Of a DNA stretch of 64,000 nt, positions 1 to 64,000 are shown one piece after another. Position numbers and translations under genes: made by a program. The first letter of the stretch is position 1. The number at the start of each line of letters is the position of its first letter. The stretch lies in the NCBI GenBank assembly GCA_012735215.1, contig JAAYHX010000023.1:186001-250000 (forward strand). Direction: 5' to 3'. Source of the stretch: Tissierellia bacterium (lineage in GTDB: Bacteria > Bacillota > Clostridia > Tissierellales > Tepidimicrobiaceae). The notes under the pieces are model-generated. The model worked only from the letters and a program-made list of their open reading frames with translations. It was not told where the DNA came from and ran no database searches.

Positions 1-219
1 AAATACTCCCACTTTAATAATATATTTAGAGTTGATGGTGGAAAGACATTTTTGGATCTATGGAGGGTAATCTACCTGCAAATTTTAGATGAGGGGATAC
101 CTAAAGAGAATATCATAGCAGCTAATACTTGTACCAGCTGCAATGTAGATAAGTTCTATTCCTATAGGAAGGAAAAAGGAATAGACAAAAGAATGGTGGC
201 TGCAATAAGTCTAATATGA
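1..219 (+). CDS. pgeF: PgeF/YfiH laccase-domain protein, 3' end
   Basis: The window opens inside this gene; only the last 72 codons are present, in the frame that ends at the TGA at 217-219. The tail carries the family signature with a Cys-rich metal-site segment (NTCTSCNVDKFYSYR) near the C-terminus. This family (Cu-oxidase_4, YfiH) includes polyphenol oxidases and peptidoglycan-editing or purine nucleoside phosphorylase-like enzymes, so the reaction cannot be fixed from the fragment. A strong hairpin follows at 240-282. Confidence 0.8.
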   Translation, partial: KYSHFNNIFRVDGGKTFLDLWRVIYLQILDEGIPKENIIAANTCTSCNVDKFYSYRKEKGIDKRMVAAISLI

Positions 220-239
220 TGTATTTATATTGGAAAGCA

Positions 240-286
240 AGAGCAAAATAATTTGCTTTTAATAAGCATATTATTTTGCTCTTCTC
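240..286 (+). terminator. Long hairpin after pgeF
   Basis: A perfect 13-bp stem (240-252 with 270-282) encloses a second inner stem (tgctt/aagca). It lies just after the pgeF stop codon, so it most likely ends that transcript. The U-tract is weak (tctctt). Confidence 0.6.
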
Positions 287-369
287 TTGTAAGATGCTCA
301 TAATCAATATTATAATAAAATAGATGTTTAATATTGTGAGGATATTAGGGCCAATATAATTATGTAGAA

Positions 370-386
370 TTGGCATTAATATTGCA
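370..386 (+). promoter_or_regulatory. Sigma-54 promoter of the ornithine operon
   Basis: The element reads TTGGCATTAATATTGCA. The invariant GG (372-373) and GC (384-385) are separated by exactly 10 nt, and both half-sites match the -24/-12 consensus TGGCAC-N5-TTGC. The predicted start of transcription is near 397, about 25 nt ahead of the ord start codon. Sigma-54 promoters need an ATPase activator; a short inverted repeat at 329-347 is a weak candidate upstream site. Confidence 0.75.
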
Positions 387-421
387 TTATATATAATTGA
401 AATTGATTTGGAGGTGCTTTT

Positions 422-1477
422 ATGAGGAAGGAAAAGGTTAAAGTTATAATTTGGGGATTAGGAGCCATGGGGAAGGGCATGGCAGAAATGCTTATGAAGA
501 AAAAAGGCGTAGAAATTGTAGGAGCTTGTGATGTGGATCCTAATTTAGTTAATAAAAGTCTCTATGATCTTGTAGGCTTTGATAGGGGCAATTGTAAAGA
601 TGTTGTTGTAAAGGACAAAGTAGAAGAGGTAATTACTGAAAAAGGAGCAGATGTAGTATTGATTGCAACAGATTCCTTTGTTAAAGGTGCCTTTGATAAG
701 ATTGTCTACTGTTTGAAAAAGGGAATAAACGTGATAACAACAGCAGAGGAAATGGCCTATCCACAAGCTCAGGAACCAGAACTGGCAAAAGAGATAGACA
801 GGATAGCAAAAGAAAATGGGGTTACTGTTTTGGGAACAGGAATAAATCCAGGGCTTATTATGGACCTTTTTGTTGTAACATTGACAGGTGCATGTATAGA
901 TGTTGATTATATTAAAGCTGAAAGAATAAATGATCTATCTCCTTTTGGTCCTGCTGTAATGAGTGAGCAGGGGGTAGGGATAAGTGTTGATGAATTCAAT
1001 GGGCGAGTGGCAGATGGAACTCTAGCAGGCCATGTAGGCTTTCCTGAATCCATTAACATGATAGCAGATGCCTTAGGCTGGAAATTGAGCAGTGAAATAG
1101 TACAATCAAAAGAGCCAATAGTATCCAATGTATATAGAAAGGCTCCCCATGCAGAAGTAGAGCCAGGAAAGGTAGCAGGATGTAAAATGTTAGGACATGG
1201 ATATGTAGATGGTGAATTGAAGATAGAAATGGTTCATCCACAGCAAGTAGAGCCACACTTGGAAGGTGTTGAAACTGGAGACTATATAACTATTAAGGGA
1301 ACTCCAAATATAAATATGCAGATAAAGCCAGAGATACCCGGCGGTATAGGAACTATAGCCATGTGCGTGAACATGATACCACATGTTATTAATGCTAAGC
1401 CTGGATTGAAAACAATGATTGATTTACCAGTACCAAGGGCTATTTTGGGTGATATGAGAGATTTAATCGAAGAATAA
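422..1477 (+). CDS. ord: 2,4-diaminopentanoate dehydrogenase
   Basis: Ord oxidatively deaminates (2R,4S)-2,4-diaminopentanoate to 2-amino-4-oxopentanoate with NAD(P)+, following the aminomutase step of ornithine fermentation. The 351-residue protein opens with a Rossmann fingerprint (IIWGLGAMGKGMAE, about residues 9-22) and has the dihydrodipicolinate-reductase-like two-domain layout of the family. The start is set by a GGAGG box 7 nt upstream. It is the first gene after a sigma-54-type promoter and is followed by the thiolase genes that use its product. Confidence 0.93.
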   Translation: MRKEKVKVIIWGLGAMGKGMAEMLMKKKGVEIVGACDVDPNLVNKSLYDLVGFDRGNCKDVVVKDKVEEVITEKGADVVLIATDSFVKGAFDKIVYCLKKGINVITTAEEMAYPQAQEPELAKEIDRIAKENGVTVLGTGINPGLIMDLFVVTLTGACIDVDYIKAERINDLSPFGPAVMSEQGVGISVDEFNGRVADGTLAGHVGFPESINMIADALGWKLSSEIVQSKEPIVSNVYRKAPHAEVEPGKVAGCKMLGHGYVDGELKIEMVHPQQVEPHLEGVETGDYITIKGTPNINMQIKPEIPGGIGTIAMCVNMIPHVINAKPGLKTMIDLPVPRAILGDMRDLIEE

Positions 1478-1553
1478 AGGTGCTTTTATTATAGGGTTTA
1501 GAATTCTCACTTAAAGTACTAAAGTTAAAACAAGAAGAAGGGAAGATCAATAA

Positions 1554-1859
1554 ATGGATGCAAGGAAAGGTGATTGGGTAAGAATTCATGATGCTGTACT
1601 TGAGGCCGGGAAAAGGGCACCGAGTGTGCCAGAGGATACTCAAAGGGTACCCTTGGAAATGTGGGTTAAAGGATTTTTATTAGATGAGGGAGCAAATATT
1701 GGGGACAGGGTCAAAATAGAAACCTATATTGGCAGAATCGTAGAGGGAGTACTTGTTGAAGTAAATCCATATTATAAACATGATTTTGGCAAATGCGTAC
1801 CAGAACTGCTTTACATAGGAAAACAGGTAAGAAGCTTATTAGATGAGGACGGTGAGTAG
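1554..1859 (+). CDS. ortA: 2-amino-4-oxopentanoate thiolase, alpha subunit
   Basis: OrtA is the small subunit of the thiolase that cleaves 2-amino-4-oxopentanoate with CoA to acetyl-CoA and alanine. The 101-residue protein has the length of the family and no membrane or signal segment. The ATG follows a purine-rich gaagaaggga box. Its TAG stop lies one base before the ATG of ortB, which suggests translational coupling of the two subunits. Confidence 0.92.
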   Translation: MDARKGDWVRIHDAVLEAGKRAPSVPEDTQRVPLEMWVKGFLLDEGANIGDRVKIETYIGRIVEGVLVEVNPYYKHDFGKCVPELLYIGKQVRSLLDEDGE

Positions 1860-1860
1860 T

Positions 1861-3279
1861 ATGGAAAAGGATATGAGTTATGAAGCGGTCATGGGACGAA
1901 ATTTTGAGATTATGAGAAAAGCAGTTGGAATGGATTATAGTAGGTTTGAATCCAAGGGAATTGGTTTTGATTATGAAAAGATGATGGAAGAAACTGGCTA
2001 CACTCTTGAAGAAATTAAAAGGATACAAGCTGAAACAGGGGTTGGCAATACACCCATATATGAGTTACGAAATCTGACTAAACTTGCAAGAAATTTTGCA
2101 CCTAAGGGTAAAGGGGCAAGAATATTTTTAAAGGATGAGGCTGTTAATCCATCAGGAAGCTTTAAGGACAGGAGGGCAGCCACATCATGCTACCATGCAA
2201 AACGATTAGGATATAAAGGTGTAATTGCTGCTACAAGTGGCAATTACGGATCAGCAGTAGCCTCCCAGGCTGCTATGAGAGGACTTAAATGCATAGTGGT
2301 TCAGGAATGCTATGATTCTAAAGGAGTCGGTCAACCAGAGATAATCGAAAAGGCAAGGAAATGTGAAGCTCATGGTGCTGAGGTAGTTCAATTAACTGTT
2401 GGTCCAGAACTATTCTATACCTTTTTAGTTTTGTTAGAGGAAACAGGCTATTTCAATGCTTCCTTATATACACCCTTTGCAATAGCTGGCGTGGAGACCC
2501 TAGGCTATGAGATAGCCATGCAGTTTAGAGAAAGGGAAGGTAGAGATCCAGATGTGGTTATTGTTACCAATGCTGGGGGCGGTAACTTAACGGGGACAGC
2601 AAGGGGTTTGATAAAGGCTGGGGCTAAGGAGACAAAGGTAATAGGAGCTAGTGTAAACCTAACAGGACTACATATGGCTAGTGACATTCAATTTAACAAG
2701 AAGTCCTTTACTACTGGTCACACAGGCTTTGGAATACCCTTTACAACCTGGCCAGACAGGTCAGATGTGCCTAGATCAGCCGCTAGACCCTTAAGATACA
2801 TGGATAGGTATGTTACAGTAAACCAAGGATCTGTATTTTACATGACTGAAGCTTTAGCCCAGTTGGAGGGCCTTGAAAGGGGTCCAGCAGGCAATACATC
2901 CTTGGCAGCTGCTTTTAAGATTGCCCAGGAGCTTGATGAGGATCAGATTATTGTAGTTCAGGAGACTGAATACACTGGGGCAGGGAAGCACCTAAATGCC
3001 CAGTTGACTTTTGCCAAGGAAAATGGAATAGATATTATTATTGGGGATCCAAGGGAGGAAATACCAGGCAAAAACATTATACTTCCAAAGGACCCAGGAT
3101 ATATTTCTGTTGAGGAAGTTGATTTAAATAGAACTAGGAGATCCTATATTAGAAATTGCATCAAACATTACAATGTAGATAAAGTATCAGAGGAGGATTT
3201 ATCATTCCTATGCCAAGATACGAAGTCCCATGAAGTGTTTGTAAAGTCAGTACTGGATGAATTAGGTATTAAATATTAG
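1861..3279 (+). CDS. ortB: 2-amino-4-oxopentanoate thiolase, beta (PLP) subunit
   Basis: This is the catalytic PLP subunit of the thiolase and a fold-type II enzyme related to threonine synthase. The Schiff-base lysine is Lys102 in SGSFKDRRAA, and the glycine-rich phosphate-binding loop appears as TNAGGGNLTG. I chose the ATG at 1861 (472 aa), one base after the ortA stop and behind gaggacggtgag; an in-frame ATG at 1843 would overlap ortA and add six residues. The gene follows ortA directly and precedes the aminomutase genes, so the ornithine pathway assignment is firm. Confidence 0.93.
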   Translation: MEKDMSYEAVMGRNFEIMRKAVGMDYSRFESKGIGFDYEKMMEETGYTLEEIKRIQAETGVGNTPIYELRNLTKLARNFAPKGKGARIFLKDEAVNPSGSFKDRRAATSCYHAKRLGYKGVIAATSGNYGSAVASQAAMRGLKCIVVQECYDSKGVGQPEIIEKARKCEAHGAEVVQLTVGPELFYTFLVLLEETGYFNASLYTPFAIAGVETLGYEIAMQFREREGRDPDVVIVTNAGGGNLTGTARGLIKAGAKETKVIGASVNLTGLHMASDIQFNKKSFTTGHTGFGIPFTTWPDRSDVPRSAARPLRYMDRYVTVNQGSVFYMTEALAQLEGLERGPAGNTSLAAAFKIAQELDEDQIIVVQETEYTGAGKHLNAQLTFAKENGIDIIIGDPREEIPGKNIILPKDPGYISVEEVDLNRTRRSYIRNCIKHYNVDKVSEEDLSFLCQDTKSHEVFVKSVLDELGIKY

Positions 3280-3287
3280 GAGGGATA

Positions 3288-3656
3288 ATGATGAGAAGGC
3301 AAGACGATTTTAATGAAAGAAGGAAACATCTGGCTAATCTTAGCGATGAAGAATTAGAGCAGAGATTTTGGCAACTGGCAGAAAAAATAGTTGATCCATT
3401 ATTAGACTTAGCCTATGATAACACTTCGCCATCTATAGAAAGGTCTGTCCTTTTAAGGATGGGATTTTCAAGTATAGAAGCTAAGGCTATTGTTGATGGA
3501 GCTATGGATAGGGGGCTCCTTGGAAAAGGAGCTGGTCATTTAGTATATAAGCTTGCAAAAGAAAAGAATATGGACATAAGAGAGGCTGGAGTAAGGTTGG
3601 CTAATGGTGAAATGTGGGATGAGCTTGTATCTATCTTTAACGGAGGTGAAAGATAA
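3288..3656 (+). CDS. oraS: D-ornithine 4,5-aminomutase, S subunit
   Basis: OraS is the small partner of OraE; together they move the terminal amino group of D-ornithine to C4 using adenosylcobalamin and PLP. The 122-residue protein has the family's helical composition and length. Two consecutive ATG codons (3288 and 3291) follow an AGGAGGG box and either could be used. The last base of its stop codon is the first base of the oraE ATG, so the subunits are translationally coupled. Confidence 0.92.
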   Translation: MMRRQDDFNERRKHLANLSDEELEQRFWQLAEKIVDPLLDLAYDNTSPSIERSVLLRMGFSSIEAKAIVDGAMDRGLLGKGAGHLVYKLAKEKNMDIREAGVRLANGEMWDELVSIFNGGER

Positions 3657-5872
3657 TGGAGTTAAAGCCTAATAAGAAACTTGATATAGAATATATTTTA
3701 AGGGATCTAGACAAGTATAGACCAAGAAGAAGGGGCTGGACTTGGAGAAAGGGTACAGGCCAGAAAAGAAGATACGGGCAATTTGAATACTTTGAAACAG
3801 CTGAACCATTGAAAAACAGCCAGCCTATACCAGCAGCCAAATATTTTGACAACATAGATCCTCAACCTGCCCCAGTAATTACAACAGAAATTGCCTCTGG
3901 AAGGTTTGAGGATGATATAAGACGTATGCGAATGGCAGCATGGCACGGTGCTGATCACATTATGGTTATAAGGACAGCTGGCCAGAGCCATTTTGATGGT
4001 TTGATTGAAGGAACTCCTCAAGGAGTTGGGGGAATCCCTATCACCAGAAAACAAGTTAGGGCTCAAAGGAAGGCTTTGGACTTTATTGAAGATGAGGTAG
4101 GCCGTCCAATAAACTATCATTCCTATGTAAGTGGTGTAGCAGGACCGGAAATTGCTGTTATGTTTGCAGAAGAAGGGGTAAATGGTGCCCATCAAGACCC
4201 ACAATATAATGTGCTTTATAGAAACATAAACATGGTAAGATCCTTTGTAGATGCGGCTTGTGCAAAAAAGGTTATGGTATGGGCAGATATGGCACAGATT
4301 GATGGTGCTCATAATGCCAATGCAACTGCAAGGGAAGGCTGGAAGGTAATGCCAGAACTTATGGTCCAACATGCAATAAATTCAATGTTTTCATTAAAGG
4401 TAGGTATGAAGAAGGAAAATATATGCCTATCTACAGTACCTCCAACAGCACCTCCTGCTCCCTGTTTAAGAATAGATTTACCCTATGCAGTGGCATTGAG
4501 AGAGCTATTTAAAGGCTTTAAGATGAGGGCTCAGATGAACACAAAGTATATTGAGTCATCAACTAGAGAAGCTACTGTAACCCATGTTTTGAACTTATTG
4601 ATTTCTGAATTAACAAGCGCAGATATACAATCAACTATTACACCAGATGAAGGAAGAAATGTGCCATGGCATATTTACAACATAGAAGCTGTAGATACAG
4701 CTAAGCAAGCTTTTGCCGGCATGGACGGTTTAAAAGAGATGGTAGAGCTAAAAAGAGATGAAGGGGCTCTTAAAGAAAAGGTTAGAGAATTAAAGGAAAG
4801 AGCGGTTCTTTTCATGGAGGAGATCCTAGAGGTAGGTGGATACTTTAAGGCTGTTGAAGAAGGTTTCTTTGTGGATTCAGGATTTTACCCAGAAAGAAAT
4901 GGAGACGGCATAGTTAGAAAGATAGACGGAGGGGTAGGAGCTGGAACTGTAGTGCCTAGGGACAAAGACTACATGGCTCCAGTAACCGCTCATTTTGGAT
5001 ATAATAATGTGGCTCAATATGATCCTAATGCTGTTGACAATCCATCTAAGCTAATAGGCGGATGTACCTTTGAAGATCCAGATAAGATAGTTTTCATTGA
5101 TGAACTGGATGAAAATGATAATGTAAATATTAGGCTAGAGGAAACTAGGGAATTAAGAGAAACAAGCCTTATAAAGCCAGAGATGGAATGGGCTGGGGAT
5201 GGAGTAGTGTTCTTTACAATGTTCCTACCTACTGAAGTTAGGGTTGCAGAAGTTGCTGCTCTTGAAATAGCAAAGAAATTAGGGTTAGAGGACATAGAGG
5301 TTATACACAAGGAAATAATACATCAAGCAGAAGGGACTAGACTGGAAGTTAAGGGTAGAGTGCCCTTTGCAGTAGATACTTCAAACCTTGTCATCCCACC
5401 AGAGCCTGATATCATGTCAGATGATGAAATAAGGGCAGAAATAGAAGCTAAACCAATGAAGATAGTAGCTGCAACAGTAGGGGAGGATGAACACTCAGTA
5501 GGACTAAGGGAGATTATTGATATTAAGCACGGAGGAATTGAAAAATACGGTATTGAGTGTCATTATTTAGGTACTTCTGTGCCAGTAGAGAAGCTTGTGG
5601 ATGCAGCTATAGAATTAAATGCAGAAGCAATACTTGCTTCAACCATAATCAGCCACGATGATATTCATTACAAGAACATGAAAAAGTTAAATGACCTCTG
5701 CATTGAAAAGGGAATAAGAGATAGAATAATCCTGCTAGCAGGTGGAACACAGGTATCAAATGATTTGGCTGTAGAAAATGGTATGGATGCAGGATTTGGA
5801 AGAGGAACAAAGGGTGTTCATGTAGCTACATTCCTAGTGAAGAGAAGGAATGAGATGCAAGATGAAGATTAA
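3656..5872 (+). CDS. oraE: D-ornithine 4,5-aminomutase, E subunit (B12/PLP)
   Basis: OraE is the large catalytic subunit, with an N-terminal TIM barrel for PLP and adenosylcobalamin chemistry and a C-terminal Rossmann-like cobalamin-binding domain. The base-off/His-on motif DxHxxG is present as DEHSVG, with the predicted cobalt ligand at His613. Lys624 lies 11 residues later in DIKHGG; this spacing matches the His618/Lys629 pair known from the Clostridium sticklandii enzyme, so Lys624 should hold PLP. At 738 residues it is full length. The downstream MutL-like gene overlaps its 3' end. Confidence 0.95.
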   Translation: MELKPNKKLDIEYILRDLDKYRPRRRGWTWRKGTGQKRRYGQFEYFETAEPLKNSQPIPAAKYFDNIDPQPAPVITTEIASGRFEDDIRRMRMAAWHGADHIMVIRTAGQSHFDGLIEGTPQGVGGIPITRKQVRAQRKALDFIEDEVGRPINYHSYVSGVAGPEIAVMFAEEGVNGAHQDPQYNVLYRNINMVRSFVDAACAKKVMVWADMAQIDGAHNANATAREGWKVMPELMVQHAINSMFSLKVGMKKENICLSTVPPTAPPAPCLRIDLPYAVALRELFKGFKMRAQMNTKYIESSTREATVTHVLNLLISELTSADIQSTITPDEGRNVPWHIYNIEAVDTAKQAFAGMDGLKEMVELKRDEGALKEKVRELKERAVLFMEEILEVGGYFKAVEEGFFVDSGFYPERNGDGIVRKIDGGVGAGTVVPRDKDYMAPVTAHFGYNNVAQYDPNAVDNPSKLIGGCTFEDPDKIVFIDELDENDNVNIRLEETRELRETSLIKPEMEWAGDGVVFFTMFLPTEVRVAEVAALEIAKKLGLEDIEVIHKEIIHQAEGTRLEVKGRVPFAVDTSNLVIPPEPDIMSDDEIRAEIEAKPMKIVAATVGEDEHSVGLREIIDIKHGGIEKYGIECHYLGTSVPVEKLVDAAIELNAEAILASTIISHDDIHYKNMKKLNDLCIEKGIRDRIILLAGGTQVSNDLAVENGMDAGFGRGTKGVHVATFLVKRRNEMQDED

Positions 5873-7226
5873 TCTGTTAGTTGCTGAAATTGGCAGTACA
5901 ACTACTGTAATCAATGCCTTTGATGATATTAATAGCCCTTGTCCCAAATTCCTTGGACAGGGGCAAGCTCCTACTTCTGTAGCTGCTGGGGATGTGAACA
6001 TAGGCCTTAGGGAGGCTATTGACGATTTTGTAAAGAATTTGAATATAGACAGAGTAGACTATGATGAGTTAATTGCAACCAGTAGTGCGGCTGGTGGCTT
6101 GCGTATGACAGTTCATGGCCTAGTGTATGATATGACTGTAAAGGCAGCCAAGGAGGCTGCATTAGGTGCTGGAGCCAATATACAAAATATAACAGCAGGT
6201 AGGTTAAGGAAGTCTGATTTAAGAAAGATCAAGGAAATAAAACCTAATATCATACTTATAGCTGGTGGAGTAGATTATGGTGAAAGGGATACGGCACTGC
6301 ATAATGCAGAACTGATTGCAGAAATGGATATAGAAATACCAATAATATATGCAGGGAATATTGAAAATCACGAAGAAGTAAAGGACTTGTTTTCTGATAA
6401 GAGATCAGAGTTATATATAGTAGAGAATGTATATCCTAAAATAGATCAATTGAACATTGAACCCACTAGAAGGGTAATCCAACAGGTGTTTGAAAAACAC
6501 ATAATTCATGCAGCAGGTATGCAGAAGGTCCGTGAAATGGTAAATGGACCTATTATGCCTACTCCAGGAGCAGTAATGGAGGCAGCCAGACTTTTATATG
6601 AAGAAATTGGGGATTTAATGGTAATAGATGTAGGTGGTGCTACAACAGATGTTCATTCTGTAACTGAGGGCAGTGAAGAAGTGAGTAGAATTCTAATCAA
6701 TCCAGAACCTCTGGCCAAGAGAACCGTTGAAGGGGATTTAGGAGTATATGTGAGCATGCCAAATGTGGTGAATCTTGTAGGTAAGGAGCAGCTTGCAGAA
6801 AAGTTGAATGTAAGCTTGGAAGAACTAGATATGATAATTGAGAAACACAGTCCTATACCTACAACAGAAACTGACATTCGCTTCACTGAAGTTTTGGCTC
6901 AACATGCGATTATCAATGCAGTAAACAGGCATGCAGGTGTTTTAAGGCATTTGTACGGACCTGGAGGCAAGAAGACAGTAGCTGAGGGTAAGGACTTAAC
7001 AGGAATTAAGTATATAATTGGCACTGGAGGAGCCCTAACTAGGCTTCCTAGCAGGATAAGTTTAATAAAAGAAATCCCAATAAGCAATAAAGGAAATAAA
7101 CTATTGCCAACAAAGGAAGCTAGAGTATTGGTAGATAATAATTATATAATGGCTTCACTTGGAGTCATGGCAAGGAAATATCCAGAGGCAGCCTTAAGGT
7201 TATTAAAGAAAAGCCTCAATATATAA
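5850..7226 (+). CDS. MutL/GlmL-family ATPase-like protein of the aminomutase cluster
   Basis: The protein belongs to the MutL (GlmL) family found beside glutamate mutase and ornithine aminomutase genes. It has an actin/ASKHA-type fold, with an N-terminal phosphate loop (AEIGSTTTV) and a second one (VIDVGGATTDVHS). By analogy it may reactivate or chaperone the B12 enzyme, but that role is inferred. The ATG at 5850 has an AGAAGG box; an internal ATG at 5862 gives the family's usual MKINLL start, so the true start is uncertain by four codons. It overlaps oraE by 11-23 nt. Confidence 0.85.
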   Translation: MRCKMKINLLVAEIGSTTTVINAFDDINSPCPKFLGQGQAPTSVAAGDVNIGLREAIDDFVKNLNIDRVDYDELIATSSAAGGLRMTVHGLVYDMTVKAAKEAALGAGANIQNITAGRLRKSDLRKIKEIKPNIILIAGGVDYGERDTALHNAELIAEMDIEIPIIYAGNIENHEEVKDLFSDKRSELYIVENVYPKIDQLNIEPTRRVIQQVFEKHIIHAAGMQKVREMVNGPIMPTPGAVMEAARLLYEEIGDLMVIDVGGATTDVHSVTEGSEEVSRILINPEPLAKRTVEGDLGVYVSMPNVVNLVGKEQLAEKLNVSLEELDMIIEKHSPIPTTETDIRFTEVLAQHAIINAVNRHAGVLRHLYGPGGKKTVAEGKDLTGIKYIIGTGGALTRLPSRISLIKEIPISNKGNKLLPTKEARVLVDNNYIMASLGVMARKYPEAALRLLKKSLNI

Positions 7227-7231
7227 GGATA

Positions 7232-7271
7232 GTTAATAGATCTGCCCACAGTATACTATTGATCTGTTAAC
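7232..7271 (+). other. Intra-operon hairpin before orr
   Basis: An 11-bp stem with one G-U pair (7232-7242 with 7261-7271) lies between the MutL-like gene and orr. No U-tract follows. It could be an RNA-processing or stabilising element that sets the relative level of the racemase. Confidence 0.45.
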
Positions 7272-7290
7272 AATAAGGAAGGGGATGTAA

Positions 7291-8358
7291 ATGTACTATC
7301 CTAGAGTAGAAATAGATCTAAATAAGTTAAGGCACAATGTAAGGGTACTTGTTAATATGTGTAAGATGCATGGAATAGATGTAGCAGGTGTAACCAAGGT
7401 GTTTTGTGGAGATCCTCATATTACAAAAGCCTATGTGGAAGGTGGAGTAAAATACCTGGCAGATTCTAGAATTGAGAATTTGATCAAGCTAAAGGATATA
7501 GATTTACCTAAGATATTGATCAGAATACCCATGATCAGTGAAGTAGACAGGGTAGTTGAATATGCAGACATATCTTTAAACTCGGAAATAGAAACTATCA
7601 AAGCCATATCTAATGAAGCCAAGAAAAAAGGAAAAATCCATAATATAATACTGATGGTTGACCTGGGAGATTTAAGGGAAGGATATTTTAATGAAGAAGA
7701 ACTCTATGATGTAGTAGAGGACGTATTGGATATGGATGGCATAAAACTTATAGGCTTAGGTACAAATTTAACCTGCTATGGTGGAGTAATACCTGATGAG
7801 GACAATTTAGGAAGATTGGTTAAAATTAAAAAAAATATTAAAGAAAAATTCAGAGTAGATTTAGAAATCATATCAGGTGGAAATTCCAGTAGTTTACATT
7901 TGTTGATGAAAGAAAAAACAGTAGACGGCATAAACATGTTGAGGCTTGGAGAGGTCTTGGTTTTAGGTAGAGAAACAGCCTATGGTGATAAGGTAAAGGA
8001 CACTCATGATGATTGCTTTCAACTAGTAGCAGAGATAGTGGAGATAAAAGAGAAGCCTTCAGTACCAATTGGCCAAATAGGGATGGATGCCTTTGGGAAT
8101 GTGCCAACTTTTTCAGATAAGGGAATTAGAAAGAGAATTATCTGTGCTATAGGTAAGCAAGATGTGGACATAGATAGCATTATTCCAGTAGATGAAGATA
8201 TAGATATTTTGGGAGCAAGCAGTGATCATTTAATACTAGATGGAACTGATTGCAAGATTGACTATAGGGTTGGGGATAAGATTAGATTTAACCTGACCTA
8301 TTCAGGTATTTTAAGAGTCATGACTTCTGAATATGTGAAGAAGGATATAAAAAATTAG
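7291..8358 (+). CDS. orr: Ornithine racemase (PLP)
   Basis: Orr converts L-ornithine to the D-ornithine used by OraSE. The 355-residue protein is of the alanine racemase N-terminal (fold type III) family, with the PLP lysine at Lys36 in GVTKVFCG and the phosphate-binding SGGNSSS segment. The start follows AAGGAAGGGG. Its position at the end of the ord-ort-ora cluster, with no amino-acid racemase partner nearby, supports ornithine rather than alanine as substrate. Its stop codon lies inside a terminator stem. Confidence 0.92.
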   Translation: MYYPRVEIDLNKLRHNVRVLVNMCKMHGIDVAGVTKVFCGDPHITKAYVEGGVKYLADSRIENLIKLKDIDLPKILIRIPMISEVDRVVEYADISLNSEIETIKAISNEAKKKGKIHNIILMVDLGDLREGYFNEEELYDVVEDVLDMDGIKLIGLGTNLTCYGGVIPDEDNLGRLVKIKKNIKEKFRVDLEIISGGNSSSLHLLMKEKTVDGINMLRLGEVLVLGRETAYGDKVKDTHDDCFQLVAEIVEIKEKPSVPIGQIGMDAFGNVPTFSDKGIRKRIICAIGKQDVDIDSIIPVDEDIDILGASSDHLILDGTDCKIDYRVGDKIRFNLTYSGILRVMTSEYVKKDIKN

Positions 8359-8387
8359 GAGGCTATGGTCTCCTAATTCTTGTTTTG
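8353..8387 (+). terminator. Terminator of the ornithine operon
   Basis: A perfect 9-bp stem (8353-8361 with 8370-8378) with an 8-nt loop is followed by cttgtttt. The stem includes the orr stop codon. Confidence 0.8.
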
Positions 8388-8475
8388 CAGCTATTACAAA
8401 TAGATTCATGAAGTTACTATAGTTCTGTGATACCATAATCTATTAAGCCTAGTTATTTTTTTTAATAATTGTGTG

Positions 8476-8870
8476 TCTATGGCTAATAGCATATTAGCAA
8501 AGTTCGAGCCTCAGATCTCCAAGATTTGTGAAGTATCACGGCTTGCAAAACCGATTTGCGTAATCGCTTATGCTTGAGACGTAAATCTTATGGTTTTGCT
8601 TCGCCGGATACTTCAATCAAATCTTTAAGAATTCGGCTCTCATCTTTGCTAGCATGCCTTTTACCGCAGCTAGGCTAGTGGTTTAAACTATAAAGCAAAG
8701 CCGACATTGGTGAAATTAAGTGATAGCTCTCACGCAGGAAAATCGAAAAGATTTGTAATTTAATGGGCAGAGGTTTTATAAATAAGTTTTCCCAGTGGTG
8801 TTGCTTTCCAAATTTCGTAAATGAAGGGCTGGCTTTATAGATTATAATGATATATTAGTTTAGCCATAGA
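8476..8870. ncRNA. Unassigned structured intergenic element (candidate large RNA or MITE)
   Basis: This fills most of the 636-nt gap between orr and rarA. A perfect 11-bp outer repeat (8476-8486 with 8860-8870) encloses two sub-domains: a 170-nt imperfect hairpin at 8489-8657 and a second region closed by a perfect 9-bp stem (8688-8696 with 8832-8840). The second region contains small hairpins (gtga/tcac near 8720; aaatc/gattt near 8750). By eye it is richer in G+C than its flanks and has no convincing open reading frame. The strand is unknown. The 90 nt before it hold the operon terminator and AT-rich sequence; the 120 nt after it are AT-rich and probably carry the rarA promoter. Confidence 0.6.
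8489..8657. repeat. Long imperfect inverted repeat
   Basis: The left arm (8489-8552) and right arm (8592-8657) are about 65-nt inverted copies of one another. Shared blocks include agcaaag, gagcc, aagattt, tgaagtatc and gcaaaacc. They are interrupted by a near-symmetric internal loop of 9-10 nt. The apex is closed by gatttgcgt/acgtaaatc (8553-8561 with 8579-8587). Many differences between the arms look like an aged palindrome or a selected RNA helix. Confidence 0.75.
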
Positions 8871-8994
8871 TATAGCCCCATTTTCCTTAATCTTTCAAGA
8901 TTTAATAAGTATCTAATATTTTGTATAATATATTTGACTGAACCTTTCAACTATAATATCATAAAATATAATTACATTAAAAGCAGGTGATATA

Positions 8995-10320
8995 TTGGAT
9001 TTATTCACTATGAACATGGAAAACCAGCTGAGAAAAAATGCTCCCCTCGCAGATAGAATGAGGCCAGAAACCTTAGATGAGTTTCTAGGTCAATCCCATA
9101 TTTTGGGCAAGGGAAAGTTTTTAAATAGGCTTATAAGAGCAGATAGAATATGTTCCATGATTTTTTATGGTCCACCTGGAGTTGGTAAGACCACCTTGGC
9201 TAGGATAATTGCAAATTCAACTAAAATGAATTTTGAAAAATTATCTGCTGTAATGGCAGGGGTAAAAGAGATTAGGGATGTAGCTAATAAGGCTGAAGAG
9301 AGTTTAAAACTATATAATAAAAGAACCATCTTATTTATTGATGAGATTCATAGATTTAATAAAGCCCAGCAAGATGCATTGCTTCCTTATGTGGAAAGAG
9401 GAATTATTATTCTTATAGGTGCTACTACTGAAAATCCTTATTTTGAAGTAAATAAAGCACTCTTGTCGAGAATGATGGTCTTACCTTTAAAAAGCCTAAC
9501 AGAAGAGGACATTATCCAAATATTAAAGAGGGCATTAAAGGATGAAGAGAAGGGGATAGGAAGATTTAAAGTAAATATTGGAGAACAAGTATTGGATTTT
9601 ATTGCAAAATCCTCCAATGGAGATGCTAGGGCTGCATTAAATTCACTAGAAATAGCTGTATTGTCTACACCTCAAGACCAGAATGGTATAATAAATATTG
9701 ATATGGAAACAATAAAAGAATGCCTACTGACAAAATATGTTAAGTATGATAAAGCTGGGGATGAGCACTATGACACCATTTCTGCTTTTATAAAGAGTAT
9801 GAGAGGTTCAGATCCGGATGCTGCTTTATACTGGTTAGCTAAGATGATTGAATCTGGAGAAGATCCAAAATTTATAGCTAGAAGAATAATAATATGTGCT
9901 TCAGAAGATGTAGGCAATGCTGACCCACTAGCCTTAAATATTGCTATTTCAGCTTTTAATGCTGTAAATGTTATAGGCATGCCTGAAGGGAGAATTCCCT
10001 TAGCTCAAGCAGCCTGTTATATAGCTTGTGCACCTAAGAGTAATGCAGCCTATGTGGGTATTAACAGGGCCTTAGAGGATGTGAGAAATAAGCCAATAGG
10101 TAGAGTGCCAGCTCACTTGAGGGATGCCTCCTACAAGGAGGCCTCTAAATTAGGTCATGGTGTAGGATATAAATATCCTCACGATTATGAAGGAGCCTAT
10201 GTGAAGCAGCAATACTTACCTGATGAACTACTAGGGATAAAATACTATATACCTACCGATAATGGATATGAAAAGAAGATAAAAGAATACTTGAATAAAA
10301 CAATTGACTTGGAAAAGTGA
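8995..10320 (+). CDS. rarA: Replication-associated recombination protein A (AAA+ ATPase)
   Basis: RarA/MgsA is an AAA+ ATPase related to clamp loaders that acts at stalled replication forks. The 441-residue protein shows Walker A GPPGVGKT (residues 59-66), Walker B with LFIDEIHRFN, and the C-terminal MgsA oligomerisation domain with the conserved KSNAAYVGINRAL segment. A TTG start is used, 6 nt after GCAGGTGA. It appears monocistronic, with a terminator-like hairpin about 100 nt downstream. Confidence 0.93.
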   Translation: MDLFTMNMENQLRKNAPLADRMRPETLDEFLGQSHILGKGKFLNRLIRADRICSMIFYGPPGVGKTTLARIIANSTKMNFEKLSAVMAGVKEIRDVANKAEESLKLYNKRTILFIDEIHRFNKAQQDALLPYVERGIIILIGATTENPYFEVNKALLSRMMVLPLKSLTEEDIIQILKRALKDEEKGIGRFKVNIGEQVLDFIAKSSNGDARAALNSLEIAVLSTPQDQNGIINIDMETIKECLLTKYVKYDKAGDEHYDTISAFIKSMRGSDPDAALYWLAKMIESGEDPKFIARRIIICASEDVGNADPLALNIAISAFNAVNVIGMPEGRIPLAQAACYIACAPKSNAAYVGINRALEDVRNKPIGRVPAHLRDASYKEASKLGHGVGYKYPHDYEGAYVKQQYLPDELLGIKYYIPTDNGYEKKIKEYLNKTIDLEK

Positions 10321-10358
10321 TATATTTATAATATTATAATATTATAACTTGTATATAT

Positions 10359-10386
10359 TTGCTTAAATGGTTAATATTTGTATAGT
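10359..10386 (+). promoter_or_regulatory. Candidate promoter for asnS
   Basis: TTGCTT (10359-10364), a 16-nt spacer and TATAGT (10381-10386) form a sigma-A-like promoter. It is upstream of the hairpin at 10423-10450, so that hairpin would lie in the asnS leader. Confidence 0.5.
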
Positions 10387-10422
10387 AACTCATGTAAGAT
10401 GTTTGTTGTAGAATTATTAACT

Positions 10423-10459
10423 TTTTATCCCTAAAAGATTTCGGATAAAAGGTTTTTTT
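10423..10459 (+). terminator. Terminator-like hairpin in the rarA-asnS gap
   Basis: An 8-bp stem (ttttatcc with ggataaaa, 10423-10430 and 10443-10450) is followed by GG and seven T. It either ends rarA transcripts or, given the promoter just upstream, attenuates asnS. No T-box sequence accompanies it. Confidence 0.7.
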
Positions 10460-10487
10460 GTAAACAAAGAGGAAAAGGAGTGATTTC

Positions 10488-11876
10488 ATGAAAGTAAGCA
10501 TAGAGGATATATTTGCTAGTCCAGATAAGTTCTTTGATAAAGAGATAGTAGTAGAGGGATGGATAAGGACTTTGCGAACTTCAAAAAAAGTAGGATTTAT
10601 AGAGATAAATGATGGGACATTTTTTAGCAACTTGCAGATAGTATTTGACGAAAGCCTTGAAAATTTTGAAGAGGTGAAGAAGTTTACAATAAGTAGTGCT
10701 ATAGTAGTTAAAGGGGTACTAGTAAAAACAGAAGGAACTAAGCAGCCTTTTGAGATCCATGCAGAGGAAGTTAGATTAGAAGCAAACTCTGATAGAGATT
10801 ATCCTTTACAGAAAAAAAGACATACCTTTGAATACTTAAGAACTATTGCCCACTTAAGACCAAGGAGCAATACCTTTAATGCAGTGTTTAGAGTAAGGTC
10901 TATAGCTGCTTATGCAATACATAAATTTTTCCAAGAAAGAGGCTTTGTCTATGTGCATACGCCAATAATTACTGGTAGTGATGCAGAAGGTGCAGGAGAA
11001 ATGTTTAGGGTTACAACTCTAGATCTTCTCAATGTACCAACTACTGAAGATAATAAAGTAGACTTTTCTGAAGATTTCTTTGGCAAGGAAACTAATTTAA
11101 CCGTAAGTGGACAATTGGAGGCAGAAGCATATGCTTTAGCTTTCAAGAAAGTATATACCTTTGGACCAACTTTTAGAGCGGAAAACTCTAATACTGCTAG
11201 ACATGCAGCAGAGTTTTGGATGATAGAACCAGAAATAGCCTTTGCTGATTTGACAGACAATAGAAAACTAGCTGAGGATATGATGAAATATATAATTAAT
11301 TATGTTATGGAAAATGCAAAGGAAGAGATGAACTTCTTCAACTCATTCATAGATAAAGATTTAATAAATAGATTAGAAAACATAGTAAACTCTGAGTTTG
11401 CTTGTATAACTTATACTGAAGCAATTGATATTTTGAAAAAGTCCAAGGAGAATTTCCAATTCCCAGTAGAATGGGGAATAGACCTACAAACTGAGCATGA
11501 GAGATATATTTCTGAAAAGGTCTTTAAGGGACCAGTATTTGTAATTGATTATCCTAAGGATATAAAGGCCTTTTATATGAGGTTAAATGATGATGAAAAA
11601 ACAGTTGCAGCCATGGATTTACTTGTACCAGGTGTTGGGGAGATAATCGGAGGCAGTCAAAGGGAAGAAAGATATGATGTATTAAAGAGAAGAATTGATG
11701 AAATTGGTATGAATGAAGAGGATTACTGGTGGTATTTAGAATTGAGAAAGTATGGAGGAGTAAAGCACGCTGGATATGGACTAGGTTTTGAAAGAGCTAT
11801 TATGTATTTAACAGGCATGAGTAACATCAGAGATGTAATCCCCTTCCCAAGAACTGTTGGTTCTGCAGAGTTTTAA
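10488..11876 (+). CDS. asnS: Asparaginyl-tRNA synthetase
   Basis: This class IIb aminoacyl-tRNA synthetase charges tRNA-Asn. The 462-residue protein has an N-terminal OB-fold anticodon-binding domain (about residues 1-120), then the catalytic core with motif 2 ([16 protein letters not shown]) and motif 3 ([13 protein letters not shown]). The absence of a GAD insertion separates it from AspRS. The ATG follows GGAAAAGGAG. A T-box-controlled leuS lies downstream. Confidence 0.95.
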
Positions 11877-11960
11877 TAAAATAATTGGAAATATAGTATA
11901 TATCTTCTTGAATAAAATAGCTTTATTTGCTATAATACTTCATAATCAACTTAAATATAA

Positions 11961-12190
11961 AACGATGACAGGAAGTAGTAGACCTGTAATTGATTACAGA
12001 GAGCTGTTGGTTGGTGGGAAACAGTATCAAAGCAGGTTGAACTCGTCCTTAAGTTGCTAAGGTGAAATAAGTAGCTTTAGCCGGTTCATTGCCGTTATCA
12101 ATTTGAGAGGATAGATTTAATAATCTATCAATTAGAGTGGTACCGCGGAAATACACCTTTCGTCTCTAGCTTAGACGAGAGGTTTTTTTA
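11961..12190 (+). promoter_or_regulatory. Leucine T-box riboswitch of leuS
   Basis: The leader has a Stem I region starting near 11961, a specifier-loop codon read as CTC (Leu) at 12042-12044, and the conserved T-box core AGAGTGGTACCGCGG at 12134-12148. The core TGGT should pair with the NCCA end of uncharged tRNA; its variable T fits the A73 discriminator of tRNA-Leu. The competing terminator is at 12156-12189. Uncharged tRNA-Leu should therefore switch leuS on. Confidence 0.95.
12156..12189 (+). terminator. T-box regulated terminator
   Basis: A 10-bp stem with one mismatch or wobble (12156-12165 with 12173-12182) is followed by seven T. Its 5' strand lies downstream of the T-box core and competes with the antiterminator. 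Confidence 0.9.
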
Positions 12191-12216
12191 TTTTAGAATA
12201 GATGAGGAGGAATAAT

Positions 12217-14628
12217 ATGCGCGAATACAATCCAAGAGTGATAGAGAAAAAATGGCAGGAAATATGGGAAGAAAAAAGGGTTTTCGAAGCAAGTAATGAT
12301 ATGGCTAAGGAGAAATTTTATGCCTTAATCGAATTTCCATATCCTTCAGGTCAAGGATTGCATGTAGGGCATCCTAGACCATATACAGCAATGGATATAG
12401 TTGCAAGAAAGAGAAGGTTACAAGGATATAATGTACTATTCCCAATTGGCTGGGATGCTTTTGGTTTACCTACTGAAAATTATGCTATTAAGAATAAAAT
12501 TCATCCTAGAAAAGTTACTGAGCAGAATATTAGCAGATTTAAGGAACAGTTAAAGTCTATAGGTTTTTCTTTTGATTGGTCAAGAGAGGTAGATACTACA
12601 GATCCAAAATACTATAAATGGACTCAATGGATCTTCCTGAAGTTATTTGAAAAGGGATTGGCCTATAAGAAAGAAATGCCTATAAACTTCTGTACATCCT
12701 GTAAAGTAGGTCTTGCTAATGAAGAGGTTGTAGCTGGTAAGTGTGAAAGATGTGGTAGTGATGTTATTAAAAAGGTAAAAAACCAGTGGATGTTAAAGAT
12801 AACAGAATATGCAGATAGATTGATTGAGGATTTGGAGACAGTAGATTATGTGGAAAAGATAAAGGCTCAGCAGATAAATTGGATAGGTCGCTCAACGGGA
12901 GTTGAATTAGACTTTAGAATAAGTGGTAAGGATGATGCCTTGAAGGTATTTACAACCAGGCCAGATACCATATATGGGGCAACGTACATGGTAATAGCTC
13001 CTGAACATCCTTTAATTGATAAATATAATGACATAATTGAGAATATGGATGAAATATCAAAATACAGGGAGTATGTAAGCAAGAAATCTGATATTGAAAG
13101 AACTGAGTTAACAAAGGAAAAGACAGGTGTTGAAATAAATGGGTTAAAAGCAGTTAATCCTGTTACTAACAAGGAAATACCTATATGGATTTCTGATTAT
13201 GTAATGATGAGTTATGGTACAGGAGCTATAATGGCTGTTCCTGCTCATGACAGTAGAGACTGGGAATTTGCTAAAAAGTTTAACTTACCTATTATAGAAG
13301 TAATAAAGGGTGGAAATGTAGAAGAAGAAGCTTATACTGATACAGAACAGGGAATAGTTGTAAACTCAGAGCTTATAAATGGATTGGAAGTAAAAGAAGC
13401 TATAGAAAAGATGAGTGATTGGCTTGAAGAAAAGGGCTTAGGGAAGAGAACAGTTAACTACAAACTAAGAGACTGGGTATTTTCAAGACAAAGATATTGG
13501 GGAGAACCTATACCTTTGGTACACTGTGATAAATGTGGTTGGGTGCCTGTGCCAGAAAATGAGCTACCTGTTATGTTACCAGACGTAGAGAACTATGAAC
13601 CAACTGAAACTGGAGAATCTCCATTGGCAAATATAAAGGAATGGGTAGAAACTACATGTCCAAAATGTGGTGGAAAAGCCGATAGGGAAACAGATACTAT
13701 GCCTCAATGGGCAGGGTCATCCTGGTATTTTTTAAGATATGTGGATCCCCACAATGACAAAGAGCTAGCTAGTAAAGAAGCCCTTGATTACTGGTTGCCT
13801 ATTGATTGGTATAATGGCGGTATGGAACATACTACATTACACTTATTGTATTCTAGATTCTGGCATAAGTTTTTATATGATATTGGTGTAGTTAACACAC
13901 CAGAACCTTATAAAAAGAGAACATCCCATGGAATGATACTAGGGGAAAATAATGAGAAGATGTCTAAGTCAAGAGGAAATGTAGTAAACCCTGATGACAT
14001 AGTAAAAGAATTTGGAGCAGATACATTGAGAACCTATGAAATGTTTATTGGAGACTTTGAAAAGAGTGTACCCTGGTCAGAAAACGGAGTTAAAGGATGT
14101 AGAAGGTTCCTAGAGAGGGTGTGGAGATTACAAGATATTGTGGTATCTGGAGATAGCTATACTAAAGAATTGGAAACAAATATTCATAAAACTATTAAGA
14201 AAGTAAGTGAAGATTATGAAACCCTAAAATTCAATACAGCTATTGCGGCACTTATGTCATTGCTAAATGATTTTAATAGTCACGGTAAAATAACTACTAC
14301 AGATTTAAAGACTTTCTTAATTCTATTAAATCCAGTAGCACCTCACATAACAGAAGAACTATGGCAGGTTTGCGGCTTAGAAGGTATGTTACATGATCAA
14401 AATTGGCCTGTTTATGATGAAGAAAAGATAAAAGATGATCAAATAGAAATGCCAATTCAAATAAACGGTAAAGTAAGAGGAACTGTAGTAGTTCCTGCTG
14501 ATTCAAGCCAGGATATGATCAAAGAAAAGATAGAAGAAAATGAAAATCTAATGAAATATATAGAAGGTAAGAAAATTGTTAAAGAAATATTTGTAAAGGG
14601 TAAGATATATAACATAGTAGTAAAATAG
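12217..14628 (+). CDS. leuS: Leucyl-tRNA synthetase
   Basis: This class Ia synthetase attaches leucine to tRNA-Leu. The 803-residue protein has the HIGH-type motif HVGH at residues 49-52, Zn-type CxxC knuckles (FCTSCKVG and KCERCGSD; later HCDKCGW and TCPKCGG), a CP1 editing domain, and KMSKS at 581-585. I place the start at the ATG at 12217, 6-7 nt after GAGGAGGAA; an in-frame ATG at 12202 would precede that ribosome binding site. Expression is governed by the T-box upstream. Confidence 0.96.
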
Positions 14629-14631
14629 AGG

Positions 14632-14671
14632 ACTTTGCTATACAGTATTACTGTATAGCAAAGTTAATTTT
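14632..14671 (+). terminator. leuS terminator
   Basis: Two 16-nt arms form an almost perfect palindrome (14632-14647 with 14649-14664), ending in ttaatttt. It lies directly after the leuS stop codon. Confidence 0.75.
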
Positions 14672-14803
14672 CTATAAATATATGTGTTTAATGTTTTAGT
14701 TATGAATTTTTGATCATACTATATATTGCTGTACGTATAAATATGACATGTGTTATAATTGTATGTGGTAGTATGTTTGATGCTTATATAAGGAGGTATA
14801 TAG

Positions 14804-15760
14804 ATGAGAAAAGTATTAATAACTGGTTCCTTAGGGCAAATAGGAACAGAGTTGACAATGAAACTAAGGGAATTATATGGGAACAACAATGTGGTTGCAA
14901 GTGATTTAGTAGCCAAAGAAGGTTTTGAAGAAATTATTCAATCAGGACCCTTTGAAGTAGTTGACGTAATTAATGCAAATCAAATTGCTGAAGTTGTTAA
15001 AAAGCATAATATAAATACAATAGTTCATTTGGCAGCTATACTATCAGCTGTAGGAGAACAAAAACCACAACTAGCTTGGAATGTTAACATGAATGGTCTT
15101 TATAATGTATTAGAAGTAGCAAGAGAAGAAGGCTGTTCTGTTTTTACACCTAGCTCCATAGCTGCTTTTGGTGATTCTACACCAAAGGACAACACACCAC
15201 AGGATACAATTCAAAGACCAAATACTATGTATGGAGTTACTAAGGTAGCTGGAGAATTATTATGTGATTACTATTTCCATAGATTTGGAGTAGACACTAG
15301 AGGAGTACGTTTTCCTGGCTTGATTTCCTATAAGGCTTTACCTGGTGGAGGTACAACAGATTATGCAGTTCATATTTATTATGAAGCTTTAAAGAATAAG
15401 AAGTATACGTCTTTTATAGCTAAAGGCACGAAAATGGATATGATGTATATGCCTGATGCTATAAATGCGATAATACAGCTAATGGAGGCAGATGGTAGTA
15501 AGTTAAAACACAGAAATGCATTTAATATTGCAGCAATGAGCTTTGATCCAGAAGAAATTGCTGCTGCTATCAGAAAATATATTCCTGAGTTTGAATTAGA
15601 CTATGATGTGGATCCTGTAAGACAGGCTATAGCAGAATCCTGGCCAAACTCCCTAGATGATTCAGCAGCTAGAGAAGAATGGGGTTGGAATCCAAAATAC
15701 GATTTGGATGCTATGACTAAGGATATGTTAGAAAAATTAAGAATTAAATTAGGTCTATAA
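14804..15760 (+). CDS. tdh: L-threonine 3-dehydrogenase, SDR (epimerase-like) type
   Basis: The 318-residue protein is an extended short-chain dehydrogenase with the NAD-binding fingerprint GSLGQIG (about residues 8-14) and catalytic Tyr143/Lys147 in YGVTK. The segments TPSSIAAFG and QRPNTMYGVTKVAGE match NAD-dependent threonine dehydrogenases of the epimerase family rather than the zinc-dependent Tdh. It would convert threonine to 2-amino-3-ketobutyrate for cleavage to glycine and acetyl-CoA. No kbl lyase gene is adjacent. It is monocistronic, with GGAGG before the ATG and a terminator after it. Confidence 0.85.
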   Translation: MRKVLITGSLGQIGTELTMKLRELYGNNNVVASDLVAKEGFEEIIQSGPFEVVDVINANQIAEVVKKHNINTIVHLAAILSAVGEQKPQLAWNVNMNGLYNVLEVAREEGCSVFTPSSIAAFGDSTPKDNTPQDTIQRPNTMYGVTKVAGELLCDYYFHRFGVDTRGVRFPGLISYKALPGGGTTDYAVHIYYEALKNKKYTSFIAKGTKMDMMYMPDAINAIIQLMEADGSKLKHRNAFNIAAMSFDPEEIAAAIRKYIPEFELDYDVDPVRQAIAESWPNSLDDSAAREEWGWNPKYDLDAMTKDMLEKLRIKLGL

Positions 15761-15790
15761 TAAAGCAGGCTTGAGCCTGCTTTATCTTTT
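15760..15790 (+). terminator. tdh terminator
   Basis: A 12-nt stem (15760-15771 with 15774-15785; realistically gcaggc/gcctgc with a 4-nt loop plus flanks) is followed by ctttt. Confidence 0.85.
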
Positions 15791-15812
15791 GTTTTCTAAA
15801 ACAAAGTGAATG

Positions 15813-15841
15813 TTGACAGAAATAGTAGGGTATATTATAAT
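15813..15841 (+). promoter_or_regulatory. Consensus sigma-A promoter of iscR-iscS-iscU
   Basis: TTGACA (15813-15818), exactly 17 nt, then TATAAT (15836-15841) form a perfect consensus promoter. A candidate operator overlaps its -10 box. Confidence 0.9.
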
Positions 15842-15862
15842 TACTACAGAATGTCAAGTAAT
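15840..15862 (+). promoter_or_regulatory. Candidate IscR operator
   Basis: An inverted repeat ATTACT-N11-AGTAAT starts in the -10 box and covers the predicted start of transcription. Its position fits autorepression by the Rrf2-family product of the next gene, but no site consensus was tested. Confidence 0.5.
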
Positions 15863-15890
15863 TTGGTGGGAATTAAAAGAGGTGTTTAAA

Positions 15891-16319
15891 ATGAAACTAT
15901 CTACTAGAGGTAGATATGGATTGAAGGCAATGTATCAGTTAGCTTTACACTATGGAGAAGGACCAATAGCTTTAAATAATATTGCAAAAAAACAAGGTCT
16001 TTCTGAAAACTATCTGGAACAGTTGTTTTCAGTTTTAAGAAAAGAAGGATTAATAATAAGCGTAAGAGGAGCTCAGGGTGGATATATGTTAGCTAAAGAT
16101 CCTCAACATATTACTGTAGGTCATATACTGCGCACCCTTGAAGGAAATATGGCACCGGTAGATTGCTTAACTGATGAAAATGTTAAATGTGATAGGGAAG
16201 ATGAATGTGCAACAAAGTTTGTATATGCTCAGATGATTGATAGCCTAAATAATGTAATTGATTCAATTACATTACAGGACATGATTGATGAGCAGAAAAA
16301 GAACGAAATGATTAAATGA
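15891..16319 (+). CDS. iscR: Rrf2-family regulator, IscR-like
   Basis: The 142-residue protein has the Rrf2 winged helix (MKLSTRGRYGLKAM start, recognition region about 28-50) and three cysteines, C92, C100 and C106, at nearly the same places as the 2Fe-2S ligands of E. coli IscR. It probably senses Fe-S cluster status and represses its own operon. The start is the ATG at 15891 after agaggtg; a longer reading frame begins upstream inside the promoter and operator and is unlikely. iscS follows 16 nt later. Confidence 0.9.
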   Translation: MKLSTRGRYGLKAMYQLALHYGEGPIALNNIAKKQGLSENYLEQLFSVLRKEGLIISVRGAQGGYMLAKDPQHITVGHILRTLEGNMAPVDCLTDENVKCDREDECATKFVYAQMIDSLNNVIDSITLQDMIDEQKKNEMIK

Positions 16320-16335
16320 TTTGGGAGGATTGGCT

Positions 16336-17517
16336 ATGGAAAAGTATATTTACATGGATAATGCCGCTACAACTAGGGTCAAGAAAGAAGTTTTAGAGGA
16401 GATGCTACCATATTTTTCAGAGAATTATGGTAATCCATCTAGCGTGTATACTTTAGGAAGTAAGTCCAAAAATGCAGTGGAAATAGCAAGGGAAAGAGTT
16501 GCTAAAGCGATAAATGCCAAACCAAGTGAAATATTCTTTACAGCTGGAGGTTCAGAAGCTGATAACTGGGCTATAAAGGGAGTTGCTTTTGCAAATAGGA
16601 ATAAGGGTAACCATATAATTACCAGTAAAATTGAACATCATGCGGTTCTACATACTTGTGAGTATTTAGAAAAGCAGGGTTTTAGGGTTACCTATCTTGA
16701 TGTGGACGAATATGGAATAGTTGACTTAGAACAATTAAAGGAATCTATAACAGATGAAACTATTTTGATCACAATAATGTTTGCAAATAATGAAATAGGA
16801 ACTATTCAACCTATTAAGGAAATAGGTGAAATTGCAAAAAGTCATGGTATTTACTTCCATACTGATGCAGTTCAAGCTGTTGGACATATAAATATTGATG
16901 TGGATGATCTAAATATAGACCTATTGTCTATGGCTGCCCACAAGTTCTATGGACCAAAAGGCGTTGGAGCCTTATATGTTAGAAAAGGTGTAAAACTAGA
17001 TTCTTTAATAGCAGGTGGAGGACAAGAGAGAAGTAGGAGAGCAGGAACAGAAAACGTACCAGGTATTGTAGGTATGGGCAAGGCCATAGAATTAGCCTAT
17101 GAACACTTAGAAGAGAGCAATAAGAAGCTTATAGAATTAAGGGATAGGCTAATAAATAAAGTATTTGAGAATATAGATCATGTTAGACTCAATGGTCATC
17201 CAACTCAAAGACTTCCAGGTAACGTTAACCTATGTTTTGAATTTATTGAAGGGGAATCAATGCTACTCAGTTTAGATATGGAAGGAATTGCAGCATCTAG
17301 TGGTTCTGCATGTACTTCAGGATCATTGGAGCCATCCCATGTACTATTGGCTATAGGTTTACCCCATGAAATAGCCCATGGGTCATTGAGACTATCACTA
17401 GGTGATTTCAATACTGAGGAAGAGGTTGACTATGTGGTAGAAAAATTGACAGAGATAGTATCCAGATTGAGGGCCATGTCTCCATTGTATGAAAAGGTCA
17501 AAAAGGAGGAGAAATAG
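16336..17517 (+). CDS. iscS: Cysteine desulfurase IscS/NifS
   Basis: This fold-type I PLP enzyme takes sulfur from cysteine for Fe-S cluster assembly and tRNA thiolation. The PLP lysine is Lys203 in AAHKFYGPKG and the persulfide cysteine is Cys326 in SGSACTSGS. The ATG at 16336 is 7-8 nt after GGGAGG; a TTG in frame at 16321 would begin in that box. The stop codon abuts the iscU ATG with no gap, which suggests coupled production of enzyme and scaffold. Confidence 0.94.
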   Translation: MEKYIYMDNAATTRVKKEVLEEMLPYFSENYGNPSSVYTLGSKSKNAVEIARERVAKAINAKPSEIFFTAGGSEADNWAIKGVAFANRNKGNHIITSKIEHHAVLHTCEYLEKQGFRVTYLDVDEYGIVDLEQLKESITDETILITIMFANNEIGTIQPIKEIGEIAKSHGIYFHTDAVQAVGHINIDVDDLNIDLLSMAAHKFYGPKGVGALYVRKGVKLDSLIAGGGQERSRRAGTENVPGIVGMGKAIELAYEHLEESNKKLIELRDRLINKVFENIDHVRLNGHPTQRLPGNVNLCFEFIEGESMLLSLDMEGIAASSGSACTSGSLEPSHVLLAIGLPHEIAHGSLRLSLGDFNTEEEVDYVVEKLTEIVSRLRAMSPLYEKVKKEEK

Positions 17518-17940
17518 ATGTATTCAGAGAAGGTAATGGAACACTTTAGAAATCCAAGAAATGTAGGAGAAATAGAGGATGCAGATGGTGTTGGAGTAGT
17601 TGGGAATCCAAGATGTGGAGATATAATGAAAATGTATTTAAAAATTGAAGATGGGATTATTGTTGATGTAAAGTTTAAAACCTTTGGTTGTGGTTCTGCT
17701 ATAGCTTCATCAAGTATGGCTACTGAGTTAATTAAAGGCAAAACTATAGAAGAAGCAATGAAGATTACAAATAAAGCTGTAGCTGAAGCTTTGGATGGAT
17801 TGCCACCTGTAAAGATGCATTGCTCTGTTTTAGCAGAACAAGCCATTAAATCAGCTTTGCAAGATTATTCAAAGAAACACAATGTCCACATAGAAGGATT
17901 GGAGGATTTTGAACCAACAGATCCTCATGATCATGAATAA
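17518..17940 (+). CDS. iscU: Fe-S cluster scaffold IscU/NifU N-terminal type
   Basis: The 140-residue scaffold protein carries the three cluster-binding cysteines C33 (NPRCGD), C58 (FGCGSA) and C102 (MHCSVLA). It has a His/Asp-rich tail (DPHDHE). It receives sulfur from the IscS encoded directly upstream. Clostridial loci of this type often continue with mnmA; here a PRC-barrel gene follows instead. Confidence 0.93.
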   Translation: MYSEKVMEHFRNPRNVGEIEDADGVGVVGNPRCGDIMKMYLKIEDGIIVDVKFKTFGCGSAIASSSMATELIKGKTIEEAMKITNKAVAEALDGLPPVKMHCSVLAEQAIKSALQDYSKKHNVHIEGLEDFEPTDPHDHE

Positions 17941-18063
17941 TTATATTGGGTTTGAGCCCCTCTAATAATTGTAATATCTAAACAAAAATGGATATATGCA
18001 ATTTAAATATTTATATATATTTGAGATAAAATATTATTATAGCAATGGAAGAGGGGTATGAAA

Positions 18064-18549
18064 GTGATAAGGTATAAAAAGTTACTAACCTTAAAGATCC
18101 TTGACAGGGATACAAGGGAGCCTATTGGAAAAATTGAGGAAATAATATGTTCCGATGATTTCAAAAAAGTTGATTACTTGGTCATAAAGAATGGGAATCT
18201 TATTAAGAATAAGGCCATTATAAGATTCGATGATATTCATTTTATAAATAAGGATCAGGTAGTGTATATTAAGGCTGCTAATGATCTGGATGACAAAATG
18301 GAAAGAAACATTTCTAGTGAAAAAGAGGGTTCAAAATTATTTAACAAAGAGATCATAGATGAAAATGAGGAATGTATTGGATATGTTAGAGATATAGTAA
18401 TAAATAAGGATAATGGAAAAATTGAAGGATTCATTATAACAGAAGGAATATTTGAGGACCTGATAAAGGGAAGAAATTATTTACCTCTCCTTGATGATAC
18501 TATTATTGATGATAAGGCAATTAGTATTAGAAGTAATATATTAATATAA
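18064..18549 (+). CDS. PRC-barrel domain protein
   Basis: The 161-residue protein contains two PRC-barrel-like repeats, about residues 5-75 and 90-155, each with the pattern of a conserved (D/E)xxxxIGxxxEI turn (REPIGKIEEI and ECIGYVRDIV). These domains usually bind RNA or protein partners; the function is unknown. I prefer the GTG at 18064 because the GAGGGG box is 7 nt upstream, while the ATG at 18058 lies only 1 nt from it. It precedes a YtxH-like gene and an AI-2E permease. Confidence 0.7.
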   Translation: MIRYKKLLTLKILDRDTREPIGKIEEIICSDDFKKVDYLVIKNGNLIKNKAIIRFDDIHFINKDQVVYIKAANDLDDKMERNISSEKEGSKLFNKEIIDENEECIGYVRDIVINKDNGKIEGFIITEGIFEDLIKGRNYLPLLDDTIIDDKAISIRSNILI

Positions 18550-18639
18550 TTTTACAAAATTATCTAAGCTTGCAAAAAATATATAGGATTAAATAATAAA
18601 CAAGTGAAGAAAATATTAGATATAATAGTAAAGGAGAGG

Positions 18640-18816
18640 ATGCAATTGAAGAAAGACAGAATAAGAAATGGTGCGATAATTGGAAGTATGGTAGGATTGT
18701 CAGTTGGAATGCTTGTTGCTAGTAATATGAAAAATGATCCTAGAAGAAAAATTATGAAAACAGCTAGAAAAGCAAAGTCAACTTTAGTAAATGGTATTAG
18801 TTCAATGTTGGGATAG
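18640..18816 (+). CDS. Small YtxH-like membrane protein
   Basis: The product is about 58 residues, with a basic N-terminus, one glycine-rich membrane segment (GAIIGSMVGLSVGMLVAS) and a basic C-terminal helix, as in YtxH/Gvp-like small proteins. The start may be ATG 18640 or TTG 18646, both close to AAGGAGAGG; a longer frame from GTG 18604 lacks a good ribosome binding site. Its function is not known. Confidence 0.6.
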   Translation: MQLKKDRIRNGAIIGSMVGLSVGMLVASNMKNDPRRKIMKTARKAKSTLVNGISSMLG

Positions 18817-18835
18817 ACCCATGGGTCTATCCCAA
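18808..18835. repeat. 28-bp perfect palindrome
   Basis: Positions 18808-18835 are fully self-complementary, with the centre in cccatggg. It covers the stop codon of the small membrane protein gene. There is no T-run on either strand, so it is not a typical intrinsic terminator. Confidence 0.7.
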
Positions 18836-18859
18836 AATAAAGATATGGTGATAAGGGAT

Positions 18860-20050
18860 ATGAACATACAGATTTCTTTTTTTAATAGGGGATTGATTTT
18901 ATTAGTTTTTATTATTTTGATTTTATTGATTTATTATTTGATACATATAGGTAACCGGTTTATTGACGAAGATAAGAGAATTAAGATTAGCAGAAAAAGG
19001 GCAATACAGTTACTGATAATAGCCTTGTCGGTTTATATATTATATTTTTCGATTCAGAGATTTGAAATTATATCAAATCTATTGTTTACAGTTATTATAT
19101 CCCTCATTTTTTCCTATTTATTGAATCCCATAATAAATTATATGGAAAAACGAGGCCTGTCTAGGAGCTTAGGTATCATAATATTATATGTAGCTATCTT
19201 AGGTATCTTTGCAGCTATTTCAATATCCTTCGTACCTAGACTGAGCAGGGAGCTGAAAGAAGTAATTGTTGTATTGCCTGATTATTTTAATAGGATGACT
19301 GACTTTTTTAAAGACCTATACGATAAGTATTATAACTTAGACACTATAGCACCTTTACTTGAAAATTTTGAAGGCATAGTATACGATAATCTAAATAAAC
19401 TGCAAAAAGTATTGCTTGAAAATATGAGTAAGATATTTACTAGTGTAGGAAGTTTAATCAATAGAATAATCAGCTTAGTTCTAATACCAATATTAACTTT
19501 TTATTTCTTAAAGGATAAGGACAAACTGCTCAATAGGGCTTATCTTACAATACCAAAGAGAAATAGACCAGAAGTAAAAGAGCTGCTAATTGAAATAGAC
19601 AAGTCTTTAAGTCAATTTGTAAGGGGAAGACTTATATTAGCAATCTATGTGGGAATTGCTACAACAATTGTCTTGTTGATTCTTAATATAAATTTTGCAG
19701 TTGTAATTGGACTGCTTACTGGAATAGCAGACATTATACCATACTTTGGACCATTTCTGGGCTTTTTGCCAGCAGTAATCTTCGCATTTTTGGATAGTGT
19801 ATCCAAGGGTATATGGGTTGCTATAATATTCGTCCTGATCCAGTGGGTTGAAAACAATGTATTAGCACCTAAAATTATTGGTGAAAGTACAGGACTCCAT
19901 CCTATTACTGTCTTGTTAGGTATTATAATAGCTGGAAACTTATATGGGGTACTGGGGATGATATTTGTTATTCCATTAGTTTCAATCTTAAAAATACTTA
20001 TTGGCTTCTTTCTTGATAAGATTAGAAGGAAAAAGTTAATCAATAAGTAG
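18860..20050 (+). CDS. AI-2E family transporter (PerM/YdgG-like)
   Basis: The roughly 396-residue membrane protein has about eight hydrophobic segments and the family's C-terminal signature (IADIIPYFGPFLGFLPA and VENNVLAPKIIGE). Members export small molecules or act as Na+/H+ antiporters; the substrate here is unknown. The start is uncertain: ATG 18860 follows AAGGG, with ATG 18845 as an alternative. It precedes a fresh promoter for alaS. Confidence 0.85.
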   Translation: MNIQISFFNRGLILLVFIILILLIYYLIHIGNRFIDEDKRIKISRKRAIQLLIIALSVYILYFSIQRFEIISNLLFTVIISLIFSYLLNPIINYMEKRGLSRSLGIIILYVAILGIFAAISISFVPRLSRELKEVIVVLPDYFNRMTDFFKDLYDKYYNLDTIAPLLENFEGIVYDNLNKLQKVLLENMSKIFTSVGSLINRIISLVLIPILTFYFLKDKDKLLNRAYLTIPKRNRPEVKELLIEIDKSLSQFVRGRLILAIYVGIATTIVLLILNINFAVVIGLLTGIADIIPYFGPFLGFLPAVIFAFLDSVSKGIWVAIIFVLIQWVENNVLAPKIIGESTGLHPITVLLGIIIAGNLYGVLGMIFVIPLVSILKILIGFFLDKIRRKKLINK

Positions 20051-20066
20051 AAGATAGATAAGTTGG

Positions 20067-20095
20067 TTGACAAAAGGAAAAGGATAAATTATAAT
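20067..20095 (+). promoter_or_regulatory. Consensus sigma-A promoter of alaS
   Basis: TTGACA (20067-20072), 17 nt, then TATAAT (20090-20095) form a perfect consensus. The expected start near 20102 is only about 20 nt before a terminator hairpin. Confidence 0.88.
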
Positions 20096-20120
20096 CCTGA
20101 TATAGATATGTGCTAGTTTA

Positions 20121-20147
20121 TCGTCCCTTTTTGGGACGAATTTTTTT
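20121..20147 (+). terminator. Terminator in the alaS leader
   Basis: A 7-bp stem (tcgtccc with gggacga, 20121-20127 and 20133-20139), loop of five T, is followed by seven T (20141-20147). It lies between the alaS promoter and start codon, so it should attenuate alaS or release an approximately 46-nt RNA. Confidence 0.8.
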
Positions 20148-20173
20148 AAAATCTACTCTAAGAGGTGAATAAG

Positions 20174-22813
20174 TTGAAAGATATGGGATTACACGAGATA
20201 AGAAGGGAATTTATAAACTTTTTCAAAGGGAAGAACCACTTAGCCTTGCCAAGTTTTCCCTTAGTGCCTAAGAACGATAAAAGTTTATTATTAATAAATG
20301 CGGGAATGGCCCCACTTAAACCATATTTTACTGGGGAAAAGGAACCACCAAGCAAAAGAGTTACAACATGTCAAAAATGTATTAGGACTGCAGATATAGA
20401 TAATGTAGGCAAAACTGCTAGACATGCTACATTTTTTGAAATGCTAGGGAATTTTTCTTTTGGGGATTACTTCAAAAAAGAATCTATTAAGTGGGCATGG
20501 GAGTTCTTAACAGAGGTTATGGAAATTCATGAAAAGGATCTATGGGTATCCGTATATGAAAAGGATGATGAATCCTATGATATATGGAACAAAATGATTG
20601 GTGTACCGGAAGAGAAGATAGTTAGACTAGGTAAGGAAGACAATTTTTGGGAGTTAGAGGTAGGACCATGCGGACCTTGTTCTGAAATATATGTAGATAG
20701 AGGAGAAAAGTACGGTTGTGGAAAGGACACATGTAAGCCAGGCTGTGACTGTGATAGATATATAGAAGTATGGAATCTGGTATTTACTCAGTTTGATAAA
20801 GATGAAGATGGCAATTATAATCCTCTACAAAATCCCAATATTGACACAGGTATGGGACTTGAGAGGATAGCTACTGTTATAGAAAAGGTAGACAATATAT
20901 TTGAAGTAAAGGAAATCAAAAAGATATTGGCAGCTGTTGAAAGGGAATCTGGAAAGACTTATGGTACAGATGAGAAAACAGATATTTCTATTAGAGTAAT
21001 TACTGACCACGTTAGAGCAATGACTTTTTTAGTTGCTGATGGAGTTTTGCCAAGTAATGAGGGTCGAGGATATGTCTTAAGAAGGCTTATAAGAAGGGCA
21101 GCAAGGCATGGGAAGCTACTAGGCATAGATAAGCCTTTCCTTGATAGAGTTGTTTCTATTGTAATTGATTCATGGCAAGTTGAATATCCTGAGTTAAAGG
21201 AAAACCAGTCTTACATCAAGAAAATAATTAATATAGAAGAGGATAAATTTCAGGAAACAATTCATCAAGGGTTGAACATATTAGAAGAGTATATTAATGA
21301 AATGAATAAGAATAAGATAAAGCTTTTAGATGGAGAAAAGGCCTTTAGACTTTATGATACCTATGGATTTCCACTGGATCTAACAAAAGAAATTTTGGAA
21401 GAAGAGGGCTTAATAGTGGATGAAGAAGGTTTTAATGATTACATGGAAAAACAAAGGGAGAAGGCTAGAACAGCAAGAGAAAAACTAACAGATTCAGGCT
21501 GGAAAAATACCAATGTGATAGATTTACAAGAAAAGTATAATACTGTTTTCAAGGGTTATGAAACTCTATCAACTGAATCAAAGGTAAATGGAATATTTGT
21601 GAATGGTAATCCTGTGAAAAAGATAAACACTGGGGAAGAAGGTCTATTGATATTAGATGAAACACCTTTCTATGCAGAAAAGGGAGGACAGGTAGCAGAT
21701 ATAGGATATATAGAAAAAGAAGGTTTTAGGGCTAGAGTGGTAAATACACAATATACAAAGGATGAGTCAATTGCACACTTTGTAAAAGTTGAGTTAGGTA
21801 ATATTAATGTTGGTGATGAAGTAGTGGCCATTGTGGATACAAGAAATAGGAAGGATATTATGAGAAACCACTCAGCTACCCACCTACTTCATAGGGCATT
21901 AAGAGATGTTTTAGGAGAACATGTAAATCAAGCTGGATCTCTGGTGGCTGCAGATAGATTGAGATTTGACTTTACTCATTATGAAGCTGTAACTGAGGAA
22001 CAGTTAAGCCAAATTGAAAGGATAGTTAACGAGAGAATACTAGAACAATTAGAAGTTAAGACCATAGAAACCTCTTTAGAGGAAGCAGAACAGCTTGGAG
22101 CAGTTGGCTTGTTTGAAGACAAGTACAAGGATAGGGTTAGAGTAGTGCAGATGGGAGACTATTCTAAAGAATTATGTGGTGGTACCCATGTTGACAATAC
22201 AGGTAATATAGGTATATTCAAGATATTAAGTGAATCTAGTATTGCATCAGGAGTAAGAAGGATTGAGGCAATTACCGGTAGGGCTGTATATGAGTATCTA
22301 TGTAAGCTAGAATCCAAATTAGGTAGCATTGCTAGCATGTTGAAAGTGGATAGAAACAACATAGTTTCAAAGGTTGAAAGCTTAGTTGATGAGTTAAAAT
22401 CTAAGGAAAAAGAAATAGAGCAATTAAAGAGTAAGATGGCTAGATCTATTGCTGATGACATTTTGAACAACAAGCAGAATGTAGATGGAATCAATTTGGT
22501 GGCTTACAAGATTGATAATTTGGATGCTAATAGCTTAAGAAATTTAGGAGATAATCTTAGGGATAGGTTAGGTTCTGGTGTAGTAGTCTTAGCTAGCATA
22601 ATTAATGACAAGATAAATTTCGTTGCTATGGTTACTAAGGATTTAGTAAACAAGGGTATTCATGCAGGAAACATAGTAAGAGAGGTTGCGAAAATTGCCG
22701 GTGGTGGCGGTGGTGGACGACCAGACATGGCACAAGCTGGAGGAAAGGACGTTACAAAGGTTGATGAAGCCTTAGATATAATACCTTCTATAATAAGAGA
22801 GCAGGTTAAATAA
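20174..22813 (+). CDS. alaS: Alanyl-tRNA synthetase
   Basis: This class II synthetase of about 879 residues charges tRNA-Ala. It has the catalytic core (MLGNFSFGDYFK region), the editing domain with zinc ligands in NHSATHLLH and ELCGGTHVDN, and a C-terminal DHHA1 domain with a run of six glycines. The likely start is TTG 20174, 6 nt after AGAGGTG; ATG 20183 and GTG 20165 are in frame. ireB follows after a terminator, as in many Firmicutes. Confidence 0.95.
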   Translation: MKDMGLHEIRREFINFFKGKNHLALPSFPLVPKNDKSLLLINAGMAPLKPYFTGEKEPPSKRVTTCQKCIRTADIDNVGKTARHATFFEMLGNFSFGDYFKKESIKWAWEFLTEVMEIHEKDLWVSVYEKDDESYDIWNKMIGVPEEKIVRLGKEDNFWELEVGPCGPCSEIYVDRGEKYGCGKDTCKPGCDCDRYIEVWNLVFTQFDKDEDGNYNPLQNPNIDTGMGLERIATVIEKVDNIFEVKEIKKILAAVERESGKTYGTDEKTDISIRVITDHVRAMTFLVADGVLPSNEGRGYVLRRLIRRAARHGKLLGIDKPFLDRVVSIVIDSWQVEYPELKENQSYIKKIINIEEDKFQETIHQGLNILEEYINEMNKNKIKLLDGEKAFRLYDTYGFPLDLTKEILEEEGLIVDEEGFNDYMEKQREKARTAREKLTDSGWKNTNVIDLQEKYNTVFKGYETLSTESKVNGIFVNGNPVKKINTGEEGLLILDETPFYAEKGGQVADIGYIEKEGFRARVVNTQYTKDESIAHFVKVELGNINVGDEVVAIVDTRNRKDIMRNHSATHLLHRALRDVLGEHVNQAGSLVAADRLRFDFTHYEAVTEEQLSQIERIVNERILEQLEVKTIETSLEEAEQLGAVGLFEDKYKDRVRVVQMGDYSKELCGGTHVDNTGNIGIFKILSESSIASGVRRIEAITGRAVYEYLCKLESKLGSIASMLKVDRNNIVSKVESLVDELKSKEKEIEQLKSKMARSIADDILNNKQNVDGINLVAYKIDNLDANSLRNLGDNLRDRLGSGVVVLASIINDKINFVAMVTKDLVNKGIHAGNIVREVAKIAGGGGGGRPDMAQAGGKDVTKVDEALDIIPSIIREQVK

Positions 22814-22840
22814 ATATTAGCTTTTTAGCTAATATTTATT
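22809..22840 (+). terminator. alaS terminator
   Basis: A 14-bp perfect AT-rich stem (22809-22822 with 22827-22840) overlaps the stop codon. The U-tract is poor. Confidence 0.65.
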
Positions 22841-22896
22841 TAACTACTGCATATTCTATGGAATATATGATATAAATATTATAGGGGGTGTTATGA

Positions 22897-23163
22897 ATGG
22901 ATAATAGGTTAAATGAAACTATGAAATTTGAGGCTTATATGGAAAAAGCCAGTGAAGTTAAGCAGATTATATTTACCGTTTATAATGCTTTGAAGGAGAA
23001 AGGTTACGATCCGGTAAATCAAATAATAGGATACATACTATCAGGCGATCCAACCTACATTACTAGTTATAATGATGCCAGAAGCTTGATAAGGAAAATT
23101 GAACGTGATGAGTTGCTGGAGGAAATATTGAGGAGCTATTTAGAAAATGAACTGAATGGTTAG
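22897..23163 (+). CDS. ireB: IreB family regulatory phosphoprotein (UPF0297)
   Basis: The 88-residue protein is of the DUF965/IreB family, whose Enterococcus member is phosphorylated by the Ser/Thr kinase IreK and lowers cephalosporin resistance. The conserved core [17 protein letters not shown] is present, with a Thr/Ser cluster before it. The usual Firmicute order alaS-ireB-ruvX is interrupted here by two genes. The start follows GGGGGTG. Confidence 0.92.
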
Positions 23164-23176
23164 GGGAGATCTTTAA

Positions 23177-25339
23177 GTGAAATCAACTAGAGTACCTACC
23201 TTATTGGTTGTAATTTTAATTGTAATGGTTTATATTAACGGGCCAGCTTTTGGACAAAGGGATTCACAAGTAAATAAAAATGTATATATGGTTATAGCCA
23301 ACCAGCTGTCTTTGTTGGATATAGAGAAAATGCCTAACCTTAAATCATTGATCCATGAGGGTAGCTTTGGATTAATGAATATTAGGGGATTAAATGGTTA
23401 CAATGGGGCAGAATGTTTTGCAACAATTAATGCTTCAAGCAAAACTTATGCTAGTAATATAAGTTCACAGTTTTATAATCTAGAGGGCGAGTATAAGGAC
23501 ATATATGAAACTAGGTTTGGAAGTTTCCATGGAGAGTATCAAGTAGGAAATATTGAAATTGGTAGATTGTATAATCAAAATGAGGACAATAAGTACGCCC
23601 CTTACATAGGAGCTTTAGGAGACAGTCTTCATAATAGTGGCTTGAAAACAGCGGTATATGGTAATAGCGATACTGATGAAGAAGCAATCAGATATGCTCC
23701 TTTGATACCAATGGATTCAAAGGGACTAGTAGATTATGGAAATATAGACAATGTTTTGATAGAAGATAAGGATTATCCATATGGATTAAGAACCGATTAT
23801 GAAAAGATATTAGGAGAGCTAGCAGAAAGTAAAAACAAAGCTTCATTAATTGTAATTGATACTGGAGACTTGAGCAGGCTTAATAGCTACAGTAGTTCTT
23901 TATCCAATGATGGGTTTCAAGAAAAAAGAGATATGATATTGAAGGACATTGATACCTTTATAGGTAATTTATTGGATGATATTGATAGAGAAAAATCCTT
24001 GTTAATGGTAATCAGTCCTAATAGTCCAGAGGAAAGGATAGATGAAAGTAAGCTGTCTCCAATTATTATATGGGGAAAGGATTATAAAAAGGGAACAGTA
24101 ACTTCATCTACTACAAACAGGATAGGGATTGTTACCAATTTAGATATTGCTTCAACCATTACTGATTTTTTAGATATACCAATGATAAAGACATCTGGTA
24201 ACGTAATGGAGCATATTGACGAAGATAATGTTTATGCACAGATAAATAGTATAAACTCTAGATTAAACTTAACTTCAAAAGTTAGGACTAAGACATTAAC
24301 AACCTATGGAATTATATCTGTTATTTTAATGGTACTGATATCATCTATTGTCTTGCTAAAATTAAAGATTGATAAACTAATGGGAAGTATTGTAGAAATC
24401 TCATTGATAATATTGTATAGTTTGCCATTAATATTTTTTGTTATTTCATTGTTCAATATAAATAGCATGATAAAGTTTATAATTAGCCTAGTGATTGCTA
24501 TTGCTGTATTTATTACTATAAGTATAAAATGTAGAAGAAAATTACTGTTATTTTTATTAACCTTTTTTTATTTTGTGTTAATTGTTATGGATATTGGAAC
24601 TAGCGGGATGATTAGCAAGTATTCTGTCCTAAGTCATGATCCAATTATTGGAGCCAGATATTTTGGTATAGGCAATGAGATGCTTGGACTATTTTTAGCT
24701 GTATCTATGTTAAGCTTAGGACTGCTTTACAATAGATTTAACAAAAAAACTATATTTATAATAATTATATTATCCCTAGTAGTATTAGTTGGCCATCCAA
24801 GATTAGGAGCAAATGTAGGAGGCTTAATTAGCTTTTTGGCTGCTGGACTTTATTTTTCTATAGAGTTATTTGAGAAAAAGTTAAATATGAAGAATTTAGT
24901 CCTAATTGGATTATCGATAGCTATTGCCATTGGCTTATTTGGATTTATAGATGTAAAAATCAATCAAAATCCTACTCATCTCGGAAGGCTCCTGTTACAA
25001 GTGAAGGATGAAGGACTTTTAATAGTGGAAAATGTAGTAGTAAGAAAATTGCTGATGAATGTAAAGTTGGTTGGGACATCTTTTTGGACAAAAGTTTTGT
25101 TGTGCAATATAGCAACTCATGCTATTTTATCAATTTTGTATAGAGATATGTTTAATAAGATTTTAGAAAAGGGAACCAAAATAGCATATCTAAGTTGCAT
25201 AGTTGGAAGCATTATAGGTTTTATTGCAAACGATTCAGGATTGATTTTATCCTCTATTGCAATAAATATGATCTCTATTTTCTTTTTATTTGTCCTAGTA
25301 AATAGTGGAGTATTATATAGAAAACAGGAAGTGGATTAG
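23177..25339 (+). CDS. Polytopic membrane protein with alkaline-phosphatase-like ectodomain
   Basis: The 720-residue protein begins with a signal or anchor segment (about 8-25), continues with an approximately 340-residue extracytoplasmic domain with alkaline phosphatase/sulfatase-like organisation, and ends with about 11 hydrophobic segments (from about 376). The first metal-ligand region, normally a strand ending in Asp, reads YMVIANQ, so the catalytic centre looks degenerate. The membrane half has conserved-looking polar motifs GARYFGIGNEM, GHPRLGANVGG and ANDSGL. A GTG start follows AGGGGAG. The function is unknown; its place between ireB and ruvX hints at an envelope role. Confidence 0.6.
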   Translation: MKSTRVPTLLVVILIVMVYINGPAFGQRDSQVNKNVYMVIANQLSLLDIEKMPNLKSLIHEGSFGLMNIRGLNGYNGAECFATINASSKTYASNISSQFYNLEGEYKDIYETRFGSFHGEYQVGNIEIGRLYNQNEDNKYAPYIGALGDSLHNSGLKTAVYGNSDTDEEAIRYAPLIPMDSKGLVDYGNIDNVLIEDKDYPYGLRTDYEKILGELAESKNKASLIVIDTGDLSRLNSYSSSLSNDGFQEKRDMILKDIDTFIGNLLDDIDREKSLLMVISPNSPEERIDESKLSPIIIWGKDYKKGTVTSSTTNRIGIVTNLDIASTITDFLDIPMIKTSGNVMEHIDEDNVYAQINSINSRLNLTSKVRTKTLTTYGIISVILMVLISSIVLLKLKIDKLMGSIVEISLIILYSLPLIFFVISLFNINSMIKFIISLVIAIAVFITISIKCRRKLLLFLLTFFYFVLIVMDIGTSGMISKYSVLSHDPIIGARYFGIGNEMLGLFLAVSMLSLGLLYNRFNKKTIFIIIILSLVVLVGHPRLGANVGGLISFLAAGLYFSIELFEKKLNMKNLVLIGLSIAIAIGLFGFIDVKINQNPTHLGRLLLQVKDEGLLIVENVVVRKLLMNVKLVGTSFWTKVLLCNIATHAILSILYRDMFNKILEKGTKIAYLSCIVGSIIGFIANDSGLILSSIAINMISIFFLFVLVNSGVLYRKQEVD

Positions 25340-25342
25340 TTT

Positions 25343-26290
25343 ATGGAAAGAGTGAGATTAGGAAACACTGATATTGAGGTTTCAAAACTTTGTTTTGGTT
25401 CTCTGACAATGACTCCAGCACAGGCAAATTTATCTATAAATGAAGGGGCAAATCTTATAAAATATGCTTATGCAAAGGGAATAAACTTCATAGATACTGC
25501 TGAATACTATGATAACTATCAGTATATTAAGGAAGCATTAAAGGATATTGATAGAGAGGATTATGTAATAGCTACTAAATGCTATTCCTATACCCGTGAT
25601 ATGGCTGCTGCAAGTTTGGATAAGGCATTGATGGAGTTAAATACCGATTATATAGATATTTTTATGTTGCATGAGCAGGAAAGCATATATACTCTTAAGG
25701 GTCATAAGGAAGCAATAGAGTATTTTCTTGAGGCAAAACAAAAGGGTAAGATTAGGGCTTTTGGCATATCAACCCATTATGTAGCAGGGGTACATGGTGC
25801 CAATGAACTGGATGAAGTAGAGGTAATACATCCTATAGTTAATATGGAGGGAATTGGCATACAGGATGGTACTATTTCAGATATGCTTGAAGCTGTTAAC
25901 AAGTCACACTCCTTGGGTAAAGGTATATATGGAATGAAACCCTTAGGTGGAGGTCATTTAATTAATAGATACGAAGAAGCTTTTAATTTTGTAAAGAAGA
26001 TAGACTACATCCATTCTATTGCTGTAGGTATGCAGTCCTTTGAAGAAGTTGATTGCAATGTTAGCATAATGGAAAATGGAAGTATTCCAGAAAGTCTTAT
26101 GTATGATTTAAGGAAGAAAAATAGAAAGTTGGTTATAGCAGATCATTGTGTAGGTTGCGGTAATTGTGTGAGCACATGTGGACATAATGGGATCCAATTA
26201 ATTGATGGAAGAGCTGTTCCAAATAGTGGTTGCATCTTATGTAGTTACTGTGCAAAGGTGTGTCCTGATTTCTGTATAAAAATAGTTTAA
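25343..26290 (+). CDS. Aldo/keto reductase with C-terminal 2x[4Fe-4S] ferredoxin domain
   Basis: The 315-residue protein has an aldo/keto reductase TIM barrel (RLGNTDIEVSKLCFG start, FIDTAEYYDN with the catalytic Tyr) to about residue 260. It then has a ferredoxin module with two cluster motifs, CVGCGNCVSTC and CILCSYCAKVC. Such fused enzymes are common in anaerobes and may exchange electrons with ferredoxin; the substrate is unknown. It begins 4 nt after the upstream gene and ends 13 nt before ruvX, so it is probably in one operon with both. Confidence 0.85.
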   Translation: MERVRLGNTDIEVSKLCFGSLTMTPAQANLSINEGANLIKYAYAKGINFIDTAEYYDNYQYIKEALKDIDREDYVIATKCYSYTRDMAAASLDKALMELNTDYIDIFMLHEQESIYTLKGHKEAIEYFLEAKQKGKIRAFGISTHYVAGVHGANELDEVEVIHPIVNMEGIGIQDGTISDMLEAVNKSHSLGKGIYGMKPLGGGHLINRYEEAFNFVKKIDYIHSIAVGMQSFEEVDCNVSIMENGSIPESLMYDLRKKNRKLVIADHCVGCGNCVSTCGHNGIQLIDGRAVPNSGCILCSYCAKVCPDFCIKIV

Positions 26291-26302
26291 GGTGAAAGAG
26301 TT

Positions 26303-26713
26303 ATGGAAAGAATTATGGGTTTAGATGTAGGAGATAAGACTATAGGTGTTGCAATTAGTGATCCAATGTTGATCACTGCCCAGGGCATAAAAACTATAAA
26401 AAGAGAGAGTAACAAGAAGGATATTGATGAGATAAGCAGTCTTGTAAAGGAGTATAATGTTACTAAAATTGTAGTTGGATTGCCTAAAAACATGAATAAT
26501 ACAATAGGGCCTCAAGGTGAAAAGGTAATAGATTTTGTAAATAAACTTAATAAAAAGGTCAATGTGGAAATCATATTTCAAGATGAAAGATTGACTACAG
26601 TTGCTGCTGAGAGAACCTTGATAGAAGGGAATATGAGTAGGAAAAAGAGGAAGAATGTAATAGATATGGTAGCTGCAACTTATATATTACAAACATATTT
26701 AGATAGAAGGTGA
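26303..26713 (+). CDS. ruvX: RuvX/YqgF, putative pre-16S rRNA nuclease
   Basis: The 136-residue RNase H-like protein has the family's [16 protein letters not shown] start with the first catalytic Asp, FQDERLTT in the middle and [11 protein letters not shown] at the end with the last acidic residue. Family members mature 16S rRNA 5' ends (YqgF). A DUF1292 gene follows 4 nt downstream. Confidence 0.92.
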
Positions 26714-26717
26714 TAAA

Positions 26718-26969
26718 ATGAATGAGATAATAACATTGTTAGATGAGCTGGGTAATAAAGTAGAGTTTGAATTAATTGCAACTTTTGGTTTAGATGAAAT
26801 GGAATACGCTGCCTTGATACCAGTTAATGATAATAACCCTATGACTTATCTATTGCGCATTGAATATGATGAAAATGGAGAGCTAGTATTGGTTACTATA
26901 GATGATCAAGAAGAATTTAGGGATGTTGTTGAAACTTATGAAGAGATAAGAAAAGAGAAATTGCAGTAA
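26718..26969 (+). CDS. DUF1292 (YrzB-like) protein
   Basis: The 83-residue acidic protein has the family pattern, with DELGNKVEFELIATF near the start and YAALIPV in the middle. It is usually encoded next to ruvX in Firmicutes, as here. The function is unknown. The start follows GAAGGTGAT. Confidence 0.85.
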   Translation: MNEIITLLDELGNKVEFELIATFGLDEMEYAALIPVNDNNPMTYLLRIEYDENGELVLVTIDDQEEFRDVVETYEEIRKEKLQ

Positions 26970-26978
26970 TTTCTTTGC

Positions 26979-27009
26979 TTGACATATTAAGCATATCTTA
27001 GTATGCTTA
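26979..27009 (+). promoter_or_regulatory. Candidate fur promoter with overlapping operator
   Basis: TTGACA (26979-26984), 17 nt, then TATGCT (27002-27007) form a promoter-like pair. A perfect inverted repeat taagcata-N6-tatgctta (26988-26995 with 27002-27009) fills the spacer and -10 box, so a repressor bound there would block the promoter. Confidence 0.6.
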
Positions 27010-27036
27010 TATATAGAATATTAAGCGGGTGAAATA

Positions 27037-27474
27037 ATGGGTTTTAATATGAATCAAGTTGAAGAGATGTTAAAGGAAGAGGGGTATAAACTAACTACCC
27101 AAAGAAAGGCTATATTAGGTGTTATTGTAGAGAATCAAGATAAGCATTTAAGTCCTGAGGAGATCTATGATATTGTAAGATTGAAACACCAAGATATTGG
27201 TATAGCTACGGTATATAGAACATTACAACTGCTAGAAAAATTTAATATAATCTATAGGGTAAATTTTGATGATGGTTATAATAGGTATGAATTAAATCAA
27301 GATTCGGAAAATCATCATCACCATCATTTGATATGTCTGGAGTGTGGGAAAGTTATAGAAGTAAAATTGGATTTGCTTGAAACCTTAGAAAATCAAATTG
27401 AGAAAGAGAATAACTTTAAGATCGTTGATCATAATGTTAAGTTTTTTGGATACTGTGAAGAATGCCAAAAATAG
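27037..27474 (+). CDS. fur: Fur-family metal-dependent repressor
   Basis: The 145-residue protein has the Fur winged helix (KLTTQRKAILGVI and GIATVYRTLQLL), the His-rich metal site (ENHHHHHLICLECGK), and two CxxC pairs (CLEC and CEEC) for structural zinc. The sequence does not clearly separate Fur from PerR or Zur; the His run resembles Fur. It probably controls its own promoter through the inverted repeat upstream. A short terminator separates it from the RNase J gene. Confidence 0.9.
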   Translation: MGFNMNQVEEMLKEEGYKLTTQRKAILGVIVENQDKHLSPEEIYDIVRLKHQDIGIATVYRTLQLLEKFNIIYRVNFDDGYNRYELNQDSENHHHHHLICLECGKVIEVKLDLLETLENQIEKENNFKIVDHNVKFFGYCEECQK

Positions 27475-27498
27475 ACCCTATATAGGGTTTATTTTTTT
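27475..27498 (+). terminator. fur terminator
   Basis: A palindrome accctatatagggt (27475-27488) is followed by ttattttttt. Confidence 0.65.
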
Positions 27499-27573
27499 AG
27501 AATTATATAACAGTAGAACGTACATTATATAAAATGGGAAAATTGGAGAAATTAATATAAAGGAGATGGTACA

Positions 27574-29238
27574 GTGAGTAGAAAACAGAATAAATTAAAA
27601 ATCATACCGTTAGGTGGAGTAGGTGAAATTGGAAAGAATATAACCGTTATTGAGTATAAAGATGATATTTTGGTTATAGACTGTGGAATGACTTTCCCTG
27701 AGGATGAAATGTTAGGAATCGATATAGTGATACCAGATATCACATATCTAATGAAGAATAGGGAAAAAATACGTGGAATATTATTAACCCACGGCCATGA
27801 AGATCATATAGGTGGTTTACCCTACTTTTTAGCGAGATTAAATGTACCTGTGTACGGTACTAGATTAACCTTGGGACTTCTAGAAAACAAGTTAAGAGAG
27901 CACAATTTAGCGGATGTAAGTTTAAATGAGATAAAGGCAGGAGACAAGATTAAGTTGGCTAGTTTTGCTGTGGAATTTATTAGAGTTACCCATAGTATGC
28001 CAGACAGTGTAGCCCTTGCAATCCATACGCCTGTGGGTGTTGTGGTTCATACAGGTGATTTTAAAGTGGATTTCACCCCAATTAATGAAAAGCCAATAGA
28101 TCTTTATAAGTTTGCAGAACTAGGAGAAAAAGGTGTATTGGTTTTAATGGCAGATAGTACTAATGTTGAAAGATCTGGATATACAATGTCAGAAAAAACT
28201 GTGGGAGATACTTTTAATGATATTTTCTTAAAGGCTCCTGAGAGGATAATAGTAGCAACATTTGCTTCAAATATCCATAGGATACAACAGATAATCAATG
28301 CTGCTGAAATATACAATAAGAAGCTTATTGTTTCAGGAAGGAGCATGATTAACACTATTAATGTGGCAAGTCAATTAGGTTATCTAAGAATTAAGGAAGG
28401 AACCTTGGTGGATATAAATGACATGAACAAATACAAGAATAATGAACTTGTAATATTAACTACTGGAAGCCAAGGAGAACCAATGTCTGCTTTAACTAGG
28501 ATGGCTTTTTCAGAGCACAAAAAGATTAAATTGGTACCTGAAGATACTGTAATAGTATCAGCATCAGTAATACCAGGAAATGAAAAGACCATATCAAAAG
28601 TTATAAATAGGATTGTTGAAGTAGGTGCTAGTGTAATATATGAAGCATTGGCTGATGTTCATGTTTCAGGCCATGCTTGTCAAGAAGAGTTAAAGCTGAT
28701 TCATACATTAGTAAAACCTAAGTTTTTCATTCCAGTTCATGGAGAATACAGGCATCTAAAAAGACATGCGCAGCTAGCCATGGAATTAGGAATGCCAAGT
28801 GATAACATATTTATAGCTAAGAATGGAAATGTTATAGAGTTTACTAAGAATTCAGGAGAAATGTCTCAAAGTGTTCAATCAGGAAATATATTAGTGGATG
28901 GATTAGGCGTAGGAGATGTTGGAAATATTGTTTTAAGGGATAGAAAGCACCTATCTGAAGATGGATTGATAGTTGTTGTGGTTACTATGAGTAAGCAAGA
29001 AGGAAAAGTAATAGCAGGTCCTGATATTATATCCAGAGGCTTTGTATATGTAAGAGAATCTGAGGATCTTATGGAAGAAGCAAGGAGCATAGTAAAACTA
29101 GCCTTAAACGAGTGTGAGAAGAATAATATAACTGATTGGTCAACCTTAAAATCTAGCATTAGGGATGCATTAAGAGGTTTCCTATATGAGAAGATTAAGA
29201 GAAACCCAATGATATTACCTATTATAATGGAAGTATAG
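27574..29238 (+). CDS. rnj: Ribonuclease J
   Basis: RNase J is a metallo-beta-lactamase/beta-CASP 5'-3' exonuclease and endonuclease that degrades and matures RNA. The 554-residue protein has the zinc motif HGHEDH (residues 73-78), the beta-CASP domain, and the C-terminal domain typical of RnjA/RnjB. The GTG start follows AAAGGAGATGG. It cannot be sorted into RnjA or RnjB by eye. It is monocistronic and bounded by terminators. Confidence 0.93.
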   Translation: MSRKQNKLKIIPLGGVGEIGKNITVIEYKDDILVIDCGMTFPEDEMLGIDIVIPDITYLMKNREKIRGILLTHGHEDHIGGLPYFLARLNVPVYGTRLTLGLLENKLREHNLADVSLNEIKAGDKIKLASFAVEFIRVTHSMPDSVALAIHTPVGVVVHTGDFKVDFTPINEKPIDLYKFAELGEKGVLVLMADSTNVERSGYTMSEKTVGDTFNDIFLKAPERIIVATFASNIHRIQQIINAAEIYNKKLIVSGRSMINTINVASQLGYLRIKEGTLVDINDMNKYKNNELVILTTGSQGEPMSALTRMAFSEHKKIKLVPEDTVIVSASVIPGNEKTISKVINRIVEVGASVIYEALADVHVSGHACQEELKLIHTLVKPKFFIPVHGEYRHLKRHAQLAMELGMPSDNIFIAKNGNVIEFTKNSGEMSQSVQSGNILVDGLGVGDVGNIVLRDRKHLSEDGLIVVVVTMSKQEGKVIAGPDIISRGFVYVRESEDLMEEARSIVKLALNECEKNNITDWSTLKSSIRDALRGFLYEKIKRNPMILPIIMEV

Positions 29239-29245
29239 AATCCTG

Positions 29246-29288
29246 TCCTAACATATTCATATTGTTATGAGTATGTTAGGATTTTTAT
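29246..29288 (+). terminator. RNase J gene terminator
   Basis: A 16-bp stem with one G-U pair (29246-29261 with 29266-29281) and a 4-nt loop is followed by ttttt. Confidence 0.9.
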
Positions 29289-29350
29289 TTATCATAGCAT
29301 GACAAAATATGAAAATTAGAGTCTTATGATATTTTTCTTATATATTATAT

Positions 29351-29378
29351 TTGGTATATCTGTAGTTAATGTTATAAT
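29351..29378 (+). promoter_or_regulatory. Candidate promoter for ylbF-queT
   Basis: TTGGTA (29351-29356), 16 nt, then TATAAT (29373-29378) lie about 77 nt before the ylbF start. Confidence 0.55.
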
Positions 29379-29454
29379 ATAGAAATAGATAAAGTATAAG
29401 ATACACGATCCTTTGAAACTAATGGGTAATAATAGATGATAGGGAGGGTATATT

Positions 29455-29796
29455 ATGAATAATGTATATGATTTAGCTCATCAATTAGCAAGAGCCATTA
29501 AGAACTCTGAAGAGTATAAGAATTATATTGAAAAAAAGAATCTTGTGTATAGTGATGAAAAGAATAAACAGATGGTAGAAGATTTTAGGGAGAAGGTTTT
29601 CAATATTCAGCTTCAACAAATGACCGGTAAAGAAGTAAGTCAGGAAGAGGTTGATAAGATTAAAAAATTAGAAGATATATTGAGGTTAAACCCAACTATA
29701 AATGATTTTTTGGCTGCAGAGTTTAGATATTCTAGACTAATAGAAGATATTAGTAGGATAATAGGTGAAGCTATAGACATAGATAATAAGATCTAG
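29455..29796 (+). CDS. YlbF/YmcA family protein
   Basis: The 113-residue protein is all-helical and of the Com_YlbF family (QLARAIKNSEEYKNY start). In Bacillus, YlbF, YmcA and YaaT form a complex that stimulates RNase Y and so affects sporulation, competence and biofilms. Which member this is cannot be told. The start follows AGGGAGGG, and queT follows 31 nt downstream. Confidence 0.85.
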   Translation: MNNVYDLAHQLARAIKNSEEYKNYIEKKNLVYSDEKNKQMVEDFREKVFNIQLQQMTGKEVSQEEVDKIKKLEDILRLNPTINDFLAAEFRYSRLIEDISRIIGEAIDIDNKI

Positions 29797-29827
29797 GAAA
29801 ATTTACCATATTGTAAGGAGGTATTCT

Positions 29828-30313
29828 ATGAACACAAAATATCTAACTAAGGCTAGCTTAATTGCAGGAGTATATATAGTTTTAGTGTTAATTCAAGTTC
29901 CCATGGGGAATTTGGCTTTTGGTCCAATACAGTTGAGGATAGCTGAAGGACTAACCCTTTTACCTCTAGTTGAACAGGCTGCTATTCCAGGATTGTTTAT
30001 TGGTTGCTTATTATCAAATATTATATTGGCTTTCTATTCTGGGTTTGGATTAGTAGATATAATAGGTGGAAGTCTAGTAACCTTATTGGCTGCTAATTTA
30101 ACTAGTAAGATGCCTAACAAAGTTCTTGGAGCCATGCCACCAATTTTGCTAAATGGATTTATAGTATCCATCTGGGTATCATATTATACTAATATAAACT
30201 ATTGGATTACTTGGTTAGGAATTACAGGAGGAGAGGCTGCATCTGTTATAATATTTGGATTGATAACCTTGTCCGTACATAGCAAAGCTACGAGGTATAT
30301 TGACAAAATGTAA
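29828..30313 (+). CDS. queT: QueT family ECF transporter substrate-binding subunit
   Basis: The 161-residue membrane protein has about five hydrophobic segments and the QueT signature (FGPIQLRIAEGLTLLPL). It should be the S component of an energy-coupling factor importer for a queuosine precursor. No preQ1 riboswitch is visible ahead of it or ahead of ylbF. The start follows AAGGAGG. Confidence 0.88.
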   Translation: MNTKYLTKASLIAGVYIVLVLIQVPMGNLAFGPIQLRIAEGLTLLPLVEQAAIPGLFIGCLLSNIILAFYSGFGLVDIIGGSLVTLLAANLTSKMPNKVLGAMPPILLNGFIVSIWVSYYTNINYWITWLGITGGEAASVIIFGLITLSVHSKATRYIDKM

Positions 30314-30345
30314 CAATTAATCCTATATTAATGAATCTGCAGTTA

Positions 30346-30374
30346 TTGTATTTTCATGATAATAATTGTATAAT
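30346..30374 (+). promoter_or_regulatory. Candidate promoter for mltG
   Basis: TTGTAT (30346-30351), 17 nt, then TATAAT (30369-30374) lie 35 nt before the mltG start. Confidence 0.65.
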
Positions 30375-30409
30375 AAAGTAGATATATCGTTACCAAAGGT
30401 GGAGATTAG

Positions 30410-31456
30410 ATGATTGAAGCAAAAAAAAATAAACATAAAGGATGGAAGTTCCTATTAGTGGCTATTCTTGTAATCCTTGCAGTTTGTGTTGCTGTTGCTT
30501 TAGCATATTACAATAAATCCATTTCACCAGTTAATGCTGAAAATCCTGAAGAGGTTACTTTTGAAATACCTGAGGGAAGCAACTCACTGCAAATAGCAAG
30601 TATTTTAAAGGATAATAATCTTATAAGAAGTGAATTTGTATTTAGGTTAGTCTTAAAAAAGAATGATGCAGAGAGCTCATTAAAGGCTGGAACCTATAAT
30701 TTAAATACTGGCATGGATATGGATGAGATAATTGCTCATTTGACCAAGGGTGGGAAGAACAATAACGTTGTAAGGTTTACTATCCCAGAAGGTTATGAAG
30801 TAAAAATGATAGCTGAAAAGCTGTCCAATGAAGGTATTGTGGACAAGGATAGATTTTTGAAGTTAGCCTCTGACAAGAAATACTTTGAGGATAAATTTAC
30901 ATTCTTATCAGATCTTGAAGAAGGTCAAAGCCTAGAAGGTTATCTTTTCCCATCAACTTATGAAATCTTTGTAGGTGCAAGTGAGGAAGAGATAATAGAG
31001 AAGATGCTTTCACAATTTGAAAGAGTTTTTGAAGAAAAGATAAGAGATTCCATGGATAATGTAGAGCTATCATTCAATGAAGTAGTAACTTTAGCATCAA
31101 TCATTGAAAGAGAAGCTAAGAGAGATGATGAGAGAACACTAATTTCAGCAGTTTTTCATAATAGGCTTAAAATTGGTATGCCATTACAATCATGTGCAAC
31201 AGTTCAATATATTTTAGGAGAAAGAAAAGAAAGATTAACTGAAGCAGACACAAGGATTGAATCAGTATATAATACTTATATTAATAATGGGCTACCACCT
31301 AGTCCTATTGCTTCGCCAGGTGAAAAGTCCTTATTAGCTGCAGTTAATCCAGAAGATGTTGAATATTTATATTTTAGATCTAAAGAGGATGGAACAGGAG
31401 CTCATACTTTTTCAAAGACTTATGAGGAACATCTAAAAGCTGATCCTAACAAATAA
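30410..31456 (+). CDS. mltG: Endolytic murein transglycosylase MltG
   Basis: MltG cleaves nascent peptidoglycan glycan strands at the outer face of the membrane. The 348-residue protein has a basic N-terminus, one transmembrane segment (about 14-34), a LysM-like subdomain and the YceG catalytic domain with the predicted catalytic Glu in SIIEREAKR. The start follows GGTGGAG. The order mltG-trmR-U32-udk matches the Bacillus yrrL-yrrM-yrrN/O-udk region. Confidence 0.93.
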   Translation: MIEAKKNKHKGWKFLLVAILVILAVCVAVALAYYNKSISPVNAENPEEVTFEIPEGSNSLQIASILKDNNLIRSEFVFRLVLKKNDAESSLKAGTYNLNTGMDMDEIIAHLTKGGKNNNVVRFTIPEGYEVKMIAEKLSNEGIVDKDRFLKLASDKKYFEDKFTFLSDLEEGQSLEGYLFPSTYEIFVGASEEEIIEKMLSQFERVFEEKIRDSMDNVELSFNEVVTLASIIEREAKRDDERTLISAVFHNRLKIGMPLQSCATVQYILGERKERLTEADTRIESVYNTYINNGLPPSPIASPGEKSLLAAVNPEDVEYLYFRSKEDGTGAHTFSKTYEEHLKADPNK

Positions 31457-31464
31457 TTTATTAT

Positions 31465-31496
31465 AATTAATACGTGGTTTATGCCACGTATTAATT
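31465..31496 (+). terminator. Hairpin after mltG
   Basis: A 13-bp perfect stem (31465-31477 with 31484-31496) with a 6-nt loop follows the mltG stop. There is no T-run, so it may be a processing or partial termination site before trmR. Confidence 0.55.
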
Positions 31497-31519
31497 AATG
31501 TTAAGGAGGTAAAAATAAT

Positions 31520-32173
31520 TTGAGCAATATAAATGAAGAATATGTTGAAGAGTATATAAGAAGTCTCATATCAGTGAAGAATGAAAAGTTCATAGAGTTA
31601 GAAAAATATGCCCATGAAAATCATATCCCCATAATAGAAAGAGAGGTAGCTCAGCTTCTTCGTGTAATATTAAAGATTGTCAAGCCTAAAAAAATATTAG
31701 AGGTAGGAACAGCAATTGGCTATTCTGCAATAGTAATGGCGTCTTCAACTGAAAAAAATTGCGAGATAACTACTATTGAGAGAAGGCCGGATATGGTAGA
31801 ATTAGCAAGGGAGAATTTGAAAAGTACAGGATACTTAGAAAAGGTAAATGTGGTATGTGGAGATGCAGAGGAAATTCTGTTACAATTAAATGAGAAATAT
31901 GATTTTATCTTTTTAGATGCTTCTAAAGGCCATTACCTCAAGTTTTTTAACAGATGTATTGAATTGTTAAATGATGGTGGTATAATCATGGCTGATAATG
32001 TGCTATATAAAGGCATGGTTGCTTCTGATGAGCTGGTAAAGAGGAGAAAAAAGACCATAGTAAAAAGGATGAGAGAGTTTCTTAGATATATTAATAATTT
32101 GGAAGGATATGAAAGCTGTATAATTCCTATAGGAGATGGAATATCCTTAACATATAGAGAGGAGAGTGACTAA
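31520..32173 (+). CDS. trmR: tRNA 5-hydroxyuridine methyltransferase-like O-methyltransferase
   Basis: The 217-residue SAM-dependent O-methyltransferase has the motif ILEVGTAIGYSAI (about residues 54-66) and FIFLDASKGHY. The Bacillus homologue YrrM/TrmR methylates 5-hydroxyuridine at tRNA position 34. A TTG start follows AAGGAGG. The last base of its stop codon is the first base of the next ATG, which encodes a U32 protein of the kind that makes the 5-hydroxyl, so the pair form one pathway. Confidence 0.85.
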   Translation: MSNINEEYVEEYIRSLISVKNEKFIELEKYAHENHIPIIEREVAQLLRVILKIVKPKKILEVGTAIGYSAIVMASSTEKNCEITTIERRPDMVELARENLKSTGYLEKVNVVCGDAEEILLQLNEKYDFIFLDASKGHYLKFFNRCIELLNDGGIIMADNVLYKGMVASDELVKRRKKTIVKRMREFLRYINNLEGYESCIIPIGDGISLTYREESD

Positions 32174-33402
32174 TGAGAAAGCCCGAATTATTAGCTCCAG
32201 CAGGTGATCTAGAAAAACTAAAGATGGCCATAAACTATGGGGCAGATGCAGTATATTTAGGTGGGGAAAGATTTGGCTTAAGGAAAGCCTCAAAAAATTT
32301 TGGTATAGAGGAGATAAAGGAAGGAGTAGAGTATGCTCATAATAGGGGCAAGAAGGTTTATGTAACCATGAACATTGTTCCTCATAATGAAGATTTAGTT
32401 GGCTTAGAGGATTATGTGAGAGAACTATATAATATTGGAATTGATGCTGTAATCGTATCTGATCCAGGTATGTTTACTATAATAAAAAAGACTGTACCAG
32501 ATTTGCCAATACATTTAAGCACTCAAGCTAGTGTAACTAATTACGAGACAGTCATGTTCTGGTATAACTTAGGTATTAAAAGAATTGTCTTAGCTAGAGA
32601 GTTGTCCTTAAAGGAAATAAAGGAAATCATTGACAAAGCTCCTGAGGATTTAGAAATTGAAGTATTTGTACATGGTGCTATGTGCATATCCTATTCTGGT
32701 AGGTGCTTACTAAGCAATTACATGACAGGAAGAGACGCCAACAGAGGGGACTGTGCTCAAGCATGTAGATGGAAATATAATTTAGTTGAGGAAAAAAGAC
32801 CTGGTGAATTCTATCCAGTTTTCGAAGATGAGAAAGGCACATATATATTTAATTCAAAAGATCTATGTATGATTGAGTATATTCCTCAGTTAGTTGAAGC
32901 AGGAATTAAAAGCTTTAAGATCGAAGGAAGAGTCAAGAGCTCCTATTATGTAGCTACAGTTCTTCGTTCATATAGGATGGCTATAGATGAATACTTTAAG
33001 GATAAGGAAAAGTACACTTTTAAGCAAGAGTGGATTGAAGAGATTAAAAAGGCAAGCTTTAGAGATTTTACTACAGGCTTCTATTTTGATAAGCCAACAG
33101 AGAAGGATCAAGTTTATGGATCTAGTTCTTATATTAGAAATTATGATTTTGTAGGCTTGGTGTTGGATTATGATAAAGAAACTGGATTGGCAACAGTAGA
33201 ACAGAGAAACAGAATGTATGTAGGAGATGAAATTGAAGTATTTGGACCAGGTACAGATTATTTTACTCAAACTATAGAGAGAATGTATGATGAAGAGGGA
33301 AATGGAATTGATGTTGCTCCTCATCCACAGCAAATAGTTAAAATTCAAATGGAACAGCCGGTTGATTCCTGGTATATATTAAGAAAGCCAAGAAAGGAAT
33401 GA
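32173..33402 (+). CDS. U32 family protein, tRNA 5-hydroxylation (TrhP/YrrO-like)
   Basis: The 409-residue protein belongs to the U32 family, formerly annotated as a collagenase-like peptidase. The signature HGAMCISYSGRCLLSNY and the following Cys in GDCAQACRW are present; these cysteines bind an Fe-S cluster in relatives. Members hydroxylate uridine 34 of tRNA from prephenate. Bacillus has two adjacent copies (yrrN and yrrO), but only one is present here. It overlaps trmR by one base. Confidence 0.87.
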   Translation: MRKPELLAPAGDLEKLKMAINYGADAVYLGGERFGLRKASKNFGIEEIKEGVEYAHNRGKKVYVTMNIVPHNEDLVGLEDYVRELYNIGIDAVIVSDPGMFTIIKKTVPDLPIHLSTQASVTNYETVMFWYNLGIKRIVLARELSLKEIKEIIDKAPEDLEIEVFVHGAMCISYSGRCLLSNYMTGRDANRGDCAQACRWKYNLVEEKRPGEFYPVFEDEKGTYIFNSKDLCMIEYIPQLVEAGIKSFKIEGRVKSSYYVATVLRSYRMAIDEYFKDKEKYTFKQEWIEEIKKASFRDFTTGFYFDKPTEKDQVYGSSSYIRNYDFVGLVLDYDKETGLATVEQRNRMYVGDEIEVFGPGTDYFTQTIERMYDEEGNGIDVAPHPQQIVKIQMEQPVDSWYILRKPRKE

Positions 33403-33406
33403 TTAA

Positions 33407-34027
33407 ATGGATAGACCTATTTTGATTGGAATTACTGGAGGGACAGGCTCTGGTAAGAGTACTGTATCAAGACAGATATTATGCATAAATGGTGAAGAAA
33501 ATGTTGTAATAATTGAACAGGATTCCTATTATAAAGATCAGAGTCATCTAACCTTTGAGGAAAGAATAAAAAGAAATTACGATCACCCTTTAGCCTTTGA
33601 TAATGAACTCTTAATTAAGCATTTGAAGGACTTGTTGAATAATAAACCAATAGAGAAACCAATATACGATTTTGAAAAACATACACGTAAAGAAAAGACT
33701 GTAACAGTTCTACCAAAGAAAATAATTATTTTAGAAGGAATATTAATCCTATACGATGAAGAAGTTAGAAATCTTTGTGATATAAAAATATTTGTTGACA
33801 CAGATTCAGATGTTAGAGTGATAAGGAGAATTAAGAGAGATATAAAAGAAAGGGGTAGGAGTCTCGATTCCGTTATTGAACAGTATATGAATACAGTGAG
33901 ACCTGCTCATCTACAGTTTGTGGAACCAACTAAGAAATATGCTGACATAATAATTCCAGAAGGTGGCTATAATGAAGTTGCAATTGATATTATAGCAACT
34001 AAAATACATTCCATATTAGATAAGTAA
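33407..34027 (+). CDS. udk: Uridine kinase
   Basis: The 206-residue P-loop kinase phosphorylates uridine and cytidine. It has Walker [10 protein letters not shown] (about residues 11-19), the DSYYKDQS segment and the DHPLAFD substrate motif. It begins 4 nt after the U32 gene, so it closes the same operon, and a strong hairpin follows. Confidence 0.93.
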
Positions 34028-34031
34028 TCAT

Positions 34032-34086
34032 ATCCCCCTTATTAATTGGTAATAATATAAGTATCAATTATTAGGGGGATTTTTTC
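34032..34086 (+). terminator. udk terminator that contains the RBS of the next gene
   Basis: The outer 8-bp stem atccccct/agggggat (34032-34039 with 34073-34080) and an inner stem taattg/caatta (34043-34048 with 34065-34070) are followed by a run of T. The ATG of the PBP gene starts at 34087. The only ribosome binding site for it is the AGGGGG of the 3' arm. Confidence 0.8.
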
Positions 34087-35745
34087 ATGAGAAGGAAAAA
34101 GAAAAACATAGTAGAAATCAGACTACATAAACTAGCATTCCTCTTGTTATCTATGCTTGTACTTTTGATTTTTCGTCTATATTGGATTCAAATAGCCAAC
34201 CATAATACCCTAAAATCACAAGCCCTAAAACAAAGGGCTAATGCAATAAACCTATATCCTAATAGAGGAATAATATATGATATGAACCTAATACCCTTAA
34301 CTAATTCCAACAGGATAAATACTATATTTATACCTAAAGACAGTTTGGAAAAACAGGAAGAATTAAAGGACCTTATACTAAAGTATACAGATATAAGCAG
34401 GGAAGAGTTGGAGGATTACGAAAAGAAGGCTGGTAGAGTATTAGAACTGCCATTAAAAAAATATATAGACCAGGATCTGATTCCTGAAAATGCAATTGTT
34501 GCAGAGAAAACAATTAGATATTCTAAGAATAATATCTTGTCTCATGTTATTGGATATGTGAATAGGAGTGATAATAAGGGTGCATATGGTATTGAAAAGG
34601 TTTATGATGACATTCTTTCAAATAATAAGAGAAGAAATACCTTATATATGGAGTTTAACGATAGTAAAGATTTTTTAATAGGTGGGGAGTTTGAAGTTAC
34701 AGGAAGCAATGAGTCCATAGAACCGGCTGGTGTAAAACTAACCATAGACTATCATATACAGGATATTGTGGAGAAGATCTTAGATAAAAACAAAGTCAAT
34801 GGTGCAGTAATAGTAGCAGATATAAAGGCAGGAGAAATTAGAGCTTTGGCTAGTAGGCCAAACTTCGACCAAAACAATATAGAAGAATATTTAGATAGAG
34901 AGGATATGGCCTTATTTAATAAGGCCATACAGGTAGGCTATCCTCCAGGCTCCTTATTTAAAATTATAGTTTTGATAACTGCTTTGGAAGAAAATAAAGA
35001 TTTTGTAGACAGGACATTTTACTGTAAAGGATATGAAGAAGTGGGGAATACAACCATTGGCTGCAATAAGACAGAAGGACATGGTTACTTAAGTTTAAAA
35101 GAGGGTTTTTCCAAATCTTGCAATTCAGTTTTTATACAATTAGGAAAGGAATTAGGTAGCGAAAAAATAATGAATATGGCTAAGAGACTAGGGTTCGGCC
35201 AGATTATAAATATAGGACTAAGTGATGAAGTTGAAGGCAATCTACCTAGTGGAAATGAAATAAGAGGGCCAATAATAGGAAATATTTCGATTGGCCAAGG
35301 TAGTATAGAAGTTACCCCACTTCAGATGACTAACCTCTTGATGATAATTGCTAATGATGGAATACAAAAAGGGTTAACAATTGTAGACGGTATTACTTCA
35401 GAAAATGGGCAGATGGTAAAAAAATACAACAGGAAAGAGGATAAAAGGGTTATAAATGAGGAATATTGCCAAATAGTAAAGGATTATTTAATTGATGTAG
35501 TCAGAAGTGGTACTGCTAGAAGTTTAGATCTAGATGAAGTTGGTGGTGCAGCTGGTAAGACTGGTTCAGCTCAGGGGGTATTAAATGGGGAAGAAACCAT
35601 TCACGGATGGTTTATAGGTTATTATCCAGAAAGAAATCCAAAGTATGTAATAACTGTATTTGTAGAAGACGCAAAAGATGGCTCTCAATCAGCTATTCCT
35701 ATTTTTGAACAGATAGTAAAAGAAATTTACAAGCTAAATAGGTAA
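34087..35745 (+). CDS. Class B penicillin-binding protein (transpeptidase)
   Basis: The 552-residue protein has one N-terminal transmembrane segment (about 12-30), a PBP dimerisation domain and a transpeptidase domain with SLFK (Ser289-Lys292), SCN (344-346) and KTGSAQG (from Lys491). There are no PASTA domains. It is of the PBP2/FtsI/SpoVD group. Its place directly before sigK suggests, without proof, a sporulation-related cell-wall role. Its ribosome binding site lies inside the udk terminator stem. Confidence 0.9.
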   Translation: MRRKKKNIVEIRLHKLAFLLLSMLVLLIFRLYWIQIANHNTLKSQALKQRANAINLYPNRGIIYDMNLIPLTNSNRINTIFIPKDSLEKQEELKDLILKYTDISREELEDYEKKAGRVLELPLKKYIDQDLIPENAIVAEKTIRYSKNNILSHVIGYVNRSDNKGAYGIEKVYDDILSNNKRRNTLYMEFNDSKDFLIGGEFEVTGSNESIEPAGVKLTIDYHIQDIVEKILDKNKVNGAVIVADIKAGEIRALASRPNFDQNNIEEYLDREDMALFNKAIQVGYPPGSLFKIIVLITALEENKDFVDRTFYCKGYEEVGNTTIGCNKTEGHGYLSLKEGFSKSCNSVFIQLGKELGSEKIMNMAKRLGFGQIINIGLSDEVEGNLPSGNEIRGPIIGNISIGQGSIEVTPLQMTNLLMIIANDGIQKGLTIVDGITSENGQMVKKYNRKEDKRVINEEYCQIVKDYLIDVVRSGTARSLDLDEVGGAAGKTGSAQGVLNGEETIHGWFIGYYPERNPKYVITVFVEDAKDGSQSAIPIFEQIVKEIYKLNR

Positions 35746-35750
35746 GGACT

Positions 35751-35805
35751 GGCACCAACCAAAAACCTTCTTCATATACTTAAATATGGGGAATTTGGGG
35801 GTGCC
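35751..35805 (+). promoter_or_regulatory. Hairpin sequestering the sigK RBS
   Basis: ggcacc (35751-35756) can pair with ggtgcc (35800-35805). Additional C-rich and G-rich tracts inside may extend the stem. The right arm carries GGGGGTG, the sigK ribosome binding site, 3-5 nt before the ATG at 35809. The T-run after the stem is three bases, so termination would be weak. Confidence 0.5.
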
Positions 35806-35808
35806 TTT

Positions 35809-36507
35809 ATGATTACTCAAATTTTATTTTTTGTTAATTGGGCCTTTGATCCTTTTGTACTTTTAGCCAATTATGTGTCCAATACTAATTCATTTCCTAA
35901 ACCCTTGAGCAAAGAAGAAGAGATGTATCTTTTGAAGAAGTATTCTGAAGGAAGTGAAAAGGCTCGGAATATTTTAATAGAGAGAAATCTTAGGCTAGTT
36001 GCTCATATAGTGAAGAAATATAATAGTTCAGGAAAGGATATAGATGATTTGATTTCTATTGGGACAATTGGCTTGATAAAAGCCATCTCTACCTTTGATC
36101 CAAGTAAAGGCACTAGGCTGGCTACCTATGCGGCACGTTGCATCGAGAATGAAATCCTGATGTGTATAAGAGCAAGTAAGAAAACAAAAGGGGAAGTTTC
36201 TCTGCAAGAACCAATAGGTACTGATAAGGAAGGAAATGAAATATCCCTTATAGATATACTTGGAGCTGATGGTGATGATATTTCAGATGAAATACATTTG
36301 AAATTTCAGAAGAAGAAGCTTCATGAGGCCATAAACAATGTGCTAAAGGATAGGGAGAAAAGAATTTTAGAACTCAGATATGGTTTAGTCGATGGAGTAT
36401 GTAAAACTCAAAGGGAAATAGCGGCCATGCTAGGTATATCTAGATCCTATGTTTCTAGGATAGAAAAGCGGGCAATAGATAAGCTAAATAAGGCTTTGAA
36501 TAATTGA
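35809..36507 (+). CDS. sigK: Late sporulation sigma factor SigK (pro-sigma-K)
   Basis: SigK directs late mother-cell gene expression. The 232-residue protein has regions 2 (LRLVAHIVKKY, DLISIGTIGLIKA) and 4 (ILELRYGL, SRSYVSRIEKRA). It keeps a hydrophobic N-terminal pro-sequence (about 20 residues, up to LLANYVS), which in Bacillus is removed by SpoIVFB. The gene is intact, with no skin element. A sigma-E-like -10 (CATATACT at 35773-35780) lies upstream, but a matching -35 is weak. Confidence 0.93.
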   Translation: MITQILFFVNWAFDPFVLLANYVSNTNSFPKPLSKEEEMYLLKKYSEGSEKARNILIERNLRLVAHIVKKYNSSGKDIDDLISIGTIGLIKAISTFDPSKGTRLATYAARCIENEILMCIRASKKTKGEVSLQEPIGTDKEGNEISLIDILGADGDDISDEIHLKFQKKKLHEAINNVLKDREKRILELRYGLVDGVCKTQREIAAMLGISRSYVSRIEKRAIDKLNKALNN

Positions 36508-36511
36508 CAAA

Positions 36512-36545
36512 ATAAGATAAATCCGGATATCCGGATTTATCTTAT
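36512..36545. terminator. 34-bp palindrome between convergent genes
   Basis: Positions 36512-36545 are a perfect palindrome centred in ggatatcc. It includes the stop codon of the minus-strand lipoprotein gene. On the minus strand it is followed by a T-rich run, so it should end that transcript; for sigK it lacks a T-run. Confidence 0.75.
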
Positions 36546-37166
36546 GGGTGTTATTCTCCTTAGTATTTCTTCAAATTGGTCTGCAAATCCAGAAATAGGT
36601 CTTCCATTCGTAATATCTTCAGCCATATTAGATATTCTAGTAAATAGATCAGGATCGGCAGTTATGCTTACATTTTCTATATCCTTATTTCTATTCTTAA
36701 CTATTTTTGCAATTCTCTGTTTTAGATCACTAGTAATCTGTCCTTCTACATCATCATCCATATCTACTCCAACAATAGCAGTATTACCACTTAGCAATAC
36801 AGAAGCTTCGTCCACATTATTCAATCTTTCAATTTCCTTGGCTATTCTATCGGCCAATCTAGAATTGTTGTTATCGTTATTTAAAATGTTGTTATTACCA
36901 CCGAGTCTATTGTTGTCCATGTCCATACCAATCATGTCATTATTATCATTTAAATCATTGTTTCTATCAATATTCCTTATATTATTGGACATTCTATTCC
37001 TATTTAATCTATTATTATCTCTTCTTAGACCTAAATTCTCTCTATCTACACCTATTCTGGTTTGAGTTCGGTTGTTTGGTTGAGCCGTACAACCTATTGC
37101 AAATATAGCTATTAGCAAAATTAAACTTAACAATAATAATTTATTTGTTCTCAATTTAATATTCAC
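36537..37166 (-). CDS. YhcN/YlaJ family sporulation lipoprotein
   Basis: The 209-residue protein has a lipoprotein signal peptide with lipobox AIGC (Cys26). A low-complexity Asn/Asp/Arg-rich linker (about 30-105) follows, and then a YhcN/YlaJ domain with RIAKEIERLNNVDEASVLLS and TAIVGVDM. Family members are made in sporulation and localise to the forespore or spore membrane. It is the only convincing minus-strand gene in the window, with TTAGGAGGTG as ribosome binding site, and it converges on sigK. Confidence 0.85.
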   Translation of the reverse strand: MNIKLRTNKLLLLSLILLIAIFAIGCTAQPNNRTQTRIGVDRENLGLRRDNNRLNRNRMSNNIRNIDRNNDLNDNNDMIGMDMDNNRLGGNNNILNNDNNNSRLADRIAKEIERLNNVDEASVLLSGNTAIVGVDMDDDVEGQITSDLKQRIAKIVKNRNKDIENVSITADPDLFTRISNMAEDITNGRPISGFADQFEEILRRITPIR

Positions 37167-37386
37167 CTCCTAATTATAGTTTTGCATTAAACTCTATTTT
37201 TATTTAATCTAAATTATTAATAAAATGTATAAAGAAGGAATAGAATATCAAAACTAACATTATCATAAATGATAGAATAAAAAACAAAAATTTAACAATT
37301 ATAAAAGGAGAAATGAAAAATATGTAGTATATAATATAATATAATAATTCATAAAACAAAACCAATCTGTAGGAGAAAAAAGCAAA

Positions 37387-39063
37387 ATGTCGAAAATTAA
37401 AATAGAAGACCTTCTTGTATATTATGGCAAAATTACTCAAGAACAACTAAATATGACACTGAAAAAGAATGAATACTCAAGGAAAAATATCATTGATCTT
37501 CTCATTGAGGAAGGATATGTAACTGATGATGATGTTGTTGAAGTCTTAGAATGGGAATTGGGAATTCCTAGTATTGATTTAAATGAACAGACAATAGACC
37601 CAAATATAGTTAGTATGATACCAGAAAATATGGCAAGAAGATATGAGATGATACCAGTAAATAAGAATGGCAAGTACCTTTATGTAGCTATGGTAGATCC
37701 CATGGATATTTATGCTATTGATGATATAAGCCTATATACCAATTGCGAAATTAAGCCATTAATTACTAAAAGAAATAGTATATTACACTGTATAGACAAG
37801 TACTATACTGAAAAGCAGAGGAAAAACATATTAGATGAGATTACTGAACACCTGATATATACAGACCATAAACAAGCTTTAGATGAGGAAGTAGTTGAGG
37901 TTGCTAGTTCTCCAATTATAAGGTTATTAGATTCTATAATAGAACAAGCTATTGAAATGAGAGCTAGTGATATTCACATTGAACCCTTTGCTGATAAGCT
38001 GAGGGTTAGATATAGGATAGATGGTGATTTGAGAGAGATGATGACTTTGCCCAAGGTTGTTCATCCTCCTCTGGTTACTAGAATAAAGATAATTGGACAA
38101 ATGGATATTGCTGATAAAAGAATTCCTCAAGATGGTAGGATTGAAAATATAATTAATGAAAAAAAGATCGATATGAGAATTTCAACTGTTCCAACTATAT
38201 ATGGTGAAAAGGTAGTCTTAAGATTGTTGGATAGGGAGAACTTTCTATTAGCTAAATCAGAAATTGGGTTTACAGAAAAAAATTATGAAAACTTTAATAA
38301 GTTGATCCAGCAACCTTTTGGAATGATATTAATTACAGGACCAGCAGGCAGTGGCAAAACTACTACTTTATATTCCATATTAAAAGAGTTGAATAAAGCG
38401 GAGAAAAACATTATCACTATTGAAGACCCTGTGGAATATAAGTTAGAGGGAATCAACCAAATTCAAATCAATCCAAAAGCAGGATTGACATTTGCAAGCG
38501 GATTAAGGTCCATATTAAGACAAGATCCAGATATTATAATGATTGGGGAAATAAGGGATTCGGAAACTGCCCAAATTGCTACACGTGCTGCCGTAACCGG
38601 GCATTTAGTTCTAAGTACACTGCATACAAAGGACAGCCCTTCCTCCATAACTAGATTAATAGATATGGGAGTAGAACCCTATTTAGTATCAGCAGCAATT
38701 GTAGGTGTTATATCCCAAAGACTAGTAAAAAAATTATGTGATTACTGTAAAGAACCCTACAGTGCAAGCTATTCTGAAAAGATCCTATTAGGTCTTGATC
38801 CTGAAGAGGATGTAATACTCTTTAAGGCAAAAGGTTGCAACAGGTGCAATAATGGTTACTACGGTAGAATTGCAGTTCATGAAATAATGATTATCAATGA
38901 AGAAATAAGAAGGATTATAAATGCCGAAAGGGGCATAGATGAATTAAGGGAATTAGCTATTAAATCTGGTATGTCGACTATCATGGATAATTCAGTAGAA
39001 TTAGCTTTAAAAGGAATATCTTCTTTAGATGAGATATTAAGGATATGTTTTGTTTTAGACTAG
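37387..39063 (+). CDS. pilB: Type IV pilus extension ATPase PilB/GspE
   Basis: PilB powers pilus polymerisation. The 558-residue protein has an N-terminal MshEN domain (about 1-150), then the secretion ATPase with Walker A GPAGSGKTTT, the Asp box, and a CxxC...CxxC zinc site (CDYC and CNRC). The N-terminal MshEN region binds c-di-GMP in some relatives. The start follows GTAGGAG. It is the first gene of a twelve-gene pilus locus with gaps of only 2-56 nt or overlaps. Confidence 0.93.
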   Translation: MSKIKIEDLLVYYGKITQEQLNMTLKKNEYSRKNIIDLLIEEGYVTDDDVVEVLEWELGIPSIDLNEQTIDPNIVSMIPENMARRYEMIPVNKNGKYLYVAMVDPMDIYAIDDISLYTNCEIKPLITKRNSILHCIDKYYTEKQRKNILDEITEHLIYTDHKQALDEEVVEVASSPIIRLLDSIIEQAIEMRASDIHIEPFADKLRVRYRIDGDLREMMTLPKVVHPPLVTRIKIIGQMDIADKRIPQDGRIENIINEKKIDMRISTVPTIYGEKVVLRLLDRENFLLAKSEIGFTEKNYENFNKLIQQPFGMILITGPAGSGKTTTLYSILKELNKAEKNIITIEDPVEYKLEGINQIQINPKAGLTFASGLRSILRQDPDIIMIGEIRDSETAQIATRAAVTGHLVLSTLHTKDSPSSITRLIDMGVEPYLVSAAIVGVISQRLVKKLCDYCKEPYSASYSEKILLGLDPEEDVILFKAKGCNRCNNGYYGRIAVHEIMIINEEIRRIINAERGIDELRELAIKSGMSTIMDNSVELALKGISSLDEILRICFVLD

Positions 39064-39073
39064 GGGGATTTCA

Positions 39074-40126
39074 GTGAATATAATAAGTTTGCTTAAATAT
39101 GCAATATCAAATAATGCTTCTGATATACACATTACAGTGGGTAAGCCACCTGTTTTAAGAGTAGATGGAGTTCTAGTAAATTTAGAAGGAGAGGAACTAA
39201 GCTCAGATGATACAAAATCTATTGTTGAGGAACTATTGAGCCATGATAAATTGATTGAATTAGACAAGAGTGGACAGGTGGATTCAAGTTATTCTATAGC
39301 TGAAATTGGCCAGTTTAGAATTAATGCCTTCAAGCAAAGGGGCAGCCTTGGTGTGGCAATTAGGGTTATACCTTCTAGAATACCAACCATAAAAGAATTA
39401 AATTTGCCAGATATAATAGAAGATTTGGCTATGATACCCAGAGGTTTAATTCTTGTTACAGGGCCGGCGGGTAGTGGAAAATCTACCACATTGGCTTCCA
39501 TTATAGATTTAATAAATGAGCAAAAGAGGGCTCACATAATAACCCTAGAGGATCCAATAGAGTATTTACATAAGCATAAAAATTGTATAGTCAATCAAAG
39601 AGAAGTAGGTATGGATACTGATAGTTTTAATGAAGCTCTTAGGGCAGCTTTAAGGCAGGATCCAGATGTAATTATGGTGGGAGAGATGAGAGATATAGAA
39701 ACTATGAGTACGACCCTAGCTGCTGCAGAAACTGGCCACTTAGTATTTTCCACATTACATACTTTTGGTGCAGCAAAAACAATAAGCAGGATAATTGATG
39801 CTTTTCCACCTCATCAGCAACATAGGATAAGAGTTCAATTATCAACTGTTATTGAAGCAATTATTAGCCAGCAACTATTACCTAAAGTAGGGGGAAAAGG
39901 TAGGGTAGTTGCTACTGAAATAATGGTGGCCACCCCTGCAATTAGGAACTTAATCAGGGAAGGCAAAATACATCAAATTGATACTTCTATACAAACTGGC
40001 TATAGAAAAGGTATGAGAACTATGGATCAGTCCCTATTAGAATTATTTAGTCAAGGGATAATATCTAAAGCGACTTTATTGAGTCATGCCAGTAATGTAG
40101 ATTATGTGAAGAAGATCGTGTTATAG
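39074..40126 (+). CDS. pilT: Pilus retraction ATPase PilT
   Basis: PilT depolymerises pili and drives twitching or DNA uptake. The 350-residue hexameric ATPase has Walker A GPAGSGKSTTL, Walker B and the C-terminal AIRNLIREGK motif that is needed for retraction. A GTG start follows AGGGGGAT. Its presence next to pilB shows that the pilus is predicted to be retractable. Confidence 0.95.
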   Translation: MNIISLLKYAISNNASDIHITVGKPPVLRVDGVLVNLEGEELSSDDTKSIVEELLSHDKLIELDKSGQVDSSYSIAEIGQFRINAFKQRGSLGVAIRVIPSRIPTIKELNLPDIIEDLAMIPRGLILVTGPAGSGKSTTLASIIDLINEQKRAHIITLEDPIEYLHKHKNCIVNQREVGMDTDSFNEALRAALRQDPDVIMVGEMRDIETMSTTLAAAETGHLVFSTLHTFGAAKTISRIIDAFPPHQQHRIRVQLSTVIEAIISQQLLPKVGGKGRVVATEIMVATPAIRNLIREGKIHQIDTSIQTGYRKGMRTMDQSLLELFSQGIISKATLLSHASNVDYVKKIVL

Positions 40127-40141
40127 GTTGGTGAGATTAGT

Positions 40142-41335
40142 ATGGCAATATATAAATATAAGGCCATTACTGAAAGAGGGGATGTGATAAAGGGATTTAA
40201 GGAAGCTGATTCTGAAGATGATGTGATAAGAATGCTCAAAAAAACTGAATATTATCCCATATCGGTGGAAAAGGAGACTCAGCTCAAATGGTTTACAAGA
40301 AAGGTTAGCAAAAGGGACTTGGCTATTTTTTGCAGGCAGTTTTCTGCTATGTTGAATGCTGGTATAAGTATAGTTAATAGCCTAGAAGTATTAGAACACC
40401 AAATAGAAAATAGGAAACTAATAAAAGCTATTCATATAGTAAACCAAGATGTACATAAGGGCAAGCCTATATCTTCAGCCATGAAAAGCCACGAAAGGGT
40501 TTTTCCAGATCTATTGATTAGTATGATGGAGGTAGGAGAAGCTAGTGGAAACTTAGACTTATTAATGGAAAGAATGGCTTTCCATTATGAGAAGGAAAAT
40601 AGAATTGAAAACAAGATTAAAAACTCCTTAATATATCCTGCAATATTGAGCATCATTTCAGTAATAGTTGTAATACTCTTATCTACTATTATAATCCCTA
40701 CATATATAGAAATATTTGATAATGAAATACTACTCCCTTGGCCAACCAAATTTATGTTGTATATTAGCAAGTGGTTGACTAACTATTGGTATGTACTAAG
40801 TATACTGTTTGCTATTTTGATTACAGCTATTAAATACTATGGGAAAAGGGATGAGGGAATCCTATTCTTTGATAGTTTGAAAATTAGGATTCCTATAATA
40901 AAGAAGTTGACAACAAAGATTATAACTTCTAGATTTGCTAAAACCATGTCTATCTTGCTTTATAGCGGTATTCCACTTCTGCAAGCCTTAGATGTTGCAA
41001 GGAAGGTGGTTGGGAACAAGGTAGTATCTTGCAAGTTAGTAGGAGTAAAAGACCATGTAAGAAAGGGAGTTGAGTTTTCTGAGGCAATGAAAGCTACTGG
41101 AATTTTTGATCCTATAGTATACTCCATGATTAAAGTAGGAGAGGAGTCAGGAACTATGGAAAAATTATTAGGTAAAACAGCTGATTATTTTGATGAAGAA
41201 GTAGAGTATTTGATGGAAAAGGTTACTATTCTTCTAGAGCCAATTTTGATAGTACTTATGGCAATTATAATAGGGTTTGTTGTCATATCCATGACCATGC
41301 CTATGCTAGATATGATAGATAGTATCCAAGTCTAG
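40142..41335 (+). CDS. pilC: Pilus platform protein PilC/GspF
   Basis: The 397-residue inner-membrane platform protein couples the ATPases to the pilus. It has two GspF cytoplasmic domains, each with FCRQFSAMLNAGI- or FAKTMSILLYSGIPL-type starts, and three hydrophobic segments (near 173, 218 and 370). The start follows TTGGTGAG. It is full length. Confidence 0.94.
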   Translation: MAIYKYKAITERGDVIKGFKEADSEDDVIRMLKKTEYYPISVEKETQLKWFTRKVSKRDLAIFCRQFSAMLNAGISIVNSLEVLEHQIENRKLIKAIHIVNQDVHKGKPISSAMKSHERVFPDLLISMMEVGEASGNLDLLMERMAFHYEKENRIENKIKNSLIYPAILSIISVIVVILLSTIIIPTYIEIFDNEILLPWPTKFMLYISKWLTNYWYVLSILFAILITAIKYYGKRDEGILFFDSLKIRIPIIKKLTTKIITSRFAKTMSILLYSGIPLLQALDVARKVVGNKVVSCKLVGVKDHVRKGVEFSEAMKATGIFDPIVYSMIKVGEESGTMEKLLGKTADYFDEEVEYLMEKVTILLEPILIVLMAIIIGFVVISMTMPMLDMIDSIQV

Positions 41336-41386
41336 TTTTTTGGATGTATCAAAAATAAGAGGATATCAAATTTAAAGGGGGATAGT

Positions 41387-41788
41387 ATGTTTAGAAGAAT
41401 TAAAAAGAATAATCAGGGATTTACCTTAATAGAATTGGTTGTGGTAATAGCCATATTGGGAATTTTAGCAACAGTTGCTGTGCCAAAGTTTGGTTCTATA
41501 AGGAAGAAGACAGCAATAACAGCTCATAATGTAAACGTGAGAACATTAACGGCTGCTGCAAACTTGTACATAACAGATAATGGGGTACCAAGTAGTGATT
41601 TAAAATGGAACAAGGACAAGAAGGATGATACAGATGGTTGGAAGAATTATCTGCAGGATTGGCCAAAGATTCCAAAGGGACTAACAGTGGATGATTTTAA
41701 AGATGTTGAGAGTATAAGCAACTATGAAGTTACAATTGGAAAAGATGGAACAATTACAGTAAATCCAGGGGAAATACCAGAACAATAA
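41387..41788 (+). CDS. pilA: Major type IV pilin
   Basis: The 133-residue prepilin has a short basic leader ending at Gly11, then the mature N-terminus FTLIELVVVIAILGILA with Glu at +5. A compact globular head follows, without cysteines. The start follows AAGGGGG. The prepilin peptidase gene comes next, 28 nt downstream. Confidence 0.92.
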   Translation: MFRRIKKNNQGFTLIELVVVIAILGILATVAVPKFGSIRKKTAITAHNVNVRTLTAAANLYITDNGVPSSDLKWNKDKKDDTDGWKNYLQDWPKIPKGLTVDDFKDVESISNYEVTIGKDGTITVNPGEIPEQ

Positions 41789-41816
41789 TGTTTTATAAGT
41801 ACCAAGGAGGTTATGA

Positions 41817-42467
41817 ATGGGAGCAATTATATTTACGGTGGGTTTTGCAATTGGTTCCTTCTTAAATTTTTGTATTTATAGAATACCAAGGAAGCAAGAG
41901 ATAATTTCTCCTGCTTCCTATCCCATTGTGCAATTAATAACTGGTATCTTATTTATGTTACTCTATAGTAAGTTTGAGTTTAGTATGAATTTTATTATAT
42001 ATGCTTTTATTTTAAGCTTGCTTGTTATAATAGCCTTTATTGATTTGGATACAAAGATAATTCCAGATATTCTTGTTGTGCTTATATTAATTGGAGCAAT
42101 TATATACGAAATATCAATGATACTTGTTTATAATAGTTTCGGTAATTTACTAGACAATATATTTGGATTGGCAATAGGTGGCTTGTTATTTCTTATAATA
42201 TTTGTCCTTTCAAAAGGTGGCATAGGTGGAGGAGACATTAAGCTAATGGCTGCTTTAGGCTTTATATTAGGAGTTCCAAAGATTATATTAAACATATTTT
42301 TGTCTTTTTTATTAGGCGCCATTGCTTCAATAATATTATTATCATTAGGAATAAGAAAGAAGAAAGATTATATTCCTTTTGGACCATTTATTGTACTTAG
42401 TTTCATAATTACCTTATTTTGGGGAGAAGAAATACTATATTGGTATATGGTTAATATATTACATTAG
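41817..42467 (+). CDS. pilD: Prepilin peptidase PilD, without the cysteine domain
   Basis: This membrane aspartyl protease removes prepilin leaders. The catalytic aspartates are in AFIDLDTKIIPD and GGGDIKLMAALG. At 216 residues it is shorter than usual: after GSFLNFCIYRIPR the sequence goes directly to ASYPIVQLITG, so the cytoplasmic zinc loop with two CxxC pairs (DiS_P_DiS domain) is missing. In Gram-negative enzymes that region is linked to N-methylation, so this enzyme may process but not methylate pilins. Confidence 0.9.
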   Translation: MGAIIFTVGFAIGSFLNFCIYRIPRKQEIISPASYPIVQLITGILFMLLYSKFEFSMNFIIYAFILSLLVIIAFIDLDTKIIPDILVVLILIGAIIYEISMILVYNSFGNLLDNIFGLAIGGLLFLIIFVLSKGGIGGGDIKLMAALGFILGVPKIILNIFLSFLLGAIASIILLSLGIRKKKDYIPFGPFIVLSFIITLFWGEEILYWYMVNILH

Positions 42468-42498
42468 GAATATGACCATTTATAGGAGTTGATAAGTT

Positions 42499-43563
42499 TT
42501 GCTTATTCCTTTTGTGCTAAAAAGAAAGGTCTTATCAATTGATATAGGGGCTCATACAATAAAGGTAGTAGAGGGTAGTAGTAATCAGCAGGGAATCAAA
42601 ATAAATAACTATTTTACCATAAGGACACCTGCAAATAGCATAGTAGATGGGATTATTATGGACAAGGACTTATTACATTATATTTTAAGTGAGGAATTAA
42701 GTAAAGGAAAAACAAAGGCAAAAAATGTAATTTTGACAATAAATAGTTCCAAAATCATAACAAGAGAAATACAGATTCCTAAAGTAAAATATGATGTGAT
42801 AGATAAGCTCTTAAAATTTCAGATAGAAGATTATTTACCTGTAAAGATTGATGATTATGTAGTACAGTTTAAAATAATTGACCAGTATTATGTAGATGAA
42901 GTAGGTAAAATGAAAATATTAGTTATAGCAATGCCCAAAGGTTTGATAGATGATTATTATGAATTAATTATTAATCTAAGGCTTAATCCTTTAGTTTTAG
43001 ATTATCAGCCTAACTCAATCTCTAAACTATTAAAAAGCAATAATATAGTTAATGACTCATTTCCATTGAATAATTTGACCTTGGCATCTATTGATATTGG
43101 TCATGATACCACAAAGATATCAATTATTAAAGATGGCAAAATATTGGTAACTAAAATTATTGATATAGGTGGGAATTACATAGAAAAAAGAATTAGTAGT
43201 TTAGATAATCCTAAGAATAATTTAGCAGACTTTAATGCATATATAAGGCACATAAATTCTATATATACAGATGACTCTGAAGAAAGTGATTTATTAAGAA
43301 TGATAAAAAGTATCATATCTTCTATTACAGAAAAAATAGAAGTTGTATTTCGATATTATTTGACTAGAGATACTAAAAACAAGATTGACATGATCCTACT
43401 ATCAGGCGGGATGGCCAATATAAACGGATTGGACAAGCTGTTCTCAAATGTCTTTAATATTCCAACTGTTACTATTGAATCTCTTGATAATGTGAATTTT
43501 CAAGGGCCAATTATAGATTATGCTAATGCCATTGGCTCAATGCTAAGAACAGCAGAGGTGTAA
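42499..43563 (+). CDS. pilM: Pilus assembly protein PilM
   Basis: PilM is an actin-like cytoplasmic protein that binds the N-terminus of PilN. The 354-residue protein has ASKHA phosphate loops (LSIDIGAHTIKVV and ASIDIGHDTTKIS) and the C-terminal LLSGGMANI adenosine motif. A TTG start at 42499 follows TAGGAG. The next gene begins 2 nt downstream. Confidence 0.92.
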   Translation: MLIPFVLKRKVLSIDIGAHTIKVVEGSSNQQGIKINNYFTIRTPANSIVDGIIMDKDLLHYILSEELSKGKTKAKNVILTINSSKIITREIQIPKVKYDVIDKLLKFQIEDYLPVKIDDYVVQFKIIDQYYVDEVGKMKILVIAMPKGLIDDYYELIINLRLNPLVLDYQPNSISKLLKSNNIVNDSFPLNNLTLASIDIGHDTTKISIIKDGKILVTKIIDIGGNYIEKRISSLDNPKNNLADFNAYIRHINSIYTDDSEESDLLRMIKSIISSITEKIEVVFRYYLTRDTKNKIDMILLSGGMANINGLDKLFSNVFNIPTVTIESLDNVNFQGPIIDYANAIGSMLRTAEV

Positions 43564-43565
43564 TC

Positions 43566-44168
43566 ATGAGGGATTTGAATTTCTTCTATGCTTATAAGGG
43601 AAATAAAAAGTATAGATTAAACAAGCAGATGGCTTATTATTTTATACTGATTTTTTGCGTATTCCTAATGGTTTTATACTCATTATTTAATTGTTTAAGA
43701 ATTAGGTCGGTTTCTAAAGATATAATTAAGTTAAAAGCTATTGTTGACAATGAAAAAGTTAAATCTAGGATTAGGGAATTAGAAGAAATGGAGATGGAAT
43801 TAAATCAATTAAAGCTATCGTTGGAAGAGATAAAGAAATTAGATGATTTTATCAACGAAAATAGGATTATAGATGATAGCCTTTTAGAAATTATAACAGG
43901 GAGTATTTCTGCTGAGATATTTCTTACATCAATAAGTATTCATAATGACAATGTTGAAATTATTGGTAAAGCTAAGGACAAGTCATCAATTGTTAATTTA
44001 GTAAGAAGCCTAGAAGGATTAGAAACATTTAAAGACCTTTTTATTTCTTCAATATCTAAGGACGGACATTTTTATAGCTTTATAATTAATATTCGTTTAA
44101 AGGATTTGGAGGTTAATGGAGTTGAAGAAAAGGTTGAAAACATACAAGTCACTGAGGAAACTGAGTAA
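43566..44168 (+). CDS. pilN: PilN-like pilus assembly protein
   Basis: The 200-residue bitopic protein has a short cytoplasmic start (MRDLNFFYAYKG), a transmembrane segment (about 23-42), a coiled coil (about 50-95) and a ferredoxin-like periplasmic-type domain. The sequence is diverged, but the position between pilM and pilO identifies it. Its last 53 nt overlap the next gene. Confidence 0.82.
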   Translation: MRDLNFFYAYKGNKKYRLNKQMAYYFILIFCVFLMVLYSLFNCLRIRSVSKDIIKLKAIVDNEKVKSRIRELEEMEMELNQLKLSLEEIKKLDDFINENRIIDDSLLEIITGSISAEIFLTSISIHNDNVEIIGKAKDKSSIVNLVRSLEGLETFKDLFISSISKDGHFYSFIINIRLKDLEVNGVEEKVENIQVTEETE

Positions 44169-45537
44169 AAGAGAATGGAATTTGCTAATATTATTAGGTT
44201 TTACCATAATATTATTTGTATTTTATAGATTTATTATACCCTATCAACAGATGAAAATTAAAAGACTTGAAAGCCAGAAGCAAATTTATCAGGAAAAAAT
44301 AGAAGGAATGAGCATGTTAGTAAAAAGAGAGGATGATATTAATATAGAGATAGCTTCATTAGGGTATGAAAAAATTATCTTGTCTAATGGTCTATTTTTC
44401 AATGTGGAACAATCGGAGATACTTAATATTGTAAATGAACTGCTGGAAAATGAGAATATAGAAATTCAAGATATTGTATTTAACCTACCTAGTGAGGAGA
44501 ATATAGGTGAACTAACCGTAAATAGATTAGTAGTAAACATACCATATAAGGGTAATTATGCAGGGGTTTTAGAGGTTATAAAAAGCATATCAAGCTACCC
44601 AAAGAAAATATTAATAGATGATTTGACATTGGATAGGGCTGATGATGGCTCATTGCATGGTACTATTACTTTAAGCTTCTACAGTTTAAACAAGGAAGGA
44701 CAAGCCTCAGGTAATGTTGCTAGTGTGGATGAAATAAATATCCATAAGGATGATCCATTTGAGCCCTTTGATGGCTATGACAAAATAGAAGTAGAGTACC
44801 CACAAGTACCTAGAGTAGTATATGAGTATACAGAAGGTGTAAATGAAAATGAAGCAAATGAGGTAAAAGACATTAAGGAGATAGAACATAATAGGGTCAT
44901 ATTGGAGGATTTTGAGCATAATAATTTTAGCTTTATATCGGCTAATGGCCAAGCAAAAGGAAATATACTCCTATCTAGCAAGAGCAAATCTAAAGACAAA
45001 TCCTTACGACTAGAATACGATATTTCAGCTGCAGAAGAAAGTGTGGCATATATAGATATGTCTGCTAAAATGATAAAGATTATTAATCCTCCTGATTCCT
45101 TAGGATTATGGGTTTGTTCCTACAAAAAATCCCCTATTAAATTAGGCTTCCTAATAAAGGCTCAAAAGGATGAGCTATTAGATTTTACCATAGCTGATGA
45201 TATTTCATGGATTGGGTGGCACTATGTTGAGATAAGGTTGCCACAGGACTTAAGTCTATATCCTTTACTGATAGACAAAATATATATAGAACTAGGTAAT
45301 AATAAGGAGGATTATGGAGTACTACTCTTTGACAAGCTTGAAGCCAATTATCCTAATAGCAGTAATAGATCTAATAATCAATATCTATTTCATGTAGTTG
45401 AGAAAGGAGACACTTTAGATAGTATTAGCTTACGGTATTATCAAACTACCGACAAAAAGAATCTGATTATTAAATATAATGAGTTAGAGTCTGAGGAGCT
45501 TAGACCAGGGAAGGTGCTAATAATTCCAAAAGATTAG
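44116..45537 (+). CDS. pilO: PilO fused to a carbohydrate-binding-like domain and LysM
   Basis: The 473-residue protein starts as PilO: a transmembrane segment (about 24-42), a coiled coil and a PilO-like domain to about 195. A Pro/Glu/Asp-rich linker (about 205-255) leads to a beta-sandwich (about 258-413), which opens ILEDFE and contains WIGWHYVEIRLP, as in CBM-like galactose-binding folds. The C-terminal LysM (about 425-473) begins HVVEKGDTLDSIS. The ATG follows TTGGAGGTTA and overlaps pilN by 53 nt. LysM should bind peptidoglycan, so the protein may tie the pilus platform to the wall. Confidence 0.85.
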   Translation: MELKKRLKTYKSLRKLSKREWNLLILLGFTIILFVFYRFIIPYQQMKIKRLESQKQIYQEKIEGMSMLVKREDDINIEIASLGYEKIILSNGLFFNVEQSEILNIVNELLENENIEIQDIVFNLPSEENIGELTVNRLVVNIPYKGNYAGVLEVIKSISSYPKKILIDDLTLDRADDGSLHGTITLSFYSLNKEGQASGNVASVDEINIHKDDPFEPFDGYDKIEVEYPQVPRVVYEYTEGVNENEANEVKDIKEIEHNRVILEDFEHNNFSFISANGQAKGNILLSSKSKSKDKSLRLEYDISAAEESVAYIDMSAKMIKIINPPDSLGLWVCSYKKSPIKLGFLIKAQKDELLDFTIADDISWIGWHYVEIRLPQDLSLYPLLIDKIYIELGNNKEDYGVLLFDKLEANYPNSSNRSNNQYLFHVVEKGDTLDSISLRYYQTTDKKNLIIKYNELESEELRPGKVLIIPKD

Positions 45538-45593
45538 GACGCTTTGGAGATGAAACATAAAAGTGAAGCAAAGAATGGGGGTATAAAAATATA

Positions 45594-46040
45594 GTGCTTA
45601 AGGATGCAAAAGGGGCTACTTTAATTGAGATGCTCCTAGTAATTAGCATTGTTTCCATTTTGATTACTATTCCAATTCTCAATTGGGGGGTTGTAACAAA
45701 TTATATTGAAAAAAAAGAGATAAACGAATTCATAAATGATATTACTAGTGCTAGAAATAGGGCTATATTAGAGTCTAAGCTATATAGTGTAGACATCTTA
45801 GTAGATAAGGATACCTATGCAATATATAATTATAATCCAAACAAGAAACTAGTGAAAGTTAAGAAGTTAAATGGAAATTTATCTATTAGAAGGACCACCA
45901 TTAAGAACAATGAGGTTACTTTTGGGGCTTTAGGTGTGCCTATGGAGACAGGTACTATATATTTGACCAATCATAAAGGTAGGGAAATTAGAATAACCAT
46001 AACGCCAATAACAGCTAAAGTAAATATTTATATGGATTAA
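45594..46040 (+). CDS. Minor pilin, GspH/FimT-like
   Basis: The 148-residue prepilin has a leader ending at Gly7, with mature start ATLIEMLLVISIVSILI; Ala replaces the usual Phe at +1, while Glu at +5 is kept. The following body fits a pseudopilin of the GspH/FimT type. The GTG start has a rather distant GGGGGT box, so the start is less certain. It is the first of four minor pilin genes. Confidence 0.82.
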   Translation: MLKDAKGATLIEMLLVISIVSILITIPILNWGVVTNYIEKKEINEFINDITSARNRAILESKLYSVDILVDKDTYAIYNYNPNKKLVKVKKLNGNLSIRRTTIKNNEVTFGALGVPMETGTIYLTNHKGREIRITITPITAKVNIYMD

Positions 46041-46061
46041 TTTTATAAATGTGGGATTGTT

Positions 46062-46502
46062 ATGAATAATAATAAAGGATTTACATTAATTGAAGTTATA
46101 ATAGGTTTGTTTCTGTTAGGTATTATTTCTGTAACTTTTATACCTGTGTTAAATACAGCTCTAGTTAATATACGATCTTCCAATGATAAGGTTTCCACGA
46201 TTCTGTTTGCAGAATCAATTATGGAGGAAATAAAGTACTTTAATGATGAGAGTTCAGAGAATAGCTATATACTCGATACAAATATGGCTGAGGTAATGGA
46301 TCTATTAGGCAAATCAGATTATGTGCACATAAGTTTACCTAGAAATGGAGAAGAAGAGTGGGATTATAAATGTGATATCGTTAAGCAAAATATAGATGAC
46401 GAGCTATGGCATATTACTATAACCATATATTCCAAGGGGAAAAAGGAGACAAAGAATGTGGTTTTGCAAGCTTATGTGGAGAAACCTGAAAGAGATCAAT
46501 AA
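46062..46502 (+). CDS. Minor pilin, GspI/PilV-like
   Basis: The 146-residue prepilin has a leader ending at Gly6, then FTLIEVIIGLFLLGIIS with Glu at +5. The body carries the ESIMEEIKYF helix seen in GspI/PilV-like proteins. Its 3' end overlaps the next minor pilin by 47 nt. Confidence 0.82.
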   Translation: MNNNKGFTLIEVIIGLFLLGIISVTFIPVLNTALVNIRSSNDKVSTILFAESIMEEIKYFNDESSENSYILDTNMAEVMDLLGKSDYVHISLPRNGEEEWDYKCDIVKQNIDDELWHITITIYSKGKKETKNVVLQAYVEKPERDQ

Positions 46503-47043
46503 AGATAAGTCTAAGGGTTTTACTTTAATAGAATTGTTATTATCCTTAACTACAGGGCTTGTCATAATTATGACTGCTATTATCATATTAAATCTCTTTA
46601 TAATGAGTAACAAAATAGTAGAAACCAATAATGATATCATGGCAAATGGCAGATATGCATTAGAATACATAAAGCAGGAAGTAAGACTAGCTGATCAGAT
46701 CATATCATCCCATAAGTTCAGTAGGCTAAATGAAAGATTTCAAAGTAACTTTGGATTTGTTATTGTTAAATATAATCCCAGTAATTATTTAAAATACAGC
46801 TATTGTACATATTATTTTGAGGACAATAAAATTATAAGGGTTGCAACAAACACTTCAAATTTTACATTTCCAAGTGGACAAGCCTTTAGTGGACACAATA
46901 TAGTAGCTGAGTATATTAAGTCTGTTGATGAGATAATGGTTGACTTTAATAACAGGTTGATTAGAATATCCTTGACCTTAGAAGATAAGGATGAGCAGAA
47001 ACTAGAGATGACAATAGGGATGAGGTGTCCTGTTATCTATTAA
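46456..47043 (+). CDS. Minor pilin, GspJ/PilW-like
   Basis: The 195-residue prepilin has a long basic leader ending at Gly21, then FTLIELLLSLTTGLVII with Glu at +5. ALEYIKQEVRLAD after the first helix is typical of PilW/GspJ proteins. The ATG at 46456 has GGAG 8 nt upstream inside the previous gene; no start after the overlap has a ribosome binding site, so the overlap appears real. Confidence 0.82.
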   Translation: MWFCKLMWRNLKEINKDKSKGFTLIELLLSLTTGLVIIMTAIIILNLFIMSNKIVETNNDIMANGRYALEYIKQEVRLADQIISSHKFSRLNERFQSNFGFVIVKYNPSNYLKYSYCTYYFEDNKIIRVATNTSNFTFPSGQAFSGHNIVAEYIKSVDEIMVDFNNRLIRISLTLEDKDEQKLEMTIGMRCPVIY

Positions 47044-47064
47044 TAATTTTTTTGGGGGATAGAA

Positions 47065-48087
47065 GTGAATAATGAGAAAGGATTTATAACATTAACATTG
47101 TTAATGGTGGTTGCAGTTATATCAATTGTTGCAGTTTACCTATTAGGAAGCTTAGAACTAAACAGCATTGTTAATAATGCCGCTGAAGACAGCCTTCAAG
47201 CTTATTACTCTGCTGAGAGCAAACTATATTTGCTAATAAATATGGATGAGTATTATTATAATCAGCTGTTGCCTAGGATAAAAAGGTATATAAAATATGG
47301 TAGAATTACTCCAGATTATGACAATAAGATTATTTTAGATGAAAAAGATTTAATTGAAGACGATAAGTATAATATAGTCAATTTAAATTTTCTGATTGAC
47401 GAGAATAATAGGAGAGTATTAGAAGTTAAAATTGATAGCAGTAGAAGGATAATATCTAAACAATTAATTGCAGAGTTATATTTAATAAATGAAATATTTG
47501 AATTGGGAATGCCAGTTGTATCACATGATACACTTACCCAAGATCAAAGATTTGAGTTTGATAATTATATGGAATATTTAGAAAGAGAAATATATACTGC
47601 TGAGCTGGATGAAGGAATTACCGGAGTTTATGGTTCTGATTATGATGAGATAGATATTGTTGGTGAAGGGAACTCATTAAGGGTTGATTATTATAGATCG
47701 GGTTTAAGCAATCCAATTAAAGAAGAGATTATTATAAACAATAAAATATTTTTGCTTGGGAAAAATAATAAAAATTGTGATATTAAGGTGAATTTTGTTA
47801 GTGGTTTTGATAGAATATCTCTGGAAGGAATTCTATATGTTGAAGGTGGTCTATATATTTATGATGATTTCAATTTTAAGGGTATAATTATTGTAAATGG
47901 AGAATTAAATATTTACCCTGGAGCCAATGTCAATATCAATGGTATCCTATTAACCAGAGAATCTATTGAACAGTTAGGAGATGATGTGGATCCGGTAATA
48001 AATTATGATTTCCTGGAGGTTAAAAAGTATGGAGCTTGTTTACCTAAGTTTATAGATATAAGGGTAAAAAAAATCATAAGTAACTAG
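47065..48087 (+). CDS. Minor pilin-like, GspK/PilX-like
   Basis: The 340-residue protein has a leader ending at Gly6 and mature start FITLTLLMVVAVISIVAVYLL. It lacks the Glu at +5, as GspK tip pseudopilins do. The large C-terminal part is beta-rich, with repeated strand-turn units near 255-300 (IYDDFNFKGIIIVNGELNIYP... pattern). By analogy with GspK it may cap the pilus tip. A GTG start follows GGGGGAT. Confidence 0.75.
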   Translation: MNNEKGFITLTLLMVVAVISIVAVYLLGSLELNSIVNNAAEDSLQAYYSAESKLYLLINMDEYYYNQLLPRIKRYIKYGRITPDYDNKIILDEKDLIEDDKYNIVNLNFLIDENNRRVLEVKIDSSRRIISKQLIAELYLINEIFELGMPVVSHDTLTQDQRFEFDNYMEYLEREIYTAELDEGITGVYGSDYDEIDIVGEGNSLRVDYYRSGLSNPIKEEIIINNKIFLLGKNNKNCDIKVNFVSGFDRISLEGILYVEGGLYIYDDFNFKGIIIVNGELNIYPGANVNINGILLTRESIEQLGDDVDPVINYDFLEVKKYGACLPKFIDIRVKKIISN

Positions 48088-48098
48088 GGAGGGTTACT

Positions 48099-48365
48099 AT
48101 GGAGCTGAAAAATTTGATGGAAGAGGAAGTCCTTAGGGTCGTGGAGAAGCTATTAAAAGAGAGGGATGATATATGTACTTGTGATAGGTGTAAAATGGAT
48201 ATTGCTGCTGTTACCTTAAACAATATAAAGCCAAAATATGTGGTTACTGAAAAGGGAGCGCTTTTTGCTAGAGTTGATTCATTAAGCTATCAGTTTGATA
48301 CAGATATTACAGTAGAAGCAGCAAAAGCAATAAAGAAAGTAGGGGAGAATCCAAATCATGAATAA
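48099..48365 (+). CDS. comFB: ComFB-family protein
   Basis: The 88-residue protein is of the late competence ComFB family (MEEEVLRVVEKLLKER start), with a cysteine cluster C26, C28 and C31 that could bind metal. Cyanobacterial ComFB has been described as a c-di-GMP receptor that affects pili and DNA uptake. Its place right after the pilin genes supports a regulatory link. It overlaps aroK by 8 nt, so it is cotranscribed. Confidence 0.82.
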   Translation: MELKNLMEEEVLRVVEKLLKERDDICTCDRCKMDIAAVTLNNIKPKYVVTEKGALFARVDSLSYQFDTDITVEAAKAIKKVGENPNHE

Positions 48366-48891
48366 TATCGTATTAATAGGTATGAGTGGTGTTGGCAAAA
48401 CCACTGTAGGAAAATATATTGCCTCACAATTAAGTATGAGTTTTGTAGATACAGATGAAATAATAATTAATAGATCTGGAACTACTATTAGTAATATTTT
48501 TAATAAGTTTGGAGAAGAATATTTTAGAGATTTAGAAAAGCAAGTAGTAGAAGAAGTATCCAAGTATAATGACACTGTTATCTCTACTGGAGGTGGAGTT
48601 ATTTTAAACAGGATAAATATTGATAATTTGAAGCAGAATGGACTAGTATTTTTGTTAGAAGCAAGTATAGATACCTTATATAGTAATTTAAAGGATAATT
48701 TAGAATCAAAAGACCATAGACCTTTATTAGATGGCTCGGGTTTAAGGGCTAGGATAGAAAAGATGTATAATGATAGAAAGGAACTTTACATATCTAGTGC
48801 AGACTATATAATACACATTGATGAAAAAGCTGTCGAAGAAATAGGTGATGAAATTATTTCTATTTTTAATAGGCTAAACTCTTGTAGTTAA
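48358..48891 (+). CDS. aroK: Shikimate kinase
   Basis: The 177-residue P-loop kinase phosphorylates shikimate in aromatic amino acid synthesis. It has Walker A GMSGVGKTT (about residues 8-16), DTDEIIINRSG for substrate binding, STGGGVI, and the LID Arg in HRPLL. There are no other aro genes here. It likely shares the pilus transcript, an order (pil-aroK) also known from other bacteria. Confidence 0.92.
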   Translation: MNNIVLIGMSGVGKTTVGKYIASQLSMSFVDTDEIIINRSGTTISNIFNKFGEEYFRDLEKQVVEEVSKYNDTVISTGGGVILNRINIDNLKQNGLVFLLEASIDTLYSNLKDNLESKDHRPLLDGSGLRARIEKMYNDRKELYISSADYIIHIDEKAVEEIGDEIISIFNRLNSCS

Positions 48892-49012
48892 TATGAAGGA
48901 TTGATATAATTAAATAGCGAAATAGGAGACCTATAATAGAAGCAACAGTTTTTAGATCAAAATGAGGATAATTAGTTTTAGAAGCAATGATATAATTTAA
49001 GGAGGTAATAAG

Positions 49013-49570
49013 ATGATTTCAGCAGGAGATTTTAGAAAAGGGATCACCTTTGAAATGGATGGACAAGTATATCAGATAATAGATTTCCAGCATGTTAAAC
49101 CTGGAAAAGGAGCTGCTTTTGTTAGAGCGAAGATAAAAAATGTTATGACAGGAGCTACTAGAGAAACTACATTTAATCCTACAGATAGATTTCCTGAAGC
49201 TAGAATCGAAAGCAAAGAAATGCAGTATTTATACAATGATGGCCAACTATACTATTTCATGGATAATGAAACATATGAACAATTACCTTTGGAGAAAGAT
49301 CAGGTAGAAGATGCAATAATGTATATTAAAGAAAATGACAACGCTATTATACGCTTTTACCAAGGTAAGCCTTTCGAAGTAGTTCCTCCTAATTTCGTAG
49401 AACTTGTTGTTACCCATACCGAGCCTGGAGTTAAAGGTGATACAGCTACAGGAGCTACTAAACCAGCAACGGTAGAAACAGGTTTAGTTGTTAATGTACC
49501 ATTATTTGTTAATGAAGGAGATAAAATCAAAATCGACACTAGAACGGGAGAGTATTTGTCAAGAATTTAG
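49013..49570 (+). CDS. efp: Translation elongation factor P
   Basis: EF-P relieves ribosome stalling at polyproline. The 185-residue protein has three beta-barrel domains; the modification-site loop is KPGKGAAF, with Lys32 at the position modified in Bacillus. The start follows AAGGAGG. The next gene starts 37 nt downstream. Confidence 0.95.
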
Positions 49571-49607
49571 GATATAATAATTATATAAAATAAAAGGAGG
49601 GAATAAG

Positions 49608-49943
49608 ATGGATTATTTGTTTGAAAGAATATCTTATTTAAAGGGGTTAGCAGATGGTCTTGAAATAGACGAAAAATCAAAAGAAGGAAAGTTGCTGATA
49701 CATATAATTGATGCATTAGAAGATATTGTTGATGCTATTGATGAGTTAGATGAAAACTACACTAATCTAGAACAACATGTGGAATATATAGATGAAGATT
49801 TAACAGATCTTGAAGATGATTTCTATGACTACGATGATGAATATGACGAATACGATGATTATGAAGAAGAATACGATGAAGATTTTGATGAATATGATGA
49901 TTATGAAGTATACGATGATTTAGATGATGAACTTGAAGAATAG
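49608..49943 (+). CDS. Acidic protein with CD1247-type N-terminal domain
   Basis: The 111-residue protein has an N-terminal helical region (about 1-60; ISYLKGLADGLEI) found in clostridial proteins next to efp. A tail of almost pure Asp, Glu and Tyr (about 64-111) follows. The tail is coded by short repeats based on gat-gaa-tat units. Some relatives end in a zinc ribbon, which is absent here. The function is unknown. Confidence 0.65.
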   Translation: MDYLFERISYLKGLADGLEIDEKSKEGKLLIHIIDALEDIVDAIDELDENYTNLEQHVEYIDEDLTDLEDDFYDYDDEYDEYDDYEEEYDEDFDEYDDYEVYDDLDDELEE

Positions 49944-49976
49944 TTCCATTTATAGAATTAAATAACCCTATCTACA

Positions 49977-50011
49977 AACTTAAAACCGATAACGGTTTTA
50001 AGTTTTTTTTT
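49977..50011 (+). terminator. Strong terminator before spoIIIA
   Basis: A 12-bp perfect stem (49977-49988 with 49993-50004), 4-nt loop and a run of T (50003-50011). Confidence 0.93.
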
Positions 50012-50039
50012 GCATATTATTTTAGCTTGTTCATATTTA
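50012..50039 (+). promoter_or_regulatory. Sigma-E-like promoter of spoIIIA
   Basis: GCATATT (50012-50018) fits the sigma-E -35 consensus GMATATT. CATATTTA (50032-50039) partly matches the -10 CATACAHT, with a 13-nt spacer, one short of the usual 14. The Bacillus spoIIIA operon is sigma-E dependent. Confidence 0.55.
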
Positions 50040-50064
50040 TATATATAAAGAGGAGGGACATGTT

Positions 50065-51042
50065 GTGCAGCAAAGGGAGATCGGAATATATGAAAATGTT
50101 CTAGAATATATTAGTTTAGAAATTAGTCAGGTATTAAAAAAGATTCCACTTATCTATAAAGAAAGTGTAGAAGAAATAAGGCTTAGAAATGGATTGCCCA
50201 TAAATATATATAGCATGAACTCAGATTATTTTGTAGCAGAGGATGGATCCATTACCAAGGATAAACATAGGGGTAAATTAGTGACTAAAGAGGATATAAT
50301 AAAAACTTTTCAGCTAATTAGCAATTACTCTGTATATGCCTTTGAAGAGGAGATTAAAAATGGATTTATTACTTTAAAAGGAGGTCATAGAGTTGGTATA
50401 GGAGGAAAAGTGCTTTATGGAAAGAATGGGGTTGAAAAAATAAAAAATATTTCTTCCCTAAATATTCGTATTGCTAGGGAAAAGATAGGTGTTTCCAATA
50501 AATTAATGAAGTACATAATAGAATATCCTAATACCATATACAATACACTGATCGTTTCACCACCTAAATGCGGTAAAACTACTATATTGAGAGATATGAT
50601 TAGAAATCTAAGCAATGGATTAACAGACTATAATTTCATGGGTCTGAAAATAGGAGTAATAGATGAGAGATCGGAATTAGCTGGAATGTATAACGGAGTA
50701 GCACAGCACGACTTGGGACCAAGGGTTGATGTATTAGACGGATGTAGCAAAAAAGATGGAACAATTATGCTATTAAGAGCTATGTCGCCAGATGTGATTG
50801 TTATGGATGAGATAGGAGGCATAGATGACGTTGCTGCCATTCATGAGATTATAAAGGCTGGTGTAAAAATAATAGCTACTGTTCATGGTAGTTCCATTGA
50901 AGACCTTAGAACTAGAAGAAGCTTAAATATACTGATAAATGATATGATCTTCAAAAGATATATTGTTTTGGATAATTCTAAGGGGATAGGTACAGTTAAA
51001 GATGTAATTGATGGAAACACATTTACTTCAATAAAGATATAG
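50065..51042 (+). CDS. spoIIIAA: Stage III sporulation protein AA (ATPase)
   Basis: SpoIIIAA is the ATPase of the SpoIIIA-SpoIIQ channel between mother cell and forespore, related to type II/IV secretion ATPases. The 325-residue protein has Walker A PKCGKTT (Lys171) and Walker B VIVMDEIGG. A GTG start follows AGGAGGGA. It heads eight tightly packed genes. Confidence 0.95.
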   Translation: MQQREIGIYENVLEYISLEISQVLKKIPLIYKESVEEIRLRNGLPINIYSMNSDYFVAEDGSITKDKHRGKLVTKEDIIKTFQLISNYSVYAFEEEIKNGFITLKGGHRVGIGGKVLYGKNGVEKIKNISSLNIRIAREKIGVSNKLMKYIIEYPNTIYNTLIVSPPKCGKTTILRDMIRNLSNGLTDYNFMGLKIGVIDERSELAGMYNGVAQHDLGPRVDVLDGCSKKDGTIMLLRAMSPDVIVMDEIGGIDDVAAIHEIIKAGVKIIATVHGSSIEDLRTRRSLNILINDMIFKRYIVLDNSKGIGTVKDVIDGNTFTSIKI

Positions 51043-51056
51043 GAAGAAGGGCTACT

Positions 51057-51581
51057 ATGGGATTGCTAAAAATATTTGCAAGTATATTGATAGTATCTTC
51101 AACATCTTTAATAGGCTACTGTTTTGGAAATAGGTATTCTACAAGACTAGAAAATTTATTGCACCTAGAGCAATGTATTAAGATCCTAGAGACTGAGATT
51201 GTATATGGAGCAGTTCCATTACCTGAAGCCTTGACTAATGTTTATATAAAAGGAAATAAGAAAGTTTCATTTATATTTGAAGAAATAAGAAGGAACTTGC
51301 TAAACAACAGGGATGGGGATCTTCTAAAGAGCTTTAAAATGGTCAGTAATCAATTGACAGAACAATTGAGCTTCAAAGAAACAGATGTGGAACTATTTTT
51401 ATCTTTGGGGAGACTTTTAGGCTCTTCTGACAGATCAGACCAAGAGAAGAATTTTAAGCTTATATTGAAGCAGATAGAAATCTTAAAAAATGAAGCAAAG
51501 ATAGAAATGGACAGGAATGAAAAAGTGTACAAAAACTTAGGAGTCTTAGCTGGAATTACTATTGTAATAATACTTTTATAG
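51057..51581 (+). CDS. spoIIIAB: Stage III sporulation protein AB
   Basis: The 174-residue protein has an N-terminal and a C-terminal hydrophobic segment around a helical cytoplasmic part that resembles GspF platform domains. The motif LEQCIKILETEIVYG followed by PLPEAL is typical. It lies 14 nt after spoIIIAA. Confidence 0.92.
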   Translation: MGLLKIFASILIVSSTSLIGYCFGNRYSTRLENLLHLEQCIKILETEIVYGAVPLPEALTNVYIKGNKKVSFIFEEIRRNLLNNRDGDLLKSFKMVSNQLTEQLSFKETDVELFLSLGRLLGSSDRSDQEKNFKLILKQIEILKNEAKIEMDRNEKVYKNLGVLAGITIVIILL

Positions 51582-51594
51582 AGGAGAGAATATT

Positions 51595-51792
51595 ATGGAT
51601 ATTAGTTTAATATTCAAAATAGCTAGTATTGGGATTTTATTAGGCATCCTTAATATTATCTTAGATAAGGCAGATAAGAAGGAATTTGCGTACATTACAA
51701 CGCTTGTAGGAGTAGTAATAGTATTTGGAATGGTTGTGGTTTTAATCTCACGACTCTTTGATAATATAAGGACAATATTCCAGTTGTATTGA
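51595..51792 (+). CDS. spoIIIAC: Stage III sporulation protein AC
   Basis: The 65-residue membrane protein has two hydrophobic helices and the ILDKADKKEFAYITTLVG core that is shared with SpoIIIAD. It starts 13 nt after spoIIIAB, behind GAGGAGAG. Confidence 0.92.
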   Translation: MDISLIFKIASIGILLGILNIILDKADKKEFAYITTLVGVVIVFGMVVVLISRLFDNIRTIFQLY

Positions 51793-51807
51793 TTAGGAAG
51801 TGATCCA

Positions 51808-52197
51808 ATGGAAGTAGTTCAAATTGTTGGTATCGGTCTTGTGGCTACCATATTAATAGTATTACTCCGCCAGTCTAATAGATCTGATTTTGCATTGCTA
51901 GTAAGCGTGGTTACAGGATTAATTATATTTGCAATGGTAATAGACAAAGTAAAGTACATAGTTGATACATTAAGCAACCTGTCGCGGAATGCAAATATAG
52001 AATTTACTTACTTTACTACTATATTAAAGATTATTGGCATTGCCTATATAGTTGAGTTTGGAGCCCAGATTTCTAGAGATGCAGGAGAAGAAGCAATTGC
52101 ATCAAAAATCGAGCTAGGTGGGAAAGTATTGATTATGGTTCTAGCAATGCCAATACTATTAGCATTAATGGATTTGATTATTAAAATACTACCTTAA
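51808..52197 (+). CDS. spoIIIAD: Stage III sporulation protein AD
   Basis: The 129-residue membrane protein repeats the SpoIIIAC pattern (LLRQSNRSDFALLVSVVTG) at its N-terminus and adds a C-terminal half with further hydrophobic helices. It is probably part of the channel's membrane base. Confidence 0.92.
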   Translation: MEVVQIVGIGLVATILIVLLRQSNRSDFALLVSVVTGLIIFAMVIDKVKYIVDTLSNLSRNANIEFTYFTTILKIIGIAYIVEFGAQISRDAGEEAIASKIELGGKVLIMVLAMPILLALMDLIIKILP

Positions 52198-52208
52198 AGG
52201 TGAAGAAC

Positions 52209-53390
52209 ATGATAATTAACTTAAGGACAATTGTGTCTGTGTTTATTTTAATATTAATATTTTCTTCTGTTGTGGTTGCAGAAACAGGGGATGACTTTCT
52301 TGGTCAACAGATTATAGAAGAACAGTTGAATAGTTTAAATTTTAAAGAGTTAGAAGCTATGTTGGAGGATATTGTCAACACCAGCAGTGAATACTATCAT
52401 TCTGTTAACATAAAAGATGCCTTGTTATCTGCTATAAAGGGAGAAAAAGTTTTAGACTTAAAAAGTGTTCTTAGTCTAATATTTAGAACTATAACACAAG
52501 AACTAGTAAATAACCTAGGTTTAATATCTCAAATACTTGTCATCACAATTGCATGCTCTATTCTATCAAATCTACAGAATAGCTTTGAAAAGGATAATAT
52601 CTCACAATTAGCTAATTATGCTTGCTATATAATTCTATCCATGATGATTATAAATAGTTTTACATTGGCCTTAGACTTAGGGAAGAATACGGTCATAAAA
52701 ATGGTTGATTTTATGCAAATAATATTACCAATATTGTTGGCTTTATTGACATCCATAGGTAGTCCTGGTACAAAGCTCCTTTTTAATCCAGTGTTGCTAG
52801 CCACTGTTAATATAATAGGAACCTTGATTAAGAACTTCATCTTTCCATTGATATTTTTAACATTTATTGTGGGGATAATCAGCAAGATTTCAAACAAAGT
52901 TCAATTTAACAAGATTTCAGAACTAATGCGTGAAATAGTAGTTGTAATAATGGGTGCTTCTTTTACAGTCTTTATCGGCATAATAACAATTTACGAAATA
53001 GGATCCAATATTGACGGTATAACAGTTAACACTGCGAAATTCGCAGTAGACAGCTTCATTCCAATAATCGGGAAATTCTTGTCGGATGCGGTGGAGGTTG
53101 TAGCAGGCGGCTCGGCAATATTAAAGAATGGCCTAGGTATGATAGGATTAATTTCACTAATTTTAATATGTTTAATTCCAGTTATTAAAATACTGATATT
53201 GATATTTGTGTATAAGTTGGTAGCTGCATTAATACAGCCAATAACATCTGAAGGCATTCTAGAATACTTTAATGAAACATCAAAGTCCTTAACAATGATA
53301 TTGGTCGGAATACTATCAGTTGCCATAATGTTCTTTATAAGTATTTCAGTTATTGTTGAAGCTGGTAATGCAGCTCTTATGCTTAGGTAG
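52209..53390 (+). CDS. spoIIIAE: Stage III sporulation protein AE
   Basis: The 393-residue polytopic protein has an N-terminal signal-like segment (about 6-22), an extracytoplasmic part and about seven transmembrane helices with typical VKMVDFMQIILPILLALL and FIPIIGKFLSDA segments. I chose ATG 52209, 7 nt after AAAGGTG, over the GTG at 52200 that lies in that box. Confidence 0.93.
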   Translation: MIINLRTIVSVFILILIFSSVVVAETGDDFLGQQIIEEQLNSLNFKELEAMLEDIVNTSSEYYHSVNIKDALLSAIKGEKVLDLKSVLSLIFRTITQELVNNLGLISQILVITIACSILSNLQNSFEKDNISQLANYACYIILSMMIINSFTLALDLGKNTVIKMVDFMQIILPILLALLTSIGSPGTKLLFNPVLLATVNIIGTLIKNFIFPLIFLTFIVGIISKISNKVQFNKISELMREIVVVIMGASFTVFIGIITIYEIGSNIDGITVNTAKFAVDSFIPIIGKFLSDAVEVVAGGSAILKNGLGMIGLISLILICLIPVIKILILIFVYKLVAALIQPITSEGILEYFNETSKSLTMILVGILSVAIMFFISISVIVEAGNAALMLR

Positions 53391-53400
53391 GTGATTTTAG

Positions 53401-54063
53401 ATGGCTATTCTAGAGTTTTTAAGAAACTGGGTAAAAGATATTGCAATAATGTTTATATTACTTTCAATTGTTGAACTAGCGCTACCTAATAACAATATGA
53501 AAAGGTATGTAAATATTGTTATAGGTTTTATGGTAATAATTGTGATAATTTCTCCTTTTGTTAAATTGTTGAACAAGAATTTTAGCATAGAACAGGAAAT
53601 CTTTAAGACCATGGTGGATGAAGTTCAATATCAGTATGATGAGGACTTGGCACTTCAAAACCTTCAGGCTAGGCAGATTAAAGAAACATATTTAAAAAAG
53701 CTAAAAGAGAATATAAAAGAAAGTATTGATGGAGTTTTAGACTATCAGGTTGATGATATAAAGATTTGGATTTCTGAAGATGACGAAAACTATGGGGAAA
53801 TTAAGGATATAGAAATAGTTATGGGAGAAAAAAAAGATATAGACCACTATGAGCATGATTCCATTAACACTATTAAAATAGAGGAAATAAAAATAGATAC
53901 GTCTAACTTTGAAGTTGAGAAATTAGAAGCTTTTGAGGAGGCTGACAAAATAAAGAATATATTACATGAAAAATACAGCATACCAAGAGACAGTATAAGA
54001 ATATTTCTTAATAATAATACAGAGGAAGGTGAAAAGGATGGAGAGGATGATCAAAAAAATTAA
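53401..54063 (+). CDS. spoIIIAF: Stage III sporulation protein AF
   Basis: The 220-residue protein has two N-terminal membrane helices (about 13-30 and 37-56) and a soluble C-terminal domain of the ring-building type with an acidic tail (EEGEKDGEDDQ). Its 3' end overlaps spoIIIAG by 26 nt. Confidence 0.9.
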   Translation: MAILEFLRNWVKDIAIMFILLSIVELALPNNNMKRYVNIVIGFMVIIVIISPFVKLLNKNFSIEQEIFKTMVDEVQYQYDEDLALQNLQARQIKETYLKKLKENIKESIDGVLDYQVDDIKIWISEDDENYGEIKDIEIVMGEKKDIDHYEHDSINTIKIEEIKIDTSNFEVEKLEAFEEADKIKNILHEKYSIPRDSIRIFLNNNTEEGEKDGEDDQKN

Positions 54064-54619
54064 AGAATATTTTGACAGTATTAGTAATAAAGAAATAATG
54101 AGGAATCTATTTATAATACTTATTGTTGGAATAATCTTATTCTTAATAGCTGATATATTCATTGGTAAGGATAAAAAGTATGTGAATAATATTTATGAAT
54201 TAGATAGTTCAGAAAGCTTAACCAACAACTACTCTGATTATAGCAGTTTACTAGAAAAGAAATTGGAGGATATACTAAGTCAATTGAAAGGTGTAGGTAA
54301 AGTGAAAGTTATGATAACCTTGGAGGATACTACAGAAGTAGTACCAGCTTTTAATACTACAAAAAATAATGAAACTACAAAAGAAAATGATGCACAAGGG
54401 GGTACTAGAGAAATAGTCAGAGAAGATATGACTATACAGGTTGTTACAAATGACAATGGAGAACCAATAGTATTAAAAGAAATAAGACCAACAATCAAGG
54501 GGGTAATAGTGCTAGCAGATGGAGCAGAAGATCTATATATAAAAGAGATGTTATATGAGGCTGTAAAAACAGCTTTAGGAATTCCTGGCAACAGGGTTGA
54601 AGTATATTCTAGTAATTAA
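54038..54619 (+). CDS. spoIIIAG: Stage III sporulation protein AG
   Basis: The roughly 193-residue protein forms the large ring in the intermembrane space in Bacillus. It has one transmembrane helix near the N-terminus and a ring-building domain (LEDILSQLKGVGKVKVMITL ... GVIVLADGAED). I chose ATG 54038, 6 nt after GGAAGGTG; GTG 54029 and ATG 54047 are in frame. Confidence 0.93.
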   Translation: MERMIKKIKEYFDSISNKEIMRNLFIILIVGIILFLIADIFIGKDKKYVNNIYELDSSESLTNNYSDYSSLLEKKLEDILSQLKGVGKVKVMITLEDTTEVVPAFNTTKNNETTKENDAQGGTREIVREDMTIQVVTNDNGEPIVLKEIRPTIKGVIVLADGAEDLYIKEMLYEAVKTALGIPGNRVEVYSSN

Positions 54620-54634
54620 GAGGGGGATGGTATT

Positions 54635-55312
54635 GTGTTCACTATAAAGAGGCCTGTAATTGTTATTATGTTAATAATGGTATTGGTGGCTACTGGTTAT
54701 ATTAACCACAATTTGACTAAAAGAGCAGCTTCCAGGGTTTCGAATGAATACCAAGAGTATGAAGAATCAGAACTAGCCAAAGAAACTCAATCTGAAAATG
54801 ATTTGGTTGAAGCCATTTCTGAAGAAAAAGAAGATGATTTGGAAATAATAGATTCGGAAGATGAAAAAGAGAATGGAAGTAAATCAAATAGTATTGATGA
54901 AATAGTTCAGAATACAGAAGGAAGTATATCTGAAACCATAAGCAATCAGAACAATATGAAATCAAAGAGTTATTTTATAGAGCAAAGACTTTCAAGAGAT
55001 AAATTAAGAGCCGGATTAATTGACAGATTAAATGAAATAGTTAATAATGAAAATAGCAGTCAGGAAATGATAACAGAAGCACAAAAAAAGATTGTGGAAA
55101 TTGGAGATCTATCAGAAACTGAGTTAGTAATTGAAGGGTTAATAAAGGCTAAGGGGTTTAATGAAGCATTAGTGTTTCTTACAGAGACTGATGCTAAAGT
55201 AGTAGTGGACGTTGAAGAGCTAACGCAACAAGATGTGGTAAAAATATTAGATATAGTTATTAATGAAACAGATCTGGATGCCTCTAATGTTAAAATCATG
55301 AAAAAAAATTAG
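54635..55312 (+). CDS. spoIIIAH: Stage III sporulation protein AH
   Basis: The 225-residue protein has one N-terminal membrane helix (about 6-22), an acidic low-complexity linker (about 35-95) and a YscJ/ring-building domain that in Bacillus binds forespore SpoIIQ. A GTG start follows AGGGGGAT. It is the last gene of the operon. Confidence 0.93.
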   Translation: MFTIKRPVIVIMLIMVLVATGYINHNLTKRAASRVSNEYQEYEESELAKETQSENDLVEAISEEKEDDLEIIDSEDEKENGSKSNSIDEIVQNTEGSISETISNQNNMKSKSYFIEQRLSRDKLRAGLIDRLNEIVNNENSSQEMITEAQKKIVEIGDLSETELVIEGLIKAKGFNEALVFLTETDAKVVVDVEELTQQDVVKILDIVINETDLDASNVKIMKKN

Positions 55313-55319
55313 AATTGTT

Positions 55320-55348
55320 TTGTAAAAGTGGTATCCCTTTGGTATAAT
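55320..55348 (+). promoter_or_regulatory. Candidate promoter for the asp23 gene
   Basis: TTGTAA (55320-55325), 17 nt, then TATAAT (55343-55348). It lies 7 nt after the spoIIIAH stop and separates the sporulation operon from the next group. Confidence 0.75.
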
Positions 55349-55385
55349 AACGGTGAAGACTTTCTGAAAATAGGAGGTGTCGAAT

Positions 55386-55784
55386 TTGACAGAAACAGCA
55401 GGAGAAGGTAGAAGCAAATATGGCACTGTAAAAATTTCTAATGAAGTAGTAGCCATAATATCCGGTCTTGCAGCCACTGAAGTTCAAGGTGTAACTAGCA
55501 TGAGCGGAGGCTTAACTGGAGATATTACTGAAATGTTAGGCATGAAAAATCTCTCAAAAGGTGTTAAGGTTGAAGTGGGAGAAAAAGAAGCTGCTATAGA
55601 TTTATTTATAATAGTAGATTATGGTTCAAAAATATCAGAAGTTGCAACTAATGTTCAAAAAAATGTTAAGGATAAAGTTGAAACCATGACAGGACTTAAA
55701 GTGGTGGAAGTTAATGTTAATGTGCAAGGTGTGAACATTCCTAAGGAAGAGCCAGTAATTGAAAATGAACAAAGAGTAAAATAA
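55386..55784 (+). CDS. Asp23/Gls24 family protein (YqhY-like)
   Basis: The roughly 132-residue protein is of the alkaline-shock Asp23 family (VKISNEVVAIISGLAATEVQGV; DLFIIVDYG). Members associate with the membrane through AmaP, which is encoded next. The TTG at 55386 is 8 nt after AGGAGG; the GTG at 55377 overlaps that box. The YqhY member in Bacillus is linked to control of fatty acid synthesis. Confidence 0.9.
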   Translation: MTETAGEGRSKYGTVKISNEVVAIISGLAATEVQGVTSMSGGLTGDITEMLGMKNLSKGVKVEVGEKEAAIDLFIIVDYGSKISEVATNVQKNVKDKVETMTGLKVVEVNVNVQGVNIPKEEPVIENEQRVK

Positions 55785-55788
55785 ATAC

Positions 55789-55814
55789 TACCCTCTGGAA
55801 ACAGAGGGTAATTT
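55789..55814 (+). terminator. Hairpin between asp23 and amaP genes
   Basis: A 9-bp perfect stem taccctctg/cagagggta with a GAAA tetraloop is followed by atttt. It is likely a partial terminator that lowers amaP relative to the asp23 gene. Confidence 0.75.
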
Positions 55815-55841
55815 TGAATTTAATAGGAGGAATTGATCAGT

Positions 55842-56393
55842 ATGAATATGCTAGTTAGAGTATTATTGTTCGTTTTAGCATTATTGTTAGGAATTATTTC
55901 TATAATAGCTATAGCATTTCCTTTTGAAAAAGTTGAATTTTTATCAATTGAAAACATAATCTACTTGTTGGATACTTTAAAAGGAAATTATGTTCTATCG
56001 GTTGTTGGTCTAGTACTTTTGTTATTAAGCTTGAGAATTTTGCTACTATGCTTTAGGACAAAAGTCAGGGGTAAGGAAAAGATTAGTTATGTTGTAAATA
56101 TGAATGAGTATGGTGAAGTAAAGATTTCATCGGATACGATTATTGGGCTAGTACACCATGTATGTAATAGAATAACTGGGATCAAAAACGTAAAAGTAAA
56201 AGTAGATATATTAGAGGGACAACTATATATAAATTTAGACGGAGAGGTTGCACCAGAAATCAATATACCAGAAGTAACTAATAATCTACAAGTAAAAGTA
56301 AAAGAGAATGTAGAAAGCTGTACAGGTGTAAATGTTTCAGAAGTTAGAGTGTTTATTTCAAATGTGACCATGCCTACAAGGAATTTAAAATAG
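55842..56393 (+). CDS. amaP: Alkaline-shock response membrane anchor AmaP
   Basis: The 183-residue protein has two membrane helices (about 5-22 and 47-67) and then an Asp23-like soluble domain (YGEVKISSDTIIGLVHHV). It should anchor the Asp23 protein to the membrane. I chose ATG 55842; a TTG at 55833 lies too close to AGGAGG. Confidence 0.88.
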   Translation: MNMLVRVLLFVLALLLGIISIIAIAFPFEKVEFLSIENIIYLLDTLKGNYVLSVVGLVLLLLSLRILLLCFRTKVRGKEKISYVVNMNEYGEVKISSDTIIGLVHHVCNRITGIKNVKVKVDILEGQLYINLDGEVAPEINIPEVTNNLQVKVKENVESCTGVNVSEVRVFISNVTMPTRNLK

Positions 56394-56407
56394 CTGAGGT
56401 GTTATAA

Positions 56408-56650
56408 TTGATAAGAGAAGCAATTAAAGATATAATTGATAAGTTATTGGATTATACTAAACATAATACTGGAAAATTCATGGGAACTGTTATTGGTCTA
56501 ATAATAGCAACAATGATGCTCCTATTAGGCTTTTTTAAGACTATCTTCATATTACTTTGTGCTTCTTTAGGATATGTTATAGGCAGTAAAATTGATGAAG
56601 GAGAAAGCCTGAAGAGTCTGTTTTTGAAGATATTATCTTTGAAAGATTAA
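56408..56650 (+). CDS. DUF2273 small membrane protein
   Basis: The 80-residue protein has two hydrophobic helices (about 27-44 and 46-58) and a basic linker, as in the DUF2273 proteins regularly encoded with amaP and asp23. A TTG start follows GAGGTG. It is probably part of the same envelope-stress membrane complex. Confidence 0.85.
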   Translation: MIREAIKDIIDKLLDYTKHNTGKFMGTVIGLIIATMMLLLGFFKTIFILLCASLGYVIGSKIDEGESLKSLFLKILSLKD

Positions 56651-56696
56651 CTCATACGTTTAAGTATTAGATATAGAAATTATAGGGAGGATATAT

Positions 56697-57110
56697 ATGG
56701 GAAGGAAACGAGCAAGAGAATCTACTATGAAACTATTATATCAGATGGAGATGCATGAAGATTTTTCAGATCATATAGTGAATTTTTACTTTGAGAACAA
56801 TAATTTTGATGAAGGAGAAAAAGAATATATATTAGATGCAGTATCAAAAATAGTTGAAAACTTGGAATCTATAGATTCTCAGATAGAGAAGAATATTGAA
56901 AAATGGGAAATTAATCGTTTGGCTAAAATTGATCTATGTGTATTACGAATTGCCATATATGAAATACTCTACAGACCTGATATACCAATAGAGGTTTCAA
57001 TAAATGAAGCAATAGAGATTTCAAAAAAATATAGTTCAGAACAATCATCAAAATTTGTCAATGGAGTACTGGGTAGCATTGTAAGGAGTAATGATATAAA
57101 TGGTAAGTAA
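56697..57110 (+). CDS. nusB: Transcription antitermination protein NusB
   Basis: The 137-residue all-helical protein acts with NusE in rRNA antitermination. The family pattern is clear: ARESTMKLLYQMEMH at the start and DLCVLRIAIYEILYRPDIP with VSINEAIEISKKYSS. The start follows AGGGAGG. It overlaps the next gene by 11 nt. Confidence 0.95.
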   Translation: MGRKRARESTMKLLYQMEMHEDFSDHIVNFYFENNNFDEGEKEYILDAVSKIVENLESIDSQIEKNIEKWEINRLAKIDLCVLRIAIYEILYRPDIPIEVSINEAIEISKKYSSEQSSKFVNGVLGSIVRSNDINGK

Positions 57111-58056
57111 ATACTACCTTGGTATTGATACTTCAAACTATACTACTTCTGTAGCTCTTATAGACGAAAATAACAATATTCTAGTGGATTTGAGAAGAGT
57201 TTTAAAGGTAAAAAAAGGTCAGAGAGGTTTAAGACAACAGGAAGCGGTTTTTCAGCATATTAATAATATGTCGGTTTTAATTGAAGAGATGTCCAAATTA
57301 GTTGATGTCTACAATATAGATACTGTTTCTTGTAGTTCTCGACCAAGAAATCTACCTGATTCATATATGCCTGTTTTTATGGTTGGTAAACAACAGGCAC
57401 TTATTATTTCAAATCTTTTAAAAACTAAGTTTAGAGAATACAGTCATCAAGAAGGTCATATTGCAGCAGGAGTCATGAATAGGAATTTGGCATTATGCAA
57501 AAAATTTTTGAGTTTACATATTTCTGGTGGAACAAGCGAATTGCTATTAATAAGTAATGAAAATAAGAAGCTTGATATAAAGATAATTGGCGGAACTTTG
57601 GACATTAGCGTAGGTCAACTTATAGATAGGATTGGAGTGGAAGCAGACCTATCTTTCCCTTGTGGTAAAGAAATGGACTTGATAGCAGAGAATGGAGAAA
57701 ATATAGAACTTAGCATTCCCATCAAAATAAAGGATAAAAGATGGTTTAATCTTTCTGGCATGGAAAATCTGTTCAAAAATTTAATCAACAGCACTTCATA
57801 CAAAGTTGAAGATATATTCTTTACTCTATTCAATGTCATAGGTTCATTTATTTATAAGGTTATTGTTAATGGCTGTAAGGATTATGAGATAGATACTGTC
57901 TTGATAACTGGTGGAGTTTCATCAAATAGCATTATAAGAAAAACCTTAAGTGATAACCTTATAAAACAAGGTATAAAGCCATATTTTCCTGAAAAGAGAT
58001 TATGCGTAGATAATAGTGTAGGTATAGCCTACTTAGGGAAGGAAAGCTATAGTTAG
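57100..58056 (+). CDS. TsaD/Kae1-like paralogue
   Basis: The 318-residue ASKHA protein has the N-terminal loop GIDTSNYTTSVAL and the metal motif HQEGH (His116 and His120), as in TsaD, the tRNA t6A enzyme. However, it replaces the usual glycine-rich segment by CSSRPRNLPDSYMPVFMVG. Such nusB-linked paralogues occur in Clostridia; a genuine tsaD is expected elsewhere. The function is unknown. The start overlaps nusB by 11 nt, with AAGGAG about 11 nt upstream. Confidence 0.78.
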   Translation: MVSKYYLGIDTSNYTTSVALIDENNNILVDLRRVLKVKKGQRGLRQQEAVFQHINNMSVLIEEMSKLVDVYNIDTVSCSSRPRNLPDSYMPVFMVGKQQALIISNLLKTKFREYSHQEGHIAAGVMNRNLALCKKFLSLHISGGTSELLLISNENKKLDIKIIGGTLDISVGQLIDRIGVEADLSFPCGKEMDLIAENGENIELSIPIKIKDKRWFNLSGMENLFKNLINSTSYKVEDIFFTLFNVIGSFIYKVIVNGCKDYEIDTVLITGGVSSNSIIRKTLSDNLIKQGIKPYFPEKRLCVDNSVGIAYLGKESYS

Positions 58057-58068
58057 CAGGTGATTATA

Positions 58069-59295
58069 TTGATTGGGAAACCTTTTAAGGTAAGTGAAGT
58101 GAATAAATATATAAAGAGAATATTGCTAAGTGATATGATATTATCCAATATACAAGTAGAAGGAGAGATTTCTAATTTTAAATGTCACTATAGTGGACAT
58201 GTTTATTTTTCCCTTAAGGATGATCAGGGAAAGATAAATTGTGTCCTTTTTAAGAATTATAGAGAATATATGCCTTCAAATTTGAGCGATGGAGACAAAG
58301 TTATAGCAACTGGTTATATATCAGTTTACGAAAAAGATGGAAGCTACCAACTTTATGTTAAAGAAATAAAGAAAAGTGGCATTGGAGTGCTATATAGGGC
58401 TTTTGAAGAGTTAAAGGAAAAGTTAGAAAAAGAAGGCTTGTTTGACAAAACTCATAAAAAAGAACTACCTCCCTTCCCTAAAAAAGTAGGTGTTGTTACA
58501 TCATCTTCAGGAGCAGCAATAAAAGATATAATAACAGTTATTAAAAGAAGATGTCCCATAGTGGATATTGTATTGTACCCAGTATTAGTTCAAGGTGAAA
58601 ATGCACCTCCATCAATTTGTGAGGGTTTGAGATACTTGGATAATATGGAAGATATTGATGTAATTATTTTAGGAAGAGGTGGTGGTTCAATAGAAGAGCT
58701 TTTTGCATTTAATGATGAAACTATTGCCAGGACTATTTATGACATGAAAAAACCGGTTATATCTGCTGTTGGCCATGAAACGGATTTCACTATAGCAGAT
58801 TTTGTTGCGGATTTAAGAGCTCCTACTCCGTCAGCTGCTGCTGAGATAGTTACTCCAGATATAAAAGAAATATTAGTATCACTTGATGAAAAATATAGTA
58901 GTATAGTGAAATCATTCATGTTTAAAATAAGTGATATGAACATGAGATTGGATTATCTATATAATAGCTTAAACTTTTACAATCCAATTAGCAAAGTTAG
59001 GGATTTAATTCAAGAGCAGGATAGTTTATTGAAGAGATTAGAGTTACTAATGAATATGAAAATATCAACTTGCAGGGATAGGCTTGAAAACTTGAATCTG
59101 GCCATTCATCATTTAAATCCCGTTTCTTCTATGGAGAGGGGATATGGTATTGTTACAAACTCTATGGGGAGAGTAATAAACTCTATTGACGATGTATCAA
59201 TAAATGAGGACTTAAAGGTATATATTAAAGATGGTATGTTAGAGGTGAAAGTGGTTAGTATCAATAAAGAGGGGTTGTATAAAGATGAAAATTGA
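58069..59295 (+). CDS. xseA: Exodeoxyribonuclease VII large subunit
   Basis: XseA is the catalytic subunit of exonuclease VII, which digests single-stranded DNA. The 408-residue protein has an N-terminal OB fold (VEGEISNFKCHYSGHVYFSLKD), the catalytic domain (VVTSSSGAAIKDI, ILGRGGGSIEEL, GHETDFTIADFVAD) and coiled-coil helices. I chose TTG 58069, 5 nt after GCAGGTGA; the GTG at 58060 lies in that box. It overlaps xseB by 11 nt. Confidence 0.94.
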   Translation: MIGKPFKVSEVNKYIKRILLSDMILSNIQVEGEISNFKCHYSGHVYFSLKDDQGKINCVLFKNYREYMPSNLSDGDKVIATGYISVYEKDGSYQLYVKEIKKSGIGVLYRAFEELKEKLEKEGLFDKTHKKELPPFPKKVGVVTSSSGAAIKDIITVIKRRCPIVDIVLYPVLVQGENAPPSICEGLRYLDNMEDIDVIILGRGGGSIEELFAFNDETIARTIYDMKKPVISAVGHETDFTIADFVADLRAPTPSAAAEIVTPDIKEILVSLDEKYSSIVKSFMFKISDMNMRLDYLYNSLNFYNPISKVRDLIQEQDSLLKRLELLMNMKISTCRDRLENLNLAIHHLNPVSSMERGYGIVTNSMGRVINSIDDVSINEDLKVYIKDGMLEVKVVSINKEGLYKDEN

Positions 59296-59518
59296 AAATT
59301 TATCATATGAGCAAGCATTAAGCGAATTGGAACAAATAGTGGAAGATTTAGAAAAGAATCAACTAACCTTAGAGGAGTCTGTAAAAAAATTTAAAAGAGG
59401 AGTAGAATTATACAATTACTGCAGTAAGATTTTAACCCAAGTGGAAGGGGAAATAAAAATATTACTAAAGGATGATAATGGTAACATAGATGAAGAGGAA
59501 TTTATTGTGGAGGTATGA
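59285..59518 (+). CDS. xseB: Exodeoxyribonuclease VII small subunit
   Basis: The 77-residue helical subunit has the family core LSYEQALSELEQIVEDLEK and LEESVKKFKRGVELY. Its start lies inside the end of xseA, and its stop codon lies 3 nt before the ispA start codon. Confidence 0.94.
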   Translation: MKIENLSYEQALSELEQIVEDLEKNQLTLEESVKKFKRGVELYNYCSKILTQVEGEIKILLKDDNGNIDEEEFIVEV

Positions 59519-59520
59519 TT

Positions 59521-60390
59521 ATGAACTTTGAAGAAGAGATGAGATACATTAAAGAAAAGATCGATGAAGAACTTATGCATACTTTTAAAGACTTCAAGGG
59601 CTACCAGGAAAAAATATTTGAATCAATGAAATATAGTTTATTTACAGGAGGTAAAAGAATAAGGCCTATATTGATGCTGAAAGCTTGTCAAATGTTTAGT
59701 GAGGATTATTTAAAATATATCCCCTATGCCCTTGCTATAGAGATGATTCACACTTATTCCCTTATACACGATGATCTACCTGCTATGGATGATGATGATT
59801 TTAGAAGGGGTAGATTGACCAATCACAAAGTTTTTGGAGAGGCAATGGCAATATTAGCCGGAGATGGATTATTGAACTTAGCTTTTGAAACAATGGCTGA
59901 TTTTGCTTATAAAGATTCAAAAACTATAGATGAATACAGAAGAAATATATGGGCAATAAATGAGATAGGAAGATACTCAGGAATCTTTGGAATGATTGGT
60001 GGCCAAGTTGTAGACTTGCTATCTAATGATTTACATATGAATGAAGATATGTTGATCTTTATGTATAAATGTAAGACAGCTGCTCTTATACAAGCCTCAG
60101 TAGTAGCAGGTGCCATTTTAGGCGGCGCAAGTGATGATGAAATTGAAAAAATAAGAAAGTTTGGCCTATACCTTGGATTAGCTTATCAAATTAGGGACGA
60201 CCTTTTAGATATAAAAAAAGATACTGAGATTAATAAGGTTACCTATTTATGTTTCAAAAGCACTGATGAGGCTGAAAGAGATGTAAATGTATTTAGTGAA
60301 ATGTCTATAGATATACTAAATTCTTTCAGAAATAAGGATGTAGATTTCTTAAAAGAACTGGTGAGTAAGCTGATTAATAGAAAGTATTAG
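59521..60390 (+). CDS. ispA: Polyprenyl (farnesyl) diphosphate synthase
   Basis: The 289-residue prenyltransferase condenses isopentenyl diphosphate units. The first Asp-rich motif is in LIHDDLPAMDDDD and the second is RDDLLD. Between RDDLLD and the conserved K-TY segment the sequence is only about eight residues long, so the usual GK-xx-G-x-D loop of about a dozen residues appears to be missing. ATG 59521 is used because it is 8 nt from GGAGG; ATG 59515 is too close. dxs, which commonly follows, is absent. Confidence 0.9.
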   Translation: MNFEEEMRYIKEKIDEELMHTFKDFKGYQEKIFESMKYSLFTGGKRIRPILMLKACQMFSEDYLKYIPYALAIEMIHTYSLIHDDLPAMDDDDFRRGRLTNHKVFGEAMAILAGDGLLNLAFETMADFAYKDSKTIDEYRRNIWAINEIGRYSGIFGMIGGQVVDLLSNDLHMNEDMLIFMYKCKTAALIQASVVAGAILGGASDDEIEKIRKFGLYLGLAYQIRDDLLDIKKDTEINKVTYLCFKSTDEAERDVNVFSEMSIDILNSFRNKDVDFLKELVSKLINRKY

Positions 60391-60442
60391 AAAATAAATT
60401 TTTATAATGTAATAAATAAGGCAATATTAATAAAATTCTAGC

Positions 60443-60480
60443 AAAGCTGCTGGTAGCATAGAGCTATCAGCTTTATTGTA
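60443..60480 (+). terminator. Hairpin after ispA
   Basis: aaagctg...gtagc pairs with gctatcagcttt (about 60443-60457 with 60464-60475), with a 3-nt bulge, followed by attgta. It probably ends or weakens transcription between ispA and tlyA. Confidence 0.55.
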
Positions 60481-60544
60481 CTAACGATGATTAGTAGATA
60501 TAATAATATTTGAAGATTGCATTATATTGATAAGGAGAGTATAT

Positions 60545-61345
60545 ATGAAGAAGGCTAGAATAGATGTACTTATGTTTGAAAAAGGTTTGGCTGAGTCAAG
60601 AGAGAAGGCAAAGCGCATTGTTATGGAAGGTATAGTTTTTGTTGATGACAAAAAAATAGATAAACCTGGGGAAAAGGTGGATGTAAATAGTATAATTACT
60701 ATAAAGAAGGATCCAGTAAAATATGTTAGTAGAGGTGGCTTAAAGCTAGAAAAAGCCATAAGAGTATTCAATATAGACCTAAATGACAAGGTTGCATTAG
60801 ACATAGGCGCCTCAACAGGGGGATTTACAGATTGCATGTTGCAAAATGGAGCAAGTAAGGTTTATGCTGTTGATGTAGGCTATGGACAACTTGACTGGAA
60901 GCTTAGGAATGATTCAAGGGTTGTAGTAAAGGAAAGGACTAATATCAGGTATGTTACTAATGAAGATATAGGTGAAATGGTAGACTTCATTTCAATAGAT
61001 GTATCCTTTATATCATTAAAACTGGTATTACCTGTTGCAAAAAGCTTAATAAAGAATAAGGGAGAAATTGTGGCATTGGTAAAACCTCAGTTTGAAGCAG
61101 GTAAGGATAAGGTTGGCAAGAAAGGCCTTATAAGAGACAAAAAAATACACATAGAAGTTATTGAAGAAATAGTTGATTTTTGTAAAAGCATAGGACTTAG
61201 TGCAATAAATTTAGATTTTTCACCTGTAACTGGCTCAACAGGCAATATAGAGTATTTATTACACATATTAAATGATGATAGTAATAGTATAAATAAAAGA
61301 ACAATAGCACAAGTGGTGGAAGATGCCCATGATACTTTGTATTGA
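60545..61345 (+). CDS. tlyA: TlyA family rRNA 2'-O-methyltransferase/hemolysin
   Basis: The 266-residue protein has an N-terminal S4 RNA-binding domain (about 1-60; RIDVLMFEKGLAESREKAKR) and an FtsJ-like methyltransferase domain with ALDIGASTGGFTDCML. TlyA 2'-O-methylates rRNA in mycobacteria. ATG 60545 follows AAGGAGAG. recN lies 49 nt downstream; the argR gene often found between them is not here. Confidence 0.92.
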   Translation: MKKARIDVLMFEKGLAESREKAKRIVMEGIVFVDDKKIDKPGEKVDVNSIITIKKDPVKYVSRGGLKLEKAIRVFNIDLNDKVALDIGASTGGFTDCMLQNGASKVYAVDVGYGQLDWKLRNDSRVVVKERTNIRYVTNEDIGEMVDFISIDVSFISLKLVLPVAKSLIKNKGEIVALVKPQFEAGKDKVGKKGLIRDKKIHIEVIEEIVDFCKSIGLSAINLDFSPVTGSTGNIEYLLHILNDDSNSINKRTIAQVVEDAHDTLY

Positions 61346-61394
61346 TAGAGGTAGTCTTAAATAGATTCTACTTATGTGATATGGGGGTATATTT

Positions 61395-63095
61395 ATGATA
61401 GTTGAGTTAAACATTAATAACTTTGCTATTATTGATGAAGTTAAGATAAGCTTTGAAAAAGGATTTAATGTATTAACAGGTGAAACAGGTGCTGGTAAGT
61501 CTATAATAATTGAAGGAATTAGTATGATTTTAGGACAAAGAGCAAATAGAAGTTTTATTAGATCTGGTGAAGATAAAGCAATAATTGAAGGGGTTTTTTA
61601 TCTTGAAAATGCCACTACAATTAATAAGATTTTGAAAGAATATGGCATAGATACTGATCCGGATAATTATTTGATAATAACCAGAGAGATATATAGTAAT
61701 GGTAGAACTGTTTCTAGAGTTAATGGTAGGGTGGTTACATTATCAATTCTAAACAGTATAACTGCAAACTTGGTAGATATACATGGACAACATGAACATC
61801 AATCTTTATTAGATAGCCGAACTCATATTAAACTAGTAGATAGCTTTGGAAAAGATGAACTGAAGGAATTATTAAAAACTGTTGATAAGAAGTATAAAAA
61901 ATTACAAGAAGAAAAAAGTAAATTAAGAGAATTATCCCAGAATGTAGACAACTTAGAAAGAGAAATAGACTTATTGCAATATCAATTAAATGACATTGAC
62001 TCTGCTAACCTGTTAGAATTAGATGAAAATGAAATTATGTTAGAATATGAAAAACTTAATAATATTAAAGACATAGCATTTAGTCTAGGACAAGTTCTCG
62101 ATCTATTAAATGGTGATGGTTATAATAGTTACTCTATTATTAGCAGCTTGGGCAAATGTCAACAGAATTTAATTAATATTGAAAAATATGATGAAATTTT
62201 AAGAGGATACAATAGCACAATAGAATCTATGGAGTATGAATTACAAGATTTATACAGGAGTATCAAAAATTACATGGATAATTTAGAGTTAGATGAAGAA
62301 AGGCTTATGATTCTTGAGGAACAGATTGATTTAATAAATAGCCTAAAGAGAAAATACGGAAATACAGTGGAGGACATAATAGAATATAGAAATTCCATAG
62401 AATACAAGCTCAACAGCTTACTTAACAATGAAAAAACTATTGAAGAAACTAAAAATAGAATAGCTACATTGGAGAGAGAATTGACTCAAGATTGCAAGAG
62501 ATTAACTGAACTCAGAAAAGAAATAAGTAAAAAATTAGAATCGGATATAACAGAGGAACTGAAAGAACTTAATATGAAAAATATTTTATTTAAAATATCT
62601 TTTGATAGGCATGATTATTTTACATCAGAAGGTTTAGATAGGATAGAATTTCTTATTTCAACAAATAAAGGAGAGGAATTAAAGCCATTAAGTAAAATTA
62701 TATCTGGTGGAGAAATGTCTAGAATAATGTTAGCTTTCAAGAAGATATTGTCTAAATACGACAGGATTTCTACCTTAATATTTGATGAGATAGATACAGG
62801 AATAAGTGGAAGAACAGCCCAGATAGTAGGTGAAAAGATCAAAGCAATATCAAAAAATCATCAGGTAATTTGTATATCCCATTTACCACAGATTGCTGCC
62901 CTTGCAGATGTCCATTTTGAAATTTCAAAAAAGGCTTTTAAAGATAAAACTAAAGTGTGTGTAAAAAAATTGGATTATAATGAAAGAATTGAAGAGTTAT
63001 CCAGATTGCTAGGTGGCGTTAATTTAACAGATACTACTAAACAACATGCGAAAGAAATGCTTGATATGTCCAAAAGCTTAAGTCAAAATATATGA
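61395..63095 (+). CDS. recN: DNA repair protein RecN
   Basis: RecN is an SMC-like ATPase for double-strand break repair. The 566-residue protein has Walker A TGETGAGKSII (near 28-38), VDIHGQHEHQSLL, a long central coiled coil (about 155-370) and the C-terminal SGGEMSRIMLAFK signature with Walker B LIFDEIDTGISG. The start follows ATGGGGG. It is full length. Confidence 0.95.
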   Translation: MIVELNINNFAIIDEVKISFEKGFNVLTGETGAGKSIIIEGISMILGQRANRSFIRSGEDKAIIEGVFYLENATTINKILKEYGIDTDPDNYLIITREIYSNGRTVSRVNGRVVTLSILNSITANLVDIHGQHEHQSLLDSRTHIKLVDSFGKDELKELLKTVDKKYKKLQEEKSKLRELSQNVDNLEREIDLLQYQLNDIDSANLLELDENEIMLEYEKLNNIKDIAFSLGQVLDLLNGDGYNSYSIISSLGKCQQNLINIEKYDEILRGYNSTIESMEYELQDLYRSIKNYMDNLELDEERLMILEEQIDLINSLKRKYGNTVEDIIEYRNSIEYKLNSLLNNEKTIEETKNRIATLERELTQDCKRLTELRKEISKKLESDITEELKELNMKNILFKISFDRHDYFTSEGLDRIEFLISTNKGEELKPLSKIISGGEMSRIMLAFKKILSKYDRISTLIFDEIDTGISGRTAQIVGEKIKAISKNHQVICISHLPQIAALADVHFEISKKAFKDKTKVCVKKLDYNERIEELSRLLGGVNLTDTTKQHAKEMLDMSKSLSQNI

Positions 63096-63129
63096 ATAAA
63101 TAGATTATAATTACATAAAAATTGGCAAT

Positions 63130-63180
63130 AAAAGGCTTTATGAATTTATCTAACATAGAGCCTTTTTGTTTTGTTTTTTT
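63130..63180 (+). terminator. recN terminator
   Basis: A 12-bp stem with one G-U pair (63130-63141 with 63155-63166) is followed by a long T-rich run. Confidence 0.85.
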
Positions 63181-63317
63181 TGTCAGTATATAAGTTAGTT
63201 GACATTATAAATAATTATTTAAAGTATAAATAAGACTAAAAAAGGCTAAATTATATTTACGCAAAATATATTTGGAGGTGAATTAATTAGAGGAATAATT
63301 GGAGGAGTGATTTAAAT

Positions 63318-64000
63318 TTGAATAAATCAAAATCTTATTCAAGGCTATTTTCCTTGTTGTTGATTATCTTTAGCTTTTTTTATGTATTACAAGTTGTTAA
63401 TATTCTCTATTATCCTAATGAGATAAAAATAGCTAAAGGTGAGAATAAAAGCATTAATATATTATTTCCTTTTTATTTAAGTGTATCCGATAGTGAAGAT
63501 GTTGTTGTACAATCAGCTTATAATAGCGATTCCAACACCAGCTTAAAAAGAACTTATAAAATAGATGGTTTAGATTCAGGTGAAGTAGAATTTCAGTTAA
63601 AATTACTGGGATTAATACCGGTAAAAAAGTTCGAAGTAAATGTTGTAGACAGGCCAGAGTTAGTACCTGGAGGAAATGCCATTGGAGTAAAACTAAACAC
63701 AAAAGGTGTACTTGTAGTGGCTGTTACTGATGTAATTGGTATAGACGGTCAAAGATATAATCCAGCAAAAGATGCTGGAATCAAGCCAGGGGATAGTATA
63801 TTAAAAATTAATGATGTAGAAGTAAAGGATGCTCAGCATGTGGTTAAGCTGCTAAATCAATTTAAGGATCAGACAATAAGGATTGAAATAGATAGAAATA
63901 ATATAAAGTATGAAATAGAAACAAGTCCAGTTAAGAGTATGCAGGATAATTGCTATAGGTTAGGTATATGGGTTAGAGATAAAACAGCAGGGATAGGAAC
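63318..64000 (+). CDS. spoIVB: SpoIVB serine peptidase, 5' part
   Basis: SpoIVB is the forespore protease that triggers pro-sigma-K processing in the mother cell. The first 227 codons are visible: an N-terminal membrane segment (about 11-28), a PDZ domain (about 115-190, with AGIKPGDSILKIN) and the start of the S55 peptidase domain (LGIWVRDKTAGIGT). The TTG start at 63318 follows GGAGGAGTGA. It fits the presence of a pro-sequence on SigK in this window. The 3' end lies outside. Confidence 0.93.
   Translation, partial: MNKSKSYSRLFSLLLIIFSFFYVLQVVNILYYPNEIKIAKGENKSINILFPFYLSVSDSEDVVVQSAYNSDSNTSLKRTYKIDGLDSGEVEFQLKLLGLIPVKKFEVNVVDRPELVPGGNAIGVKLNTKGVLVVAVTDVIGIDGQRYNPAKDAGIKPGDSILKINDVEVKDAQHVVKLLNQFKDQTIRIEIDRNNIKYEIETSPVKSMQDNCYRLGIWVRDKTAGIG

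Follow-up and report, generated by a model that had tools for sequence, protein, structure and literature searches.

What occupies the gap between orr and rarA in the genome of this Tissierellia bacterium? The window that we analyzed, a stretch of 64,000 nucleotides, codes at 3656-8358 for a row of ornithine degradation genes (the D-ornithine 4,5-aminomutase large subunit, a MutL-like protein, and the racemase orr, as assigned with Pfam), and its rarA gene starts at 8995 with TTG, in place of the ATG or GTG that aligns with it in relatives. Between orr and rarA lies a block at 8476-8870 that an earlier note, made from the letters alone, had taken for a large structured RNA, naming 6S RNA as a candidate and a MITE or other mobile element as the alternative. 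The features described in that note are real: a perfect 11-bp outer repeat bounds the block as an inverted match of 11/11 bp (TCTATGGCTAA at 8476..8486 on the plus strand and TTAGCCATAGA at 8860..8870 on the minus strand), no open reading frame of at least 50 aa overlaps 8476-8870 in agreement with the proposed lack of a plausible reading frame, and the block is indeed GC-richer than its surroundings (~40-42% in the first two thirds compared to 19-34% in the flanks). Likewise, the imperfect hairpin of ~170 nt and the second closed subdomain reappear in the predicted fold, in which an outer stem encloses one hairpin (~8488-8660) and the second arm (~8678-8848), with -143 kcal/mol on the plus strand and -127 on the minus strand (z-scores of -8.1 and -7.4 against dinucleotide shuffles).

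Two properties are not visible from the window alone, namely that the block is multicopy and that its second arm repeats the first in inverted orientation. Hairpin 1 (8488..8660, plus strand, ~170 nt) is the better preserved of the two and scores 171 bits with R1, a covariance model of arm 1 built from 19 sequences, besides its support from covariation; a second covariance model, R2, had poorer structure and was left out of the analysis. After a spacer of 17 nt (8661..8677; 15-17 nt in the two other complete composites of this genome), hairpin 2 follows at 8678..8848 as a diverged inverted copy that R1 matches on the minus strand with 63.6 bits. The two hairpins are 60% identical in the window copy and 63-67% identical in the other two composites, and direct alignments of arm 1 with arm 2 in these three composites score 95, 120, and 130, each above the best of 200 shuffles (77, 86, and 72 in the same order). 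The left outer repeat of the window copy occupies the place of the outer motif GTGGCNGTC that is conserved upstream of related copies, and a copy in G014 ends in a terminal inverted repeat of 10/10 bp (GGTGGTAGTC/GACTACCACC).

The gene neighborhood of relatives indicates how the block came to lie where it does. In 13 of them (G002, G003, G005, G006, G007, G009, G010, G011, G012, G015, G016, G017, and G019), orr and rarA adjoin on one contig with a gap of 0-249 bp between the gene matches, compared to about 610 (580-636) bp in the window. In these relatives, little sequence separates the terminator of orr from the promoter of rarA, and the same 2 features flank the block in the window (8353..8378 to the left and 8934..8962 to the right, both on the plus strand). 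Because the site is empty in all 13 relatives, this comparison of sequences shows that the element inserted between these two features. A gene for a 165-aa protein is followed by a second such site: G014 carries a copy there, and its congener G004 as well as G019 and G011 do not. No target duplication was seen at either the window copy or the G014 copy, with flanks too diverged for exact boundaries.

By hand count, the genes flanking the hairpins are convergent in 16 cases and divergent in 3, and at some intergenic sites several genera carry a hairpin, not always in the same orientation. Both observations would fit DNA that the host retains as a signal, for instance a bidirectional terminator, a domain boundary, or a binding site for nucleoid or repair proteins. 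However, the convergent bias is equally expected if insertions into promoters are purged, 6 of 20 family genomes and most of the order lack the hairpins, the orr-rarA site is empty in 13/13 relatives examined, and orr retains its own terminator in the window, and we therefore consider a host-kept signal very unlikely. The occupancy of one site in several genera suggests favored sites or inversion by recombination between the arms, and it could also mean retained function. At one such intergenic site of two genera, the hairpins lie in opposite orientation (L224 of G244 at 2013-2192 and L228 of G234 at 2040-2215) between flanking genes that are 68-73% identical. At another locus (L226/L227 of G227 and G226), the region around an orthologous hairpin is ~98% identical compared to near 88% at the end of the neighboring gene.

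Copies of the block are dispersed in its own genome of 1.89 Mb, where we counted them through sequence searches: BLAST with the block gave 16 matches, and the genome has ~12 hairpins at 9 loci. Two further complete composites (C23:5880 and C20:62449) are 78% identical to the block, and the remaining copies consist of a single arm or have internal deletions. All 3 complete composites retain both hairpins together, and their arms are 73-89% identical between loci, which argues that the composite spread as one unit. Since the copies of this genome are only 78-88% alike, its activity must be old, and the window copy itself is old as seen from a tip decayed by one base (see below) and a hairpin 2 that is weaker still.

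Across the family, R1 matches 14 of 20 genomes with ~70 nonredundant hairpins in the loci examined, and across the order it matches 32 of 249 genomes, including those of Tissierella pigra, Schnuerera sp. xch1, and several Tissierellia MAGs; a class sample gave nothing outside the order. For draft genomes, copy numbers are lower bounds, given that the contigs of L098, L105, L112, L129, L132, and L133 stop at or beside a hairpin. No matches were found among plasmids, phages, and E. coli, and in IMG/VR the stem string of the family had 0 matches and its loop string 1. The loop string AAACTCGCTNCGCTCAAACAGTG also occurs in long, differently built hairpins of 3 other families of the class (reversed control: 0 matches). 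In G076, where copies are multiple, the loop string occurs 12 times. The hairpins of this genome (L240-L253) are embedded in larger intergenic palindromes, which are mosaics several hundred bp long and in some cases also contain another repeat, of the CTGTCATTCTGAAG..GAAGAATC type.

Paired hairpins within the family are invariably arranged as plus then minus (10/10, although these pairs are not independent events), while the copies of G106 from another family stand in tandem and in the same orientation with 97% identity, so that inverted doublets are not the rule everywhere. REPINs consist of inverted REP doublets that fold as hairpins (PMC3116915), and the composites described here resemble them in this respect apart from the direct tandems of G106. 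The element might thus be a giant REP/REPIN mobilized by a chromosomal RAYT (a Y1 transposase) of these genomes, and Y1 RAYT-like proteins of about 250-320 aa are indeed found in 18 of 20 family genomes, with one in the genome of the window (G000:C20:130325). Yet R1 detects no full hairpin and only two remnants at 26 RAYT loci, and the RAYT locus that we inspected closely is bordered by a different palindrome (AACTTCCC..GGGAAGTT). Moreover, G005 has hairpins with no Y1 protein found, and G008, G011, G016, G018, and G019 have a Y1 protein but no hairpin. RAYT as a partner is therefore not supported by either linkage or presence, and this explanation seems unlikely to us. In L281 (G012:C36), palindromes AACTTCCCTTT..AAAGGGAAGTT at ~1030-1110 and 2176-2218 flank a RAYT-like gene; they differ from the element and are likely the true REP of that RAYT.

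Is the fold maintained as RNA? The homologue search and covariation analysis that the earlier note had called for returned a multicopy family with strong covariation. In our alignment of 19 sequences, 95.7% of the cells pair, and two-sided changes affect 32 of 51 pairs and 139 cells, compared to 16 and 41 in shuffles and at most 8 and 14 in slid structures. This covariation alone would pass for RNA. As a yardstick, we used the 6S RNA of the same 20 genomes, which also forms a hairpin of similar length. Among standard pairs, G.U makes up 1.9% in the element and 17.4% in 6S RNA, and the counts of G.U to A.C are 18:16 and 195:3, respectively. Two-sided and one-sided changes stand at 139:18 in the element compared to 46:72 in 6S RNA. 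In this pair-by-pair count, the 2 differ with Fisher p values of 1e-34 and 2e-18, which are to be read with the caveat that cells are not independent. It replaced an earlier count of isolated mismatches in which the element and 6S RNA were not clearly separated and on which conserved bulges and alignment slips weigh. Because G.U on one strand is A.C on the other and the counts are balanced, neither strand is favored as RNA. The pair statistics thus show that the complementarity of the arms evolves as DNA and not as RNA, and it is probably maintained through copying between the arms as well as through selection.

A functional family of structured RNAs, regulatory or housekeeping, with several copies and a fold under selection could draw on the very strong covariation (32/51 pairs and 139 two-sided cells compared to 41 in shuffles), on bulges and a loop conserved across families of the order, and on the few sites occupied in several genera. 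It is nonetheless highly improbable in view of the scarce and balanced G.U pairs, the empty sites wherever these were examined, and an orientation to tandem genes with no clear preference (~17 same and ~12 opposite by hand count). The block also matches no Rfam family: a scan of the window gave a T-box leader at 11956-12170 as the sole match at gathering score, and the element produced weak matches below that threshold only. This T-box (154.6 bits) lies directly upstream of the gene for leucyl-tRNA synthetase at 12202-14628. The suggested identity with 6S RNA can be rejected, as RF00013 has no match at gathering score in the window and the sole 6S RNA of the genome lies elsewhere (G000:C5:163356). 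It shares a long bulged hairpin of similar length with the element, but it is single copy and rich in G.U, which the element is not. The large structured RNA of the earlier note is thus not supported, either by Rfam or by its stems, which have no G.U excess of the kind found in 6S RNA of the same genomes.

Across the families of the order, the stem sequence turns over, while the asymmetric bulge pattern and the loop are conserved. On the minus strand, the hairpins close on a tip of the form GC-GNA-GC or GC-GNNA-GC in 51 of 74 cases with variable N positions. The same motif occurs on the plus strand in 1/74, in off-centre regions of the minus strand in 0/148, and in shuffles with a mean of 0.8. 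These counts show a tip that is strand-specific in these hairpins. In hairpin 1 of the window, it lies at 8566..8573, where the minus-strand sequence GCATAAGC departs from the family tip GC-GNNA-GC through decay of one base. Loops of the GNA or GNNA type that sit on two G-C pairs form DNA mini-hairpins of extraordinary stability (PMC4686876). The GNRA rule of RNA, in turn, is obeyed by only 9 of 31 tetraloops, which also counts against an RNA family. The minus strand is the more stable one in 63/74 hairpins with DNA and RNA parameters alike, and the fact that RNA parameters favor it too counts against a reading as single-stranded DNA.

Taken together, we interpret the block as a non-autonomous, seemingly parasitic palindromic mobile element of a MITE- or REPIN-like kind and small size, with a probability of roughly 0.75. 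Its unit is two imperfect DNA hairpins of ~170 nt each, inverted to each other, with a short spacer between them and a short inverted repeat at the ends, and single hairpins and internally deleted forms occur beside the full unit. Such units spread within Tissierellales genomes by insertion into intergenic DNA, and the hairpin is kept by complementarity of its arms at the level of DNA. The mobile alternative of the earlier note therefore fares better than its RNA, given the dispersed copies, the 13 relatives with an empty orr-rarA site, and the second pair of empty and occupied sites. The near-identical copies with target duplications expected of a MITE were found in part: there are copies, but they are only 78-88% alike in the genome of the window, and no target duplication was identified. 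It also counts against mobility that no transposase was found inside or between paired hairpins, in genomes that are mostly draft and with contigs often ending at hairpins. Where plus and minus hairpins lie 3 kb apart in G012, the cargo is metG and a small repetitive protein and includes no transposase.

A classical MITE, derived from a DDE insertion sequence by internal deletion and mobilized as double-stranded DNA via its terminal inverted repeats, would account for the short outer inverted repeats (GTGGCNGTC-type in relatives and TCTATGGCTAA in the window), the intergenic location, and the internally deleted forms. However, the outer repeats vary between families while the inner bulges and the tip are conserved—the opposite of what a transposase recognizing terminal repeats predicts—and neither a target duplication nor an insertion sequence with such ends was seen, which makes this origin rather unlikely. 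For the non-autonomous palindromic element that we prefer, a tentative proposal, possible at somewhat below even odds, is that the minus strand folds as single-stranded DNA (e.g., on the lagging strand), closes on the GNA/GNNA mini-hairpin, and is recognized in trans by a putative transposase or recombinase. A doubtful but conceivable extension by analogy is that this order-wide family of mobile DNA may transpose as a folded minus strand whose tip and conserved extrahelical bases are read by a putative single-strand-specific enzyme of this type, like integron attC sites or IS200/IS605 ends. Compared to these, its hairpin is several times larger and has no linked enzyme.

Among known repeats, the element shares with REPINs (PMC3116915) its non-autonomous nature, intergenic location, inverted doublets, predicted single-stranded DNA hairpins, and chromosomal spread. 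Yet each unit is a bulged hairpin of ~170 nt and thus far longer than a REP (20-40 bp; PMC3733652), and the element is low in copy number and not linked to a RAYT gene in the tests made. Stem-loop repeat families such as Bcr1 of the Bacillus cereus group, YPAL, ERIC, Efa-1, Clop-1, and Clot-1 are intergenic repeats of roughly 70-170 bp dispersed on chromosomes (PMC2267715). These are listed by single species (PMC2267715), whereas the architecture of the element can be traced through several families of an order with a covariance model and includes a conserved minus-strand DNA tip; for Clop-1 and Clot-1, the comparison is one of descriptions. With MITEs, it has in common that it is short and non-coding with inverted repeats and empty sites, but it is palindromic along its whole length with conserved asymmetric bulges, and no parent insertion sequence or target duplication was found. 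By analogy, the element thus appears to work like REPINs, Bcr1-type repeats, and MITEs while fitting none of them fully, because it exceeds a REP in size, is not linked to RAYT, extends over an order instead of a single species, and has no known parent. Among the papers searched, we found none containing the loop string and no such family described for Clostridia or Tissierella. The element represents a family of large DNA hairpins that had no name before, and we place it as a new variety among non-autonomous palindromic mobile elements.

These results illustrate how a fold with strong covariation may be taken for RNA in error, since the arms of a DNA palindrome covary equally well, and that the balance of G.U and A.C tells DNA from RNA once an actual RNA from the same genomes is used for comparison. 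For the genomes that carry it, the element accounts for intergenic blocks that would otherwise be left without assignment. If the single-strand reading is true, its DNA-type tip would be a handle for a new enzyme acting on single strands in Clostridia-related bacteria.
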